Source: Ideonella aquatica (GTDB lineage Bacteria; Pseudomonadota; Gammaproteobacteria; Burkholderiales; Burkholderiaceae_C). Taken from it: a DNA stretch of 64,000 nucleotides. How positions within the stretch are numbered: position 1 is the first letter of the stretch; every line of letters begins with the position of its first letter. Positions 1 to 64,000 of the stretch are shown here, piece after piece. The DNA is taken from NCBI RefSeq assembly GCF_018069755.1, contig NZ_JAGQDE010000006.1:62001-126000 (forward strand). Reading direction: 5' to 3'. Position numbers and translations under genes: made by a program. The notes below the pieces were generated by a model, which was not told the origin of the DNA, ran no database searches, and saw only the letters and a list, made by a program, of their open reading frames with translations.

Positions 1-123
1 TACGAAGACGCGCTGCGCAATGCCGACTCGGTGAACGACCTGCGCCTGCAGATCAAGCTCGACAGCAAGCGCGCCCGCGTGACCGACCTGGCGGCCGGCA
101 CCGAACACCTGCAGATCATCTGA
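1..123 (+). CDS. pilU: PilU/PilT-type twitching motility ATPase, C-terminal fragment
   Basis: The window opens inside a reading frame of 40 codons that ends in TGA at 121-123. The visible tail contains EDALRNADSVNDLRLQIKL, which resembles the extreme C-terminus of PilU, the accessory hexameric retraction ATPase of type IV pili. No Walker motifs are visible because the rest of the gene lies upstream. In related bacteria pilU follows pilT and is followed by a dehydrogenase like the next gene, which starts 13 bases downstream. The assignment rests only on this tail. A PilT paralogue is the main alternative. Confidence 0.7.
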   Translation, partial: YEDALRNADSVNDLRLQIKLDSKRARVTDLAAGTEHLQII

Positions 124-136
124 CCCGTCCACCGCC

Positions 137-1027
137 ATGAGCAAGACCTACGACCCCGTGGCGCCGCACACCGTGGCCTTCATCGGCCTGGGCGTGATGG
201 GCGCCCCGATGGCTGGCCACCTGCAACGCGCCGGCCACCGCGTCAGCGTCTACAACCGCACCAGCAGCAAGGCCCAGGCCTGGGCCGCCGAACACGGCGG
301 CCGCTGGGCGCCCACGCCGCGCGAGGCGGCCCAGGGCGCGCAGATCGTCTTTGCCTGCGTCGGCAACGACAACGATCTGCGCTCGGTGGTGCTGGGCCCT
401 GATGGCGCCTTCGCCGGCATGGCGCCGGGGGCCATCTTCGTTGACCACACCACCGCCTCGGCCGAAGTCGCGCGCGAGCTGCACGCGGCCGCGCAAAAGC
501 GCGACCTGCACTTCATTGATGCCCCGGTCTCCGGCGGCCAGGCCGGTGCGGTCAATGGCGTGCTCACCGTGATGTGCGGCGGCGACGCCGCGCCCTTCGA
601 TCAGATCCGGCCGGTGGCCATGGCCTTTGCCAAGGCGGTCACGCGGGTGGGCGAGAGCGGCGCGGGTCAGCTGGCCAAGATGGTCAACCAGATCTGCATC
701 GCCGGGCTGGTCCAGGGCCTGGCCGAGGCCATTGCCTTTGGCCAGAAGGCCGGCCTGGACATGAAGCAGGTGCTCGAGGTGATCGGCAAGGGCGCCGCGC
801 AGAGCTGGCAGATGGACAACCGCGGCAAGACCATGGTCGACGACCAGTTCGACTTCGGCTTTGCCGTCGACTGGATGCGCAAGGACCTGGGCCTGGTGCT
901 GGACGAAGGCCGGCGCAATGGCGCCAAGCTGCCGGTGACCGCGCTGGTCGACCAGTTCTACGCCGACATCCAGGGCCAGGGCGGTCGCCGCTGGGACACC
1001 TCCAGCCTGATCCGCCGCCTGCGCTGA
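137..1027 (+). CDS. NAD(P)-dependent oxidoreductase, 3-hydroxyisobutyrate dehydrogenase family
   Basis: A 296-residue beta-hydroxyacid dehydrogenase. The N-terminal Rossmann fold carries the dinucleotide-binding motif GLGVMGAPMAGHL (about residues 17-29). A DAPVSGGQAGA substrate-binding stretch lies mid-protein, and the catalytic lysine lies in the GQLAKMVNQ segment (about residues 177-185), as expected for the HIBADH/tartronate semialdehyde reductase family. The usual family length is about 290-300 residues. The enzymes reduce or oxidise small 3-hydroxy acids with NAD(P)H; the exact substrate cannot be read from sequence. It follows the pilU end by 13 bases and is probably co-transcribed with it. 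The ATG at 137 begins 17 residues before the Rossmann motif. Confidence 0.9.
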   Translation: MSKTYDPVAPHTVAFIGLGVMGAPMAGHLQRAGHRVSVYNRTSSKAQAWAAEHGGRWAPTPREAAQGAQIVFACVGNDNDLRSVVLGPDGAFAGMAPGAIFVDHTTASAEVARELHAAAQKRDLHFIDAPVSGGQAGAVNGVLTVMCGGDAAPFDQIRPVAMAFAKAVTRVGESGAGQLAKMVNQICIAGLVQGLAEAIAFGQKAGLDMKQVLEVIGKGAAQSWQMDNRGKTMVDDQFDFGFAVDWMRKDLGLVLDEGRRNGAKLPVTALVDQFYADIQGQGGRRWDTSSLIRRLR

Positions 1028-1028
1028 G

Positions 1029-1043
1029 GCCCGCCTGGCGGGC
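1029..1043. terminator. GC-rich hairpin between convergent genes
   Basis: GCCCGCC at 1029-1035 can fold against GGCGGGC at 1037-1043 (practically a 6-bp stem with a CTG loop). It lies exactly between the converging ends of the dehydrogenase (1027) and the dolP-like gene (1049). No T-tract follows on either strand, so intrinsic termination is uncertain. Confidence 0.3.
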
Positions 1044-1048
1044 GCGGC

Positions 1049-1675
1049 TCAGCGTTTCTCGGTGGAGAGCGCCTTCAGCTCGTCCTCGGTGATCGACTCG
1101 AACACCTTGACCACCTTGGCCACGCCGGAGACGCCGCGCGCCACGTCGGTGGCGCGGGTCGCCTCGCGCTCGGTCACGCGGCCCAGCAGGTAGACCACGC
1201 CGCGCTCGGTGACCACCTTGACCGCCGTCACCGGCAGGTCGTTGGCGTCGATCAGCGCCGCCTTGACGCGGCTGGTGATGATCAGGTCGTTCGAGCGCGC
1301 GGTCATCGAGGTGATGCCCATCACCGCACTCTCATTGACCACCGAGCGCACGTTCTCGACCTTGGTCACCACCTCGTCGATGGCGGCGCGGTCGGCATCG
1401 CTGGCCACCTCACCGGTGACCAGGGCAATGCGGTTGTAGCTGGTGACGTTGAGGTGGGCCTTGTCGCCCAGGCGCTCGCGCAGGCGCGCCGCGGCCTTGA
1501 GCTCGATGCCCTCGTCCTCGAGCTGGGTGCCGGTGGTGCGGCGGTCCTTGTACATCAGCGCGCCGCCGACGGCGGCCCCGCCCAGCAGCAGCGGCGCGCA
1601 GCCAGCCAGCAGGCCGCTCAGCGCCAGCGCGGACAGCAGGACTCGCGTGGATACACGACGGTGAAGGGGGTTCAT
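1049..1675 (-). CDS. dolP: BON-domain outer-membrane lipoprotein (DolP/YraP-like)
   Basis: A 208-residue lipoprotein. The N-terminus has a hydrophobic signal ending in the lipobox LAGC (Cys about residue 25). Two BON repeats follow, recognisable by their alternating 'VTGEV/LLGRVTEREA' strand patterns (about residues 60-130 and 135-200). In E. coli, DolP is a dual-BON lipoprotein that binds anionic phospholipid at the division site and supports envelope integrity and the BAM complex. Context agrees: as in E. coli it follows yraN and a diaA-like gene, all on the minus strand, with rsmI adjacent. It is the last gene of the group, with a 22-base gap to its upstream neighbour. Confidence 0.88.
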   Translation of the reverse strand: MNPLHRRVSTRVLLSALALSGLLAGCAPLLLGGAAVGGALMYKDRRTTGTQLEDEGIELKAAARLRERLGDKAHLNVTSYNRIALVTGEVASDADRAAIDEVVTKVENVRSVVNESAVMGITSMTARSNDLIITSRVKAALIDANDLPVTAVKVVTERGVVYLLGRVTEREATRATDVARGVSGVAKVVKVFESITEDELKALSTEKR

Positions 1676-1697
1676 GCTTGCATCTCCTCAGGGCTGG

Positions 1698-2267
1698 TCA
1701 GGGCTCATCGGCCTCGCCCAGCAATTGCACATCGATCGCGTCGCACAGCGCATGCAGCGCCAGCAGCAGCAACTCCATCGCCCGCGGGCCGCCGTTGACC
1801 GGCGCGGCGATCCAGACATCGGATTCGGACAGCAGCGAGGCCCAGGGCGCAGCCAGACCGGCGCCCAGCAGCACCACGCCCAGGTCGCGCTGGTGCGCCT
1901 CGTCCAGCGCAGCCTGGGCGGCTGGGTCCTCGTCGGCCAGGCTGAACAGCAGCAGCAGGTCACCGCCCTGCCCCAGCGCCGCCACCGACTGCGCCAGCGC
2001 GCGCGGCCCGGGCTGCGCGCCGTCGCCCAGCAGGCAGGCGGCCAGCGGCGGGCGCTCGCGCTCGAAACCCTGCTGCAAGGCGCTGGCCGCGGCGCGCGCC
2101 AGCCAGCGCGCCCGACCCTCGCCGGCCACCAGCAGCTTGCCGCCGCCAGTCAGGCAGGCCACGATCAGCTGGGCGGCATCGGCGATCGGTCGCGCCATTG
2201 GCTCGGCCACCTGGTAGAGCTGGTCGGCGCTCTCGAAGAAATGTTGCTGGATCCGGGGTTCGAGCAT
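1698..2267 (-). CDS. SIS-domain phosphosugar-isomerase-like protein (DiaA/GmhA type)
   Basis: 189 residues, ATG at 2267-2265, giving the start MLEPRIQQHFFES typical of DiaA/GmhA. A single SIS domain covers nearly the whole protein, with GGGKLLVAGEG (about residues 40-50) as the phosphosugar-binding glycine loop. DiaA binds DnaA and promotes replication initiation; GmhA isomerises sedoheptulose 7-phosphate. The yraN/dolP/rsmI neighbourhood favours DiaA. Residues of the canonical sugar-binding 'NGGS' segment are altered here (TGGGK), so catalytic isomerase activity is doubtful. A much longer reading frame extends upstream but overlaps yraN and rsmI in an unlikely frame; the ATG at 2267 fits the family length. 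Confidence 0.8.
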   Translation of the reverse strand: MLEPRIQQHFFESADQLYQVAEPMARPIADAAQLIVACLTGGGKLLVAGEGRARWLARAAASALQQGFERERPPLAACLLGDGAQPGPRALAQSVAALGQGGDLLLLFSLADEDPAAQAALDEAHQRDLGVVLLGAGLAAPWASLLSESDVWIAAPVNGGPRAMELLLLALHALCDAIDVQLLGEADEP

Positions 2268-2296
2268 GGGCCGCCATGATAAGCGGCGCGCCCGGC

Positions 2297-2698
2297 TCAG
2301 CCGGCGTCGAAGGCGGCCTTCAGCCAGTTCAACTCGTCGCCGTCGATCGCCACCACATCGAAGCGGCAGCGCGGTGGTGCCGCCAGACGCAGCAGATAGG
2401 CCCGGGCAGCGCGCACGATGCGGGCCTGCTTGGCGGCGGTGATGCTGGCCGCCGCACCGCCCTGGTCGGGCCGGGCGCGCCAGCGCACCTCGACGAAGAC
2501 CAGCGTGCCGTCGCGCTCGCGCAGGATCAGGTCGATCTCGCCGCCCGCGCGCGAGCGGCCCGGCGCGAACCGATAATTGCGCTCGACGAGCCGCAGGCCC
2601 TGCGCCTGCAGGTAGGCCAGGGCACGGTCCTCCGCCTGGGCGCCGCTGGCCTGGGTCGTCTGTCCACCGCGCGCTCCGGAACCCCACCCCCAGACCAT
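2297..2698 (-). CDS. yraN: YraN/UPF0102 family endonuclease-fold protein
   Basis: A 133-residue protein with the UPF0102 signature: AEDRALAYLQAQG, then ERNYR, GGEIDLI (acidic D) and LVFVEVRWR (E..K-type core). These are the features of a restriction-endonuclease-like/Holliday-junction-resolvase fold. Its physiological role is poorly defined. The start ATG at 2698-2696 is preceded on the minus strand by a GGGGAGAG ribosome-binding site at good spacing. It is divergent from rsmI, and the two start codons share bases in a CATG palindrome, so each gene's promoter must lie within the other's coding sequence. Confidence 0.85.
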   Translation of the reverse strand: MVWGWGSGARGGQTTQASGAQAEDRALAYLQAQGLRLVERNYRFAPGRSRAGGEIDLILRERDGTLVFVEVRWRARPDQGGAAASITAAKQARIVRAARAYLLRLAAPPRCRFDVVAIDGDELNWLKAAFDAG

Positions 2699-3635
2699 GT
2701 CTCTCCCCGCCTCTGAGCTGCTGGCCACCGCCCGGCAGGCCGCCGGCCACCAGCACTGGCCCACCGGCGCACTGTACGTGGTGGCCACGCCGATCGGCAA
2801 CCTCGCCGATTTCACGCTGCGCGCCATCCATGCGCTGGCGCTGGCCGACGCCGTGGCCTGCGAGGACACGCGCGTCAGTGCCGGCCTGCTGCGCCACCTG
2901 GGGCTGGACAAGCCGCTGCTGGCGGTACACGAGCACAACGAACGCGAAGCCGCCGAGCGCGTGCTGGAGCGCCTGGCACGCGGAGAGCGCGTGGCCTATG
3001 TCAGCGATGCCGGCACCCCGGCCATCTCCGACCCCGGGGCCTGGCTGGTGGCCCGCACCCGCGCCGCCGGCTACCCGGTGCATGCGCTGCCGGGCGCCAG
3101 CGCGGTGGTCACCGCCCTCAGCGCGGCCGGCGACGGGCCGCTGCCCGGTCAGGCCGGGGGCTTTGTCTTCGCCGGCTTCCTGCCGGCCAAGGGTCGCGAG
3201 CGCGGCGCCGCGCTGGCGGCCTTGGCCACCGAGCCGCGCAGCGTGGTGCTGTTCGAGGCCCCGCACCGCATCGACACGCTGGCGCAGGAGCTGGCGCAGG
3301 CCTGCAGCGCACGCACGGTGACGCTGTGCCGCGAGCTGACCAAGCAGTTCGAGCAGAGCCACACCGCGCCGGCCACGGCGCTGCCGGCCTGGTTGGCCGA
3401 GGACGCGTCGCGGCGCCGCGGCGAGTTCGTGGTGGTGCTGCATGCGCAGGCGGTGGTGGCTGTGGCCGAGGACGGCGTGCCCGAGACCGCCCGCCGTCAA
3501 CTGCAGCTGCTGATGCGCGAGCTGCCGCTGAAGCAGGCGGTGGCGTTGGCGGTGGAGCTCAGCGGGCTGCCCCGCAACCAGCTTTACGACGAGGCGCTGC
3601 GCCTGAAGGCTGCCGGCCCGGACCCGCGCGACTGA
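2697..3635 (+). CDS. rsmI: 16S rRNA (cytidine1402-2'-O)-methyltransferase
   Basis: A 312-residue SAM-dependent tetrapyrrole-methylase-fold enzyme that 2'-O-methylates C1402 of 16S rRNA in the decoding centre. The N-terminal hallmark LYVVATPIGNLADFTLRA (about residues 26-43) and the following CEDTR, YVSDAGTPAISDPG and GASAVVTALS motifs are all intact. The length is close to the family norm (about 290) with a 25-residue N-terminal extension. The ATG at 2697 is the only ATG ahead of the conserved core. The divergent yraN and the diaA/dolP genes behind it form the same cluster as in E. coli, but without lpoA. Confidence 0.95.
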   Translation: MSLPASELLATARQAAGHQHWPTGALYVVATPIGNLADFTLRAIHALALADAVACEDTRVSAGLLRHLGLDKPLLAVHEHNEREAAERVLERLARGERVAYVSDAGTPAISDPGAWLVARTRAAGYPVHALPGASAVVTALSAAGDGPLPGQAGGFVFAGFLPAKGRERGAALAALATEPRSVVLFEAPHRIDTLAQELAQACSARTVTLCRELTKQFEQSHTAPATALPAWLAEDASRRRGEFVVVLHAQAVVAVAEDGVPETARRQLQLLMRELPLKQAVALAVELSGLPRNQLYDEALRLKAAGPDPRD

Positions 3636-3641
3636 AGGTCC

Positions 3642-4010
3642 TCAGCGGGTGGCCGGCTGCGCCACGCGCACCGGATCGTGGTCGTGCTTGCGGCGGTAGA
3701 TGACCTTGCTCTGCACATCCTGGCGCTGCTCAATGCGGCGTTGCTCGTGGACGGTGAGCCGGCCATCGGCCGCCGCGCGCTGCTGGGCGGCGTCAATGCG
3801 CACCTGACCGCGTTGCAAGGTGCGCTGCTCGTGGGCGGTCAGCTCGCCCGCTGCCACGCCCTGCTGGATGCGTTGTTCCTGCTTGGCCTCGCGCTGCTCC
3901 ATGCGGACCACGCTGGCGGCCCCTGCGGGCGGCGAGGCCTGGGCGGCCGCCGTGGCCGACAACACCACCGTCAGCAGGCCGATCACGGCACCCGAGGTCG
4001 AAACCTTCAT
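3642..4010 (-). CDS. small secreted protein with repeated G-L-T-x-x-E motif
   Basis: 122 residues, ATG at 4010-4008. A cleavable signal peptide (hydrophobic VIGLLTVVLSATAAAQA, about residues 9-25) is followed by a charged, helical, Gln/Arg/Glu-rich region. Two near-copies of one motif are visible: GELTAHEQRTL and GRLTVHEQRRI, each flanked by Q/R-rich helix. The C-terminus is basic. No enzyme motif is seen and the function is not recognised; a periplasmic helical protein is the most that can be said. It ends 6 bases from the rsmI stop (convergent) and is divergent from tldD, leaving 96 bases that may hold both promoters. Confidence 0.75.
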   Translation of the reverse strand: MKVSTSGAVIGLLTVVLSATAAAQASPPAGAASVVRMEQREAKQEQRIQQGVAAGELTAHEQRTLQRGQVRIDAAQQRAAADGRLTVHEQRRIEQRQDVQSKVIYRRKHDHDPVRVAQPATR

Positions 4011-4106
4011 GATTGAGCTCCTGTTTCTGCAGACGCCACCCTGTGTGGCACCATGCGGGAACAACGCAGGCCGACCGCGCCAGGCACACCTCGAGTTTGC
4101 AAAGAA

Positions 4107-5600
4107 ATGTTCACCACCCTCACCGCCGCCCCCGTCACGCCGACTTCGCGCGCCACCACGCAGGAGCGCCTGGCCGTTGCCAGCAGCCTGCTGCTGGAGC
4201 CGCATGCCCTGGACGAGATCCACCTGGCGCGGGCGCTGTCCGTGATCGGCGAGCACCGCGTCGATGACGCCGACCTGTACTTCCAGTACACCCGCCACGA
4301 GGGCTGGAGCCTGGAGGAGGGCATCGTCAAGAGCGGCAGCTTCTCGATCGACCAGGGTGTGGGTGTGCGCGCGGTGGCGGGCGAGAAGACCGCCTTCGCC
4401 TATTCGGATGAGCTGTCCGAGGCCGCGCTGCTCGATGCCGCACGCACCGTGCGCACCATCGCCGCCGCGGGCCAGAGCCGGCGCGTCAAGGTGGGGGCGC
4501 CCAAGCTGGCGCCCAGCCGCCTGCTGTATGCGCCGCTGGACCCGATCGCCACGCTCGACAGCACGCAGAAGGTGGCGCTGCTGGAAAAGGTCGAGCGCAT
4601 GGCCCGCTCCAAGGACCCGCGCATCGTGCAGGTGATGGCCGGCCTGGCCGCCGAGTACGACGTGGTGATGGTGGCGCGCGCCGATGGCACCCGCGCTGCC
4701 GATGTGCGGCCGCTGGTGCGCCTGTCGGTGACCGTGATCGCCGAGCAGGGCGAGCGGCGCGAGGTGGGCACCGGTGGCGGCGGCGGCCGCTTCGGCCTGG
4801 GCTACTTCCAGGACAGCCACCTGACCGAGTATGTCGACCAGGCCGTGAATGCGGCGCTGACCAACCTCGAATCGCGCCCGGTGCCGGCCGGCGAGATGAC
4901 GGTGGTGCTGGGCTCGGGCTGGCCCGGCGTGATGCTGCACGAGGCGGTGGGCCACGGCCTGGAGGGCGACTTCAACCGCAAGGGCTCATCCACCTTCAGC
5001 GGCCGCATCGGCCAGCGCGTGGCGGCCAAGGGCGTGACCGTGCTCGATGACGGCACGCTGGCCGACCGCCGCGGCTCGCTCAACATCGACGACGAAGGCC
5101 ATGCCACGCAGCGCAATGTGCTGATCGAGGACGGCATCCTGCGCGGCTACATCCAGGACAGCATGAACGCCCGCCTGATGGGCGTGAAGCCCACCGGCAA
5201 CGGCCGCCGCGAAAGCTACGCCCATGTGCCCATGCCGCGCATGACCAACACCTACATGCTGGCCGGCCACACGCCGCGCGAGGAGATCGTCGCCAGCATC
5301 AAGCGCGGCCTGTACGCCACCAATTTCGGTGGCGGCCAGGTCGACATCACCAGTGGCAAGTTCGTCTTCTCGGCGTCCGAGGCCTACTGGGTCGAGAACG
5401 GCCGCATCCAGTACCCGGTCAAGGGCGCCACGCTGATCGGCAACGGCCCCGACGCGATGAAGCGCGTCAGCATGATCGGCAACGACCTGGCGCTGGACTC
5501 GGGTGTGGGCACCTGCGGCAAGGAGGGCCAGAGCGTGCCGGTGGGCGTGGGCCAGCCGACGCTGCGCATTGACGGGCTGACCGTCGGTGGCACGGCCTGA
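4107..5600 (+). CDS. tldD: metalloprotease TldD
   Basis: 497 residues with ATG at 4107. TldD forms the TldD/TldE metalloprotease that processes unfolded peptides such as microcin B17 precursors and CcdA. The zinc-protease signature HEAVGHGLEGD is intact at about residues 278-288, giving the HExxxH metal site. The length matches E. coli TldD (481). The N-terminus aligns with 'L...LDEIHLARALSVIG...DDADLYFQYTR'. In relatives, tldD usually directly follows yhdP and a nitrilase gene; here those two lie about 46 kb away (46800-51697). No tldE (pmbA) is in the window. Confidence 0.95.
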   Translation: MFTTLTAAPVTPTSRATTQERLAVASSLLLEPHALDEIHLARALSVIGEHRVDDADLYFQYTRHEGWSLEEGIVKSGSFSIDQGVGVRAVAGEKTAFAYSDELSEAALLDAARTVRTIAAAGQSRRVKVGAPKLAPSRLLYAPLDPIATLDSTQKVALLEKVERMARSKDPRIVQVMAGLAAEYDVVMVARADGTRAADVRPLVRLSVTVIAEQGERREVGTGGGGGRFGLGYFQDSHLTEYVDQAVNAALTNLESRPVPAGEMTVVLGSGWPGVMLHEAVGHGLEGDFNRKGSSTFSGRIGQRVAAKGVTVLDDGTLADRRGSLNIDDEGHATQRNVLIEDGILRGYIQDSMNARLMGVKPTGNGRRESYAHVPMPRMTNTYMLAGHTPREEIVASIKRGLYATNFGGGQVDITSGKFVFSASEAYWVENGRIQYPVKGATLIGNGPDAMKRVSMIGNDLALDSGVGTCGKEGQSVPVGVGQPTLRIDGLTVGGTA

Positions 5601-5635
5601 TCCCTTCACCATTGTCTGTCCCCGCTGGAGCCGCC

Positions 5636-6730
5636 ATGTGGTCCCCTTTCGGCAAGAACAAGCCTGGCGCCAAACCGGTGGTCGCCTCCGGTGTCGGGCC
5701 GGCGCCCGCCACCGACGCACCGCTGGCCATCGGCCTGCCGCAGGCCAGCGACGCAGTGAACAAGGCCATGGCTGGCGGCTGCCAGCTCGACCTGACGGCG
5801 CGCGTGTCGCCGCTGGTGCGGGTGAACCACCAGATGCGCGGCAGCAAGCTGTCTGCCCGCTACGGTGAGTTCCTCCAGAACAGCAAGCCGGCCCAGATGC
5901 AGGTGGTGGAACAGCTGGTGCCGCTGCTGACCGTGCCGCGCCGGCCCTCGGCCGCCGAGCGCTGGGCCGACGAACACGGCCACGCCGAGACCGCCCGCGC
6001 ACTGCTGAAGGAGGTGCCGCCCAACGAATGGGGCTACTTCATGCCGCTGGCCCCCGGCCTGGGCACGCTGGGTGCGCTGGGCAGCCTGTCGGTGCCGCAG
6101 GCCACCTCGCGCTGGCGCAGCCTGTACCGCCTGAACTTCATCATGGACGGCGTCAGCCAACTGGTGGGCGGCCGGCTCGATGGCCTGTCGCTGCTGGACA
6201 TTGCCTGCAACTGGGGCGCCTTCGCGATCGAGGCGGCGCTGCGCGGCGCACAGGAGGTGGATGGCTTCGACATCCGCACCCAGAACATCGAGCGTGCGCG
6301 GCGGCTTTCCGGTTATTTCGGCACCGAGGCGCGCACGCGCTTCTCGGTGGCCGATGTCTACGCGTTCCAGCCGCAGCGCAGCTACGACATCGTGCTGAAC
6401 CTGGGCCTGATGTACCACATCACCAAGCCCTACGAGCTGGTGCGCGCCACGCATGCACTGTGCAATCACATGGCGGTGTTCGACACCGTGGTCCACCGCG
6501 AGCCCTTCTCGGGCTTCATCCTGGGCACCGGCGAGCACGCGCCTGAGCATGCCGCCACCGCCACCGGCTGCGAGCTGCACCCCACCTACCGCGCGCTGAT
6601 CGAGCTGGCCTACCTGGCCGGCTTCAAGGAAGTCATCGAGCTCAAGGGCGAGCCCGACCCGGCCTGGGCCGGCTTCAACACCGACCCCTACGGCGTCGGC
6701 CAGCGGCGCTGCATCGTCGCCTTCAAGTAA
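5636..6730 (+). CDS. class I SAM-dependent methyltransferase, CmoB/DUF1698-like
   Basis: 364 residues from ATG 5636, which has GGAG 5 bases upstream; a TTG 24 bases earlier is less likely. The Rossmann SAM site is at LLDIACNWGAFAIEAA (about residues 185-200), followed by GFDIRTQNIERARR and the acidic/hydrophobic strand YDIVLNLGLMYHI, a layout shared with CmoB-type tRNA-wobble-uridine modification enzymes and DUF1698 proteins. The glycine loop reads D-I-A-C-N-W-G rather than the common DxGxGxG. The substrate is unknown; the CmoB resemblance is only at fold level. It follows tldD by 35 bases and may be co-transcribed. Confidence 0.75.
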   Translation: MWSPFGKNKPGAKPVVASGVGPAPATDAPLAIGLPQASDAVNKAMAGGCQLDLTARVSPLVRVNHQMRGSKLSARYGEFLQNSKPAQMQVVEQLVPLLTVPRRPSAAERWADEHGHAETARALLKEVPPNEWGYFMPLAPGLGTLGALGSLSVPQATSRWRSLYRLNFIMDGVSQLVGGRLDGLSLLDIACNWGAFAIEAALRGAQEVDGFDIRTQNIERARRLSGYFGTEARTRFSVADVYAFQPQRSYDIVLNLGLMYHITKPYELVRATHALCNHMAVFDTVVHREPFSGFILGTGEHAPEHAATATGCELHPTYRALIELAYLAGFKEVIELKGEPDPAWAGFNTDPYGVGQRRCIVAFK

Positions 6731-6778
6731 AACGGTGTCGAGGCCCAACGCGCTGCGCTGCAGCGCGGCGGCCGATGA

Positions 6779-6787
6779 TGCTAGACT
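6779..6787 (+). promoter_or_regulatory. extended -10 promoter element for the DAHP synthase transcript
   Basis: TGCTAGACT at 6779-6787 is an extended -10 (TG-N-TAGACT). No convincing -35 hexamer is seen 17 bases upstream. A start 6-7 bases downstream would fall on the A or the base before the ATG (6794) of the leader peptide, implying a leaderless leader-peptide mRNA. Confidence 0.55.
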
Positions 6788-6793
6788 TCAGCC

Positions 6794-6877
6794 ATGCGTT
6801 GCGCACCGGCCTACTTTTTTGCCTACTTTTGGTTCTCGCCCCGATCGGCGGCTGGAGAGGCAATCGCGCGCAACTGA
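6794..6877 (+). CDS. aromatic-rich leader peptide of the DAHP synthase attenuator
   Basis: A 27-codon frame, ATG 6794 to TGA 6875, begins M-R-C-A-P-A and continues YFFAYFWF at codons 7-14 (6812-6835): two Tyr, four Phe, one Trp and one Ala, then a further Phe directly after Trp is included in that count. Such a concentration of the three end-product amino acids of the shikimate pathway is the signature of a ribosome-mediated attenuation leader. It is followed 20 bases after its stop by an intrinsic terminator (6898-6928) and then by the DAHP synthase gene. No strong ribosome-binding site precedes it; the predicted transcription start coincides with the ATG, so it may be translated leaderless. 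Stalling at these codons when charged Tyr/Phe/Trp-tRNA is scarce would favour read-through. The peptide itself is probably non-functional beyond regulation. Confidence 0.8.
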   Translation: MRCAPAYFFAYFWFSPRSAAGEAIARN

Positions 6878-6928
6878 CACCAAGCGAACACCCCCAGAAA
6901 ACCGCCGGACCCACCGGCGGTTTTTTTT
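6837..6928 (+). terminator. attenuator: anti-terminator region and intrinsic terminator
   Basis: The terminator stem is 6898-6908 paired with 6914-6924 (AAAACCGCCGG / CCGGCGGTTTT) with a 5-base loop and a T8 run at 6921-6928. Its 5' arm (CCGCCG, 6902-6907) is also perfectly complementary to CGGCGG at 6846-6851, making a competing anti-terminator. CGGCGG in turn can pair with CGCC at 6837-6840 (pre-emptor 1:2 hairpin). Region 1 lies immediately after the aromatic codons of the leader peptide, the geometry of classical trp/phe attenuators. The hairpins were folded by eye. Confidence 0.8.
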
Positions 6929-6968
6929 CGCCGGTCGACGCGAGGCACCCACCCAGGAGAACCCCCCG

Positions 6969-8067
<1,099 letters not shown>

Positions 8068-8087
<20 letters not shown>

Positions 8088-10701
8088 GCGCCTGGGCCTC
8101 GCGGAACCAGCGCTGCAAGGCGCCGGGGATTTGGCCATCGGGGTGCAGCGCGGTCCACAGTTGCAGGGCCTGGCGGCCGCGCTGCCGCGCCTCGTCGCGG
8201 CGCCCCAGCGCGGCCAAGGCCTGACCCTCGGTGCCCAGCGCCTGCGCCAGCTGCCATCCCCGGGCCGCATTGCGGGTGACGTCGTCGCCCTGCATCATCG
8301 CCACGACCTGCGCGGCGCGCCGCGCGGCCTCGGGCGGATCCTTCGACAGGCGCAGCCGGGCCGACCAGAGCAACGCATCGGCCCACCAGCGCTGCACATA
8401 GAAGTCGCTGCCTTTCGCGGCGCGCAGCGCCAGCGCAGCCACCGCGGCATCCACCCGCCGCAGCGCCTGGGCCGTCTGCCCCGCATCCACCAAGAGGCGG
8501 CCCTGCACCAGTCCCAGCAGCACGCGGTCGCGTTGAAGCACCTCATTGCCCGGGTCGGCGGCGGACAGCGCCTGCATCGTGGCCTCGGCCTCGTCCAGCC
8601 GGACGCGGCCCTCGGCATTGCGCCCGGCCTGGTTCAATGCCACGCTGTGAACCACGCGGGCCATGGCCGTTTGATGGCGGTAGTGGGCACTCTGGGGGAC
8701 ACGCCGCGCCGCCTCGTCACGCAGTTGCACCGCCTGCGTGGTGTGGCTCAGGGCCAACGCGCTGTCGCCACGCAGCACCGCCACGCTGCCCAGGCCGTGG
8801 TGGGCCCAGGCGGTCTGGTGCACCCACTCGACTTCACCCGGCTCGCGGGCGCGCATGCGCTCGAAGATGGCCAGCGCCTGCTGCCACAGTTGCAGCGCCT
8901 CCTCCGTGCGCCCCAGGTTGGACGCGGCCACGCTGCCGCCGGTGAGCACCGCGCGTCGGCCCAGCAGCGTGGCCTGGCGCGACAGGGTCTGCAGGTCGTC
9001 GGGCTGCTGCGCGACGATGCGCTCGACCAGGCGGCTGGCCTCGGCCAGCGCCTCGTTCGCCGGGATCAACCGACCCTGGCGCAGCAACAGGTCGCTGTGC
9101 AGCAGCCGCAGGTCGACCGCCTTGTCCAGCGCCGGCACATCGGCCTGCGGCAGGTACAGCGGCAGCAGCGCCAGCGCCTTCTCGGCGCTGCGCAGCGCAT
9201 CGTCGGGCCGCTCCTGGCCGGGCGAGAAGGATTCGCCCTGCAGCACCGCCAGGCGGAACCAGGCCTCGGCCAGCTCGCGGGCCAGCCCGGCGTCATCGGC
9301 CACGTCGTGCGCCAGCGCGTCGAGGTAGCCGGCGGCGTCCTGCAGCAGCGCATCGCGCACCGCAGTGGCCCCGGGCAGGTGGGCGATCTGGTCGTGGTAC
9401 TTGAAGACCATCTGGTTGGCCAGCTGGCGCACCTGGGCGAAGCGGGCCTCGGCGCGTTGGCGTTGACGATCGGCCTCGTGGGCCTGCCAGGTGGCGACGC
9501 CGACCCCGGCCACCAGCGATGACAAGGCCAGCGCCGCCGCCGCACTGGCCGCCCGGTGGCGCAGCACGAAGCGGCTGAGCAGGTAGCCCGCGCTGGGCGC
9601 GCGTGCGCTGACCGGCAGCCCCGCCAGGTGCGCCCGCACATCCGCCGCGAACGCGTCCACGCTGGGGTAGCGCGCCGCCGGGGCCTTGTCCAGGGCCTTG
9701 AGCAGGATGTTATCCAGGTCGCCCTTCAGACGCTTGCGCGTGACCATCCACTGCGGGTCGGCCACCAGCCCGGGGCTCAGCGCACTGGGCCGCGTGGGCT
9801 CTTCCTCCAGCACACTGCGGGCGGCTTCCTGCGGCGTCGTCGCGTTGCGGCCGTAGGGCCGCAGGCCGGTGAGCATCACGTACAGCAGCACGCCCAGGCT
9901 GTAGATGTCGGTCAGCGTGCCCACCGGCTCGCCCCTGACCTGCTCGGGGCTGGCGTAGTTGGGCGTGTAGGGCCGCGGGCCGGCGCCGGTGTGCTCGCCT
10001 TCGGCCGGGTCCAGCGCCTTGGCGATGCCGAAGTCCAGCAGCTTGACCTGGCTGTCCTCGGTGACCAGCACGTTGCTGGGCTTGAGGTCGCGGTGCACCA
10101 GCAGCTGGCGGTGCGCAAAGGCCACCGCGTCGGCCAGCTGCAGGAACAGCCCCAGCCGCGCTTCCAGTGCCAGGCCTTCGCAGGCCTGGTCGATCGGGCG
10201 GCCCAGCACCCGCTCCATCACGAAGTACGGCAGGCCCGCCGCGGTGCGCCCGGCGTCCAGCAGGTGGGCGATGTGCGGGTGGTTCAGCCGCGCCAGCGCG
10301 CGCTGCTCCAGCGCAAAGCGCGCCAGCACCGCCGCCGAGTCCATGCCGCGCTTGAGCACCTTGACCGCGGCCTCGCCGTCCCAGGCGCCGTCGGCGCGGC
10401 GCGCCAGCATCACCTCGGCCATGCCGCCCGCACCCAGCGGGCCGACGATCTCCCAGGCGCCCAGGCGCTCGCCGGGGGGCAGCAGCGGCCCCGGCTCATC
10501 CGCCAGCGGTGGCTCCAGGAAGCTGTCGGTCGTCGCGTCCTGCAGCACATGCTCATGCGCCAGCAGGCTCAGCACCTCGTCCTGCACCGCCGGGTCGGCG
10601 CCGCTGGCCCGCACGAAGGCCTCGCGCGCCGCCCACGGCTGCTCCAGCGCTGCCTCGAACAGCGCCTTGACCTGTGGCCAGTGGGTGTCGCCGGCGGCCA
10701 T
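8068..10701 (-). CDS. membrane Ser/Thr protein kinase with C-terminal TPR-like domain (copy 2)
   Basis: An 877-residue Hanks-type kinase. An N-terminal segment HWPQVKALFEAALEQ and a linker are followed by the kinase domain (about residues 83-350): GPLGAGGMAEV loop, AAVKVLKRG lysine, HRDLKPSNV catalytic loop, DFG, SPEQ and a DIYSLGVLLYVMLTG helix, all intact. One transmembrane helix follows at about 385-405. The C-terminal half (about 470 residues) is Ala/Leu-rich helical repeat, probably TPR, on the other side of the membrane. It lies 6 bases after the sister kinase and overlaps the DAHP synthase end by 20 bases. Its first ~390 residues nearly match the sister; the sensor halves have diverged. 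Substrates are unknown; the divergent sigma factor is a candidate by association. Confidence 0.9.
9528..10685 (-). repeat. tandem near-identical repeat, kinase half, copy 2
   Basis: About 1.16 kb covering the kinase domain and membrane helix of the 8068-10701 gene is almost identical at base level to 12141-13298, offset by about 2.6 kb in the same orientation. Long stretches (for example around 10340-10600) show no differences by eye. Similarity drops abruptly just past the transmembrane segment. Boundaries are approximate. Confidence 0.85.
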
Positions 10702-10707
10702 GGCAGG

Positions 10708-13311
10708 CTACAGGCCGATCGGCTCGCCGCGCGCCAGCGCATCGCGGCGGCGCAGGTGCTCGCCGTTGAGCGCCCGCAGCGCGTCGGCCGCCTGGTAATG
10801 CTGCAGCGCGCGCTGGCGCCAGGCTGGGGCGGCGGCGGGCTCGGCCGCGGCCATCACCAGCGCAGACTCGGCCAGGTTGAGCAGCGCATCACCGCCCTTG
10901 GACTCGCGCGACAGCGGCTCCAGGATGACCTGGCTCTGGCGCAGCTGCGTCAGGGCCTCGTCGCGCCGTTGCAGCCCCAGCAGCGCGGCCGCGCGGTAAA
11001 TGCCCAGCCAGGCCCACAGGCGCTCGGGGTGCGGCCCGGGCTTGGCCGTGCGCTGGCGCTGCCAGTAGGCCAGCGCGCTGTCGAGCACCGGCAGCGCGTC
11101 AGCCGAGCGGCCGACCAGCGCCAGCGCCCGCCCATGGTGCTGGGCCACGCGCGGCAGGTTCTCGGCCCACTTGCTCTGCGGGCCGTTCTCGGCGGCCAGG
11201 CGCTGCACCGTGTCCCAGGCCGCCTGGCTGGCCAGCACGGCACGCGCGGGCTGGTCGGCACGCATCAGGATCACCGCGGCATTGGTGGCCTCGGTGACCA
11301 GCTCGTCGCGCCGGCCGGTGTGGAAGGGCTCGGCCTGCACCGCGCGCAGACGCTGCTGCCAGGCGGCTTCGGCATCAGCGCGCGAGGCGTCGAGCCGACC
11401 CAGGCGCGCATGGGTGATGGCCCGCGCCCCGAGCAGCGTGCCCAGCAGCGGCGCCAGGCTGGCGTCGCCGTCGCGCTCCAGGCGGCGCAGGGCCTGCTCG
11501 GCCTGGCCGTACAGCGCCAGCGCGTCCTCGGGGCGGTTCAGGCTGGCCACGGTCTGCTGGTCAAAGAACTGGGCCTCGACGATCTGCAGCGAGGCGCGCT
11601 GCACCTGCAGGTCGCGCTGCTCGGCCGGTGGCAGGCGCTGCAGCCGCTGGTCGATCAGCGCCATCGCCTCCTCCAGCGTCTTCAGGCCCTGCTCGGGCTG
11701 GCCGTCGGCGCGCTGCGCGCGGGCACGGATCTGCAGCGCCTGCGACAAGGCCAGGCTCAGCGCGGCGTCGTCCGGCCGCGCCGGCAGCACACGTCGGGCC
11801 AGCGTGATGGCGTGTTCGGCATGCTGGCGCGCCTCGCCCATCTTGCTGAGCGAGACGCCGCCGTCGTCGCCGCCCACCTGGGCCAGGCGGGCGTAGACGC
11901 CGGCCAGCAGGGCCAGCCACTCCGTGTCGTCGCCAGCCTCCTGCTCGACCTCGCTGAGCTGGCCCAGCAGGCCCTTGAGCAGGTTCTCCTTGACCACCAG
12001 GCCGCCGGGCAGATAAGTGACGGCATCGGCATAGCGCAGCACCACGTCGCGGCTCAGGCCGCGCAACTGCTCCAGCCGCTGTCCGGCGACATGAGCCTGC
12101 CAGCTGGCCACACCGGCGCCCACCACCAGGGACACCGCCGCCAGCGCCGCCGCCGCACTGGCCGCCCGGTGGCGCAGCACGAAGCGGCTGAGCAGGTAGC
12201 CCGCGCTGGGCGCGCGCGCGCTGACCGGCAGGCCCGTCAGGTGGGCCCGCACATCCGCCGAAAACGCGTCCACGCTGGGGTAGCGTGCCGCCGGGGCCTT
12301 GTCCAGGGCTTTCAGCAGGATGTTGTCCAGGTCGCCCTTCAGACGCTTGCGCGTGGCCATCCACTGCGGATCACTCACCAGCCCGGGGCTCAGCGCGCTG
12401 GGCCGCGTGGGTTCTTCCTCCAGCACGCTGCGGGCGGCTTCCTGCGGCGTCGTCGCGTGCCGGCCGTAGGGCCGCAGCCCGGTGAGCATCACGTACAGCA
12501 GCACGCCCAGGCTGTAGATGTCGGTCAGCGTGCCCACCGGCTCGCCGCGCACCTGCTCGGGGCTGGCGTAGTTGGGCGTGTAGGGCCGCGGGCCGGCGCC
12601 GGTGTGCTCGCCCTCGGCCGGGTCCAGCGCCTTGGCGATGCCAAAGTCCAGCAGCTTGACCTGGCCGTCCTCGGTGACCAGCACGTTGCTGGGCTTGAGG
12701 TCGCGGTGCACCAGCAGCTGCCGGTGCGCAAAGGCCACCGCGTCGGCCAGTTGCAGGAACAACGCCAGCCGCGCCTCCAGCGCCAGGCCCTCGCAGGCCT
12801 GGTCGATCGGGCGGCCGCGCACCAGCTCCATCACGAAGTACGGCAGGCCCGCCGCGGTGCGCCCGGCGTCCAGCAGGTGGGCGATGTGCGGGTGGTTCAG
12901 CCGCGCCAGCGCGCGCTGCTCCAGCGCAAAGCGCGCCAGCACCGCCGCCGAGTCCATGCCGCGCTTGAGCACCTTGACCGCGGCCTCGCCGTCCCAGGCG
13001 CCGTCGGCGCGGCGCGCCAGCATCACCTCGGCCATGCCGCCCGCACCCAGCGGGCCGACGATCTCCCAGGCGCCCAGGCGCTCGCCGGGGGGCAGCAGCG
13101 GCCCCGGCTCATCCGCCAGCGGTGGCTCCAGGAAGCTGTCGGTCGTCGCGTCCTGCAGCACATGCTCATGCGCCAGCAGGCTCAGCACCTCGTCCTGCAC
13201 CGCCGGGTCGACGCCGCTGGCCCGCACGAAGGCCTCGCGCGCCGCCCACGGCTGCTCCAGCGCTGCCTCGAACAGCGCCTTGACCTGCTGCCAATGTTCG
13301 CCCGCGTGCAC
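10708..13311 (-). CDS. membrane Ser/Thr protein kinase with C-terminal TPR-like domain (copy 1)
   Basis: 867 residues. Gly-rich loop at about 87-95, catalytic lysine about K113 (AAVKVLK), HRDLKPSN at 202-209 (Asp about 204), DFG at 222-224, SPEQ at 250-253, and a membrane helix at about 384-404. The remaining ~460 residues are helical repeats rich in Q, A and L, resembling TPR sensor domains of large bacterial receptor kinases. All catalytic residues are present, so it should be active. It is the upstream member of the kinase pair (6-base gap). About a dozen substitutions separate the two in the first 390 residues, but the C-terminal parts are clearly different, consistent with two receptors feeding one output. 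The sigma factor, lipoprotein and coupled small protein lie immediately upstream. Confidence 0.9.
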   Translation of the reverse strand: MHAGEHWQQVKALFEAALEQPWAAREAFVRASGVDPAVQDEVLSLLAHEHVLQDATTDSFLEPPLADEPGPLLPPGERLGAWEIVGPLGAGGMAEVMLARRADGAWDGEAAVKVLKRGMDSAAVLARFALEQRALARLNHPHIAHLLDAGRTAAGLPYFVMELVRGRPIDQACEGLALEARLALFLQLADAVAFAHRQLLVHRDLKPSNVLVTEDGQVKLLDFGIAKALDPAEGEHTGAGPRPYTPNYASPEQVRGEPVGTLTDIYSLGVLLYVMLTGLRPYGRHATTPQEAARSVLEEEPTRPSALSPGLVSDPQWMATRKRLKGDLDNILLKALDKAPAARYPSVDAFSADVRAHLTGLPVSARAPSAGYLLSRFVLRHRAASAAAALAAVSLVVGAGVASWQAHVAGQRLEQLRGLSRDVVLRYADAVTYLPGGLVVKENLLKGLLGQLSEVEQEAGDDTEWLALLAGVYARLAQVGGDDGGVSLSKMGEARQHAEHAITLARRVLPARPDDAALSLALSQALQIRARAQRADGQPEQGLKTLEEAMALIDQRLQRLPPAEQRDLQVQRASLQIVEAQFFDQQTVASLNRPEDALALYGQAEQALRRLERDGDASLAPLLGTLLGARAITHARLGRLDASRADAEAAWQQRLRAVQAEPFHTGRRDELVTEATNAAVILMRADQPARAVLASQAAWDTVQRLAAENGPQSKWAENLPRVAQHHGRALALVGRSADALPVLDSALAYWQRQRTAKPGPHPERLWAWLGIYRAAALLGLQRRDEALTQLRQSQVILEPLSRESKGGDALLNLAESALVMAAAEPAAAPAWRQRALQHYQAADALRALNGEHLRRRDALARGEPIGL
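12141..13298 (-). repeat. tandem near-identical repeat, kinase half, copy 1
   Basis: Direct-repeat partner of 9528-10685; see that entry for the extent of identity. Because repeat and gene spacing are the same (about 2.6 kb), a tandem gene duplication followed by sensor divergence, or later gene conversion restricted to the kinase half, would explain it. Confidence 0.85.
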
Positions 13312-13383
13312 CCTCAGCCCTCCGGCGACCCGTCGATCGGGGAGATCAGTGTACGCAGGGCCGCAGCGTGCGGCCGCGGCCCG

Positions 13384-13866
13384 TCACTTGACGCCGTTGG
13401 TGAAGATGGTAGTGCCGTCCACCGGCGACACCCCCCAGGCCTGGCCCAGTCCGGTCACCACCTTGTCGGCCACGTCGAAGTGGCCCTTGCCGGCAATGAA
13501 GTACAGGATCTTGCCGTACGGGCCGGCGACCTTGTCCAGGCAGATCGAGCTCACCGTCTGCTTGCCGTCCTTGTAGGTGATCGAGCCATCGGTGCCGATC
13601 ACCAGCTTGGCCGTGCCCGACTTGGTGAAGGCACCGCTGGTGTCATAGCTGCCTTCGTCGCCGTTGAAGGTTCCGGCATAGGCCTTGAGCTCGTCAGCCG
13701 TGGGCGCCAGCACGGCACCGGCCACATAGGCCTTGGTGTCGCAGTCGGCCGCCAGCGTGCCGTCGCCGCCGGCGGCAGTGGTGTCGTCACCGCCACCGCA
13801 GGCCTGCAGGATCAGCAGCGCCATCAGCGACAGGCCCAGGGGGACGCGGCGGGAGAAGGTGTTCAT
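13384..13866 (-). CDS. small lipoprotein of the kinase/sigma island
   Basis: 160 residues with a signal peptide (LGLSLMALLILQAC) whose lipobox LQAC places the lipidated Cys at about residue 23, followed by a GGGDDTT linker. The mature part contains YAGTFNGDEGSYD, a K/D-G rich beta pattern (LVIGTDGSITYKDGKQ) and a disulfide-capable Cys. No family recognised. It sits between the kinases and the divergent sigma factor, on the kinase strand, 72 bases ahead of the first kinase, so it is probably co-expressed with them. A role as a periplasmic sensor or modulator for the kinases is inference only. Confidence 0.75.
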   Translation of the reverse strand: MNTFSRRVPLGLSLMALLILQACGGGDDTTAAGGDGTLAADCDTKAYVAGAVLAPTADELKAYAGTFNGDEGSYDTSGAFTKSGTAKLVIGTDGSITYKDGKQTVSSICLDKVAGPYGKILYFIAGKGHFDVADKVVTGLGQAWGVSPVDGTTIFTNGVK

Positions 13867-13962
13867 CGTGGGTTCCTCATGAAGATGCCGGCGCCGCCCT
13901 TCGGCACCAGTGCACTTGTTGATCTACGCCGACGGAGCGCGCGCGGGGGCTCACGCGCGCGC

Positions 13963-13968
13963 TAGACT
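13963..13968 (+). promoter_or_regulatory. candidate -10 of the sigma factor gene
   Basis: TAGACT at 13963-13968, in the context GCGCTAGACTCG, matches the -10 form seen before the DAHP synthase leader (TAGACT). Transcription from about 13975 would give a 30-base leader before the ATG at 14005. No clear -35. Confidence 0.4.
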
Positions 13969-14004
13969 CGGGTGTCGCCCCCCACAGATGAAGTGTTCGA
14001 CACC

Positions 14005-14586
14005 ATGTCGACGCCCGACCCCTCCCTGACGCAGTGGCTGAGCCAGTTCCAGGGTCCCGATCCCGAGGCTGGACAGCGCCTGTTCGAGAACCTCTACGAG
14101 GACCTGCGGCGCATGGCGCGCAACCACATGCGCAAGGAGGCGGCCGGCCACACGCTCAGCGCCACCGCGCTGACCCACGAGGCCTGGTTCCGCATGGCCG
14201 ACCAGACCCGCACCCAGTGGCGCAACCGCGCCCACTTCCTGGCGGTGAGCTCCACCATGATGCGGCGCATCCTGATCAACCACGAGCAGGCCCGCCGCGC
14301 CGACAAGCGCGATGCCGAGCTGACCAGCCTGACGGTCTCGGGCCTGGAGTCGCTGGCCCTGCCCCCTGACCGCGACCTGATCGCCGTCAACGACGCCCTG
14401 CTGGCCTTCGAGGTGGTGGATCCGCGCGCCGCCAAGGTGGTGGAGCTGCGCTTCTTCGGCGGCCTGGAGATCGACGAAATCGCCGAGGTGCTGGACATCT
14501 CGCCGGCCACCGTCAAGCGCGACTGGACGCTGGCCAAGTCCTGGCTGCACCGCGAACTCAACAACAACCCATCCCCCAAGGAATGA
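14005..14586 (+). CDS. ECF-type RNA polymerase sigma factor (TIGR02999-like)
   Basis: 193 residues from ATG 14005; an in-frame GTG at 13972 would add 11 residues. Sigma region 2 contains LYEDLRRMARNHMRKE, then HTLSATALTHEAWFRM, a hallmark of the TIGR02999 ECF subgroup. Region 4 ends with VELRFFGGLEIDEIAEVLDISPATVKRDWTLAKSWLHREL, a complete helix-turn-helix. Members of this type often sit next to Ser/Thr kinases rather than anti-sigma factors, and in the ECF43 system of Vibrio (EcfP/PknT) kinase phosphorylation activates the sigma factor. Two kinases and a lipoprotein lie divergently upstream here. The downstream small gene overlaps or abuts its stop. Assignment to ECF43 proper is not demonstrated. 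Confidence 0.88.
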   Translation: MSTPDPSLTQWLSQFQGPDPEAGQRLFENLYEDLRRMARNHMRKEAAGHTLSATALTHEAWFRMADQTRTQWRNRAHFLAVSSTMMRRILINHEQARRADKRDAELTSLTVSGLESLALPPDRDLIAVNDALLAFEVVDPRAAKVVELRFFGGLEIDEIAEVLDISPATVKRDWTLAKSWLHRELNNNPSPKE

Positions 14587-14588
14587 CC

Positions 14589-14897
14589 ATGCGCCACGAC
14601 CTGCTGATCCAGTTCGACGACCAGACGACGGTGGAGATCGCCGTCGATGCGGCCCAGCTGCCCGACGCCCTGGACGCGCGCCGCTGGCTGGACGAGGAGT
14701 TCACCCGCCGCGAATGCGAGCCGCTGCGCCCCAGCGGCAAGCTGCTGACCACCGACAAGCTGCTGGTGCTGGCCCAGGAGATCGGCCCCACCGGTTTTGC
14801 TGACGAAGCGCTGCGCCAGGCCTTCGCCCGCGCGGTGCTGGGTCAGCTGCAGCGCCCGGCGGTGACGATCAACCTGCAGACCATGAAGGTCAGCTGA
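14589..14897 (+). CDS. small acidic protein translationally coupled to the sigma factor
   Basis: 102 residues, unrecognised. ATG at 14589 has AAGGA (14578-14582) at 6-base spacing; an alternative ATG at 14583 overlaps the sigma stop as ATGA and would add two residues. Either way translation is coupled to the sigma gene. The protein is soluble, mixed alpha/beta, with an N-terminal strand pattern HDLLIQFDDQTTVEIAV and a basic middle (RRECEPLRPSGKLL); there is no membrane segment, helix-turn-helix or zinc motif. By position it could be an anti-sigma, adaptor or chaperone for the sigma factor, but nothing in the sequence proves it. It ends directly against the convergent secreted-protein gene. 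Confidence 0.8.
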   Translation: MRHDLLIQFDDQTTVEIAVDAAQLPDALDARRWLDEEFTRRECEPLRPSGKLLTTDKLLVLAQEIGPTGFADEALRQAFARAVLGQLQRPAVTINLQTMKVS

Positions 14898-16070
14898 TCA
14901 GGGTTTCAGGCGGGCGACCAGCGCGTCCTGCACCCAGCCGATGACCTCGGCCGAGCGCTGCGCGAAGCGCTCGGGGTCGGCCTGGGTCACGTAGTCCTGC
15001 CGGCTGTCGCCCAGGCCGCCCGACTGGCCGGCCAGGCCCTTGAGCAGGCCCAGGCCCAGGTTCATCACGGACGCCGAGGTGTTGTTTTCCTCGGCCTTCT
15101 TCTGCACGCCACCGCCGGCCAGGAAGTCGGCCGCACCGATCACCGTTTCGTCCAGCCGGATCACCAGATCGCCATCGTTGGCGCGCTGGCCACCAGGCAT
15201 GGACTGCGTGCGCACATAGGCGGTGTCGCCGCCAGGGTGGCGCAGGGCCAGGCGGGTGGCCTCCTGGCGCAGGTAGAGCTGGGCGTTGGCGCTGGTGCTC
15301 TGGGTGGCGCCCTGCGTGACGGTGGTGCTGAAGCCGCCACCGCTGAGGGTGTTCTGCCGACCGTCCCAGCCGGTCTCGGCGGTGGCCTCGCCAAAGCCCA
15401 CCACATACCAGGCCTTCAGCAGGTGGGCGTTGAGCGCCTTGGCCAGCGCCACCTCGCGGCCAGCGAAGTAGGTGCCCTCGCCGGCGCGTTTCATGCCGGC
15501 GCCGAAACCGGGTGAGGGTTCATCGGCCGCGCCGACGCCCTTCTTGTTGTTGCTGAAGCTGGGCATCTCGGCCACGTTGGGCAGGTAGATCGGCAGCTTC
15601 GCAGGACTGACCAGGAAGCTGTTGCCCTCCTCGTTGCTCCAGGCGTGGCCGCTCGGGTAGCCCATGGACTTCTGCAGCTCCTGGTAGCCCTCGGCGCGGG
15701 CCAGCTCCTCGGTGGGAACAACCTCGAAGCCCGCCGCCGTCAGCCGCTGCACCAGCTGTGCGTGCAGCTGATCGGCTGCCGCCTGCAGCGCCGGGATGCT
15801 GTAGCCCTTCAGGGTGTTGGTGGCACTGGTGTTGTCACGGTGCAGCAGCACCTTGCTGAGGCGGCCGGTGACGTACTCGGCCTTGACCTTGGTCTGGACC
15901 TCCAGCACCAGGTTGGCGATGGCGACGCGGCGGGTGGCGGCCAGTTGGGCTGGGGCGCCGCTGGTGATCTCCAGCTTGGGGGTGCCGACGAACTGCAGCG
16001 GCTCGGCTTGCGCCGCGCCAAGCAGGGATACGGCCAGCAGGACGGCCTGGCTCAGGTGACGAACGGACAT
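14898..16070 (-). CDS. secreted protein of unknown function
   Basis: 390 residues with a clear signal peptide (QAVLLAVSLLGAAQA, cleavage near residue 22). The mature protein begins with RRVAIANLVLEVQTKVKAEY and includes SIPALQAAADQLHAQLVQRLTAAGFEVVP, a pattern reminiscent of lipoproteins that regulate or secrete surface polymers, but no domain is confidently assigned. A Gly/Asn-rich middle and a NLGLGLLKGLAGQSGGLGD segment near the C-terminus are notable. It converges on the sigma-coupled gene with no spacer. Its presence in the kinase/sigma island suggests, without proof, membership of that system. Confidence 0.75.
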   Translation of the reverse strand: MSVRHLSQAVLLAVSLLGAAQAEPLQFVGTPKLEITSGAPAQLAATRRVAIANLVLEVQTKVKAEYVTGRLSKVLLHRDNTSATNTLKGYSIPALQAAADQLHAQLVQRLTAAGFEVVPTEELARAEGYQELQKSMGYPSGHAWSNEEGNSFLVSPAKLPIYLPNVAEMPSFSNNKKGVGAADEPSPGFGAGMKRAGEGTYFAGREVALAKALNAHLLKAWYVVGFGEATAETGWDGRQNTLSGGGFSTTVTQGATQSTSANAQLYLRQEATRLALRHPGGDTAYVRTQSMPGGQRANDGDLVIRLDETVIGAADFLAGGGVQKKAEENNTSASVMNLGLGLLKGLAGQSGGLGDSRQDYVTQADPERFAQRSAEVIGWVQDALVARLKP

Positions 16071-16147
16071 GGTGTCTCCTCCGGGTGGGGCCCGCAGGAT
16101 GCGCGGGCGCTCTCACTGGTCTACGCCAGGTGAGCCGCCCGGATGGC

Positions 16148-16726
16148 TCACGCGCCGCCGTCGCGCTGCAGCCGCTCGCTGCGCCAGTAGACGTCGTCGC
16201 CACCCAGGCCGTCGAGGTTGGCGCGGTTGAGCACCCGGGCCAGCACGAACAGCAGGTCCGACAGGCGGTTCAGGTACTGGCGTGGCGCCTCGTTGACCGG
16301 CTCGGCGGCGGCCAGCGCCACCACCGCGCGCTCGGCGCGGCGGGCGATGGTGCGGCCCACATGGGCCAGCGCGGCGCTGCGGGTGCCGGCCGGCAGGATG
16401 AACTCGGCCAGGCGCGGCAGCGTGGCGTTGTAGTGCGCCAGCGCCTCGTCCAGGCGCAGCACGGCCTCATCCTTGAGCAGCGTGAAGCCGGGGATGGAGA
16501 GCTCGCCGCCCAGGTTGAACAGCTCGTGCTGGATCACCACCAGCAGCTCGCGCACATCGGGCGGCAGCGGCTCGGCCAGCAGCACGCCGAGCTGGGAGTT
16601 GAGTTCATCGACATCGCCCATCGCGGCGATGCGCGCATGGGTCTTTGGCACCCGCTGCCCGTCGCCGAGCCCGGTGGTGCCGTCGTCGCCGGTGCGGGTG
16701 GCGATCTGGGTGAGACGGTTGGCCAT
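16148..16726 (-). CDS. cob(I)yrinic acid a,c-diamide / cob(I)alamin adenosyltransferase, PduO type
   Basis: 192 residues from ATG 16726. PduO-type signature: N-terminal RLTQIATRTGDDGTTGLGDGQRVPK (ATP-binding loop, with TRTGDDGTT at residues 9-17), VDELNSQLG, FILPAGT, and the C-terminal R.AERAVVAL...YLNRLSDLLFVLARV helix. The enzyme transfers the 5'-deoxyadenosyl group from ATP to cob(I)alamin to make coenzyme B12. The length matches the roughly 190-residue family. It is on the same strand as the feo genes upstream with a 37-base gap, but no functional link is evident. Confidence 0.93.
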   Translation of the reverse strand: MANRLTQIATRTGDDGTTGLGDGQRVPKTHARIAAMGDVDELNSQLGVLLAEPLPPDVRELLVVIQHELFNLGGELSIPGFTLLKDEAVLRLDEALAHYNATLPRLAEFILPAGTRSAALAHVGRTIARRAERAVVALAAAEPVNEAPRQYLNRLSDLLFVLARVLNRANLDGLGGDDVYWRSERLQRDGGA

Positions 16727-16763
16727 GGAGAGCGATGGTAGCGGGCCCGGCCGGGCCGCACGC

Positions 16764-16991
16764 TCAGCGGGGTCGGCGCACGATCTGGATGGGGGCCTCG
16801 CCGCAGTCACCACAGCCGCCGCAGCCCGCGCCACCGCCGCCGGCCGCGCGCTGCACGGCGCGCCAGCGGCCCAGGCCGGGCCAGTGCCGCAGGCGCTGCG
16901 CCAGCGCACGGCGCCAGCCGGCCGGCATCAGCGACCAACTGGCGTAGAGGACGCAGACGATGACGATGGCCGCGACAATCAGTGACTGCAT
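16764..16991 (-). CDS. Cys-rich small membrane protein next to feoB (DUF6587-like)
   Basis: 75 residues, ATG at 16991, starting 2 bases after the feoB stop. One N-terminal transmembrane helix (LIVAAIVIVCVLYASWSLM) is followed by a basic amphipathic stretch (PAGWRRALAQRLRHW) and a C-terminal GCGGCGDCG cluster with three Cys, then APIQIVRR. Short membrane peptides with C-terminal Cys motifs are known companions of FeoB; the DUF6587 name is from memory and unverified. A role in handling ferrous iron, in place of FeoC, is inferred from position and the Cys cluster. Confidence 0.75.
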   Translation of the reverse strand: MQSLIVAAIVIVCVLYASWSLMPAGWRRALAQRLRHWPGLGRWRAVQRAAGGGGAGCGGCGDCGEAPIQIVRRPR

Positions 16992-16993
16992 GC

Positions 16994-18886
16994 TCAGCCT
17001 CCCCAGGCCAGCGCGACCCGGTAGGTGATGAAGGCGGCCAGGTAGCCCAAGGCGGTCTGGTAGCCGGCCATGATCAGCGGGTAGCGCCAGTGGTTGGTCT
17101 CGCGGCGCACCGTGGCCAGCGTGGACAGGCATTGCGGCGCAAAGATGAACCAGGCGATCAGCGCATAGGCGGTGGCCGGCGACCACTGCGCGGCCAGCAG
17201 CGGGCTCAGCGCGTCGGCCACCGCGTCGCCGCTGGCCGACAGCGCGTAGACCGTGCCCAGCGCGCCCACCACCACCTCGCGCGCCGCCAGGCCGGGGATC
17301 AGCGCGATGCAGATCTGCCAGTTGAAGCCGATCGGCGCGAACACCCACTCCAGCGCGCGCCCGATCTGGCCGGCCAGGCTGTAGGTGATCGGCGCCGCCG
17401 TGGCACCGTCGGGTGGCGCCGGCCAGGTGGCCAGGAACCACAGCACCACGGTCAGCGCAAAGATGATGGTGCCCACCCGGGCGATGAAAATGCGCGCCCG
17501 CTCCCACAGGCCGATCGCCAGCGTGCGCGGGCTGGGCCAGCGGTAGGGCGGCAGCTCCAGCATCAGCGGCTGGTAGCGGCTTTTCAGCCAGCTGCGCTTG
17601 AGCGCCCAGCCCACCGCCGCTGCCGCCGCCACGCCCGCCACATACAGGCCGAACATCACCAGGCCGCGCAGGTCCAGCCAGCCGCCGGGACCGATGCCCC
17701 GCTCGGGCACGAAGGCGCCGATCAGCAGGGTGTAGACCGGCAGCCGCGCCGAGCAGGTCATCAGCGGCGCCAGCATGATGGTGGCCAGGCGGTCGCGCCA
17801 GTGGGTGATGCTGCGCGTGGCCATGATGCCGGGCACCGCGCAGGCAAAGCTGGACAGCATCGGGATGAAGGCCCGGCCCGACAGGCCCACCTTGCCCATC
17901 AGCGTGTCCAGCAAAAACGCCGCGCGCGGCAGGTAACCCGAGTCCTCCAGCGCCAGGATGAAGGCGAACAGGATCAGGATCTGCGGCAGGAAGACCAGCA
18001 CGCCGCCAGCGCCGGCCAGCACGCCGTCGATCAGCAGGCTCTTGAGCGGCCCCGGGGCCATGCCGGCCTCGACCACGCCGGCCAGCGCGGCCACGCCGTC
18101 CTCGATCAGGCCCTTGGGCGCCTCGGCCCAGGTGAACACCGCCTGGAACATCACGAACAGCAGCGCGGCCAGGATCAGCAGGCCCCCCACCGGGTGCATC
18201 AGCCAGGCATCCAGGCGCGGATGGAAGCGCGTGGCCGGCGCGGCGCCGCTGGCCACCAGGGCCAGCAGGCGGCGCACCTCGTTCTGCAATGCGCGGGCGT
18301 CGGGGGTCTCGACATGGCGGCCATCGACATGCTGGTGCACCGGCGGCAGGTCGCGCGCCAGCTCGGCCAGCAGGGCCTCGTGGCCGTGGCTGGCGATGGC
18401 CACGGTCTCGACCACCGGGCAGCCCAGTTCCTCGGCCAGGCGCTCGCGGTCCAGGCGCAGGCCCTGGTGGCGCGCGGTGTCCATCATGTTCAGCGCCACC
18501 ACCATCGGCCGGCCGATGCGGCGCAGCTCCAGCACCAGGCGCAGGTTCATGCGCAGGTTGGTGGCATCCACCACGGCGACGATCAGGTCGGGCGCCTCCT
18601 CGCCGGCGCGGCGGCCCTCGATGACCTCGAGCGTGACCTCCTCGTCGGCCGACACCGGGTGCAGGCTGTAGGTGCCGGGCAGATCGACCACCTGCACCGT
18701 GCTGCCGTCGGGCAGGCGCGCGGTGCCCACCTTGCGCTCGACCGTGACGCCGCTGTAATTGGCCACCTTCTGGCGCGCGCCGGTCAGGCGGTTGAACAGC
18801 GCCGTCTTGCCGCAGTTCGGGTTGCCCACCAGCGCCACCGAGCGCGGCGGCCCGGCGTGGGTACGCGAGAGCAGCGCGGCGTTCAC
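16994..18886 (-). CDS. feoB: ferrous iron transport GTPase FeoB
   Basis: 630 residues from a GTG at 18886 that overlaps the feoA stop as GTGA; this start gives the usual short N-terminus before the G domain. G1 GNPNCGKT, the NYSGVTVE switch region, G3 DLPGTYSL and G4 NMMD are intact, so the cytoplasmic GTPase domain should work. The rest is polytopic membrane with the core motifs MTCSARLPVYTLL and a second Gate-type half. It is shorter than E. coli FeoB (773), as expected for betaproteobacteria. It transports Fe(II) across the inner membrane. The operon is feoA-feoB-small Cys-rich protein, probably Fur-regulated. Confidence 0.97.
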   Translation of the reverse strand: MNAALLSRTHAGPPRSVALVGNPNCGKTALFNRLTGARQKVANYSGVTVERKVGTARLPDGSTVQVVDLPGTYSLHPVSADEEVTLEVIEGRRAGEEAPDLIVAVVDATNLRMNLRLVLELRRIGRPMVVALNMMDTARHQGLRLDRERLAEELGCPVVETVAIASHGHEALLAELARDLPPVHQHVDGRHVETPDARALQNEVRRLLALVASGAAPATRFHPRLDAWLMHPVGGLLILAALLFVMFQAVFTWAEAPKGLIEDGVAALAGVVEAGMAPGPLKSLLIDGVLAGAGGVLVFLPQILILFAFILALEDSGYLPRAAFLLDTLMGKVGLSGRAFIPMLSSFACAVPGIMATRSITHWRDRLATIMLAPLMTCSARLPVYTLLIGAFVPERGIGPGGWLDLRGLVMFGLYVAGVAAAAAVGWALKRSWLKSRYQPLMLELPPYRWPSPRTLAIGLWERARIFIARVGTIIFALTVVLWFLATWPAPPDGATAAPITYSLAGQIGRALEWVFAPIGFNWQICIALIPGLAAREVVVGALGTVYALSASGDAVADALSPLLAAQWSPATAYALIAWFIFAPQCLSTLATVRRETNHWRYPLIMAGYQTALGYLAAFITYRVALAWGG

Positions 18887-19134
18887 GCCCGGTCCTGCAG
18901 GCGCACCTGCACGCAGCGCGCCTCGACCTGGCGCAGCGCGATCAGCGTGTCGCCGATGCACACCGCCAGCGGCTCGCGGCCGCCCGGCCCGCGGCGCAGC
19001 GCCTGCACCGGCTCGCCCGGCAGAAAGCCCAGCTCGCCCAGGCGGCGCAGCTGGTCAGCGTCCAGGTCGGCGGAGTGCTCGGCCAGGGCGGTGACAGTGG
19101 CATGCGCGCCGTTGGGCAGGTCGGCCAGGTTCAT
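18883..19134 (-). CDS. feoA: ferrous iron transport protein FeoA
   Basis: 83 residues, ATG 19134-19132. SH3-like FeoA fold: ADLPNGAHATVTAL...LRRLGELGFLPGEPVQALRRGPGGREPLAVCIGDTLIALRQVEA. It stimulates FeoB. It overlaps feoB by 4 bases, so translation is coupled. The probable Fur site lies 20 bases upstream of its start. Confidence 0.95.
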   Translation of the reverse strand: MNLADLPNGAHATVTALAEHSADLDADQLRRLGELGFLPGEPVQALRRGPGGREPLAVCIGDTLIALRQVEARCVQVRLQDRA

Positions 19135-19154
19135 GCGGCCGATTGTGCCCGACA

Positions 19155-19173
19155 AATGAGAATGGTTCGCATC
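19155..19173. promoter_or_regulatory. candidate Fur box for feoAB
   Basis: AATGAGAATGGTTCGCATC is an imperfect palindrome centred on 19164; 6 of 9 arm positions are complementary, and the left arm fits the betaproteobacterial form AATGAGAAT. It lies between feoA (start 19134) and the divergent maoC-type gene (start 19267). Repression by Fe-Fur is the expected logic; fur itself is at 35890. Confidence 0.6.
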
Positions 19174-19266
19174 ACCAACAATCGCAGTCGGGTAACCGAG
19201 GCGACAGCCGTGGCGGGGCGGCAACGCTATCGTCGGCGCCTTGTTGTTCATGCCCTGGAGCCCTTG

Positions 19267-19722
19267 ATGAGCCTGACCGTCCACGCCGCCGCCGACCTGC
19301 CGAAGCTCGTGGGCCAGGTGCTGGGCACCAGCGACTGGATGCTGATCGACCAGGCCCGCATCGACGCCTTCGCCCAGGCCACCGGCGATCTGCAGTGGAT
19401 CCATGTGGACCCGGCGCGCGCCGCCGCCGGGCCGTTCGGCACGACGATCGCGCACGGCTTTCTGACGCTGTCGCTGATCTCGGTGATGAGCGAGCAGGCC
19501 TTCCGCGTGGACGGCGTGCGCATGGGCCTGAACTACGGCCTGAACAAGGTGCGCTTTCCGTCGCCGGTGCCGGTGGGCAGCCGGCTGCGCGGCGTGTTCA
19601 AGCTGGTGGCCTGCGAGCCGATCGACGGCGGCTGGCAGCTGCGCAACGAGGTGACGGTGGAGCGCGACGGCGCGCCCAAGCCGGCCTGCGTGGCCGAGTC
19701 GCTGGCGCGCTACCTGCTCTGA
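19267..19722 (+). CDS. MaoC family (R)-specific enoyl-CoA hydratase-like protein
   Basis: 151 residues from ATG 19267. A single hot-dog fold with the hydratase-2 signature: IDAFAQATGDLQWIHVDPARAA...TTIAHGFLTLSL, containing the catalytic D.....H pair of MaoC/PhaJ proteins. These enzymes hydrate trans-2-enoyl-CoA to (R)-3-hydroxyacyl-CoA, feeding polyhydroxyalkanoate or other lipid routes. No phaC or beta-oxidation genes are nearby, so the substrate is open. Its last 13 bases overlap the convergent DUF2520 gene. Confidence 0.9.
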   Translation: MSLTVHAAADLPKLVGQVLGTSDWMLIDQARIDAFAQATGDLQWIHVDPARAAAGPFGTTIAHGFLTLSLISVMSEQAFRVDGVRMGLNYGLNKVRFPSPVPVGSRLRGVFKLVACEPIDGGWQLRNEVTVERDGAPKPACVAESLARYLL

Positions 19723-20525
19723 GCCGCCAGGCGCTGGGCCAGCGCGCTCAGCGCCGCATAGGCCTGGCCCAGCAGCGGGTCGTGCGCGGCCAGCGCCGCG
19801 CCCTGCTCGGCCAGCACCCGCGTGTCGCCGCGCGCCGCCGGGCCGGTCAGCGCGCCGCGCGGGCCCAGGGCCTGCAGGTTGGCCGCCGCGCGCTGCAGGA
19901 AGCCGGCGGCCAGGGCGTCGGCCCGCTCGGCGGGCAGGCCGACATCGCGCCACAGCCCGGCCGCCACCGCCTGCAGCACCGGCGCGAAGTTGGACGCGAA
20001 CACCGCGGCGGCGTGGTAGAGCGGCTTGTCGGCCGCAGCCAGGTCCACGCACTGGCCGCCGATCGCCTGGAAGGCATGGCGCGCCAACGCCACCGCGGGC
20101 GCGTCGCCCTCCAGCGCGCACAGCGTGCCGGGGAACTGCGCGCTGGCCTGGTCGACATCGGCAAAGCTCAGCGCCGGGTGGGTGCTGGCCACTGACCATC
20201 CAGCGGCCTGCAGTGGCGCGGCCTCGGACGCGGGCAGGAAGCCACTGGCGTGCCAGGCGATGGCCGGTGGCTGGCCAGCGGCCGCCAGCGCCGCGGCCAC
20301 GGGCGCGATCTGGGTGTCGGGCACCGCCAGCAGCCAGAGATCGGCCGGCGGCATGTCATCCAGCCGGTCAACGGGCCGACCCGCGCCGATCACCGCCACG
20401 GCCTGCGCCGCGCTGTCGGCCTGGCGGGTCAGCACGGCCTGCACCTGCATCACGCCCGCACGCTGCCACAGCCGCGCCAACGTGCGGCCCACGCGGCCGG
20501 CGCCCACCAGGTTGAGGCGGGTCAT
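19710..20525 (-). CDS. Rossmann-like and DUF2520 domain-containing protein
   Basis: 271 residues, ATG at 20525 overlapping the upstream decarboxylase stop (ATGA). The N-terminal NAD(P)-binding motif LVGAGRVGRTLARLW (about residues 5-19) is followed by a F420-/ketopantoate-reductase-like Rossmann fold, then a helical DUF2520 domain with STHPALSFAD and HAAAVFASNF signatures. Predicted oxidoreductase with unknown substrate. Coupling to the basic-amino-acid decarboxylase is positional only. Confidence 0.85.
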   Translation of the reverse strand: MTRLNLVGAGRVGRTLARLWQRAGVMQVQAVLTRQADSAAQAVAVIGAGRPVDRLDDMPPADLWLLAVPDTQIAPVAAALAAAGQPPAIAWHASGFLPASEAAPLQAAGWSVASTHPALSFADVDQASAQFPGTLCALEGDAPAVALARHAFQAIGGQCVDLAAADKPLYHAAAVFASNFAPVLQAVAAGLWRDVGLPAERADALAAGFLQRAAANLQALGPRGALTGPAARGDTRVLAEQGAALAAHDPLLGQAYAALSALAQRLAAQSR

Positions 20526-22480
20526 CGCACCGGCGGCAGTGCCGCCTGCTCGGCGGCGGTCAGCACGCGCAGATGCCATTCGCCGTCCTGCGTGGCCAGG
20601 CCGTGCAGGTCGATGCTGCGCTGGGTCTGCAGCAGGCGCACCAGGTAGGACACCACCGCGGGCTCGATCACCTGGCCCGGCACCAGCACCGGGATGCCTG
20701 GCGGGTAGGGCACGATCTGGTCGCAGCAGACGCGGCCCGACAGCGCCGAGTTGGGCTGGCCCGACTCGTCGAGCAGCGGCAGGCGCTCGCCGGCCTCGTA
20801 GAAGGCATCGCGCGGCAGGCAGGCCAGCGTGCTGAAGCGCGGTGCTTCCGGCATGCGGGCGTAGGTCAGCGGCGTGCGGCGCTCCTTGGCCAGGCGCAGC
20901 ATGGCGTCGAACAGGCGCGAGACCTTGGAGCGCGTGGTGCCGATGGTCAGCAGCAGCGTCAGCGTGTTGTGGGTGTTCTTCTCGACCTGGATGTTGAAGC
21001 GGCCGATCAGCTCGTCGCGCAGCGCGTCGGCGCTCCAGCCGCTGGCGCTGATGTCGATGGTGAGCTTGGTCGGGTCCAGGCGAATGCCATCGTCCTTCAG
21101 CTCCTCGGGCAGCAGCTCCTCGAGCGACAGCACGCGGAAGGCACCGGTGGCGTTGATCTTCTCGCGCAGTTCGCGCGCATAGGCCAGCGAGCGGTCGAGC
21201 AGGCGGTAGCCCTCCAGCACCGCCTGCTTGCGCGCCACGTCCAGGCTGGCGATCAGCGTGTACTGCGGGCTGGTGCTGGCGTGCATGTTGAAGTTCTCGC
21301 GGAACAGGTGCTCGTCAAAGCCCGGGTCGTTCACGTGGATCATGCTGGCCTGCGAGAAGGCCGACAGCACCTTGTGCGTGCTCTGCGTGGCGTAGTCGGC
21401 GCCGCACTCCAGCGCGGTGGGGCGCAGCTCGGGGTGGAAGCGCGCGTGGCCGTACCAGGCCTCGTCGACGATCACCTTGATGCCCGCCGCATGCGCCATC
21501 TGGATGATCGGGCGCAGGTCGTAGCGCAGGCCGTCGTAGGTGCAGCTGGTGAGGATCAGCACCTTCGCATCCGGGTGCTCGGCGATCGCGCGCTCGATCG
21601 TGGCCTTGGGCACCGGGCCGAACAGGCCGAAGTGGCGGTTCACCGCCGAATCCAGGTACACCGGCCGCGCGCCCGACAGGATCACGCCGTGGTGCACGCT
21701 CTTGTGGCAGTTGCGGTCCAGCAGCAGCTTGTCGCCGGGGGTGAGCAGGCTCTGGAAGATGACCTTGTTGGAGGTGCTGGTGCCGTTGGTGGCGAAGTAG
21801 GTGGCGCGCGCACCAAAGGCCTTGGCCGCCAGCCGCTGTGCCTGCGCGATCACGCCGGTGGGGTGCAGCAGCGAGTCCAGCGCCGGCACGCTGCACGACA
21901 GGTCGGCGCGCAGCATCTCGTCGCCCACAAAACCGTGGAAGTCGCCCACCCAGGGGCTGTTCTTGAAGGCGTCGCCGCCGGCATGGCCGGGCGTATGCCA
22001 GCTGTCCTTGGCCTGGGCGACGTAGTCGCGCAGCGCGTCATAAAAGGGCGTGTCGGCTTTCTCGGCCACCTCGGCGGCCAGGATGCGCAGCCAGCCGGAG
22101 GGGTCGTCCTCGCCACGGAAAAAGTAGCCGTCGACCGCATCGCTGGCGAGTTGCTCGACGAGCAGCTTGTCGGCGTCGTCCTCCAGCACCATGTACAGCG
22201 ACAGCTCGGGCCGCGCGTCGATCAGGCGCTGCGCCAGCAGCACCGCGGCCGGGCCCTGGCCGCTGCCGGCGGGGCCGTGGTCGACCAGCACCACCTGCAC
22301 GTCGGCGCCGTGCTGGGTGGACAGGGCGGCTTCCAGCGCACTGGTGTCGCAGGCGCAGGGCACGGCCAGCAGGCCGTGGGGGTTGTCGCGTTGGGCGGCG
22401 GCCTGGTTCAGGCCGTCACACACCGGCTGGCGCCAGGCCGGGTCGGCACTGACGACCAGCACATGGGTGACCGGTTTCAT
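20522..22480 (-). CDS. PLP-dependent arginine/lysine/ornithine decarboxylase (prokaryotic type)
   Basis: 652 residues. An N-terminal receiver-like wing domain (about 1-125) is followed by the fold-type I aminotransferase core: WHTPGHAGG (about residues 163-171), NGTSTSNK, DRNCHKSVHHG, VDEAWYGHARFHP, and the PLP-lysine motif STHKVLSAFSQASM. The C-terminal domain ends with PYPPGIPVLVPGQ. It decarboxylates a basic amino acid to a polyamine or diamine (agmatine, cadaverine or putrescine). Which substrate is used cannot be decided by eye. It is shorter than inducible E. coli AdiA/LdcC (about 710-755). A 63-base gap separates it from trxC, on the same strand. Confidence 0.92.
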   Translation of the reverse strand: MKPVTHVLVVSADPAWRQPVCDGLNQAAAQRDNPHGLLAVPCACDTSALEAALSTQHGADVQVVLVDHGPAGSGQGPAAVLLAQRLIDARPELSLYMVLEDDADKLLVEQLASDAVDGYFFRGEDDPSGWLRILAAEVAEKADTPFYDALRDYVAQAKDSWHTPGHAGGDAFKNSPWVGDFHGFVGDEMLRADLSCSVPALDSLLHPTGVIAQAQRLAAKAFGARATYFATNGTSTSNKVIFQSLLTPGDKLLLDRNCHKSVHHGVILSGARPVYLDSAVNRHFGLFGPVPKATIERAIAEHPDAKVLILTSCTYDGLRYDLRPIIQMAHAAGIKVIVDEAWYGHARFHPELRPTALECGADYATQSTHKVLSAFSQASMIHVNDPGFDEHLFRENFNMHASTSPQYTLIASLDVARKQAVLEGYRLLDRSLAYARELREKINATGAFRVLSLEELLPEELKDDGIRLDPTKLTIDISASGWSADALRDELIGRFNIQVEKNTHNTLTLLLTIGTTRSKVSRLFDAMLRLAKERRTPLTYARMPEAPRFSTLACLPRDAFYEAGERLPLLDESGQPNSALSGRVCCDQIVPYPPGIPVLVPGQVIEPAVVSYLVRLLQTQRSIDLHGLATQDGEWHLRVLTAAEQAALPPVR

Positions 22481-22543
22481 CGAGGAGCACTCCTGGTGGG
22501 AGTGCCGAGTGTAGGCGCCCTGCCGCCGAATATTCGGCGGCGA

Positions 22544-22987
22544 TCAGCGCGCAAAGGCAACGATCTGCGCGGCGGGTATCGCGCCGGACTGGCGCGCCAG
22601 CTCCTGCCCGCGCTGCAGTTTGATCAGCGTGGGGATGCTGCGAATGCCCAGCGCGCCGGCGGTGCGCTGGTGGGTGTCGGAGTCCAGCTTGACGAACAGC
22701 GCGCGCCCCTTCATCTGCGCGGCCGCGGCAGCAAACTGCGGCGCCATCATCCGGCAGGGCCCGCACCACGCGGCCCAGACGTCAACGATCACCGGCAGGT
22801 CGGTGCCGTTCACCACGGCGGCGAAGTTGGCATCGGTCAGCTCGACCGGCTCACCGGGCAGCAGCGCCTGGCCGCAGCGGCCGCAGCTGGGGTCGTCGGC
22901 CAGGCGCTCGGCCGGAACGCGGTTGGTGGCGCCGCAGTGGGTGCAGACGATGTGGGGGGCGTGGGAGGTGTCCATGCTGTGCATCAT
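22544..22987 (-). CDS. trxC: thioredoxin 2 (TrxC)
   Basis: Up to 147 residues. The N-terminal zinc ribbon has two CxxC pairs (VCTHC and CGRC), which distinguishes TrxC from TrxA. The thioredoxin domain has the active site WCGPC and the cis-Pro segment RSIPTLI. It reduces protein disulfides, typically under oxidative stress. The start is unsure: ATG at 22987 or the ATG at 22975, which gives 143 residues beginning MDTSHAPH; neither has a strong ribosome-binding site, and family lengths (about 140) fit both. It is divergent from the ECF sigma gene with about 80 bases between. Confidence 0.93.
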   Translation of the reverse strand: MMHSMDTSHAPHIVCTHCGATNRVPAERLADDPSCGRCGQALLPGEPVELTDANFAAVVNGTDLPVIVDVWAAWCGPCRMMAPQFAAAAAQMKGRALFVKLDSDTHQRTAGALGIRSIPTLIKLQRGQELARQSGAIPAAQIVAFAR

Positions 22988-23066
22988 GGGTACCGGCAGC
23001 GGTATTTCAAGAGGCTCGGCCGGGTGCCGTGGGAATATTCGGGCACCGCGCCACGTCTACCGAGTG

Positions 23067-23600
23067 ATGCACGCCCCCGAGCCCTTCCGCCGCCAGCTGC
23101 TGGATGCCCTCCCGCGGCTGCGGCGCTATGCCCGCACCCTGGTACACGACGCCGCCGGCGTTGACGACCTGGTGCAGGGCACGATCGAGCGGGCGCTGAG
23201 CCACTGGCACCAGTTCGACCAGCGGCGCGATCTGCTGGTGTGGCTGCTGTCGATCGCCCACAACGCCCACCACGACAGCCTGCGCCGCGACCGCCGCTGG
23301 CAGGGCCTGCCGCCCGACGAGCTGGCGCAGCTGCAGGACGCCCAGGCCCACCACGGCCCGCGCGACCCGGGGCTGCGCATCGATCTGCTGGCGGCCTTTG
23401 CCCAGTTGGCGCCGCTGCACCGCGAGGTGCTGCTGCTGGTGGGCGTGGAACAACTGAGCTATGCCGAGTGCGCCGAGGTGCTGCAGCTGCCGGCCGGCAC
23501 GGTGATGTCGCGCCTGTCGCGCGCGCGCGCCGCGCTGCGCCAGGCGCTGGACGGCGCGCCGCCGGCGCGACCGCCGGTGCCGCTCAAACGCGTGGTCTGA
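23067..23600 (+). CDS. RNA polymerase ECF sigma factor (sigma-24 family)
   Basis: 177 residues from ATG 23067 (a GTG just before it at 23064 is an alternative). Region 2 is FRRQLLDALPRLRRYARTLVHDAAGVDDLVQGTIERAL with the DDLVQ core-binding signature; region 4 is LAPLHREVLLLVGVEQLSYAECAEVLQLPAGTVMSRLSRARAALRQAL, a typical ECF helix-turn-helix. It is followed after 3 bases by its presumptive anti-sigma factor. The signal and regulon are unknown. Confidence 0.92.
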   Translation: MHAPEPFRRQLLDALPRLRRYARTLVHDAAGVDDLVQGTIERALSHWHQFDQRRDLLVWLLSIAHNAHHDSLRRDRRWQGLPPDELAQLQDAQAHHGPRDPGLRIDLLAAFAQLAPLHREVLLLVGVEQLSYAECAEVLQLPAGTVMSRLSRARAALRQALDGAPPARPPVPLKRVV

Positions 23601-23603
23601 ACC

Positions 23604-24440
23604 ATGAACCCTTCTTCCCCCTCCCCGACCGACGCCCGCCTGCAGGCCTGGCTGGACGGCGAGCTGCCGCCGCCCGAGCGCGCTGCCGTCGAGACCTGGC
23701 TGCAAGCCCACCCTGAAGAAGCCGCCCGCGTGCGCCTGTGGGCCGCCGACCGTGACGCGCTGCGTCAGCGCCTGGACGCCGAGCTGGCCGAGCCGCTGCC
23801 CGACGCCTGGGTGCAGCGCCTGCAGGCCGCGCCCGCCAACGACGGTGCCTGGCGCCGCCCGGCGCTGGCCGCCGCGCTGGCCCTGGCCACCGGCCTGGCC
23901 GGCTTTGCCGCGGGGCGCTGGAGCGGCGGCGACACCGCACTGGCCGCGGCCACGCCCTGGGTGCAGCGCGCTGCCGCCGCCCACGCCGTCTACGTGCCCG
24001 AGAAACGCCACCCGGTGGAGGTGTCGGTGCGCGGCGACGACGGCCAGGCCATCGCCGCCCAGGAACAGCACCTGGCCGCCTGGCTGACCAAGCGCCTGGC
24101 GGTGCCGGTCAAGCTGTTCGACCTGCAGGCCCGCGGCTACCAGCTGGTGGGCGGCCGACTGCTGCCCGACGGCGGTGCGCCCGGCGCGCAGCTGATGTAC
24201 GAGCGTGCCGACGGCGGCCGCGTCACCGTCTACCTGCGCAAGCCCGAGGCCGGCACGCCCGCCGCCTTCCAGTACCGCGAGCAGGACGGCCTGGGCCAGT
24301 TCTACTGGGTGGAGAGCGGCGCCGGCTATGCGCTGACCGGCGCCCTGCCCAAGGCCGAGCTGCTGGCGCTGGCCGAGGCGATCTACCAGCAGGGTGCGGC
24401 GCAGGGCGTGGGCGACAATGCCGCCCATGGCCCTCGGTGA
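23604..24440 (+). CDS. transmembrane anti-sigma factor
   Basis: 278 residues. The N-terminal cytoplasmic part begins ARLQAWLDGELPPPERAAVETWL, the classic anti-sigma/zinc-finger-like helix layout, here without the HxxxCxxC zinc triad. One transmembrane helix lies at about residues 92-108 (PALAAALALATGLAGFAAG). The periplasmic C-terminal half contains GYQLVGGRLLPDG...AQLMYER and FYWVESGAGYALTGALP, as seen in related Burkholderiales anti-sigma proteins. It should hold the preceding sigma factor at the membrane. The gene overlaps thiL by 14 bases. Confidence 0.88.
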   Translation: MNPSSPSPTDARLQAWLDGELPPPERAAVETWLQAHPEEAARVRLWAADRDALRQRLDAELAEPLPDAWVQRLQAAPANDGAWRRPALAAALALATGLAGFAAGRWSGGDTALAAATPWVQRAAAAHAVYVPEKRHPVEVSVRGDDGQAIAAQEQHLAAWLTKRLAVPVKLFDLQARGYQLVGGRLLPDGGAPGAQLMYERADGGRVTVYLRKPEAGTPAAFQYREQDGLGQFYWVESGAGYALTGALPKAELLALAEAIYQQGAAQGVGDNAAHGPR

Positions 24441-25392
24441 ATTCGCGCTGATCGACCGCTTCTTCCGCCGCCCGGTGCAGCGCGCCGCGCTGGGCGTGGG
24501 CGACGACTGCGCGCTGCTGCGCGTTCGCCCCGGCCTGCAGCTGGCGGTGTCGACCGACCTGCTGGTCGAGGGCCGGCATTTCCTGTCCACCGTCGACCCG
24601 GCGCGGCTGGGCCACAAGGCGCTGGCGGTCAACCTCAGCGACCTGGCCGCCAGCGGCGCCGAGCCGCTGGCCTTCACCCTCAGCCTGGCCCTGCCGCGCG
24701 CCGACGAGGCCTTTCTGGCCCCCTTCGCCCAGGGCCTGCTGGCCTTGGCCGATAAACACGGCATCGAGCTGGTCGGCGGCGACACCACCGCCGGACCGCT
24801 GACGATCGGCATCACCGTCTTCGGCGAGGTGCCCCCCGGCGAGGCGCTGCTGCGCAGTGGCGCACGGCCGGGCGATGCGCTGTGGGTGAGCGGCACGCTG
24901 GGCGATGCGCGGCTGGCGCTGGAGGCCTTTCGCGGCACCGTGGCGCTGGCCGGCGAGGGCTTCGAGCAGGCCCGCCGGGCGATGGAAACGCCCACGCCCC
25001 GCGTCGCCCTGGGCCGCGCGCTGCGCGGCGTGGCCAGCGCGGCGATCGACCTGTCTGACGGCCTGCTGGGCGACCTGGGCCATGTGCTGGCGCGCTCCGG
25101 CGTGGGCGCCGAGCTGGACGAGGCCGCGCTGCCGCGCAGTCCCCTGCTGGCCGCCCAGCCAGCCGCGCTGCAGCGCACCTGCCTGCTGGCCGGGGGCGAC
25201 GACTACGAGCTGCTGTTCAGCGCCCCCGAGGCCCATGAGTCCGGCGTGCGCGCTGCGGGCGCCGCGGCCGGCGTGGCGCTCACCCGCATCGGCCGCGTCA
25301 CCGCCGAGCCGGGTCTGGTGGTGCGCGATGCCCAGGCCCGCGCGCTGGACCTGCGCGGCTGGCGCGGCTTTGACCATTTCGCCACAGCATGA
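24427..25392 (+). CDS. thiL: thiamine-monophosphate kinase
   Basis: 321 residues from ATG 24427, giving MALGEFALIDRFF, the standard N-terminus; an ATG at 24418 is 3 codons earlier. The AIR-synthase-type fold shows GVGDDCALL, STDLLVEGRHF, NLSDLAASGAEPLAFTLSL, VGGDTT and IDLSDGLLGDLGH, all ThiL ATP/Mg sites. It phosphorylates thiamine monophosphate to the cofactor thiamine pyrophosphate. It overlaps the anti-sigma gene and is coupled to pgpA by ATGA. Confidence 0.96.
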   Translation: MALGEFALIDRFFRRPVQRAALGVGDDCALLRVRPGLQLAVSTDLLVEGRHFLSTVDPARLGHKALAVNLSDLAASGAEPLAFTLSLALPRADEAFLAPFAQGLLALADKHGIELVGGDTTAGPLTIGITVFGEVPPGEALLRSGARPGDALWVSGTLGDARLALEAFRGTVALAGEGFEQARRAMETPTPRVALGRALRGVASAAIDLSDGLLGDLGHVLARSGVGAELDEAALPRSPLLAAQPAALQRTCLLAGGDDYELLFSAPEAHESGVRAAGAAAGVALTRIGRVTAEPGLVVRDAQARALDLRGWRGFDHFATA

Positions 25393-25940
25393 GCGATACG
25401 ATCAGCGACGCCCAGATCGTCGGCGCCCCGCGGCGCGCCGACTGGCGGCTGCTGCTGTCCTCGCCGCTGCACTTCATCTCGCTCGGCGCTGGCAGTGGCC
25501 TGGCGCCGGTGGCGCCGGGCACGGTGGGCACGCTCTGGGCCTGGGCCGTCTTCCACCTGCTGGAGGGTCGGCTGGACGACACCCAATGGGCGCTGCTGCT
25601 GCTGGCCGGCTTTGTGGTGGGCTGGTGGGCCTGCACCCGCACCGCGCAGGCGATGCGCACCGCCGACCCCGGCGCCGTGGTCTGGGACGAGTGGCTGGCG
25701 ATCTGGCTGGTGCTGTGGGTGGTGACGCCGGCGGGCTGGTGGACGCAGCTGGTGGCCTTTGCGCTCTTCCGCCTGTTCGACGCCGCCAAGCCCGGCCCGG
25801 TGGGCTGGGCCGACCAGCTCTTCAAGGCCAAGCCTGGCGAGGCTCCGGGCTGGCGCCAGGGCTTTGGCATCCTGTTCGACGATCTGGTGGCGGCCTTTTG
25901 CACGCTGATCGTCATGGCCTTGTGGCGGGCCGGCACGTGA
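25389..25940 (+). CDS. pgpA: phosphatidylglycerophosphatase A
   Basis: 183 residues. LGAGSGLAPVAPGTVGTLWAW is the PgpA signature (about residues 31-51), with VVWDEWLAIWLVL and FRLFDAAKPGPVGWAD further on; four membrane segments are predicted. It dephosphorylates phosphatidylglycerol phosphate in the inner membrane. Neighbour order thiL-pgpA-pncC is common in betaproteobacteria. It is joined to both neighbours by 4-base overlaps. Confidence 0.95.
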   Translation: MSDTISDAQIVGAPRRADWRLLLSSPLHFISLGAGSGLAPVAPGTVGTLWAWAVFHLLEGRLDDTQWALLLLAGFVVGWWACTRTAQAMRTADPGAVVWDEWLAIWLVLWVVTPAGWWTQLVAFALFRLFDAAKPGPVGWADQLFKAKPGEAPGWRQGFGILFDDLVAAFCTLIVMALWRAGT

Positions 25941-26440
25941 TCCGGCTGATCGATGACCTGGACGCGCTGGCGCCGCTGCTGGACCGCGTGGCGCAAGACC
26001 TGCGCGCCCGCGGCCAGCGCCTGGCCACGGCCGAAAGCTGCACCGGCGGCCTGATCGCCGCCAGCTGCACGCTGCTGGCCGGCTCGTCCGACTGGTTCGA
26101 GCGCGGCTTCGTGACCTACAGCAATGCCGCCAAGCACGAGCTGCTGGGCGTGCCCAGCGCGCTGATCGAGCGCCACGGCGCGGTGAGCGAGCCGGTGGTG
26201 CGCGCAATGGCCGAGGGTGCGCTGCAGCACAGCGACGCCGACTGGTCGCTGGCGGTGACCGGCATTGCCGGGCCGGGCGGCGGCTCAGCGACCAAGCCGG
26301 TGGGCACGGTGTGGCTGGCGCTGGGACAGCGCGGGGGCGACACCCGGGCCGAGTGCCAGGTTTTCGAGGGTGGGCGCACCGCGGTGCGCAGCGCCACGGT
26401 GGCGCGCGCGCTGGCGATGTTGGTGGACGCGCTGGGCTGA
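25937..26440 (+). CDS. pncC: nicotinamide-nucleotide amidohydrolase PncC (CinA C-terminal family)
   Basis: 167 residues from GTG 25937, which overlaps the pgpA stop as GTGA. The CinA-type domain shows TAESCTGGLIAASCT, FVTYSNAAK, GAVSEPVV and VTGIAGPGGGSATKPVGTVWLAL. It deamidates nicotinamide mononucleotide to nicotinate mononucleotide in the pyridine-nucleotide cycle. No N-terminal MoaB-like domain is present, which is the usual free-standing form. Confidence 0.94.
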   Translation: MIRLIDDLDALAPLLDRVAQDLRARGQRLATAESCTGGLIAASCTLLAGSSDWFERGFVTYSNAAKHELLGVPSALIERHGAVSEPVVRAMAEGALQHSDADWSLAVTGIAGPGGGSATKPVGTVWLALGQRGGDTRAECQVFEGGRTAVRSATVARALAMLVDALG

Positions 26441-26459
26441 GCGCGACGGCGGCGCAGGC

Positions 26460-28319
26460 TCAGCGCAGGCCGAGCTGGCGGTTGGGCTGCAGCGCGTCCA
26501 GCGGGGTCAGCAGCGCATCGTTGGCGCCTTCCAGCGGCCAGGCCTCCAGCTCGGCATCGGCATGGGGCAGCGGCCAGGCGGGCTCGGGCAGCGCCGGTTG
26601 CGGGCGGGCGAAGAGGTAGCCCTGCTGCAGCGGGCAGCCCAGATCGGCCAGCATGTCGCGCTGGGCTTCGGTTTCAACGCCCTCGGCGATCACGGTGATG
26701 CCCAGGCTGCGCGCCAGGCCGACGATGCCCGAGACCAGCGCGCGGGCCGCCAGGTCGTGCGGCAGGCGCTGCACGAAACCCGGGTCCAGCTTGACCATCG
26801 CCGGCTGCAGCTCGCCCAGGCGGGCCAGCGAAATCGGACCGGAGCCGAAGTCGTCAATCACCAGTGGCACGCCCAGGGCGCGCAGCGCGCGCAGGCGCTG
26901 GGTGGTGTCTTCGGCGTCACCCATCAGCGTGCCTTCGGTCAGCTCGACCGCCAGCTCGCCGCGATGGATGCCATGGCGGGTGAGCGCCTGGCCCAGCTCC
27001 TCGGCCCAGGCCGCATGGCGGAACTCGGGCGCCGACACATTGATCGAGACCTTGCCCGGCTTCAGGCCCATGCGCCGCCAGGCGGCCAACTGGGCGCAGG
27101 CCTGGTCCAGCGTGCGCAGCTCCAGGCGGTGCAGCGCGCCGGTTTCCTCGGCGCGGTGGATGATGCGCGAGGGCGGCAGCAGGCCCTCGCTGGGGTGCTG
27201 CCAGCGGATCAGGGCTTCGGCGCCCACGGCCTGGCCGGTCTCGGTGTCGATGACCGGCTGGAAGAACAGCTGCAGCTCGTCGTCGTCGAAGGCGCGCAGC
27301 ATCTCGCCATCGGTGCCCGCCGGCCGCTCGCCTGGCGCCAGCTGCGGCTGGAACAACGCAAAGCGACCGCGGCCCGACATCTTGGCCTGGTACATGGCCT
27401 GGTCAGCGTGGTCGAGCAGCTGGTCGAAATCGTCGCCGTCGGCCGGGAATCGGGCCACGCCCACGCTGGCCGAGACCTCGCCCTGGATGCGACCACCATC
27501 CAGCGGCACCGGCTGCTCGACCGCATGGATCACGCGCAGCGTGGTGTGCGCCAGGTGCTGCGGGTCGCTGGCGTCCTGCAGCAGGGCCACAAACTCGTCG
27601 CCGGCCAGGCGGCCGATCAGGTCGGCGCGGCGCAGCGTGTCCTGCAGGCGCCGGGCGATGGTCTGCAGCAGCTCGTCGCCCGCGGGGTGGCCGTGGCGGT
27701 CGTTGACTTCCTTGAAGTGGTCCAGGTCGATGAACAGCACCGCCATCGGCCGGCCCTGGCGGCGCGCCTGGGCGGCGGCGCGGTCGAACATCTCGCGCAG
27801 CATGCGGCGGTTGGGCAGGCCGGTCAGGGCGTCGTACATCGCCATGCGGTGCATTTCGCGGTGGCGCTCTTCGAGCTCGCCCAGCAGGCCGGCCATGCGG
27901 CCCTGGGCCTGCTGCAGCAGACGCGTGATCTGGTCGAGCTCGCTGCCCAGCGGACGCCAGCCGGGGCGGCAAACCTGCACCCCCTCGCCGCGCAGGTCGG
28001 CCAGGCCGATGGCGGCGGCGCGCAGCCGCATCAGCGGGCGCAGCACGCCCAGCATCCAGACGGCGGTGAGCACCAGCAGCACCGCACCCACCTGCCAGGC
28101 CAGCACCGGCAGCAGCTCCAGCGAGGCCGACGGCTGCGGGGCCAGCCAGCTGAGCACCATCACCGGCAGCAGCAGCGCAGCGACCAGCGCGACCATCAGC
28201 AGCAGGCGCAGCGACACCGCACCGCGCGCCGCGGGCGCAGACGGGCGCACCGTGGCGGGCGAGCGGGTGGCGGGCCGATTCAGCGGGCGCTTCGGCTGAC
28301 GTCGTTCGGGGTGGGGCAT
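26460..28319 (-). CDS. membrane GGDEF-EAL protein, c-di-GMP turnover
   Basis: 619 residues from ATG 28319. Two N-terminal transmembrane helices (about 37-59 and 69-94) are followed by a HAMP-like linker, a GGDEF domain (about 165-325) and an EAL domain (about 340-590). The signature loop reads RLAGDEF, so the first Gly of GGDEF is Ala. The EAL domain keeps EALIRW, NVSAPEF, ELTEG, DDFGSG, KLDPGF and AEGVET, so phosphodiesterase activity is likely. A net c-di-GMP-degrading enzyme with a weakened or regulatory cyclase domain is the best reading. It converges on pncC and lies 92 bases downstream of holA on the same strand. Confidence 0.9.
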   Translation of the reverse strand: MPHPERRQPKRPLNRPATRSPATVRPSAPAARGAVSLRLLLMVALVAALLLPVMVLSWLAPQPSASLELLPVLAWQVGAVLLVLTAVWMLGVLRPLMRLRAAAIGLADLRGEGVQVCRPGWRPLGSELDQITRLLQQAQGRMAGLLGELEERHREMHRMAMYDALTGLPNRRMLREMFDRAAAQARRQGRPMAVLFIDLDHFKEVNDRHGHPAGDELLQTIARRLQDTLRRADLIGRLAGDEFVALLQDASDPQHLAHTTLRVIHAVEQPVPLDGGRIQGEVSASVGVARFPADGDDFDQLLDHADQAMYQAKMSGRGRFALFQPQLAPGERPAGTDGEMLRAFDDDELQLFFQPVIDTETGQAVGAEALIRWQHPSEGLLPPSRIIHRAEETGALHRLELRTLDQACAQLAAWRRMGLKPGKVSINVSAPEFRHAAWAEELGQALTRHGIHRGELAVELTEGTLMGDAEDTTQRLRALRALGVPLVIDDFGSGPISLARLGELQPAMVKLDPGFVQRLPHDLAARALVSGIVGLARSLGITVIAEGVETEAQRDMLADLGCPLQQGYLFARPQPALPEPAWPLPHADAELEAWPLEGANDALLTPLDALQPNRQLGLR

Positions 28320-28411
28320 GGGGGGCGGCTGGGCTTGCCCGGACGCGATCAACCGGACGGCCCCATTCTGTCGCCACGTCGGGCCGACGCAAGGCCCAGG
28401 GATATCCCGCT

Positions 28412-29512
28412 TTAGGGGGTGGACAGATGCAGCGCCAGCCGGCCGGACGACGCGCCGCGGCGCCCGCTGCGGCCGGAAATCTCCAAGGCTGACAAGGCCA
28501 AACGGCGCAAGGCGTCCCAGGGATCGGTGGGCCAGCCGGGGTGGCGCAGGCCCTTGACCAGGCCGTCGCACTGGCTGGCGGCGGTCACCAGGGCGGCCAG
28601 CGAGTCACGCTCGAGTAACGGCAGCAGGCGTTCGAACTGCCGTTCGCGCTCGCCCCAGACCCGCGCCTCGCGCAGCGCCATCGGCATCGGTTTGCCACTG
28701 TCGAGTGCCGCGCGCGCCCGCTGCAGCGCGCGCAGCTCCTCGGCCAGGGTCCAGTGGACCAGCACCGGCGCCTCGCCCTCGGCCTTCAGCGTATCGAGCA
28801 TGCGCAGCGCCCGGCCGACCTGGCCGCTCAGCACCGCGGCGACAAACTGGCGGGCGTCGTAGCGCGCCACGTCCAGCACCGCCGCCTCGATCTGCTCAAG
28901 GCCCAGCTCGCCCGGCGGGTGCAGCAGGGCCAGCTTCTGCAGCTCCTGGTGGGCGGCCAGCAGGTTGCCCTCGACGCGGTCGGCGAAGAAGGCCAGCGCG
29001 CGCTCGCCCTCCTCGCCCGGCGGCACCGGCTGGCCCTGGGCGGCCAGGCGGCGGCCGATCCAGGCGGGCAGCTGGTGGCGCTCGATCGGGTCGACGCGCA
29101 GCGTGGCGCCCGCGGCGTCCAGCGCCGAGAACCAGGCGCTGGCGAGCTGCTGCTTGTCCAGCCGCGGCAGGTGCACCAGGGTCAGCACGCCCTCGCTGAT
29201 CTGCTCGCAGTACTGCTGCAGCGCGGCGCCGCCCTCCTTGCCGGGCTTGCCCGAGGGGATGCGGATCTCGATCAATTGGCGGTCGGCAAACAGGCCCATC
29301 GACTGCGCCGCGCCCAGCACGCCGCTCCAGTCGAAGTGGGCGCCGCTGACGACGAAGACCTGGCGGTCGGTATAGCCCTCGTCGCGCGCCTTGGCGCGCA
29401 GCAGGTCGGCCGCTTCTTGCGCCAGCAGCGGCTCGTCGCCATGGATCGTGTAGATCGGCTTGAGGCCCTGGCGCTGCAGCGTGGGGACCAGCTGGTCGGC
29501 GCGGATCTGCAT
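28412..29512 (-). CDS. holA: DNA polymerase III delta subunit
   Basis: 366 residues, ATG at 29512. Begins MQIRADQLVPTLQRQGLKPIYTIHGDEPLLAQEAAD, the HolA N-terminus with the degenerate P-loop region. Two AAA+-like domains and a C-terminal collar helix bundle (LAEELRALQRARAAL) follow. HolA opens the sliding clamp in the clamp loader. The order leuS-lptE-holA is conserved in proteobacteria; the gap to lptE is one base. Confidence 0.96.
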   Translation of the reverse strand: MQIRADQLVPTLQRQGLKPIYTIHGDEPLLAQEAADLLRAKARDEGYTDRQVFVVSGAHFDWSGVLGAAQSMGLFADRQLIEIRIPSGKPGKEGGAALQQYCEQISEGVLTLVHLPRLDKQQLASAWFSALDAAGATLRVDPIERHQLPAWIGRRLAAQGQPVPPGEEGERALAFFADRVEGNLLAAHQELQKLALLHPPGELGLEQIEAAVLDVARYDARQFVAAVLSGQVGRALRMLDTLKAEGEAPVLVHWTLAEELRALQRARAALDSGKPMPMALREARVWGERERQFERLLPLLERDSLAALVTAASQCDGLVKGLRHPGWPTDPWDALRRLALSALEISGRSGRRGASSGRLALHLSTP

Positions 29513-29513
29513 G

Positions 29514-30004
29514 TCAGCGCCCGGTCTGGCCCAGCGCGGCCAGGCGCCGCACCACCTGGCGGGCGATGTCGGCGCGCATCTCGCGCAGCAGCGCCGCCTC
29601 CTCGACCTCCTTGCCCAGCGCGGCGGTCTCGGAGTAGCTGAGGTCGCGCATCTGCTCTAGCTCGGTCACGCCGCCCAGGGCCTCGCCGGCCGGGTTGGCA
29701 AAGTGAAAGCGCAGCCGCACCCGCAGCCGGAATTCACGCACCTGGCCGGCCGCCGTGGAGGCCACGACGGTGCGGTGCAGCACGTCCTCGTCGGCCACCA
29801 GCTGGACCTCGGACTGGGCCGCGGCGTCGACGATGCGCACCCGCGCCGGCAGCTCGCGGCGCAGCGCCTCGGCCATGGCCGAGCGCGGCGCGAAGCCGCT
29901 CAGCGCGATGCGCTCGAAGGGCACCTCGGTGGGTTGGCGCAGCTGGAAGCCGCAGCCGGCCAGCAGGCCGGCGCCCAGCAGGACCAGGCCACAGCGGCGC
30001 CGCA

Positions 30005-30005
<1 letters not shown>
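29514..30005 (-). CDS. lptE: LPS-assembly lipoprotein LptE
   Basis: 163 residues. Signal peptide with lipobox LAGC followed by GFQLRQPTEVPFERIALSG, the LptE start of the mature part, and a conserved VTELEQMRDLSYSETAALGKEVEEAALLREMRADIARQVVRRL tail. It plugs LptD and helps insert lipopolysaccharide in the outer membrane. Its start overlaps the leuS stop by one base (TGATG). Confidence 0.95.
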
Positions 30006-33254
<3,249 letters not shown>

Positions 33255-33315
33255 GCGCAGCCTCCGGCAGGGTGAGGCGCGCAGTATCCCGGGGCGCGCG
33301 GGCGCCGGGCCATCC

Positions 33316-33737
<422 letters not shown>

Positions 33738-33741
<4 letters not shown>

Positions 33742-34382
33742 GAGGCCAGCGCCAGCCCGCGCAGGTCATGCGCGAAGCCTTCCAGTTCGGCCTCGCAGGC
33801 ACCCACCCACTTGCCGAACAGGTTGTAAGCCAGCACCGCCGGGATGGCCACTGCCAGGCCGGCGGCGGTCATCACCAGGGCCTCGCCGACCGGGCCGGCG
33901 ATGCGCTCGATGCTGATGGCGCCGCCGGTGCCCAGGCCCAGCAGCGCGTGGTAGATGCCCCAGACGGTGCCAAACAGGCCGATGAAGGGCGAGGTGGAGC
34001 CCACCGAGGCCAGGAAGACCTGGCCGGTCTGCAGGTGGGCCAGCGCGCGGTGTAGCGCGTCGCGCAGGCGTCGGGTGAGCTGGTCCCCGACGTTGGCCCG
34101 GTCCTGCAGCGTGCCGGCGGGGGCGCTGGCGGCCGCGGCGTCGATCAGCGGGCGCAGCAGGCCTTCAGGGTCCAGCGCGGCGGCGCGTTCGCGCGCCTGG
34201 GCCAGGTCGGGCGCCTCCCAGAACGCCGCGATGCCCTCGGCCAGGCCACGGCGCGCACGGCGCAGCACCCATACCTTCCAGAGGATGACCACCCAGGCGC
34301 CGATGGACATCAGCAGCAGCAGCGCCGCCACCGCCCGCCCGACGGCATCGCTCTGCGCCCAGAAGCCGGCCAGGCCGTCCAT
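33738..34382 (-). CDS. MotA/TolQ/ExbB proton channel family protein
   Basis: 214 residues. Three transmembrane helices: about 15-35, 112-140 and 160-180; the conserved LASVGSTSPFIGLFGTVWGIYHALLGLG stretch with GEALVMTAAGLAVAIPAVLAYN is diagnostic. It forms the pentameric channel with ExbD/TolR. Its start overlaps dapB's stop by one base (TGATG), and exbD overlaps its own end by 4 bases. Confidence 0.94.
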
Positions 34383-35191
34383 CAGAGACCCAGCACCTCG
34401 GTCATGCCGAACAGGCCGCTGGCGTGGCCGCGCAGGAAGCGCGCCGCGCGCAGGCTGCCCTGGGCGTAGCCCACCCGGCTGGAGGCCTTGTGGCTGATCT
34501 CGATGCGCTCGCCGATGCCGGCGAACAGCACGGTGTGGTCGCCGACGATGTCGCCGCCGCGCACGGTGGCAAAGCCGATGGTGGACGGATCGCGCGCCCC
34601 GGTGTGGCCTTCACGACCATAGACCGCGCAGTCCTTCAGGTCGCGGCCCAGCGCCGCGGCCACCACCTCGCCCATCGCCAGCGCAGTGCCGCTGGGGGCG
34701 TCGACCTTGTGGCGGTGGTGGGCCTCGATGACCTCGATGTCGTAGCCTTGGTTGAGCGCGCGCGCCGCCATGTCCAGCAGGCGCAGCACGACGTTGACAC
34801 CGACGCTCATGTTGGGCGCCATGACCACCGCCGTGTGCTGCGCAGCAGCGGCGATCTCGGCCTTGTGCGCCTCGGTGAAGCCGGTGGTGCCGATGACCAG
34901 CTTGACGCCCAGCCGGCGGCAGGCGGCCAGGTGGGCCAGCGTGCCCTCGGGGCGGGTGAAGTCGATCAGCACCTCGGCGCCGGACAGGCCCTGGTCGAGG
35001 TCGGCGGTGATGACCACGCCGCTGGTCTGGCCCAGCCAGGCGGTGGCGTCATGGCCCAGCGCCGGGCTGCCGGGGATGTCCAGCGCACCGGCCAGCACGC
35101 AGTCATCGGCGGCCTGGACCGCCTCGATCAGCATGCGGCCCATGCGGCCGGACGCGCCGGCCACCGCCACGCGCAGCGGCGCCGTGCTCAT
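34382..35191 (-). CDS. dapB: 4-hydroxy-tetrahydrodipicolinate reductase
   Basis: 269 residues. NAD(P)-binding [18 protein letters not shown] (about residues 8-25), the [12 protein letters not shown] loop, and the catalytic [16 protein letters not shown] motif (about 158-173) are intact. DapB acts in diaminopimelate and lysine synthesis, providing the peptidoglycan cross-link. It is joined to bamE by ATGA. Confidence 0.97.
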
Positions 35192-35751
35192 TGCGGCTCC
35201 AGCGGCGGATAGCTGCGCGCAGCGCCGAGCGGCGCGAAGGCCGACGAGGCGGCGGCGCGCGGGGCGGGCGGCGGCAGGGCCTGGCGCTCCTCGTCGGTCA
35301 GGGCCAGCTTGCGGCTACCCTCGGAGGGGGGCGCCTTGGACATGGCGGCGACGAATTCGTACTCGCTGGGCATCTCGGCGCCCTCGATCTTGCTGACGCG
35401 CTCGCCCTCAAACCAGATCACCAGGTTGCGGCGCTGCGGCTCGACGCCCTGGCGCCGGATCATGAAGACATAGTCCCAGCGGTCAGCGTGGAAGGGATCG
35501 GCCAGCAGCGGCGCGCCCAGCAGCTGGCGGACCTGGTCGCGGCTCAGGCCCGGCTTCAGGTTCTGCGACTGTTCACGCGTGACGACATTGCCCTGCAGGA
35601 TGTCGGCGCGGTAGGGCGTCAGCAGGCCGGCCATGGCGTGCATGGACTGGTCGACCACAGCGCAGCCGCTGCTCGCGAGCGTGACCGCCAGCGTGAGCGC
35701 CAGAGCGGGGAGCCGACGGGCGGCGGCGCGGGGAAGGTTCGGGATCGGCAT
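35188..35751 (-). CDS. bamE: outer membrane assembly lipoprotein BamE
   Basis: 187 residues. Signal peptide and lipobox SSGC (Cys about residue 30). The BamE (SmpA/OmlA) domain includes [50 protein letters not shown]. It stabilises the BAM outer-membrane protein insertion machine. A Pro/Ala-rich C-terminal extension (about residues 150-187) goes beyond the usual length. It is divergent from fur with 138 bases between; the same arrangement occurs in many betaproteobacteria. Confidence 0.96.
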
Positions 35752-35826
35752 GCGGCAGGACGGGGCAGGCGACGCGCGTCGCAGGGTTTCGCTCGGCCGC
35801 CACAGCGCGGTGGCCGCCGAGGTGGC

Positions 35827-35832
35827 TATGAT
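35827..35832 (+). promoter_or_regulatory. candidate -10 of the fur promoter
   Basis: TATGAT at 35827-35832 in GGTGGCTATGATCGGG. A start near 35839 would give a leader of about 50 bases to the ATG at 35890. No good -35 is seen. Confidence 0.4.
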
Positions 35833-35889
35833 CGGGTGATTCTAGCGGTGCGCCCCGTCCGGGGTACGCGCCCGGCTCCACACCCCGCC

Positions 35890-36363
35890 ATGACGCACGC
35901 CGACGAACTCAAGAGCAGTGGCCTGAAGGCCACGCTGCCGCGCATCCGCATCCTCGAAGTCTTCCAGACCTCGACGCTGCGGCACATGACGGCCGAGGAC
36001 GTCTTCAAGGCCCTGCTGGCCGAGGGGTCCGACATCGGCCTGGCCACCGTCTACCGGGTGCTGATGCAGTTCGAGCAGGCGGGCATCCTGGCGCGCAGCC
36101 ATTTCGAGTCGGGCAAGTCGGTGTTCGAGCTCAACGAGGGCCAGCACCACGACCACCTGGTCTGCATGACCTGCGGCCGCGTGGAGGAGTTCTACGACCC
36201 CGAGATCGAGGCGCGCCAGCGCGACATCGCTGCGCGCAACGGCTTCCAGCTGCAGGAGCATGCGCTGTCGCTGTACGCGGTGTGCACGCGCGAGCACTGC
36301 GAGCACCGCCCGGCGGTCAAGAATCCCGGTTCTGGTCCATTGCCGCCTGGTGGCGGGCGATGA
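35890..36363 (+). CDS. fur: ferric uptake regulator Fur
   Basis: 157 residues from ATG 35890. N-terminal winged helix ([15 protein letters not shown]...[29 protein letters not shown]), then the dimerisation domain with [16 protein letters not shown] (metal ligands and CxxC) and a C-terminal CTREHC pair. Fe(II)-Fur represses iron uptake genes; a likely target, the feoA box, lies at 19155. The tail [16 protein letters not shown] is longer than usual and overlaps the convergent hprK gene by 47 bases. Confidence 0.97.
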
Positions 36364-37279
36364 ATTCCTGGTAGGTGTCGATGCCGCGCAGCTGCAGGAT
36401 GGTGTTGCGCACCGCGGCCTCCACCAGCACCGCCAGGTTGCGGCCGGCGTCCACCGCGATCACCACCTTGCGCACCGGCACGCCCAGCACCTCTTCGTAG
36501 AGGGGTTCGTAGGGCAGGCGTTCGAACTCGCGGTCCATCGTCTCCTTGCGCACCAGGTGGACGATCAGCTTGACGCGCATCTTGCGGCGCACGGCCGTCT
36601 CGCCGAAGATGGCCTTGATGTCGAGCAGGCCGATGCCGCGCACCTCCAGCAGGTTCAGCAGCAGCTCGGGGCAGCGGCCCTCCAGGGTGTTCTGCGCCAC
36701 GCGGTAGATATCGACCGCGTCATCGGCCACCAGGCCGTGGCCGCGCGAGATCAGCTCCAGGCCCAGCTCGCTCTTACCCAGGCCGGATTCGCCGGTCAGC
36801 AGCACGCCCACGCCCAGGATGTCCATGAAGACCCCGTGGCGCGTGGTGCGCTCGGCCATCAGCTGGCTGAGGTAAGCGCGGACCACGTCGATCACATGAC
36901 CGGCGGAGTGCTGGGTGGTGAACAGCGGGATCTCGGCGCGGTCGCACATGGCCACCAGCCGATCGGGCGCGCGTTCGCCATCGGCGACGATGATGACCGG
37001 CGGCTCCAGCGTGACGATGCGCTGGATGCGGCGCTCCTGCACCTCGGGGGCGGCGGCGGTCTCGGACAGGTAGGCCACCTCGCGGCGCCCCACCAGCTGC
37101 ACCCGGTAGGGGTGGATGTAGTTCAGGTAGCCGACCAGGTCGGCGGCGGAGCGCGCATCGCGCACCGCGGATTCATCAAAGCGCCGCTCGGGATGGGCGT
37201 GGCCGGCGATCCACTCCCACTTCAGGGCCGGCTGGTGCTCCTCGAAGAGCGCCTCGGCGCTGATGGAGATGGGTTTCAC
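36317..37279 (-). CDS. hprK: HPr kinase/phosphorylase
   Basis: 320 residues. The Walker A loop GESGLGKS is at about 163-170 (Lys about 169), with His 148 nearby; a second signature is [22 protein letters not shown]. It phosphorylates Ser46 of HPr in Gram-positives; in betaproteobacteria it accompanies an incomplete PTS and its role is regulatory. It follows ptsN by 13 bases on the same strand. Its 3' end overlaps fur by 47 bases. Confidence 0.96.
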
Positions 37280-37292
37280 GCAGCAGCGGGGC

Positions 37293-37763
37293 TCAGGCCA
37301 CCGACTTCAGCGGCTCCCAGCCGGCGATCAGGCGGTGCACCTCGGCCGGATCGGCTTCGGTCTTGAGCTTCTCGCGCAGGTCGCGGTCGGACAGCAGCTC
37401 GGCGATCTCGGAGAGGATTTCCAGGTGGCGCTGGGTGGCCGCCTCAGGCACCAGCAGAAAGATCAGCAGGCTGACCGGCTCGTCATCGGGGGCATCAAAG
37501 GCGATCGGCTGTTGCACGCGCAGCACCGCCGCCAGCGGATTCTTCAGACCCTTGATGCGGCCGTGCGGCACCGCCACCCCGTGACCCAGACCGGTGGAGC
37601 CCAGGCGCTCGCGGGCGAACAGGTTGTCGGTCACCGTGGCGCGGGCGATGGCGTGCTGGTTCTCGAACAGCAGACCCGCGTGCTCGAACACGCGCTTCTT
37701 GCTGGTGGCGTCCACGCCCACGGCCACATTGGCAACAGGCAGGATGGCGGCGAGGCGGTTCAT
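37293..37763 (-). CDS. ptsN: PTS nitrogen-regulatory EIIA (PtsN)
   Basis: 156 residues. EIIA-Ntr domain with the phospho-His in HGVAVPHGR (about His 67). It modulates nitrogen, potassium and stress responses through phosphorylation state. The partner genes hpf and hprK flank it. Upstream of its start (37764-37995) lies the terminator of hpf, so ptsN probably has its own promoter. Confidence 0.95.
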
Positions 37764-37936
37764 GGCGGCGGTGTCAGAGGACGTTCGTGGGCGCCGGGCG
37801 CATGCGTCGGCGGGCGGACAAAAGGCTGCGGATTATAGGAATCGACAGTTCACGATGGGAACTTGAACGGCCCCTGGCCGCGCTGGGTTGACCCGGTGAT
37901 GCTGCGTTGCAGCAACATCGTGCCGACAATCGCCCC

Positions 37937-37965
37937 AAAAGACAAGGCGGCCCGGGGGCCGCCTT
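37937..37965 (-). terminator. intrinsic terminator of hpf
   Basis: On the minus strand AAGGCGGCC / GGCCGCCTT (37957-37965 with 37944-37952) forms a 9-bp stem with a 4-base loop, followed by a T-rich run (TTGTCTTTT). It lies 31 bases after the hpf stop. Confidence 0.7.
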
Positions 37966-37995
37966 CCTGATCAGCCACGCAGGCCGTGGCAGGTG

Positions 37996-38337
37996 TCACG
38001 GCGCCGGCACTTCCTGGCGCTTGGGCGAAGCGTGGTGGTGGTCCTGGATGCGGTCCTTGTGGCGGCCGACCTGGCGGTCGAGCTTGTCCATCAGCTGGTC
38101 GATCGCGGCATAGAGGTCCTCGTGAAACTGCTCGACGAAGATGTCCCTGCCCTTGACGTGGAGAGTGACCTCGGCCTTCTGGCGTCGTTCCTTCTCCTTG
38201 TTCTTCTCGACCGTGAGCAACACGCTCACGTCCACCACCTGGTCAAAGTGCCGCGTGACGCGCTCTAGCTTAGTGAGTACGTACTCACGGAGCGCAGGAG
38301 TCACTTCAAGGTGATGGCCGCTGATCGTCAGATTCAT
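37996..38337 (-). CDS. hpf: ribosome hibernation promoting factor HPF
   Basis: 113 residues from ATG 38337 ([27 protein letters not shown]), with AAAGGA ahead. S30AE fold; short HPF form. It dimerises or inactivates ribosomes in stationary phase. In many proteobacteria rpoN precedes hpf and hpf-ptsN-hprK follow; rpoN is not upstream here, where a divergent kinase-like gene begins at 38619. The C-terminal tail [14 protein letters not shown] is basic. Confidence 0.95.
38273..38288. repeat. perfect 16-bp palindrome inside hpf
   Basis: GTGAGTACGTACTCAC reads identically on both strands. It lies within hpf codons for E-Y-V-L-T and uses codons unusual for this gene (GTA, ACT, then CTA just after). 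As RNA it cannot fold into a loop-closed hairpin longer than about 6 bp, so a DNA-level site is more natural. Confidence 0.8.
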
Positions 38338-38618
38338 CGGGGCGTCCTTTCTCGGGAGGTTGCGCATCGCAGCCCCGGGAGGCTGCAGCCCGCGGCCGGC
38401 GGATGAGGCCGCCGCGTCCGACCCAGTGTGCTCCGCAGGGGGGGCTTTGACAAGGATGGTGGTGCGCGAAAGTGGCGGGTAGACTGGTCAGTTGTCACCG
38501 CTTTGACCTGATGCGGCGCGCAGCGGGGGCCAGGCCCTCAAGTGGGCGCGCCAGCGGCCGATAGGCCAGTGGCCGGGCCGAGTGCGTGCCCGGGCCGTGC
38601 CCACGCCAGCCGCCCGCC

Positions 38619-39347
38619 ATGACCGCCACCCTCCACCTGCCTGCCGCGGATGCGGACGCCGCCGACTTTGGCCGCCAGCTGGGCTCGCTGCGCCACCAGC
38701 TGCAGCTGGCCCGCCTGACCCCCGACACCCATCGCCAGACCCGGCAACTGGCCGCGCTGGACGCCGGCCTGCGGGTGCTGACGGCCCGCGCTGATCTGCA
38801 GCGCCTGCCGCACGAGCTGCAGCCGCTGCCCACCGAGCGCCTGGAGCCCTGGCCGCTGCTGCAGCAGGCCTGGCAGGAGCTGGCCCCGATGGCCGCGCTG
38901 CTGGGCGTGCAGGCGCAGTTCCGGCCGCACGCCGACCCCCGCGCACTGGGCGCCCTCTATGGCAGTGGCCGCTGGCTGCGTCGTCTGTTGAGCGAGTGCA
39001 TAGAATCGGCCATGGTCAATGCCCCAGGCCGCCCGATCGAGATGGAGCACCGCCCCGTCGGCTCGCACACCCAGATCGTGCTGCTGGGCACACGCGCCTT
39101 CACCACCGACCACGACGGTCCCGCCCGCGCGCTGGCTGAGGCGATCGCCCGGGCCCACGGCGGTGATCTGCGCATCGAGCAGGACGAGGACACGCGCGAC
39201 CTGATCGTCGAGTTGCCCACCGGCGCGCCCTTCCATGCCGGCGAGTCCAGCGCGCAGCTGCAGGCCGCGCGCTTCGCCCAGGACCTGGCCGCCCTGCAGG
39301 AACGCGCCCGGCGCCGCGCCGGCGCTCCCCTTGGAGACGAGCGATGA
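38619..39347 (+). CDS. soluble histidine-kinase-like protein, degenerate, without sensor domain
   Basis: 242 residues from ATG 38619. No transmembrane or sensor segment is seen. A helical start (FGRQLGSLRHQLQLARL) resembles a DHp helix whose His lies in RHQL. The C-terminal part resembles a GHKL ATPase: an N-box-like LLSECIESAMVNA and a G-box/strand pattern DGPARALAEAIARAHGGDLRIEQDEDTRDLIVELPTG, where the normal GxGLG is replaced by GPARALA. Kinase activity is therefore doubtful. It overlaps the response regulator gene by 4 bases (ATGA), so the two are translationally coupled. A TAGACT -10-like box lies at 38480. Confidence 0.65.
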   Translation: MTATLHLPAADADAADFGRQLGSLRHQLQLARLTPDTHRQTRQLAALDAGLRVLTARADLQRLPHELQPLPTERLEPWPLLQQAWQELAPMAALLGVQAQFRPHADPRALGALYGSGRWLRRLLSECIESAMVNAPGRPIEMEHRPVGSHTQIVLLGTRAFTTDHDGPARALAEAIARAHGGDLRIEQDEDTRDLIVELPTGAPFHAGESSAQLQAARFAQDLAALQERARRRAGAPLGDER

Positions 39348-39721
39348 AACGAGTACTGATCGTTGAGGACCAGGCGGACATCCGCAAGCTGATCCGCATG
39401 ACGCTCGAGTTTGAAAACTACGAGATCCACGAGGCCGCCGACGGCTCCTTCGGCCTGCGCATGGCCCAGGCCATCAAGCCCGATATCCTGCTGCTCGACG
39501 TGATGATGCCCGGCGAGATCGATGGCCTGCAGGTCTGCCAGCGCATCAAGAGCGACCCCGAGATGGCCGGCTCCAAGGTGGTGCTGCTGACCGCCCGCGG
39601 CCAGCAGAAGGACCGCGAGGCCGGCGAGCAGGCCGGCGCCGACGAATACCTGGTCAAGCCCTTCAGCCCCTTGCAGCTGATCGAGACGATCGAGCGCCTG
39701 CTGGGCGCCGATGCGGCCTGA
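39344..39721 (+). CDS. single-domain response regulator
   Basis: 125 residues: a complete receiver domain only. Acidic pair E8/D9 (IVEDQ), phosphoacceptor about D52 (DILLLDVMMPG), Thr 83 (LLTARG) and Lys 105 (YLVKPFSP) are intact. No output domain follows, as in CheY or Spo0F-like proteins. It overlaps the kinase-like gene and precedes the corA leader by about 20 bases before the promoter. The downstream target is unknown. Confidence 0.92.
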   Translation: MKRVLIVEDQADIRKLIRMTLEFENYEIHEAADGSFGLRMAQAIKPDILLLDVMMPGEIDGLQVCQRIKSDPEMAGSKVVLLTARGQQKDREAGEQAGADEYLVKPFSPLQLIETIERLLGADAA

Positions 39722-39740
39722 TTCGCGGCCCAAACTGCAC

Positions 39741-39746
39741 CATAAT
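39741..39746 (+). promoter_or_regulatory. candidate -10 of corA
   Basis: CATAAT at 39741-39746, with only a weak -35 (about 39718). A start near 39753 gives a structured leader of about 176 bases before corA. Confidence 0.45.
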
Positions 39747-39798
39747 CGCGCCATCTTGATGACCGGAGCCACGCGCTTGGACACACCGCACCCTCGGT

Positions 39799-39909
39799 GA
39801 CCGTCCGCTCCGCCTAGTCTCAGCCGATGAGCTAGAGGGCCCAGCGCCCGTGCGGACCCGGACGGTCTTCCCCCGCCCCGAACCGCACCCGGGCTGCGCG
39901 CCGCAGCCC
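39799..39909 (+). promoter_or_regulatory. structured 5' leader of corA, possible cis-regulatory RNA
   Basis: Folded by eye. A 9-bp outer stem (39799-39807, GACCGTCCG, with 39859-39867, CGGACGGTC) encloses a hairpin around CTCAGCCGATGAG (39819-39831) and a hairpin GGGC-CCAGC-GCCC (39837-39849), giving a three-way junction. The strand GTCCGC (39803-39808) can instead pair with GCGGAC (39852-39857), so two exclusive folds exist. A further 8-bp hairpin (39891-39898 with 39902-39909) stands about 20 bases before the ATG. A Mg-responsive switch is suggested by the gene downstream, but no known riboswitch class is recognised. Confidence 0.5.
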
Positions 39910-39928
39910 CGTGACAGCTGGATGCCCC

Positions 39929-40903
39929 ATGCTCAACGTCTTCACGCTGGATAAAGGCCGCCTGAGCGGCCGCCTGCTGCAGGAAGAGATCGACTCCGCC
40001 GCCGACCTGGCCCAGGTCCAGCCGGTGTGGGTCGACCTGGAAGCCCCCACCGCCGAGGAGATCGGCTGGATCGCCGGCCGCTTCGGCCTGCAGATCCCCA
40101 ACAACATCGTCGACGACGACCTGGAAGAGTCCGCCCGCTTCTACGAGGAGGACAACGGCGAGCTGCACATCCGCTCGGACTTCCTGATCGACGACGACGT
40201 CACGCCGCGCAACGTGCGGGTGGCCTTCATCCTGTTCAACGGCATCCTGTTCTCGGTGCACGAAGAGGACCTGCCGGTGTTTCGCCTGCTGCGCCTGCGC
40301 GCCCGGCGCAACCCGGCGCTGATCGAGGACGCCAAGGACGTGCTGCTCAAGCTCTACGACGCCGACGCCGAGTACTCGGCCGATGCGCTCGAGGGCATCT
40401 ACGACGCGCTGGAGTCGGTCTCGGCGCGCGTGCTCAAGCAGGACGTGGACGACCGCGCCGCCGGCGAGGCGCTGGCCGCCATTGCCAAGGAAGAGGACCT
40501 GAACGGCCGCATCCGCCGCAATGTGATGGACACCCGCCGCGCGGTGAGCTTCATGATGCGCAGCCGCATGCTCAATGCCGAGCAGTTCGAGGAGGCGCGG
40601 CAGATCCTGCGCGACATCGACAGTCTGGACAGCCACACCGCCTTCCTGTTCGACAAGATCAACTTCCTGATGGACGCCACCGTCGGCTTCATCAACATCA
40701 ACCAGAACAAGATCATCAAGATCTTCTCGGTGGCCAGCGTGGCGCTGCTGCCGCCCACGCTGATCGCCAGCGTGTACGGCATGAACTTCCGCCACATGCC
40801 CGAGCTGGACCAGACCTGGGGCTATCCCTTCGCGCTGGCGCTGATGGCGGCCTCGGTAGCGGCGCCGCTGTACTACTTCCGGCGCAAGGGCTACATGCGC
40901 TGA
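39929..40903 (+). CDS. corA: magnesium and cobalt transport protein CorA
   Basis: 324 residues from ATG 39929 (MLNVFTLDKGRLSG). CorA fold: long N-terminal cytoplasmic domain rich in acidic residues, a stalk helix, and two C-terminal transmembrane helices with the signature GMN (about residue 283) in SVYGMNFRHMPEL. It forms a pentameric Mg(II) channel. The start is preceded by only a weak ribosome-binding site, fitting regulation by the upstream structured leader. A GTG at 39911 would add six residues. Confidence 0.96.
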   Translation: MLNVFTLDKGRLSGRLLQEEIDSAADLAQVQPVWVDLEAPTAEEIGWIAGRFGLQIPNNIVDDDLEESARFYEEDNGELHIRSDFLIDDDVTPRNVRVAFILFNGILFSVHEEDLPVFRLLRLRARRNPALIEDAKDVLLKLYDADAEYSADALEGIYDALESVSARVLKQDVDDRAAGEALAAIAKEEDLNGRIRRNVMDTRRAVSFMMRSRMLNAEQFEEARQILRDIDSLDSHTAFLFDKINFLMDATVGFININQNKIIKIFSVASVALLPPTLIASVYGMNFRHMPELDQTWGYPFALALMAASVAAPLYYFRRKGYMR

Positions 40904-40980
40904 CAGCTTCGGCCGGATGCGACACGTTTGTTGCATCCGGTGCCATCAGGTCGGCCGGGTTGTGGCCGACAAAGCAGGGC

Positions 40981-41469
40981 ATGAAGACCGCCGCCCTGCC
41001 CCGCCTGCGCCGCGCCGTCTGCCGCGCCGCACTCGTCCTGGCCCCGCTCGCGTCCACCGGCGCGGCCTGGGCCCAGTTCAGCCATGTGCCGCTGCCGCTG
41101 CCGCGTGCCGATGCCCCTGTATCGGGGGCCGCGGACGAGCGGAGCTACCGGCGCGACGCCGCCCGGATGGTCTACGAGGCCTTCCCGACGCATGTGTTCA
41201 AGGGCCAGTTGCCGGCGCTGATGCACGCGATCGCCATCACCGAGACCGACATCGACGACGACGGCCGCATCCGCGCGGTGCGCCTGGTACGTGAGCCGGC
41301 TGCGGCCAAGGAAGTGGGACCCTGGGTGGTGGGCCTGATCCGGCGGCTCGAGCGCCTGCCGGCGCCCGGTCAGCTGCGTGGCCACACCTGGACCGAGGTC
41401 TGGTTGGTCGACCGCTCAGGCCGCTTCCAGGCCGACTCGCTCAGCGAGGGCCAGCGCTACGGACGCTGA
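40981..41469 (+). CDS. secreted protein of unknown function, possible TonB-C-like fold
   Basis: 162 residues from ATG 40981. Signal peptide (LVLAPLASTGAAWA, cut about residue 31) and a mature part with YRRDAARMVYEAFPTHVFKGQLPALMHAIAITETDIDDDGRIRAVRLVREP, a strand-helix pattern loosely like TonB C-terminal domains. No other motif. It lies 77 bases after corA in the same direction and might be on the same transcript. Function unknown. Confidence 0.7.
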   Translation: MKTAALPRLRRAVCRAALVLAPLASTGAAWAQFSHVPLPLPRADAPVSGAADERSYRRDAARMVYEAFPTHVFKGQLPALMHAIAITETDIDDDGRIRAVRLVREPAAAKEVGPWVVGLIRRLERLPAPGQLRGHTWTEVWLVDRSGRFQADSLSEGQRYGR

Positions 41470-41732
41470 GGATGGCTGGCTCTGCGGGCGGCAGAGCAAA
41501 AGAAATGAGCCGCGCAGCAACCCGGGGCACCAACGAGAGGGAGGAGGAGAGTGCACCCCGGGCGATCACTCCCCGAGAGGAAGCGGCCGCGCGGCTCCAA
41601 GAAGACGGCCCCGGGCCCCACGACCCGAGACCGGGGTGGGCGCTCCGAAGAGCGCCGCAACCCAACCCACGCGGTGTCTGACAGGGCCCCTGAAAAAAAG
41701 TTCCGCACCCGGTGTGTGATGGCTTGTAAACC

Positions 41733-42395
41733 TCAGCGGGCGCGCATCGCGGCCAGTTGCGCCTCCTGGCAGGCCTTGCGGTCGGCATTCACCCGCTGCA
41801 CGCTGGGCCGATCAGCCAGCGCCTTGGTGTAGGCCTTCCAATCGATCCCACCGGCCGCCAGCAGGTCCTCGCCCAGCACGGCCTTGGTGGCCATGGCCAC
41901 CAGCGGCAGGCTGACATAGGCCGCGCAATCGGCGCTGGTGAAGGTGTCACCCGCCACGAAGGGGCTGAACTTGGCCAGGCGCTGGAAGCCGGCAATGTGG
42001 CGCGTCAGGCGCTTGCGCACGCTGGCCTGCACCGCCTCGCTGACCGTGCCGCCGAAAAAGGCCTGCGGGTACAGCTCGCGCACCACCAGCTCCAGGTGCA
42101 GGTCGATGAAAGTGGTCAGCTCGCGCACCTTGGCGCGCTCCCAGGCGTCGCGCGGCATCAACGGGATCTGCGGGTAGCTGTCCTCCAGGTACTGGACGAT
42201 GGCTTCGCTCTCGCACAAGGTGCCGTGCTCGGTGCGGATGTAGGGGATCTTGGCCAGCGGCGAGGCCGACAGCACCGACTCCTCGCGCGAACCGGTGGCG
42301 ACCAACTCCTCGTCGAAGGCAATGCGCTTTTCCAGCAGCACCAGCTTGACCTTGTTGTAGTAGTTGGACAGGGCCATGCCGCACAGCGTGATCAT
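41733..42395 (-). CDS. glutathione S-transferase family protein
   Basis: 220 residues, ATG at 42395 with AGGAG ahead. N-terminal thioredoxin-like domain starts with MITLCGMALSNYYNKVKLVLLEKRIAFDEELV (a Ser/Tyr near residue 10-12 for glutathione activation) and contains the SPLAKIPYI and CESEAIVQYLED glutathione-binding motifs. The C-terminal helical domain follows. It detoxifies electrophiles or acts as a disulfide/peroxide-type transferase; the substrate is unknown. Confidence 0.92.
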   Translation of the reverse strand: MITLCGMALSNYYNKVKLVLLEKRIAFDEELVATGSREESVLSASPLAKIPYIRTEHGTLCESEAIVQYLEDSYPQIPLMPRDAWERAKVRELTTFIDLHLELVVRELYPQAFFGGTVSEAVQASVRKRLTRHIAGFQRLAKFSPFVAGDTFTSADCAAYVSLPLVAMATKAVLGEDLLAAGGIDWKAYTKALADRPSVQRVNADRKACQEAQLAAMRAR

Positions 42396-42483
42396 CGGAA
42401 TCTCCTCAGGGTGAAGACAGCAGTCTAGGACGGTCCGCCGCGGACGGACTGCCGCCGCCGTGACAGGGCAAACCCCGGGTGGC

Positions 42484-43383
42484 TCAGCGCCGCGGCCGGC
42501 TGACCAGCCAGATGCCGGTGGACACCGCCGCCACCGCCACCAGCAAGCGCCCGGTCAGCGGCTCGGCCAGCAGCCAGGCGCCAAAGACCAGGCCGAAGAT
42601 CGGCGTCAGCAGCGTGAAGGCGGTGACCTGGGTGGCCGCGTAGTGGCGCACCAGCCAGAACCACAGCAGGTAGCTGGCGAAGGTGACGATGACGATCTGG
42701 AAGGCCAGCAGGCCCCAGGCGGTGGGCGCTGCGGCGCGCGGCCAGGCCTCGCCGGCCAGCGTGCTGGCCGCCAGCAGCAGCACGGCCGAGACGGCCAACT
42801 GGTACATCAGCGTCTTCTCGGGTGGCGCGGTCGACAGCCGGCTGGCGCGGATCGCCAGCGTGGTGCTGCCCCACAGCAGCGCGGCCAGCACGCCCAGCGC
42901 ATCGCCCCACCACTGCTGCGGCCCGGCGGCCGGGGCGCTGAAGCCCTCGGCAAAGGCCCACACCACGCCGGCAAAGGCGGCCACCAGCCCCGCCAGCTGC
43001 GCGCCTCGCAGGCGTTCGGCCGGCGCCACCAGCGGCATGCCCAGCGCCACCACGAAGGGCGAGAGGTAGATGAACACCGCCATGCGCGACGCAGTGGTGT
43101 ACTGCAGGCCCACGAAGATGCAGCCGAACTCGGCGGCGAACAGGCCTCCGGCCAGCAGGCCGCCGCGCCAGGTGCCGTCGAAGGGGTTGAGGCTGATGCG
43201 CTGGCGCCGCGCCCAGGCCCACAGCAGCAGCGCCGCGCCCAAGGAGCGCAGGCCGGCCTGCAGCAGCGGCGGGATGTCGCGCACCGCCACCTTGGTGGCC
43301 ACCTGGTTCAGGCCCCACAGCGCGGCGCAGCCCACCAGGCAGACCACCGCGAACGCGTCCAGCTGGGTGCGCCGGTCAGTCAT
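42484..43383 (-). CDS. EamA/DMT-family permease
   Basis: 299 residues, ten predicted transmembrane helices in two EamA repeats (about 12-145 and 155-295). LVGCAALWGLNQVATKVA is the usual first helix, and AATQVTAFTLLTPIFGLVFGAWLLAEPLT is the second-repeat signature. An inner-membrane metabolite exporter, substrate unknown. Its start overlaps the rhombosortase stop by 8 bases, so they are coupled. Confidence 0.92.
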   Translation of the reverse strand: MTDRRTQLDAFAVVCLVGCAALWGLNQVATKVAVRDIPPLLQAGLRSLGAALLLWAWARRQRISLNPFDGTWRGGLLAGGLFAAEFGCIFVGLQYTTASRMAVFIYLSPFVVALGMPLVAPAERLRGAQLAGLVAAFAGVVWAFAEGFSAPAAGPQQWWGDALGVLAALLWGSTTLAIRASRLSTAPPEKTLMYQLAVSAVLLLAASTLAGEAWPRAAAPTAWGLLAFQIVIVTFASYLLWFWLVRHYAATQVTAFTLLTPIFGLVFGAWLLAEPLTGRLLVAVAAVSTGIWLVSRPRR

Positions 43384-43945
43384 GTCGTGTCCATCCGCAG
43401 ATCAGCAGCGCCATCGCGGCGCCGGCCAGCGCACCGCTGGCATGGGCGCCGGGGGCCAGCGCAAAGTCCCAGCCCTCCACCGCCCGCGTGGCGCTGCGCC
43501 ACGGCGCCTCGAGCAGCAGCTTGGCCAGCAGGCCGGCGGCCAGCCCGGCACCGATCGCCAGCTCGCGGGTGTCGCGGCTGCGCAGCAGGCGCCAGATCAG
43601 CACCGCCACGCCGGCATGCAGCACGCCGGAGAGGCCGCCGAAATGCAGCAGCGTCGGCTGCAACAGCAGGCCCAGCTGGGTCAGCGGCCAGGCCAGCGCC
43701 CAGGCCAGGGCCTCGCGCGGGCCGGCCCCGGCGCGCCAACCCAGCCAGGCCAGCAGCGCGGTGGCGCCCAGGTTCATCGCCAGGTGCGTGGGGCTCCAGT
43801 GCACCCCGGCGCCGGTCCAGGCACGCCAGGGCTGGCTGGCGGCCAGGGCCGGCTGCCAATCCCAGCGCGCGCTGTCGGCGCCCCACAGCGCGCCGGCCAG
43901 CACGGCCAGCGCCAGGGCCACCGCCGGCCAGGCCCAGCGCGTCAC
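43376..43945 (-). CDS. rrtA: rhombosortase (rhomboid-family GlyGly-CTERM serine protease)
   Basis: 189 residues from a GTG at 43945 that overlaps the glnE stop as GTGA. Six transmembrane helices with the rhomboid catalytic features: HWSPTHLAMNL, the serine motif GGLSGVLHA and the histidine motif GAHASGALAG. Rhombosortases cut the GlyGly-CTERM tails of secreted proteins, notably serine proteases, before surface attachment. No protein with a GlyGly-CTERM tail was noticed in this window, so substrates must lie elsewhere. Confidence 0.85.
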   Translation of the reverse strand: MTRWAWPAVALALAVLAGALWGADSARWDWQPALAASQPWRAWTGAGVHWSPTHLAMNLGATALLAWLGWRAGAGPREALAWALAWPLTQLGLLLQPTLLHFGGLSGVLHAGVAVLIWRLLRSRDTRELAIGAGLAAGLLAKLLLEAPWRSATRAVEGWDFALAPGAHASGALAGAAMALLICGWTRHD

Positions 43946-46695
43946 GCCGGACCGCCGAACACCGCCTGCCACAGCGCCTGGATCGCGGCGCGCTGCGGCG
44001 CCAGCTCATCGGGATCGAAATGCGTGGGCCGCTCGTCCAGGCGGGCACGGTGCTGGGCGCGGCGCAGCTCGCGGTAGGCGTCGGCCGCCGCCGTGCCGAC
44101 GCCAGCGGGCAGCAGGCCGGCGGCCTCGGCGCGTTGCAGCAGCGCGATGTTGCCGGCGTTGTCCAGCAGGCTGGGCTGGGCGGCGCCGTGGTGCAGCACC
44201 AGGTACTGCACGGCGAACTCGGCGTCCATCATGCCGCCGTCGCTGTGCTTGACATCAAAGCGGCCCTCGGCCACCGGGTGGGCCGAGCGCACCTTCTCGC
44301 GCATCGTCACCACCTCCTGGCGCAGCGCGGTGTTGTCGCGCTCGGCGGCGATCACCGCGCGCCGCGTGGCCTCGAAACGCTGCGCCAGCGCCGCCGGCCC
44401 GGTGACGAAACGCGCCCGCGTGATGGCCTGGTGCTCCCAGGTCCAGGCGGCGTTGCTGCCGCGGCCGATCTGGTAGTTCTCGAACGAGGTGATCGAGGTC
44501 ACCAGCAGGCCCGAGTTGCCGTTGGGGCGCAGCGCGGTGTCGATGTCGAACAGCTCACCGGCCGCGGTCTGCAGCGTCAGCCAGGTGATCAGCTTGCGCA
44601 CGAAGGCGGCGTAGACCATCTGCGCCTGGTCGGGGTCGGCCTCGTCGGCATCGTCGTACAGGAAGACCAGGTCCAGGTCGCTGCCATAGCCCAGCTCCAG
44701 CCCGCCCAGCTTGCCGTAGGCGATGACCGCGAACTGCGGCGTCTCGCGGTGGCGCTGGCGCAGGTGGGCCCAGGCCCAGCGGGCGGCGGTGTCGAGCACC
44801 GCGTCGGCCAGCGCCGAGAGGTCATCGGCCACCTGCTCCACCGTGATGCGCTGCTCGACATCGCGCACCAGCGTGCGGAAGACCTCGGCATGGTGGGCGC
44901 GGCGCAGCGTATCCAACAGTTCGCCCTCGTCGGCCTCGCCGGCGCGCACCCAGGCGGCGTGGCGCGCGTCCAGGTCAGCGACAAAGCCGGCACGCTCAAA
45001 GCGCTCGGCCATCTGGCGCTCGTCGGCCAGCTCGTCGATCACGCCGGGGTGGCGCATCAAAAAGCGCATCGGCCAGCGCGCCAGGCCCAGCAGGCGCAGC
45101 AGGCGCTTGTGTACCTCGGTGCGCTCCTGCAGCAGCGCCAGGTAGCTTTCGCGGCGCAGCAGCGGCTCCAGCCAGTCGACAAAGCGCAGCGCGGCGTCCA
45201 GGCTGCAGCCCTGATCGGCCACGTACTGCGCGGCGCGGCGCACCAGCACGCCCAGGCGCAGCCGGCCCTCGTCGCGCATGGCCTGCACCTTGGGGCCGCG
45301 GGCAAAGCCCTGGACGCGCTCGGCCAGTTCGGACGGCAACTTGTCCAGCAGGGCCTCGCTGTCGATCGGCAGCGGCGCGCCGCAGCTGCGGCAGCCGCCG
45401 CCGCCGGGGCGCGGCGCGTCGGGCGAGCGGCCGTCGTGCAGCAGCGCATCAAACTCGGTGGCCACCAGCTCGCGCACCTGGCCCAGGCGATCGAGCAGCT
45501 CGCAGGCATCGGCGTTGCACTGCAGCTGCATGCCGGCGGCGATCCAGCCCAGGTCGGCGTCGGTGGTGGGCAGCAGGTGGGTCTGCTGGTCGTCGAGGTA
45601 CTGGATGCGGTGCTCGACGCGGCGCAGGAAGACGTAGGCCTCGGCCAGCGCGGCAGCGGTGTCGGCCTTCATCAGGCCGCCGGCCGCCAGCCGCGCCAGC
45701 GCGCTGCGGGTGGAGCGGGTGCGGATCTCGGGGAACTGGCCGCCGCGCGCCACCTGCAGCAGCTGGACGATGAACTCGATCTCGCGGATGCCGCCGCGCG
45801 AGAGCTTGACGTCATTGGCCCGCTCGGGCCGGCCGGCGGCGCGGCGCTGGGCCTCGTCGCGGATCTTGCGGTGCAGCTGGCGCAGGCCCTCGAAGACGCC
45901 GTAGTCAAGGTAGCGCCGGTAGACGAAGGGCGTGACCAGCTGGCGCAGCGGCAGCGCACGGCCGCTGGCCACGCTGGCACGCGGCGCCACCACGCGGCTC
46001 TTGAGCCAGGCAAAGCGCTCCCACTCGCGGCCCTGCACCAGGAAATACTCTTCCAGCATCGCCAGGCTGACCACCGGCGGGCCGGAGTTGCCGTTGGGCC
46101 GCAGCGCCAAATCCACCCGGAAGACGAAGCCGTCCTCGGTGACATCGCCGATCAGCGCATAGAGCTTCTTGGCCACGCCGGCGAAGTACTCGTGGGCGGT
46201 GATCTTCAGCGGCCCGGTGGTCTCGCCGTCATCCTCGTAGACGTAGATCAGGTCGATGTCGGACGAGACATTCAGCTCGCGCGCGCCGAGCTTGCCCATG
46301 CCGACGATCCAGAAGTCGATCACCCGGCCCTGCTCGTCCAGCGGCGGTCCGTGGCGCTCGTCCATCTCGGCGCGGGCCTGGGCCAGGGCCAGCTCCAGCG
46401 TGGCCTCGGCCAGGTGGGTCATCGGCAGCACCACGTCATCCAGCGCGGCGGCTTGCTCGACATCCAGCACCACCAGGCGCTCGATCACCAGCTGACGCGC
46501 CACCCGCAGCGCCGAGGCCAGCGGCCGGCCATCGGTCTGCAGGCGCCGCACCAGGGCCGTGATGGTGTCGACATGGGGGATGCCGGGCGGCAACAGCGAG
46601 CGCTCGGTGTCGTAGCGGCGGCGCACGCGCTGGACGAAGCGGCTGTGCTCGGCGGCGGCCGTGGGCAAGGGGGTCACAGCTTGTAAGGAACCCAT
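43942..46695 (-). CDS. glnE: bifunctional glutamine synthetase adenylyltransferase/deadenylase
   Basis: 917 residues. Two nucleotidyltransferase domains: the N-terminal one with SSDIDLIYVYED and the C-terminal one with YGSDLDLVFLYDD, joined by a long helical region. It adenylylates and deadenylylates glutamine synthetase in response to PII and so sets nitrogen assimilation. Length is near E. coli GlnE (946). It begins 104 bases from the divergent yhdP gene. Confidence 0.96.
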   Translation of the reverse strand: MGSLQAVTPLPTAAAEHSRFVQRVRRRYDTERSLLPPGIPHVDTITALVRRLQTDGRPLASALRVARQLVIERLVVLDVEQAAALDDVVLPMTHLAEATLELALAQARAEMDERHGPPLDEQGRVIDFWIVGMGKLGARELNVSSDIDLIYVYEDDGETTGPLKITAHEYFAGVAKKLYALIGDVTEDGFVFRVDLALRPNGNSGPPVVSLAMLEEYFLVQGREWERFAWLKSRVVAPRASVASGRALPLRQLVTPFVYRRYLDYGVFEGLRQLHRKIRDEAQRRAAGRPERANDVKLSRGGIREIEFIVQLLQVARGGQFPEIRTRSTRSALARLAAGGLMKADTAAALAEAYVFLRRVEHRIQYLDDQQTHLLPTTDADLGWIAAGMQLQCNADACELLDRLGQVRELVATEFDALLHDGRSPDAPRPGGGGCRSCGAPLPIDSEALLDKLPSELAERVQGFARGPKVQAMRDEGRLRLGVLVRRAAQYVADQGCSLDAALRFVDWLEPLLRRESYLALLQERTEVHKRLLRLLGLARWPMRFLMRHPGVIDELADERQMAERFERAGFVADLDARHAAWVRAGEADEGELLDTLRRAHHAEVFRTLVRDVEQRITVEQVADDLSALADAVLDTAARWAWAHLRQRHRETPQFAVIAYGKLGGLELGYGSDLDLVFLYDDADEADPDQAQMVYAAFVRKLITWLTLQTAAGELFDIDTALRPNGNSGLLVTSITSFENYQIGRGSNAAWTWEHQAITRARFVTGPAALAQRFEATRRAVIAAERDNTALRQEVVTMREKVRSAHPVAEGRFDVKHSDGGMMDAEFAVQYLVLHHGAAQPSLLDNAGNIALLQRAEAAGLLPAGVGTAAADAYRELRRAQHRARLDERPTHFDPDELAPQRAAIQALWQAVFGGPA

Positions 46696-46714
46696 CGGGC
46701 AGTCATGGGGTCTG

Positions 46715-46723
46715 TGCTAGATT
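46715..46723 (+). promoter_or_regulatory. candidate extended -10 of yhdP
   Basis: TGCTAGATT (TG-N-TAGATT) at 46715-46723 in the glnE-yhdP spacer. A start near 46730 gives a leader of about 70 bases to the yhdP ATG at 46800. Confidence 0.45.
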
Positions 46724-46799
46724 GAAATGAGCAGGCCAGCGCGTCCGCCGGGCGTCTGGGCAGCGTACGCCGGGCGGTTGGAAGTGGTCTGGTGAGTTG

Positions 46800-49700
46800 A
46801 TGTCAGCGTCCCCCTCCGTCCCGTCGCCGTCTGGTGTGCATGTCAGCCCCCCCGCCTGGAAGCGGTGGCTGGGCCGTGGCCTGCGTGTCCTACTGTACGC
46901 CGTGCTGGCGCTGTGGGGCGTGCTGCTGCTGGCGTGGCTGACTCTGCACTGGGGGATATTGCCGCGCATCGGCGACTGGCGGCCGCAGATCGAGCAGGCC
47001 GCCAGCCGCGCGCTGGGGTTGCCGGTGCGCATCGGCGCGCTGCAAGTGGCGTCCAACAGCTGGGTGCCGGTGCTGGAGCTGCGCGAGGTCGAGCTGCACG
47101 ACGCGCGCGGCCAGCGCGCGCTGCGCCTGCCGCGGGTGGTGGCCGCGGTCTCGCCCAGCTCGCTGCTGACCTGGCAGCTGCGCCTGAGCCAGCTGCATCT
47201 GGACGGGCCGGAGGCCGTGGTGCGGCGCGACGCCCAGGGTCGCTGGCATGTCGCCGGCCAAGGCCTGGACGACGGGCCGGCGCTGCAGGGCGAGGCCGCC
47301 GCCGACTGGCTGTTCGAGCAGCCCGAGGTGGTCATCCAGCACGGCCGGCTGCAGCTGATCGACGAGCTGCGCGGCACACCACCGCTGGTGCTGGACCAAC
47401 TCAGCGCCGTGCTGCGCAACGGCCTGCGCGACCACCAGTGGCGCATCGACGCCCTGCCCCCGGCCCACTGGGGCGAGCAGATCAGCCTGCGCGGGCGCTT
47501 CCAGCAGCCGCTGCTGGCCCGCGCCGGTGACTGGAAACGCTGGAGCGGCACGCTCTACGCCCAGGGGCCGCGCATCGAGGGCGCGGTGGTGCTGGCCGAC
47601 CTGCGCGTGCCGCTGGCGCTGCAGGGCGGCTCGGGCCACTGGCGGGCCTGGCTGGAGGCCCGCCAGGGCCAGTGGCAGCAGGCCACGCTGGACGTGGCAC
47701 TGGGCGCCACCTCGGTGCCGCTGCAGGCCCAAGGCGCGCCGCTGGCGCTGGCCCGCCTGGAGACCCGGCTGCAGCTGGAACACCGCGACGACGGCTGGCG
47801 CCTGGGGCTGGAGGGCCTGCGCTTTGACACCGCCGACGGTCTGCACTGGCCCGCCAGCCGCCTGGCCCTGCACTGGCGGCCCCGCAGCGGCCAACCCGAC
47901 CTGGCCAGCCTCGACCTGGGCACCCCCGGCGCCGGCGAGCTCGACGGCGACCGCCTCGATCTGGGCGCGCTGGCCACGCTGGCCGAGCACCTGCCGCTGT
48001 CCGCCGCCTGGCGCCAGAGCCTGGCCGAGCTGGAGCCGCGCGGCCAGGTGCTGGGCCTGCAGGCGCGCTGGAGCGGCCCGCTGCAGCAACCCGAGCATTA
48101 CCGCGTCAAGGCGCGGCTGACCGACCTGGCGATCGCCTCGCGCGCCTCGCCCGAGGCCGGCGGCGTGGGCCGACCCGGCTGGCGCGGCGTCGGCCTGACC
48201 CTGGATGCCGACGAGCGTGGCGGCCAGGCCCAGCTGAACCTGCGCCAGGGCGCGCTGCTGCTGCCGGGCATCTTCGAGGACCCGTCGCTGGCGCTGGACG
48301 AGTTCGACGCCCGGCTGGTCTGGAGCGTGCAGCCGCGGCGCCAGGGCGGGCCGCCTCAGATCGAGCTGCGCGTGCAGGACGGCCGCTTCGCCAACGCCGA
48401 TGCGCGCGGCGAGCTGCAGCTGCGCTGGCGCACCGGCGACGGCGCAGCCGGCACCCCGGGCCGCGGCCAGCGCTACCCGGGCACGCTGGAGCTCAGCGGC
48501 CAGCTGGTGCAGGCGCGCGCCGCCGCGGTGGCGCGCTACCTGCCACTGGGGGTGGCGGCGTCGGCTCGGCGCTATGTCGAGGCGGCCGTGCGCGAGGGCG
48601 CGGTGCCGCGCGCCAGCTTCCGCGTGCGCGGCGACCTGTGGGACTTCCCCTTCGCCGGCCGCAGCGACGGCGAATTCCACGTCGCCGCCCAGGTCGAGCG
48701 CGCGGTGCTGGACTACGCGCCCGCCGCGCTGGTCGGGCCCGGCCCGGGCTGGCCGGCTTTCACCGACGTGGCCGGCGAGCTGGTGTTCGATCGTGGCTCG
48801 ATGGCCATCCGCCGCGCCAAGGCGCGGCTGTGGGGCGTGGCGCTGCACGACGTGAATGGCCGCATCGACGACCTGATCGAGCGGCCGCGCCTGCGCATCG
48901 ACGGCGCCGGCCGCGGCCCGCTGACCGATGCGCTGCGCTTTGTCGACGCCTCGCCGGTGGCCGGCTGGACCCGCCACGCGCTGGGCCAGGCGGTGGGCAG
49001 CGGTGCGGCCGACCTGACGCTGGCGCTGGACATCCCGCTGGACGACGCCAGCCGCGCCAGCGTCCAGGGCAGCGTGCTGCTGGGCGGCAACGACGTGCGG
49101 CTGCGGCGCGACCTGCCGCTGCTGCGCCAGGCGCGCGCGCGCATCGACTTCAGCGACAGCGGTTTCTCGATCAGCGGTGGCCAGGCCCAGGCGCTGGGCG
49201 GCGAGGCCCGCTTTGAAGCCGCCAGCCAGCCCGACGGCCGCGTGCAGGTCAAGGTGCAGGGCCAGGCCAGCGCCGAGGGCCTGCGCCAGGCCAGCGAGCT
49301 GGGCGCGCTGGCCCGCCTGGGCCAGTTGGCCAGCGGCAGCACGCCCTACCAGCTGCAGCTGGGTTTCACCGGTGAGCGCACCGAGGCGCTGTTCACCAGC
49401 CCCTTGAGCGGCCTGGCGATCGAGCTGCCGGCGCCACTGCGCAAGCCGGCCGCCGAGAGCTGGCCGCTGCGCGTGCAGCTGAGCCCGCTGGACAACCGCG
49501 GTGGCCCGCCGCGCGAGACGCTGCGCGTCGACCTGGGCCCGGTGCTGCACGCCGAGTACCAGCGCGAGCTGGCGGCCGATGGCGCGCGCGTGCTGCGCGG
49601 CAGCCTGGGCCTGGGCGAGGCCGCGCCGCCGCTGCCCGCCAGCGGCGTGCTGGCCAGCCTGAAACTGGGCCGCGTGGATGCCGACGAATGGTGGGCCTGG

Positions 49701-50879
49701 GCCCGCACCCAGGCCGGCGAGGCCGGCGTCGGTGGCGCCGCCAGCGGCCTGCTGCCCACCGAGCTGCGCGCCAGCGCGCAGGCCTTGCACAACGCCGCAC
49801 TGCCGCTCAGCCAGGTGCAGCTGTCGGGCAGCCGCCGGCCCACCGACGGCCCCTGGCAGTGGCGCCTGCAGTCCGACCAGGCGCAGGGCCAGCTCGAGTG
49901 GCGCGCCGGCACACCCGCGCTGCCCGGCGGCCAGATCGTCGCTCGCCTGAACCGGCTGGCGGTGCCCGACAGCCCCGCGGCCGAGGCCCGCCCGGGCCCG
50001 GCCCCCGAGCCGGTGCGCAGCGCTGGTGGCCTGCCGGCGCTGGACCTGACCGTGGCCGAGCTGGACTGGAAGGGCAAGCGCCTGGGCCGGCTGGAGCTGG
50101 AGAGCCCGGCCACCGCACCCGACGCGCGCGAGTGGCCGATCACCCGGCTGCTGCTGCAGCGGCCCGAGGCGCGCCTGCAGGCCCAGGGCCGCTGGAGCGC
50201 CCAGCCCCAACCCGGCACGCGCCTGGACCTGACGCTGCAACTGGCCGACAGCGGCGCACTGCTCGAGCAATGGGGCCTGGGCCGTGTGCTCAAGGGCGGC
50301 AAGGGCGAGATCAGCGGCCAGCTGCGCTGGCCCGGCGGCCCGATGGAGCCACCGGGTGCGCTGCTCAGCGGCGAGCTGAAGCTGGCGCTGGGCGAGGGCC
50401 AGATCCTCAAGGTCGAGCCCGGCGCCGGCCGGCTGCTGGGCATCCTCAGCCTGCAGTCGCTGCCGCGCCGGCTGACGCTGGACTTCCGCGACATCTTCCA
50501 GGAGGGCTTCTCCTTCGACGACATCAGCGGCGACATCCGCCTGGCCGACGGCGTGGCACGCACCAGCAACCTGCGCCTGCGCGGCCTGCAGGCCGCGGTG
50601 CTGGTGGAGGGCAGCGCCGACATGCGCAAGGAAACCCAGGACCTGCACATGCTGGTGGTGCCCGAGCTCAATGCCGGTGCCGCGTCACTGGCCTATGCGG
50701 CGGTGAACCCGGCGATCGCACTGGGCACCTTCATCGCCCAGTACCTGCTGCGCGAGCCGCTGCAGCAGGCCGGCACGCGCGAGTTCCGGGTGCGCGGCAG
50801 CTGGGACCAGCCGCAGGTCGAGGCCATCGAGCGCGCGGCCGCAGCCGCATCCGCCCCGGGCCAGACGGCCCAGCGCTGA
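46800..50879 (+). CDS. yhdP: YhdP family AsmA-like phospholipid transport protein
   Basis: 1359 residues from ATG 46800. One N-terminal transmembrane helix (LLYAVLALWGVLLLAWLTL, about 32-50) and a very long repetitive beta-strand periplasmic body typical of the AsmA/TamB/YhdP (DUF3971) bridge proteins. Its C-terminus contains FRDIFQEGFSFDDISGDIRLADGVARTSNLRLRG and LLREPLQQAG-REFRVRGSW, the conserved AsmA-C ending. YhdP helps move phospholipid between membranes. It is followed closely by the nitrilase gene. E. coli YhdP is 1266 residues. Confidence 0.94.
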   Translation: MSASPSVPSPSGVHVSPPAWKRWLGRGLRVLLYAVLALWGVLLLAWLTLHWGILPRIGDWRPQIEQAASRALGLPVRIGALQVASNSWVPVLELREVELHDARGQRALRLPRVVAAVSPSSLLTWQLRLSQLHLDGPEAVVRRDAQGRWHVAGQGLDDGPALQGEAAADWLFEQPEVVIQHGRLQLIDELRGTPPLVLDQLSAVLRNGLRDHQWRIDALPPAHWGEQISLRGRFQQPLLARAGDWKRWSGTLYAQGPRIEGAVVLADLRVPLALQGGSGHWRAWLEARQGQWQQATLDVALGATSVPLQAQGAPLALARLETRLQLEHRDDGWRLGLEGLRFDTADGLHWPASRLALHWRPRSGQPDLASLDLGTPGAGELDGDRLDLGALATLAEHLPLSAAWRQSLAELEPRGQVLGLQARWSGPLQQPEHYRVKARLTDLAIASRASPEAGGVGRPGWRGVGLTLDADERGGQAQLNLRQGALLLPGIFEDPSLALDEFDARLVWSVQPRRQGGPPQIELRVQDGRFANADARGELQLRWRTGDGAAGTPGRGQRYPGTLELSGQLVQARAAAVARYLPLGVAASARRYVEAAVREGAVPRASFRVRGDLWDFPFAGRSDGEFHVAAQVERAVLDYAPAALVGPGPGWPAFTDVAGELVFDRGSMAIRRAKARLWGVALHDVNGRIDDLIERPRLRIDGAGRGPLTDALRFVDASPVAGWTRHALGQAVGSGAADLTLALDIPLDDASRASVQGSVLLGGNDVRLRRDLPLLRQARARIDFSDSGFSISGGQAQALGGEARFEAASQPDGRVQVKVQGQASAEGLRQASELGALARLGQLASGSTPYQLQLGFTGERTEALFTSPLSGLAIELPAPLRKPAAESWPLRVQLSPLDNRGGPPRETLRVDLGPVLHAEYQRELAADGARVLRGSLGLGEAAPPLPASGVLASLKLGRVDADEWWAWARTQAGEAGVGGAASGLLPTELRASAQALHNAALPLSQVQLSGSRRPTDGPWQWRLQSDQAQGQLEWRAGTPALPGGQIVARLNRLAVPDSPAAEARPGPAPEPVRSAGGLPALDLTVAELDWKGKRLGRLELESPATAPDAREWPITRLLLQRPEARLQAQGRWSAQPQPGTRLDLTLQLADSGALLEQWGLGRVLKGGKGEISGQLRWPGGPMEPPGALLSGELKLALGEGQILKVEPGAGRLLGILSLQSLPRRLTLDFRDIFQEGFSFDDISGDIRLADGVARTSNLRLRGLQAAVLVEGSADMRKETQDLHMLVVPELNAGAASLAYAAVNPAIALGTFIAQYLLREPLQQAGTREFRVRGSWDQPQVEAIERAAAAASAPGQTAQR

Positions 50880-50883
50880 GGAC

Positions 50884-50889
50884 TATGCT
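50884..50889 (+). promoter_or_regulatory. candidate -10 with the ATG at +1 (leaderless nitrilase gene)
   Basis: TATGCT at 50884-50889; the next 7 bases lead straight to the ATG at 50897, so a start placed at normal spacing would fall at the start codon. It overlaps the yhdP stop region. No -35 is convincing. Confidence 0.4.
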
Positions 50890-50896
50890 TGCGGTC

Positions 50897-51697
50897 ATGA
50901 AGATCGCCGCGCTGCAGACCGTTGCCACGCCCGACGTGGCCCGCAACCTCGCCACCGCCGAGCGGCTGCTGGCCGACGCCGCCGCCCAGGGCGTGCGCCT
51001 GGCCGCGCTGCCCGAGTACTTTTGCCTGATGGGCCGGCGCGACGAGGACAAGCTGGCCATCGCCGAAGACGACGGCGCCGGCCCGATCCAGGACTTCCTG
51101 GCCGCGCAGGCGCGCCGCCACGGCCTGTGGATCATCGGCGGCACGCTGCCGATCAAGGCAGCCACGCCGGGCCGCGTGCGCAACGCCTGCTGCGCCTGGA
51201 ACCCGTTGGGTGAGCGCGTGGCGCGCTACGACAAGATCCACCTGTTCGCCTTCGACAACGGCGGCGAGCGCTACGACGAGGCCCGCGTGCTGGAGGCCGG
51301 CGACACCCCCGTGGCCTTCGAGGCCGAGGGCTGGCGCATCGGCCTGTCGGTCTGCTATGACCTGCGCTTTCCCGAGCTCTACCGCGCGCTGATGCAGCCG
51401 CCCTGTGACCTGCTGGTGGTGCCGGCGGCCTTCACTCACACCACCGGCCAGGCGCACTGGGACCTGCTGCTGCGCGCCCGCGCGGTCGAGAACCAGTGCT
51501 TCGTGCTGGCCCCCGCCCAGGGCGGCCGCCACGAGAACGGCCGCCGCACCTGGGGCCACAGCCAGGTCATCGACCCCTGGGGCCAGGTGCTGGCCTGCCA
51601 GGACGAGGGCGAGGCGGTGGTGGCCGCCGAGGCCGAGCCCGCCGTGCGCGACCGCGTGCGTCAGCAGCTGCCGGCGCTGGCGCACCGGCGGCTGTGA
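50897..51697 (+). CDS. carbon-nitrogen hydrolase, Nit/nitrilase superfamily
   Basis: 266 residues from ATG 50897 (MKIAALQTVATPDVARN); an ATG at 50885 would add four residues. The catalytic triad is visible: Glu 40 (LPEYF), Lys about 113 (DKIHLF) and Cys 153 (VCYDLRFPE). Related proteins are deaminated-glutathione amidases (NitB/Nit1 type). In many relatives the order is yhdP, this gene, tldD; here tldD is elsewhere. It converges on the following secreted-protein gene by 10 bases. Confidence 0.93.
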   Translation: MKIAALQTVATPDVARNLATAERLLADAAAQGVRLAALPEYFCLMGRRDEDKLAIAEDDGAGPIQDFLAAQARRHGLWIIGGTLPIKAATPGRVRNACCAWNPLGERVARYDKIHLFAFDNGGERYDEARVLEAGDTPVAFEAEGWRIGLSVCYDLRFPELYRALMQPPCDLLVVPAAFTHTTGQAHWDLLLRARAVENQCFVLAPAQGGRHENGRRTWGHSQVIDPWGQVLACQDEGEAVVAAEAEPAVRDRVRQQLPALAHRRL

Positions 51698-51707
51698 CGC
51701 GGCCCGC

Positions 51708-52733
51708 TCAGGGCTGGTCGATGCCGAAGCCGAAGAAGCGGGCCTTGGCGGGGTCGCTGCTTTCCCAGCCGAAGACGCTGAAGCCCAGGCCGGTGCCCAG
51801 CGCGTGGACCGCATTGAGGTTCACCGTCTGGCCGGTGCAGTTGGTGCCGGTGCCCTTCTCCCGGTAGGTCACGCCGGCGTGGCCCTGGTTGATGAACCAG
51901 GTCTGCTGCACGCAGCTGTCGAGCGAGCGGCGCACGAAGCTCTGGCTGACCGCATCCACCGACACCACCTCGCGGTGCTCGAAGTTCAGCGCGCTGGTCG
52001 TGCCCTGCGGGTTCTGCGACAGGCTCCAGTTGTTGGGCAGCGGGCCCACCGCCGGCAGTGTGCGAGCCAGCGCCGGCGTGGCGACATGGATCTGGTCCTG
52101 CCCCACCACCACAGCCACCAGGCCGTCCCGGTTCTTGAAGGCAAACAGGCGCTCGGTGTAGCTGCTGTCCTTGAAGGCCATGTCGAAGCCGCCCGCCGGG
52201 TTGGGCGTCAGGGTAGCGAACAGCTTGTCCGTCGGACCGCAGGCGCCGATGCCGCCGTCGCCACAGCCGGCCGAGCGCACGCGGCCGCGCCGGTCGATCG
52301 AGATCTGGCCGGCATCGGTGTGCATCAAGCCATCTTCCTGCTTGCCGGCGCCCAGGAAGTTGTGCAGCCCGACCAGGGCCTTCAGGTCGAGGGCCATCTC
52401 GGGCAGGCCCAGGGCCATGGCGCCGTTGGTCGCATCGCGCACCACCAGGATGCCGCTGCGCGACACCACCAACTGGACGTTGCCGCCGTCGCCGGAGTAG
52501 GCGCACTTCTCGGCCGCGGGGGTGAGCGTGAAGGTCCCGCCGGTGAAGTCGGTAAAGGTCAGGCTGGCAGCATCGAACTGCATGACGTGGTGGCGCCAGT
52601 CCGGGTCCGCCTCGCGGTGGTTGATCAGGCGGTAGTCACCGCTTTTGAGACTGGCACAGTTGGGTGCTGCATGGGCGCCCAGGCAGGCGCAGGCCAGCAG
52701 GCCGAGAATGGCGGGGCGGAAAAAACGGGACAT
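51708..52733 (-). CDS. secreted protein of unknown function
   Basis: 341 residues from ATG 52733. Signal peptide (LGLLACACLGAHAA, cut near residue 22). The mature part has several Cys (CASLKSGDYRLINHREADPDWRHHVMQFD, CGDGGIGACG, CVQQTWFINQGH, NCTGQTVN), suggesting disulfides. A YTERLFAFKNRDGLVAVVVGQDQIHVAT pattern suggests a beta-rich fold. No domain is recognised. Confidence 0.72.
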   Translation of the reverse strand: MSRFFRPAILGLLACACLGAHAAPNCASLKSGDYRLINHREADPDWRHHVMQFDAASLTFTDFTGGTFTLTPAAEKCAYSGDGGNVQLVVSRSGILVVRDATNGAMALGLPEMALDLKALVGLHNFLGAGKQEDGLMHTDAGQISIDRRGRVRSAGCGDGGIGACGPTDKLFATLTPNPAGGFDMAFKDSSYTERLFAFKNRDGLVAVVVGQDQIHVATPALARTLPAVGPLPNNWSLSQNPQGTTSALNFEHREVVSVDAVSQSFVRRSLDSCVQQTWFINQGHAGVTYREKGTGTNCTGQTVNLNAVHALGTGLGFSVFGWESSDPAKARFFGFGIDQP

Positions 52734-52896
52734 CGGTACTCCACAGGTATCGGGCAATCTGGCCCGAGTCTATCCAGCCGGGGCAGTGACGGGCATCGTC
52801 CAGATGGGCGATGGCGCGGTCACCTTGCGCTGCAACAGGCTGGTGTCAGCCAGGGCTGACCACAATCAAGCTTCCGCCACCGCCGCGAGCGCCTCT

Positions 52897-54744
52897 GTGC
52901 CCAACGCCTTCAACTTCGGCATCTCGCCCTTTGACTGCCTCGGCAACGACGAGCGGCAGTTGGTGCGCGACCACCTGGACATTGCCTACTTCCGCGCCGG
53001 TGACACGGTGCTGGACCCGGCCACCGCGCCCACCCACCTGTTCATCGTGATCAAGGGCACGGTCGAGCAGCGCGACGGCGACGAGCTGGTCGATCGCTAC
53101 GGCCCCGAGGACAGCTTTGATGGCCGCGCGCTGGTGGCCGGCAAGGTGTCCAGCCGCTTCGTCGCGGCCGAAGAGGTGCTGGCCTACCAGCTGGCGCGCC
53201 AGGCGGTGGCCGAGCTGATCTCGCGCAACGCCACCTTCGGCGCGCTGCTGTTTGCAGACCTGTCGAAGAAGCTCTCGGCGCTGTCGGCGCGCGGCAGCCA
53301 GCACGAGATGCAGTCGCTCAGCATGGCCCGCGTCGGCCAGGCCAGCGTGCGGCCGGTGCAGACGGTGGACGCCGGCACCGACATCGTCTCGGTGGTGCGC
53401 GTCTTCAGCGACAGCCGCACCGACCACGTGCTGGTGCGCGACACGCTGAGCACGCCGCCGCGCCTGGGCATCTTCACCACCACCGGCCTGCAGCGCGCCA
53501 TCCTGCACGGCACGCCGCTGGACCAGCTGCCAGTGCGCGAGCTGGCCACCTTCAAGCTGGTCAGTGTCTCGCCCGACGACTACCTGTTCGACGCCCAGGC
53601 GGTGATGATCCGCCACAAGGTGCGCCGGGTGGTGGTGGCCCATCGCCACGAGTCCGGCGACGAGGCCGGCAGCGAGATCATCCTGGGCACACTGGACCAG
53701 CTCGACCTGCTGAGCTTCCTGTCCAACCACAGCTACCTGATCACCCGGCAGATCCTGGAAGCCACCGACCTGGACGGCCTGAAGACCGCCGCCGGCCAGA
53801 TCAACGGCCTGATCAGCCTGCTCTACCGCGGCGGCACGCCGGTGGCACTGGTGGCGCGGGTGGTGCAGGAGCTCAATGCGCAGCTGTTCGAGCGCGCCTG
53901 GCGCCTGATCGCACCGGACGAGCTGGTCGACAACAGCTGCCTGTTCGTCATGGGCAGCGAGGGCCGCGGCGAGCAGTTGCTGAAGACCGACCAGGACAAC
54001 GCGCTGATCCTGCGCGACGGCTACGCGCCGCCGGCGGACCTGGCGGACATCTGCCAGCGCTTTTCCGAGGCGCTGACCGACTTCGGCTACCCCGAATGCC
54101 CGGGCCGCATCATGCTGAGCAACCCCGAGTGGCGCCACTCGGCCAGCGAGTTCGGCCAGACCGTGCGCCGCTGGCTGGTGATGCCCACGCCCGAGAGCCT
54201 GATGGCACTGGCCATCTTCATCGACGCCCACGCCGTGTGTGGCGATGCCCACCTGCTCGAGGACGTGCGCGCCGAGGTCTTCAAGCTGGTCACCGACAAC
54301 GACGCGCTGATGGCCCGCTTTGCCGCCGCGATCAACGCCTTCGAGTCCAGCCAGGGCTGGTGGAACCGCCTGCTGGCGCTGGGCGACGAGGACCAGCTGC
54401 TCGACCTGAAGAAGGCCGGCACCTTCCCGCTGGTGCACGGCGTGCGCGCGCTGGCGCTGGCCCACCGCATCCCGGCCACCGGCACCGTGGCGCGCATCGA
54501 GGCCCTGGCCGCCGACAGCCGCCTGCCGCCCGACCTGGCCACCAGCCTGGTCGACAGCCTGCACTTCTTCATGGGCCTGAAGCTCAAGACGGGGCTGGAG
54601 GCACTGGAGCGCGGCGAGCGCGCCGGCGGCATCCCGCTGAACCAGCTCAGCAGCCTGGACCGCGACCTGCTGAAGGACGCACTGGGCGTGGTCAAGCGCT
54701 TCCGCACCATGCTGCACCAGCGCTTCCGCCTGGACATGGTCTGA
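52897..54744 (+). CDS. DUF294/CBS/cyclic-nucleotide-binding nucleotidyltransferase-like protein
   Basis: 615 residues from the GTG at 52897 (MPNAFNFGISPFDCL), which matches the family start; the ATG at 52804 would add 31 residues. A -10-like CACAAT lies at 52861. Domains: cyclic-nucleotide-binding-type (about 15-120), two CBS repeats (about 145-270), and the DUF294 nucleotidyltransferase with GSEGRGEQLLKTDQDN (about 370-385) plus the C-terminal helical domain. Such proteins are proposed signal-transducing nucleotidyltransferases; in other proteobacteria they sit beside a DnaQ-like exonuclease and acetate permease genes, as here. Confidence 0.88.
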   Translation: MPNAFNFGISPFDCLGNDERQLVRDHLDIAYFRAGDTVLDPATAPTHLFIVIKGTVEQRDGDELVDRYGPEDSFDGRALVAGKVSSRFVAAEEVLAYQLARQAVAELISRNATFGALLFADLSKKLSALSARGSQHEMQSLSMARVGQASVRPVQTVDAGTDIVSVVRVFSDSRTDHVLVRDTLSTPPRLGIFTTTGLQRAILHGTPLDQLPVRELATFKLVSVSPDDYLFDAQAVMIRHKVRRVVVAHRHESGDEAGSEIILGTLDQLDLLSFLSNHSYLITRQILEATDLDGLKTAAGQINGLISLLYRGGTPVALVARVVQELNAQLFERAWRLIAPDELVDNSCLFVMGSEGRGEQLLKTDQDNALILRDGYAPPADLADICQRFSEALTDFGYPECPGRIMLSNPEWRHSASEFGQTVRRWLVMPTPESLMALAIFIDAHAVCGDAHLLEDVRAEVFKLVTDNDALMARFAAAINAFESSQGWWNRLLALGDEDQLLDLKKAGTFPLVHGVRALALAHRIPATGTVARIEALAADSRLPPDLATSLVDSLHFFMGLKLKTGLEALERGERAGGIPLNQLSSLDRDLLKDALGVVKRFRTMLHQRFRLDMV

Positions 54745-54792
54745 CAGACATGGTGCCCCCACGCTTCCTGCCGGTCGCGCCTTGCAGGCCGC

Positions 54793-54911
54793 GACCGATC
54801 TTCCGATCGGTCTCCTCGACAGGCCTGGGCCGTCCACTGGACGCCCCAGGTCCGGCCTCAGCCCCCCAAGGGGGCTCTGGCAGCGGACCGGCGAAGCCGG
54901 ATCCGCGCCAG
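54793..54911. repeat. array of four consecutive inverted repeats, intergenic
   Basis: Four hairpins back to back: GACCGATC-TTCC-GATCGGTC (54793-54812); an imperfect one in 54822-54858 pairing CCTGGG/CCCCAGG and GTCCA/TGGAC; AGCCCCC-CAA-GGGGGCT (54860-54876); and CTGGC-a-GCGGA-CCGGC-gaa-GCCGG-a-TCCGC-GCCAG (54877-54911). The spacer lies between two genes on the same strand. The design resembles dispersed extragenic repeats of Burkholderiales, but other copies cannot be checked here. Confidence 0.6.
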
Positions 54912-54946
54912 CGGCTTGGTCATCTCTGCATTGCCACTCTGGTTCC

Positions 54947-55627
54947 ATGAGTTCTGCACCAAGTAAGGCGCTGCCTCAGGCGCCGACGATCTGGAACCTG
55001 CCGTGGCTGAAGCTCAAGCGCGAGTGGATGCTCTACCACCTGGGCGACCAGCGTTTTCGCTTCATCTATGACGAGCCGCCACCCGACGAGTGGGTGTCGG
55101 TGGACTGCGAGACCACCGGCCTGAACCCAGCCAAGGACGACATCATCTCGATCGGCGCGGTGCGCATTGCCGGCAACCGCGTGATGACCAGCGAGAAGCT
55201 GCAGCTGCTGGTCAAGCCCAGCAAGGCGGTGTCGGCCGAGGCGATCAAGGTACACGGCCTGCGCGAGCAGGATGTGGCGCAAGGCCTGGACATTGACGAC
55301 GCGATGCACCAGTTGCTGCGCTTCATCGGCCCGCGGCCGCTGGTGGGCTACTACCTGGAGTTTGACGCGGCGCTGATCAACCGCGCGATCTTCCCGATGC
55401 TGGGCGTGCGGCTGCCGCAAGCGCAGGTCGAGATCTCGGCGCTCTACTACGACTGGAAGCAGCGCACGCTGCCGCCGTACCAGCACGGCGCCAGCATCGA
55501 CCTGCGCCTGGCGACGATGATGGCCGACCTGGACCTGCCCACTCGCCACGCGCACGACGCAGTGAACGACGCCATCATGGCCGCGCTGGCCTTTCTCAAG
55601 CTCAAGGCCCTGCTGCAGGCCGACTGA
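54947..55627 (+). CDS. DnaQ-like 3'-5' exonuclease (DEDDh)
   Basis: 226 residues from ATG 54947. DEDDh exonuclease: D53 and E55 in VSVDCETTG, a middle D in YYLEFDAALINRA, and HDAVND with the catalytic His and Asp at the C-terminal end. It can proofread or degrade single-stranded DNA or RNA. In other proteobacteria this subtype follows DUF294 genes near acetate-permease genes, matching the order here. Its actual substrate is unknown. Confidence 0.92.
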   Translation: MSSAPSKALPQAPTIWNLPWLKLKREWMLYHLGDQRFRFIYDEPPPDEWVSVDCETTGLNPAKDDIISIGAVRIAGNRVMTSEKLQLLVKPSKAVSAEAIKVHGLREQDVAQGLDIDDAMHQLLRFIGPRPLVGYYLEFDAALINRAIFPMLGVRLPQAQVEISALYYDWKQRTLPPYQHGASIDLRLATMMADLDLPTRHAHDAVNDAIMAALAFLKLKALLQAD

Positions 55628-55640
55628 GCCCGGCGCGCGC

Positions 55641-55646
55641 TACAGT
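55641..55646 (+). promoter_or_regulatory. candidate -10 with the ATG at +1 (leaderless esterase gene)
   Basis: TACAGT at 55641-55646 stands 7 bases before the ATG at 55654, the normal distance to a transcription start. Confidence 0.4.
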
Positions 55647-55653
55647 GCAGCGC

Positions 55654-57069
55654 ATGTCGTCCCTGTCCCGCGCACGCTTCATCGGCCTGCTGCTGGCATG
55701 GGTCAGCGCCGCCCAGGGCCAGCAGTTGGACCGCTACCTGGCGCCGATCGACGAGCGCCGCCTGGACGATGGCCGACAGGCGGTGGCCTGGATCCGCCGG
55801 GCCGCCCACCCGATCGCCGAGCTCGCGCCGCTGGCCGCCCGCCTGGCCGAGGCCGAGGTCATCGGCCTTGGCGAGATCACCCACGGCAGCCAGGAGGACA
55901 TGGCGCTGAAGGCCCAGCTGCTGCGCCTGCTGGTGGAGCGCCACGGCCTGCGCCTGATCGCGCTGGAAGCCAACCGCGCGGTGGGCCTGCGCCTGCAGCG
56001 CTTCATTGACGCCGGCAGCACCGAGACCGACGTGGCCGCGGCCCTGCGCGATTCGGGCATCTTCAGCGTCTACCGCTGCGAGGCCCTGGGCGCGCTGCTG
56101 CTGTGGCTGCGCGACTGGAACCGCGAGCACACGCCGGCCGTGCGCCTGGTGGGCATCGACGTGCAAGACCCCGGCCGCGACGCCCAGGCCGCGATGCAGG
56201 CGCTGCGCCGCCTGGACCCCGCCCGCGCCGCCGCGCTGGAGGCGCCGCTGGCCGAGCTGCTGGCCGAGCGCGTGCCGCATGTGTCGGTGCTGTTTCCCAA
56301 CGCCCGGCGGCCACAGTGGCAGCGCTGGAGCAGCGCGGCCGCGGCACTGGAGAACGCGCTGCGCGACCGGCCCGATGCCGACGAGGCACAGGAGGCCGCC
56401 TGGTCACTGCGCATGGCGCTGCAGACCTTTGAGTTCGACGTGGGCACGGCCGGCGCCCCGGTGGACCTGCCGCCCGAGGCCTTCTCGCGCCGCGACACCG
56501 CCATGGCCGAGCGCCTGCTGCGCGCGCGCCGCGGCAACGAACGCGCCGCGCTGTGGGCCCACGACACCCATGTGGCCGCCAATGGCTACGACATGTTCTC
56601 GCCCTCCGCGCCCACCGTGGGCAAGGTGCTGCGCGAGCGGCTGGGCGCCGACGGCTATCTGGCGCTGAACTTCAGCTTCCGCCATGCCAGCTTCCATGCG
56701 CACGGCGTGGCCGCCGACGGCAGCGTGGACCTGCGCGGCGCGTTCAAGGTCTGGCGCATCACCGCCGGTCCGGGCGCGCTGGGCCATGCGCTGGCCAGCA
56801 CCGGCCTGCACAGCTTCTGGGTCGACCTGCGCGAGCTGCCCGGCGAGCGCTGGGCGCTGGCGTTCCGTCAGGAGCCGTGGCGGCGCTTGGCTTTCGGTGA
56901 CGGCGTCGCGCCCGAGCAGCTGGCCGCCGCCGATGTGGGCTGGCCGCTGGCCTGGGGCACCGATCTGCTGGTGCACCTGGACACGCTGACCCCCTCGCGC
57001 CTGTACGGCCCGGCTCAGCCGCCGGCCACGCCGGCCAGCAACCCCACCACGCCGGCCAGCACGAAGTAG
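55654..57069 (+). CDS. erythromycin-esterase-family protein, secreted
   Basis: 471 residues from ATG 55654 (a GTG at 55645 is an alternative). A hydrophobic N-terminus (FIGLLLAWVSAAQG) suggests a signal peptide. The catalytic-type motifs of EreA/EreB-like proteins are present: GLGEITHGSQEDM, the conserved Glu/His pair, and AHDTHVAANGYDM with His residues further on. The family includes macrolide esterases, but many members act on other substrates; resistance is not established. The gene overlaps the convergent membrane-protein gene by 55 bases. Confidence 0.85.
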   Translation: MSSLSRARFIGLLLAWVSAAQGQQLDRYLAPIDERRLDDGRQAVAWIRRAAHPIAELAPLAARLAEAEVIGLGEITHGSQEDMALKAQLLRLLVERHGLRLIALEANRAVGLRLQRFIDAGSTETDVAAALRDSGIFSVYRCEALGALLLWLRDWNREHTPAVRLVGIDVQDPGRDAQAAMQALRRLDPARAAALEAPLAELLAERVPHVSVLFPNARRPQWQRWSSAAAALENALRDRPDADEAQEAAWSLRMALQTFEFDVGTAGAPVDLPPEAFSRRDTAMAERLLRARRGNERAALWAHDTHVAANGYDMFSPSAPTVGKVLRERLGADGYLALNFSFRHASFHAHGVAADGSVDLRGAFKVWRITAGPGALGHALASTGLHSFWVDLRELPGERWALAFRQEPWRRLAFGDGVAPEQLAAADVGWPLAWGTDLLVHLDTLTPSRLYGPAQPPATPASNPTTPASTK

Positions 57070-57476
57070 GCGAGCGACACGCCCACCGCAATCAGCAGCA
57101 CCCGGCCCCAGGCGCGGCGCACATAGGCGTTGCCATGGCGCGCGCGCACCAGGCGGACCTGCTCCAGGCCCGGGCCCAGGTACCAGGCCAGCAGGTACGC
57201 AAAGCCGGTGGCCGAGCTGACGCGGCCGGCGATCAGCTCATCGCGCCAGGTCAACTGCACCACCACGTAGAACACGCCGATCGCCAGGCCCACCAGCATC
57301 CAGCGCGCCGAGCGGCGCTGTCGGGCCGGGTCGCCCAGCGCGCGCCAGTTCAGCGCATGCAGCCAGGCGCCAAAGACCGGCGAAAACAGCAGGCTCCACA
57401 GCGCGGCAGCCTGCGGGTTCCACAGCGCTGGTGCGCTGCCGGGTACAGCAGAGGGTTCAAGCAGCTCGTCGCTCAT
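57015..57476 (-). CDS. small integral membrane protein, unknown
   Basis: 153 residues from ATG 57476. Membrane segments are seen near 24-42, 60-80, 87-105 and 127-150 (ALWSLLFSPVFGAWLHALNW is characteristic of a conserved family of unknown function). No polar active-site motif. It overlaps the end of the esterase gene by 55 bases (convergent) and precedes the actP terminator region. Confidence 0.75.
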   Translation of the reverse strand: MSDELLEPSAVPGSAPALWNPQAAALWSLLFSPVFGAWLHALNWRALGDPARQRRSARWMLVGLAIGVFYVVVQLTWRDELIAGRVSSATGFAYLLAWYLGPGLEQVRLVRARHGNAYVRRAWGRVLLIAVGVSLAYFVLAGVVGLLAGVAGG

Positions 57477-57496
57477 GGCGGGACGCTCCATGAATA

Positions 57497-57518
57497 AAGC
57501 CGGGCGCGGGCCCGGCTT
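57497..57518 (-). terminator. intrinsic terminator of actP
   Basis: AAGCCGGG (57497-57504) pairs with CCCGGCTT (57511-57518) with a 6-base loop; on the minus strand a TTTATT run follows. It lies about 44 bases after the actP stop. Confidence 0.7.
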
Positions 57519-57561
57519 GTCGTGTCGGGGGGCGAGCCGCAGCCCGCCCCGGCCGGGTCGG

Positions 57562-59370
57562 TCAGTGGCCCGAGGCGCCAGCGGCACCCAGGCCGGTCTC
57601 CGAGCGCACCTGCTGCGCTTCGAAGTCGGCACGCTCCTTCTTGGCCTGGTCGCTGTTGTCCAGGATGGAGAACAGCCACACGCCAACGAAGCCGATGGTC
57701 ATCGAGAACAGCGCGGGCGAGCTGTACTGGAACCAGGCCGAGCCCTTCGGGTAGCCCAGCGTGGCTTCCCACACCGCGGGCGAGACGACCGTCAGGCCGA
57801 CCGAGGAGATCAGGCCCAGGAAGCCACCGATCACCGCGCCCTTGGTGGTGCAGCCCTTCCACAGCATGCTCAGGAAGAGCACCGGGAAGTTGGCCGACGC
57901 GGCGATCGCGAAGGCCAGCGCCACCATGAAGGCGATGTTCTGCTTCTCGAAGGCAATGCCCAGGGCCACCGCGACGACGCCCAGCGCCAGCGTGGTGATG
58001 CGCGAGACGCGCAGCTCGGCCGTGCTGTCGGCCTTGCCCTTCTTGAACACCGTGGCGTACAGGTCGTGCGACACCGCCGATGCGCCCGACAGCGTCAGGC
58101 CGGCCACCACCGCCAGGATGGTCGCGAAGGCCACCGCCGAGATGAAGCCGAAGAACACGTCGCCGCCCACCACCTTGGCCACCAGCACGGCCGCCATGTT
58201 GGCGCCACCGGCCTTGATCGTGCCCTTGGCCACGTCCGCGTACTCGGGGTTGGTCAGCACCAGGGTGATCGCGCCGAAGCCGATGATGAAGATCAGCACG
58301 TAGAAGTAGCCGATCCAGGTGGTCGCCCAGAACACGCTCTTGCGGGCTTCCTTGGCATCAGGCACCGTGAAGAAGCGCATCAGGATGTGCGGCAGGCCGG
58401 CGGTACCGAACATCAGCGCCATGCCGAAGCTGATCGCCGAGATCGGGTCCTTGATGAAGCCGCCCGGGCCCATGATGGCCAGGCCCACCTTGGCGGGGTC
58501 GATGGCTTCGGCCTTGGCCAGCGCGGCAGCCGCGCTGGCGGCCGCTTCCGGCGAAGACGCCGCCGAGGCCGCCGCAGCGAACTTGGCGATGTCGGCGCTC
58601 TTGCCGGCCGCGGCGATCGCGGTCTTCACTTCCACGCCCTTGGCGAACAGCGCTTCCGGCGAGAAGCCGAACTGCGCCATCACCATGAAGGCCATGAAGG
58701 TCACGCCGCACAGCAGCATGATGGCCTTGATGATCTGCACCCAGGTGGTGGCGGTCATGCCACCGAAGAGCACGTAGATCATCATCAGCGCACCGACCAG
58801 CACCACCGCGACCCAGTAGTCCAGGCCGAACAGCAGCTTGATCAGCGAGCCCGCGCCCACCATCTGCGCGATCAGGTAGAAGGCCACGACGACCAGCGTG
58901 CCCGAGGCCGCGAAGGCGCGGATGGGCGTCTGCTTGAAGCGGTAGCCGGCCACGTCGGCAAAGGTGAACTTGCCCAGGTTGCGCAGACGCTCGGCCATCA
59001 AGAAGGTGATGACGGGCCAGCCGACCAGGAAGCCGATGGAGTAGATCAGGCCGTCATAGCCCGAGGCCATCACGGCGGCGGAGATGCCCAGGAACGAGGC
59101 CGCCGACATGTAGTCGCCAGCGATCGCCAGACCGTTCTGGAAACCGGTGATGCCACCGCCGGCGGTGTAGAAGTCAGCGGCGGAGCGGGTCTTGGCGGCG
59201 GCCCACTTGGTGATCCACAGCGTGGCGGCCACGAAGATCGCGAACATCACGATCGCGGTCCAGTTGGTGGCCTGCTTGGTGGTCTGACCCAGGTCAGCGC
59301 CAGCGGCCAGCGCGGTGCCGGCCACAGCGGCCAGCGCGCCGAAGGCGGCGAGTTGCTTGAGGGCGCGCAT
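57562..59370 (-). CDS. actP: cation/acetate symporter ActP
   Basis: 602 residues, ATG 59370, overlapping the DUF485 stop by one base (TGATG). Sodium:solute symporter family: [37 protein letters not shown] is the SSS signature near the N-terminus, with about 13 transmembrane helices. It takes up acetate and other short monocarboxylates. The unusual feature is a 40-residue Ala-rich insertion (about residues 253-292, [20 protein letters not shown]) in a loop, which makes the protein longer than E. coli ActP (549). Confidence 0.93.
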
Positions 59371-59678
59371 CACTTCACCTCCTCTTCGAGGATCTGTTTG
59401 GTCAGCGCGTCGAACTCGCTGTTGGCACGGCGCACGTAGATGCCCGTGATCACGATGGTGAAGATGATCACGCCCATGCCCAGCGGCACGCCCAGCGTGG
59501 TCACGCCCGCGCCCAGCGGCGTGGCCAGGAAGGGCTTGTTGAACGCGATCAGCGCGATGTAGCCGTAGTACACGACCAGCATCAGGATGGCGAGCAGCCA
59601 GCCGAAGCTGTTGCGCTTGCTCTTGAGTTCCCGGTATTTCGGGTTGGCCTGGATGCGGGCCACGACAGGATCCGTCAT
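59370..59678 (-). CDS. DUF485 family membrane protein (YjcH-like)
   Basis: 102 residues from ATG 59678 with AAGGAG 9 bases ahead. Two transmembrane helices with the DUF485 pattern ([29 protein letters not shown] and [27 protein letters not shown]). It is almost always cotranscribed with actP, where it supports the symporter. It probably heads this two-gene operon. Confidence 0.92.
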
Positions 59679-59900
59679 GGGTCTCACTCCTTGGTAGTTG
59701 AAGGGCAGGCGCACCTGGCAGGGCACCGGATTGGCGGCAGTGTGGAATTCGTCCCTGACCCTCCGCTGACCCTGGGTATTGGTGCTTACCCCGTGTTTGT
59801 CGTTGCCCATGACAATTCGACCGGCGGGGCGCCCGCCACACCGATGGTGGGCGCTTGACGAGGCTGCCGCCACAATCAAGGGACCCACCGCGTCGGCCCC

Positions 59901-62150
59901 ATGGCATCCACGACCTGCTATTCCTTTGGCGCCTGCCAAGTCCAGCTTGAGCGCTGCCAGTTGCTGCTCGCCGGCCAACGGCAATCCGTACCTCCTCGGG
60001 TATTTGATCTGCTGGTCTATCTGATTGACCACCGTGACCGCGTTGTCACCAAGGACGAGCTGCTGGCCAAGGTCTGGCGCGGCGCCGAGGTCTCCGACAG
60101 CATGATCGCCCGCACCGTGATGAAGGCGCGCCGGGCCATTGGCGACCCCGCCGACGCGCCGGTGCTGATCCGCACGGTGCACCGCCTGGGCTATCGCTTC
60201 ATCGGCGAAGTGAGCTGCAGCCAACAGCCGACCGAAGAGCGGCCGGCGCAGCGCCTGCGCCTGGGGCTGATGCCCTTTGTCAATGCCACAGGCCGCGCCG
60301 ACCTCGACTGGGTGGGATTGGGCCTGGCGGCCTGGGTGGCTCGGGCACTGGACCATGACAAACGCCTGGCGGTGAACGGCCCGAGCACGCTGACGACCGC
60401 CCTGGCCAGCGTGAGCAGCGACGGTGCATCGACCTCTCGCGAGGCGACCGCCATGGCGCTGCTCGGACTGCACAGTCTGGTACACGCGGAGCTGCGAACG
60501 AGTGGTGCGCGCCTGCGGCTGGACTACCGCACCGTGGGCAGCCGGCGCCTGCGCGGCAGTCTGCAGGGCGACGACCCGGTCGCGCTGGGAGAGCGCCTGG
60601 CGCGCGCCCTGGCGGCCGGGCTGTTCCCGCGCGAGCCCTGGCCCTTGCCGCTGGCGCCGCGCCATGCCCTGGCCGCGCAGGCCTACGCCCAGGCGCTGGA
60701 GATGGAGCAACGCCTCGACTGGAACGCTGCCGCGGAACTGCTGCGCGGCGTGCTTCAGCTGGAGCCCGACAGCATGGCGGTGCGCCTGCTCTACCTGCGC
60801 ATGCTGGCCAACCTGGGCGACCCCCGCGCAGTGGCCATGGGCGGCGAGCTGTTGGTCCAAGCACAAGCCCAGGCAGAGCCGCAGTTGCTGGCCATGGTGC
60901 ACCACACCCTGGCCCGCGTGCACTTCCAGCGCGGTGATCCCTCCGACCTGGCGCACGCCGGCGAACACCTCGCCCAGGCCCTGCGCCTGGCCGCACCCCA
61001 TGGCGACGAGGAGTGGGTGCTGCGCCTGTACCTGGAGACCGCCATCCAGCACCACGCTGCGCGCGAGCTTCAGCGCGCACGCCGCTTCTATGCGCTGGCC
61101 CGGCGCGGCAACGAGCGCAGTGGCAGCCCGATCCGCCAGGCGATCATCCTGAACAACTGGGCCGCCCTGGAACTGCACAGCGCCAACCCCATCGCGGCGC
61201 GGGAGCTGTCTGCCGACGCCCTGTCGCTGTGCAGGCAGCAGGCAATGCACGCCAGTGCGCTCAATGCGCTGGTCAACCTGGCCATGGCCGATGCCGCGCT
61301 GGGCCTGTGCGGGCGGGCCACCCGCCATCTGGAGCAAGGCGTGGGCCTGATCGCGACCCTGCCCGACAGCGCCTGGGATTCCCCGGCCTCGCTGGCCGCT
61401 GTGGCCGGCGACCTGGCGCTGGACAACCGCCAGCACGGTCCGCTGGACCAGATCCTGGAGCAGCTGGCGCTGCGCCCATCGACGGCACCGCTGCGGGCTC
61501 AGGTGGTGCTGGATTTCGCCCGCGCCTACCGCGAGCCCCGGACCGAGCAGGCAGCAGCCACGATGCGGTCATCGATCGCGGCGTTGCGGTCCCGCGGCCA
61601 CATGCTGTTCGCCCATGCGCTGGCCGGCCAGTTGCTGAGGGCACAGCTGCGCTGGCAACTGTGCACCGACGAGATGGCTGCGGAGCTGGCCACCTGGCCC
61701 ACCCTGGCCGATGACGACGAACTGCAGTGCGCGCTGGTCTACCTGGGCGCTGTGGCGCGCCATGCCCAGGGCCAGATCCCGGCCACCATCAAGGCCTTGC
61801 AGGAATGCCTGTCGCGGGCACCCCTGTGCCGCTGGCAGGCGCGCGCCCGGCTCGACCTGATCTGGCTGCACCTGGAGCAAGGCGATCTGGCGTCAACCCG
61901 GGTGATGGTGCGCGACGCCGGCCCGTGGCTGGCTGAGCATCCGATGGGCCGCGTGGTCGCGGCCCGCTGGGCCCTGGCCCATGGCCAGCTGGACGAAGCG
62001 GTCGACAGCCTGCAGGCCGGGCTTGACGGGCTGGACGGCCCCTGGCCGGCGGAGCTGGCTGCGCTGCTGCCGCTGTGGCAGTCCGCCCAGGCAGCGGGGC
62101 GGATGCCGCCGCAGCCGGCGCCGGCACCGAGGCTGCTCAGCCAGTGGTAG
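59901..62150 (+). CDS. winged-helix transcriptional regulator with TPR-like domain (OmpR/CadC-type DNA-binding)
   Basis: 749 residues from ATG 59901. N-terminal OmpR-type winged helix (about 8-100): [53 protein letters not shown] ... [14 protein letters not shown]. The rest (about 120-740) is helical-repeat sequence, TPR-like, without a transmembrane segment, so it is likely a cytosolic regulator like the CadC-domain/MalT-type architectures, not a membrane sensor. It is divergent from actP with a 222-base gap and may regulate actP or the secreted gene that follows. Confidence 0.85.
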
Positions 62151-62305
62151 GTCGCCGGGGTCGGGGCGCAGCGCGGTCCGGCAGGTCATGATTTGGTCAG
62201 GACTTGGTGCCCGCACTTGCCTATGCTGCGTCCGTTTTGGTCTGGGGCTCCGGCGCTGCGGCGCCTCGACCGATTCGCTTTATCCCTTAGGAAGTACCCA
62301 TCACC

Positions 62306-62968
62306 ATGAACACCTGTTCCACCGTCCCCACCGCCAACCCGTCCCGCCATGGCCACTGCCGCCGGGGGGTCGCCACACTGGCCTTGAGTGCCAGCGCCCT
62401 GTTCGCTTCGCCCCTCGCGTTGGCCGGCGACAGCGGCGTTGCACTGTGGGACCAGATCAACGGCCTCACCGGCTGGACCATTGCGTCCACCGACCGTGTC
62501 ATCGTCGACCTGCAGCCCTTCAGCACACAGGCGGCAGACGACCTGGCGGTGCCCGCCGGCCGGACCTGGCGAATCACTGACGTGCGGGTTCTGGGCGAGT
62601 TCCTGGGGCGAGGCATCGGCACCTTCGCGATCACCGTCTGGAAGGACCGGCCGTTTCACAAGTCCACCCAGGTGGCCTTCTATGACCGTCAGTTCACCAC
62701 CTCCCAGACCGGCTCGATGACGCTGACCCTGCCCACCCCGCTTGAACTGCCGGCGGGCCGGTACTGGATCTCGGTGCAGTCGCAGAGCTTCGAGTCCGTC
62801 TGGCAGTGGTCGACGAGCAAGCACCGCCACGGCGCGTCTGCCCGCTGGGTCAACCCGGGCGACGGCTACCAGACCGGCTGCACACGGCCCAGCCGCGTGG
62901 TGGACTGCACGGACGTCCCGACGCCTGGCCGGGACTTGGCCTTCGCGCTGTACGGCACCGAGCAGTAA
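62306..62968 (+). CDS. secreted beta-rich protein of unknown function
   Basis: 220 residues from ATG 62306 with AGGAAG ahead. Signal peptide (LALSASALFASPLALAG, cut about residue 40). The mature part has a beta-sandwich look (TGWTIASTDRVIVDLQPFSTQAADDLAVPAG, RITDVRVLG, LPAGRYWISVQSQS). Cys residues near the C-terminus suggest a disulfide. No domain is recognised. A TATGCT -10-like box is at 62222. It is downstream of the winged-helix gene by 155 bases. Confidence 0.75.
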   Translation: MNTCSTVPTANPSRHGHCRRGVATLALSASALFASPLALAGDSGVALWDQINGLTGWTIASTDRVIVDLQPFSTQAADDLAVPAGRTWRITDVRVLGEFLGRGIGTFAITVWKDRPFHKSTQVAFYDRQFTTSQTGSMTLTLPTPLELPAGRYWISVQSQSFESVWQWSTSKHRHGASARWVNPGDGYQTGCTRPSRVVDCTDVPTPGRDLAFALYGTEQ

Positions 62969-62989
62969 GGGCGCGCCGCGGCCGGGTGG

Positions 62990-63008
62990 ACCCGCACAGT
63001 GTGCGGGT
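62990..63008 (+). terminator. 8-bp hairpin after the secreted-protein gene
   Basis: ACCCGCAC (62990-62997) pairs with GTGCGGGT (63001-63008) with a 3-base loop, 22 bases after the stop at 62968. No T-run follows, so termination is uncertain. Confidence 0.35.
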
Positions 63009-63055
63009 GGCGGCGGGCGGGCTGGCTATGATGCGCCGCCTCGCCCAGGAAGCCC

Positions 63056-64000
63056 ATGTCCGCACCCGCACCGTCCACGCTCAACCCCGCCCAGATGGAG
63101 GCCGTTCACCATCTGGCCGGGCCCTGTCTGGTGCTGGCCGGCGCCGGCTCGGGCAAGACGCGCGTGATCACGCACAAGATCGCGCGGCTGCTGCAGGTGG
63201 GCATGGCTTCGAAGCGCATTGCGGCCATCACCTTCACCAACAAGGCCGCGCTGGAAATGCGCGAACGCGCCCGCGCGCTGGTGGGCCCCAAGGCCGCCAA
63301 GGACCTGGTGATCAGCACCTTCCACTCGCTGGGCGTGCGCCTGCTGCGCGAGGACGGCGGCCTGCTGGGCCTGAAGCCGCAGTTCAGCATCCTGGACGCC
63401 GACGACGTGCTGGGCGTGCTGCGCGACGCCGGCAGCTGCAGCGACAACAAGATCGCCCGCCAGTGGCAATGGACCATCAGCCTGTGGAAGAACCAGGGCC
63501 TGAACAGCAGCACCGCGCTGGCCGCCGCCAGCAATGACGAAGAGCTGCTGGCCGCCAAGGTGATGCGCCTGTACGAAGAGCGCCTGATCGCCTACCAGGC
63601 GGTGGACTTTGATGACCTGATCGGCCTGCCGCTGAAGCTGCTGAGCACCCGCGAGGAAGCGCGCAGCAAGTGGCAGAAGGCCTTTGGCCATGTGCTGGTG
63701 GACGAGTACCAGGACACCAACGCCGTGCAGTACGAACTGCTCAAGGCCCTGGTGGGCCCGGCCGACCACCCGGCGCGCGTGCCCTTCACCGCGGTGGGTG
63801 ACGACGACCAGAGCATCTACGGCTGGCGCGGCGCCACGATTGAAAACCTCAAGCGCCTGCCCGAGGACTTCCCCGACCTCAAGGTCATCCCGCTGGAGCA
63901 GAACTACCGCTCCACCGGCGCCATCCTGCGCGCCGCCAACGCGGTGATCGCCGGCAACCCCAAGCTCTTCGAGAAGAAGCTGTGGTCCGACCTGGGCGAC
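63056..64000 (+). CDS. rep: ATP-dependent DNA helicase Rep, partial
   Basis: 315 codons from ATG 63056; the frame runs off the window. UvrD/Rep SF1 helicase: LNPAQMEAVHHLAGPCLVLAGAGSGKT (Q-motif and Walker A), TFTNKAALEMRER (Ia), STFHSLGVRLLR, VDEYQDTNAVQYELLKAL (Walker B), GDDDQSIYGWRGA (III) and the EQNYRSTGAIL motif. It unwinds DNA 3'-5' and helps replication forks pass proteins. Rep is preferred over UvrD from the EQNYRSTGAIL motif and the N-terminus. A TATGAT -10-like box lies at 63027. Confidence 0.9.
   Translation, partial: MSAPAPSTLNPAQMEAVHHLAGPCLVLAGAGSGKTRVITHKIARLLQVGMASKRIAAITFTNKAALEMRERARALVGPKAAKDLVISTFHSLGVRLLREDGGLLGLKPQFSILDADDVLGVLRDAGSCSDNKIARQWQWTISLWKNQGLNSSTALAAASNDEELLAAKVMRLYEERLIAYQAVDFDDLIGLPLKLLSTREEARSKWQKAFGHVLVDEYQDTNAVQYELLKALVGPADHPARVPFTAVGDDDQSIYGWRGATIENLKRLPEDFPDLKVIPLEQNYRSTGAILRAANAVIAGNPKLFEKKLWSDLGD

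Follow-up and report, generated by a model that had tools for sequence, protein, structure and literature searches.

A conserved aromatic leader peptide and intrinsic terminator upstream of a DAHP synthase gene of Ideonella aquatica: a likely transcription attenuator

The leader region of the DAHP synthase gene

The window analyzed here, a stretch of 64,000 nucleotides from Ideonella aquatica (contig NZ_JAGQDE010000006.1, positions 62,001 to 126,000), contains a gene for a 3-deoxy-7-phosphoheptulonate (DAHP) synthase of the aroFGH family, assigned by its matches to TIGR00034 (539 bits, cut-off 173.2) and PF00793 (322 bits). The gene is preceded by a short open reading frame dense in aromatic codons and by an intrinsic terminator. 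The elements of the region, in window coordinates, are the following.

6779-6787, + strand: extended −10 element TGCTAGACT, read from the sequence, 6 nt ahead of the leader ATG
6794-6877, + strand: leader peptide ORF, read from the sequence, 27 codons from the ATG at 6794 to a TGA that ends at 6877, product MRCAPAYFFAYFWFSPRSAAGEAIARN
6812-6835, + strand: presumed regulatory codons YFFAYFWF, codons 7 to 14 of the leader, read from the sequence
6824-6835, + strand: likely control codons YFWF, picked by their spacing
6836-6840, + strand: segment 1, 5′ arm of the predicted 1:2 (protector) hairpin, from the fold of 6833-6928 and from compensatory pair changes in a 72-sequence alignment
6846-6855, + strand: segment 2, predicted antiterminator strand CGGCGGCTGG, within the leader ORF; its GGCGG copies the 3′ arm of the terminator
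6894-6897, + strand: extension of segment 3, CCAG, antiterminator partner of 6852-6855 in the fold of 6833-6910
6902-6908, + strand: segment 3, terminator 5′ arm CCGCCGG, able to pair with segment 2 or with segment 4
6898-6928, + strand: intrinsic terminator, the 3:4 hairpin (6902-6920) plus eight T, with flanking A-T pairs
6955-6959, + strand: Shine-Dalgarno-like AGGAG for the DAHP synthase gene, read from the sequence
6969-8087, + strand: DAHP synthase gene, aroFGH family

Codons 7 to 14 of the leader are TAC TTT TTT GCC TAC TTT TGG TTC, seven of the eight being aromatic. The terminator is composed of AAAA (6898-6901), CCGCCGG (6902-6908), the loop ACCCA (6909-6913), CCGGCGG (6914-6920) and eight T (6921-6928). 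Both the 27-codon frame with its YFFAYFWF run and the terminator had been pointed out in the original prediction; they are read directly from the DNA, and the terminator also forms in folds of the leader region. No Shine-Dalgarno sequence is seen ahead of the leader ORF. A generic promoter and terminator scanner listed neither kind of element within 6600-7100; the program requires a −35 box to call a promoter and, in our reading, it may have missed the terminator because the stem absorbs A-T pairs, leaving too few T. An ORF of 65 amino acids in another frame (6775-6972), overlapping the leader, was dropped since its ATG, 19 nt ahead of the leader ATG, does not recur by eye in the upstream stretches of relatives. 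Upstream, a methyltransferase-like gene (5612-6730, same strand) lies between TldD (4053-5600) and the leader. Downstream, two long tandem frames (8068-10701 and 10708-13311) run on the − strand towards the DAHP synthase gene; the former is a serine/threonine kinase with TPR matches, and the N-terminal half of the latter closely resembles it by eye.

Folding of sub-stretches gave three alternative stems. In stem 1:2, residues 6836-6840 pair with 6847-6851; in stem 2:3, residues 6846-6851 pair with 6902-6907, lengthened by the pairing of 6852-6855 with 6894-6897; stem 3:4 is the terminator hairpin. The pairing of the terminator 5′ arm with 6846-6851, and of this strand with bases beside the aromatic codons, had been put forward before, and both were recovered in the sub-stretch folds; the 6852-6855/6894-6897 part of stem 2:3 is an addition to that scheme. 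When 6794-6928 was folded as a whole the terminator formed, the rest of the leader adopted a larger structure of its own and the short 1:2 hairpin was not formed. Folding thus sustains the terminator both in the whole region and in its parts, and the 1:2 hairpin in the parts only.

Conservation of the leader and its promoter in close relatives

As a set of orthologues we took the best 80 of at least 595 candidate stretches, picked by likeness of the DAHP synthase. One of them (L041) lies at a contig edge, where it is not assessable, and was left out of the count. An aromatic leader and a terminator are found at the same place in 71 of the remaining 79, as was to be expected of orthologues under the original prediction. 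The eight loci without leader are four of Polynucleobacter (L053, L056, L057 and L067), two of Cupriavidus (L062 and L068), L077 and L078. None of the eight has a comparable terminator, the weak hairpin of L078 having a score of 7.7 where the leader loci reach at least 11.8, and in these 79 loci leader and terminator are present together or absent together. In L053 and L056 a TldD-like frame ends just ahead of the DAHP synthase gene, where the switch may have been lost along with its own promoter; L030 and L038, also labelled Polynucleobacter, keep the leader.

The aromatic run is far above chance. A frame with at least six aromatics in nine codons occurs within the 450 nt upstream in 64 of 80 regions, which are the window and 79 loci; dinucleotide shuffling gave 2 of 1600. 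With a cut of four in nine the figure rises to 72 of 80, yet 12% of the shuffles also reach it, so that this cut is not evidence by itself. In the upstream stretches, examined up to 2 kb, a relative of the methyltransferase 5612-6730 is found in none of the 71 leader loci, and TldD is found on the same strand in 54. The absence of the methyltransferase from relatives indicates that the leader belongs with the DAHP synthase gene and not with that neighbour.

An extended −10 motif (TGnTAnnnT) is present upstream in 66 of the 72 close loci (the window and the 71 loci from the best 80 of at least 595). In 65 of them, the window included, it stands 6-8 nt before the leader ATG, a placement found in 2.2% of shuffles, and the start codon of the leader is ATG in 70 of 72. 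Such a spacing predicts a leaderless message, and the window transcript probably starts at or next to 6794. Among 97 more distant leaders the full extended −10 was found in 36, 30 of which have it at 6-8 nt before the ATG; several others have, by eye, a box resembling a −10 about 30-45 nt upstream instead. The leaderless transcript that had been predicted therefore agrees with the promoter spacing of the close relatives (65/72) and is not a general trait of the order (30/97 in distant leaders).

Comparative support for the alternative stems

The stems were compared in an alignment (A1) of 72 sequences, the 71 close loci and the window. The terminator stem is paired in 99.3% of the cells. For the 1:2 stem, with its structure taken from the fold of one member (L005), six pairs changed on both sides, in 55 cells (shuffles: 30.6), and the covariation score was 0.225, compared with 0.144 after shuffling and no more than 0.109 after sliding. 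The pair at columns 53-71 appears as CG in 22 sequences, GC in 22 and GU in 7, and that at columns 54-70 as UA in 21, GU in 11 and AU in 9; in 59 of 72 sequences columns 52 and 73 do not pair. The number of pairs (6 against 3.9; 42 of 500 shuffles) and of pair types (18 against 16.5; 134 of 500) were unexceptional, these being the two measures, out of five, that according to the tool are least inflated by relatedness. Scored crudely across 171 loci, the 1:2 hairpin had a flat z-score (mean −0.14). As judged from the alignment, the predicted 1:2 hairpin shows compensatory changes across relatives.

Stem 2:3 is paired in 81.5% of the cells of the same 72 sequences, against 80.4% shuffled and 18.7-58.4% slid, with a covariation score of 0.057 against 0.041 shuffled; some of the unpaired cells stem from a one-column shift of the window's own group, as read from the alignment. 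Pairs changed on both sides were two against 1.3 expected (192 of 500 shuffles), which is unexceptional. More widely, the leader holds a copy of GGCGG, the core of the terminator 3′ arm, in 151 of 169 loci with terminator; GGCGG is missing from the leader in 18 loci and CCGCC from the terminator arm in three. The pair between the base before GGCGG and the base after CCGCC forms in 109 of the 151, against 87.8 expected, and is broken in 42, but owing to the relatedness of the sequences and two duplicate loci these counts are not independent events. Leaders ahead of a CCGCCAG/CTGGCGG terminator tend to have CTGGCGG (11/11 in family f13, 7/8 in f11 and 4/5 in f32), and the commonest form in the close set is a leader CCGGCGG with a terminator CCGCCGG/CCGGCGG (30/71). 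The 2:3 duplex of a species' own strands has −20.6 kcal/mol, against −18.2 with strands of other families (100 loci); own strands pair better in 12 of 14 family labels, f23 and f40 being no better. The covariation of the putative antiterminator across relatives is modest. In simulations of a stalled ribosome the antiterminator formed in 115 of 171 loci, compared with 754 of 1710 controls (44%) in which segment 2 had been shuffled, a weak result; with the ribosome placed at the stop codon, the terminator persisted in all 171 loci. The layout of 1:2, 2:3 and 3:4 stems that had been recognized in the window is kept, with all three stems, across the orthologues.

Reach of the leader in the order and beyond

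A covariance model built from the leader-to-terminator stretch matched in at least 206 of 399 genomes of the order (E up to 0.01); among the matches listed, many cover the terminator only and others are full length. From these listed matches 109 loci were examined, 29 returned by the model search besides the window and 80 fetched by place, and they span 14 family labels. The DAHP synthase gene lies within the stretch in 104 of them. An ORF with at least four aromatics in nine codons was found in 101 of these 104 (at least five in 99, at least six in 79), L182, L188 and L190 falling below four. The five loci without DAHP synthase (L186 and L193-L196) are partial or weak matches to the model, with E values from 3e-8 to 4e-5. 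Since the loci were picked by likeness to the model, their leaders are no independent sample, and only the downstream gene and the promoter are independent. Two loci duplicate others (L099 and L104, of L045 and L073), and for L156 and L166 an ORF other than the leader was probably picked; without these four, 169 distinct leaders remain.

In a sample unselected for the leader, drawn from 45 genomes of the order, it precedes 15 of 61 DAHP synthase genes; within the order it is not a general feature. The sample comprised 60 scanned regions and the second aroFGH-type DAHP synthase gene of the window's genome (G000:C35, L086), which has no aromatic leader. At least five aromatics in nine codons occur in 17 of the 60 regions, two of which (L282 and L294) were rejected by eye. 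Among the 15, L227, L228, L229, L237 and L239 have the terminator and are the same places as L141, L164, L125, L114 and L136. In the five genomes of this sample with two copies of the gene and a leader (G000, G049, G022, G039 and G056) the leader stands at one copy only, that of the window in the case of Ideonella.

Outside the order, 80 of the 97 DAHP synthase places listed were examined. The leader with terminator was found in none of 79 regions, and G410, examined besides, has the leader. Seven of the 79 pass five aromatics in nine (L254, L263, L302, L324, L325, L332 and L350), and all were rejected as leader-terminator loci because none has a hairpin scoring above 6.5. G410 (L198) and G562 (L197) belong to one family outside the order, and in both a leader followed by the DAHP synthase gene was seen by eye on the reverse strand; a locus labelled Solimonas (L048) has the leader as well. 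In L302, L325 and L332, of the same class and outside the order, a Tyr/Phe-rich short ORF, such as ...SSFYYYFS or ...NKFYFYYYFSA, stands ahead of DAHP synthase without an intrinsic terminator; these ORFs are possibly independent leaders under another mode of control.

Amino acids to which the leader may respond

The 169 distinct leaders contain 756 Phe, 290 Tyr and 119 Trp codons. Trp occurs in 108 of them, 61 being without it, Tyr in 156 and all three amino acids in 103; in the 72 close leaders Trp occurs in 61 and the three together in 60. TTT makes up 195 of the 310 Phe codons in the close leaders and 132 of 610 in the DAHP synthase genes themselves; the gene of the window has nine TTC and no TTT. 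By eye, Phe, Tyr and Trp substitute for one another along the run, as sensing of codon demand predicts, and the length of the run varies. Counted downstream from the first base of the A-site codon, the ribosome covers about 14 nt. Stalled at Trp13 or Phe14, it would thus cover segment 1 and free segment 2, so that YFWF are likely the control codons. That one leader senses Phe, Tyr and Trp, as originally predicted, is plausible for the group of close relatives, whose codons fit it (60/72), and does not hold as a general rule (103/169).

A model for attenuation of DAHP synthase

The locus combines the elements of an attenuator: (i) a leader ORF with codons for the products of the pathway; (ii) an intrinsic terminator; (iii) a 2:3 antiterminator, and (iv) a 1:2 protector or pause hairpin. 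The leader-terminator unit is real, widely kept and most likely a ribosome-mediated attenuator, and we hold it very probable that the DAHP synthase gene, at the entry of the shikimate pathway, is controlled by ribosome-mediated transcription attenuation. In the model, transcription would begin at the leader ATG or beside it, and a ribosome would load on the 5′ end of the transcript. With an ample supply of charged Phe-, Tyr- and Trp-tRNA, this ribosome would reach the stop codon and cover segment 2 (6846-6855), leaving segments 3 and 4 to pair, and transcription would end at 6921-6928. If one of the three amino acids is short, the ribosome would stall in YFWF and cover segment 1 (6836-6840); segment 2 would then be free to pair with segment 3, the terminator would not form and the DAHP synthase gene would be transcribed. 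In the absence of translation, segment 2 would be held within the leader, by the 1:2 hairpin or by the larger leader fold, and the terminator would form.

The hairpin might alternatively be no more than the terminator of an upstream transcript, with an aromatic ORF arisen by chance and a promoter of the DAHP synthase gene located after 6928. The same-strand methyltransferase upstream in the window, the same-strand TldD in 54 of 71 relatives and the silence of the generic scanner ahead of the leader speak for such an arrangement. However, the scanner gave no promoter after 6928 either (within 6600-7100), the gene that directly precedes the leader in the window is missing in 71 of 71 relatives while the leader stays, and leader and terminator come or go together. 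The frequency of the aromatic ORF (64/80 against 2/1600 shuffles), the −10 element fixed 6-8 nt ahead of the ATG (65/72) and the compensatory changes in the 1:2 hairpin are equally at odds with it, and we consider an upstream terminator very improbable. A nascent peptide that arrests the ribosome upon binding an aromatic effector, instead of through uncharged tRNA, would account for the conserved aromatic run, and TnaC is described as stalled by free tryptophan (PMC8429421). Against a TnaC-like leader, Phe, Tyr and Trp exchange and the run varies in length by eye, and opening at high levels of aromatics would be the wrong direction for a biosynthetic gene; this alternative too seems highly unlikely.

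A narrower form of the attenuation model itself would have the leader answer to Phe alone, or to Phe and Tyr, the Trp codons being incidental. Phe far exceeds Tyr and Trp in the 169 distinct leaders (756, 290 and 119), 61 of them lack Trp, and the Phe-Tyr-Phe leader of Corynebacterium aroF is described as responding to Phe and not to Tyr (PMC11802643). On the other side, the Trp codon of the window adjoins segment 1 and Trp is kept in 61 of 72 close leaders, and we regard the narrower response as possible rather than probable. At the opposite end, the leaderless leader could work as a three-input OR gate, in which shortage of any of Phe, Tyr and Trp opens the entry enzyme; the gate would also read the state of free 70S ribosomes, because its initiation would be leaderless, and the terminated RNA and its peptide could act in trans like Sinorhizobium trpL. 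This wider role is speculative, and we rate it as rather unlikely.

If the attenuation model is true, many betaproteobacteria would have the committed step in making aromatic amino acids under a simple regulator. The natural set of leaders, with and without Trp codons or a 5′ UTR, would be a ready comparison that bears both on the sensing of three end products by one leader and on attenuation from a leaderless start.

Comparison with known systems

No family of Rfam 15 reaches its threshold at the leader region. The Phe_leader (RF01859), which shares the layout of leader peptide and terminator, gives a weak full-length match at the same place, scoring 29.7 bits where the gathering threshold is 55, and differs from the window leader, where the codons are a mixture of Phe, Tyr and Trp. 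The Trp_leader (RF00513, gathering threshold 41 bits) has no match at the leader region, and a plasmid search with this region matched nothing. The usual target of the Phe_leader is presumably pheA, and the gene name aroAIalpha_Y used below we take to denote a DAHP synthase. The main text of a survey of premature terminators (PMC2965389) contains no words beginning with aroG or DAHP. The original prediction pointed to no described leader of this design for a betaproteobacterial DAHP synthase, and likewise no case was found in the open-access literature searched.

The nearest counterpart by description is the aroR leader of Corynebacterium glutamicum, which controls the DAHP synthase gene aroF (Neshat et al. 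2014, as presented in PMC11802643 and PMC4046766) and is, like the leader proposed here, an aromatic-codon leader peptide ahead of a DAHP synthase gene, acting by ribosome-mediated attenuation. According to the review (PMC11802643), limitation of Phe induces it. It belongs to another phylum and its run is Phe-Tyr-Phe, and the two are likened by description only. The uORFC-13-1 motif of Acholeplasma aroF also has a terminator and a predicted upstream ORF containing one or more Phe codons before the DAHP synthase gene; it differs in having a ribosome-binding site and possible −35 and −10 elements, and its 24 representatives are from Acholeplasma and environmental sequences (PMC8632094). Putative attenuators of Vibrio aroAIalpha_Y-tyrA (Merino list, Table 7, PMC1173090) likewise stand before a class I DAHP synthase gene, although in a gammaproteobacterial operon, and are known here from the list entry alone. 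With regard to the start of the message, the transcript of Sinorhizobium meliloti trpL (rnTrpL) begins with the leader ATG, and thus this attenuator leader is leaderless, as is predicted here; it is a Trp leader ahead of trpE(G) in an alphaproteobacterium, and its RNA and peptide act in trans (PMC7298713). The mechanism of attenuation itself is classical. As far as we have searched, what is new is a betaproteobacterial family of DAHP synthase leaders with mixed aromatic codons and, in the branch of the window, a probably leaderless start.
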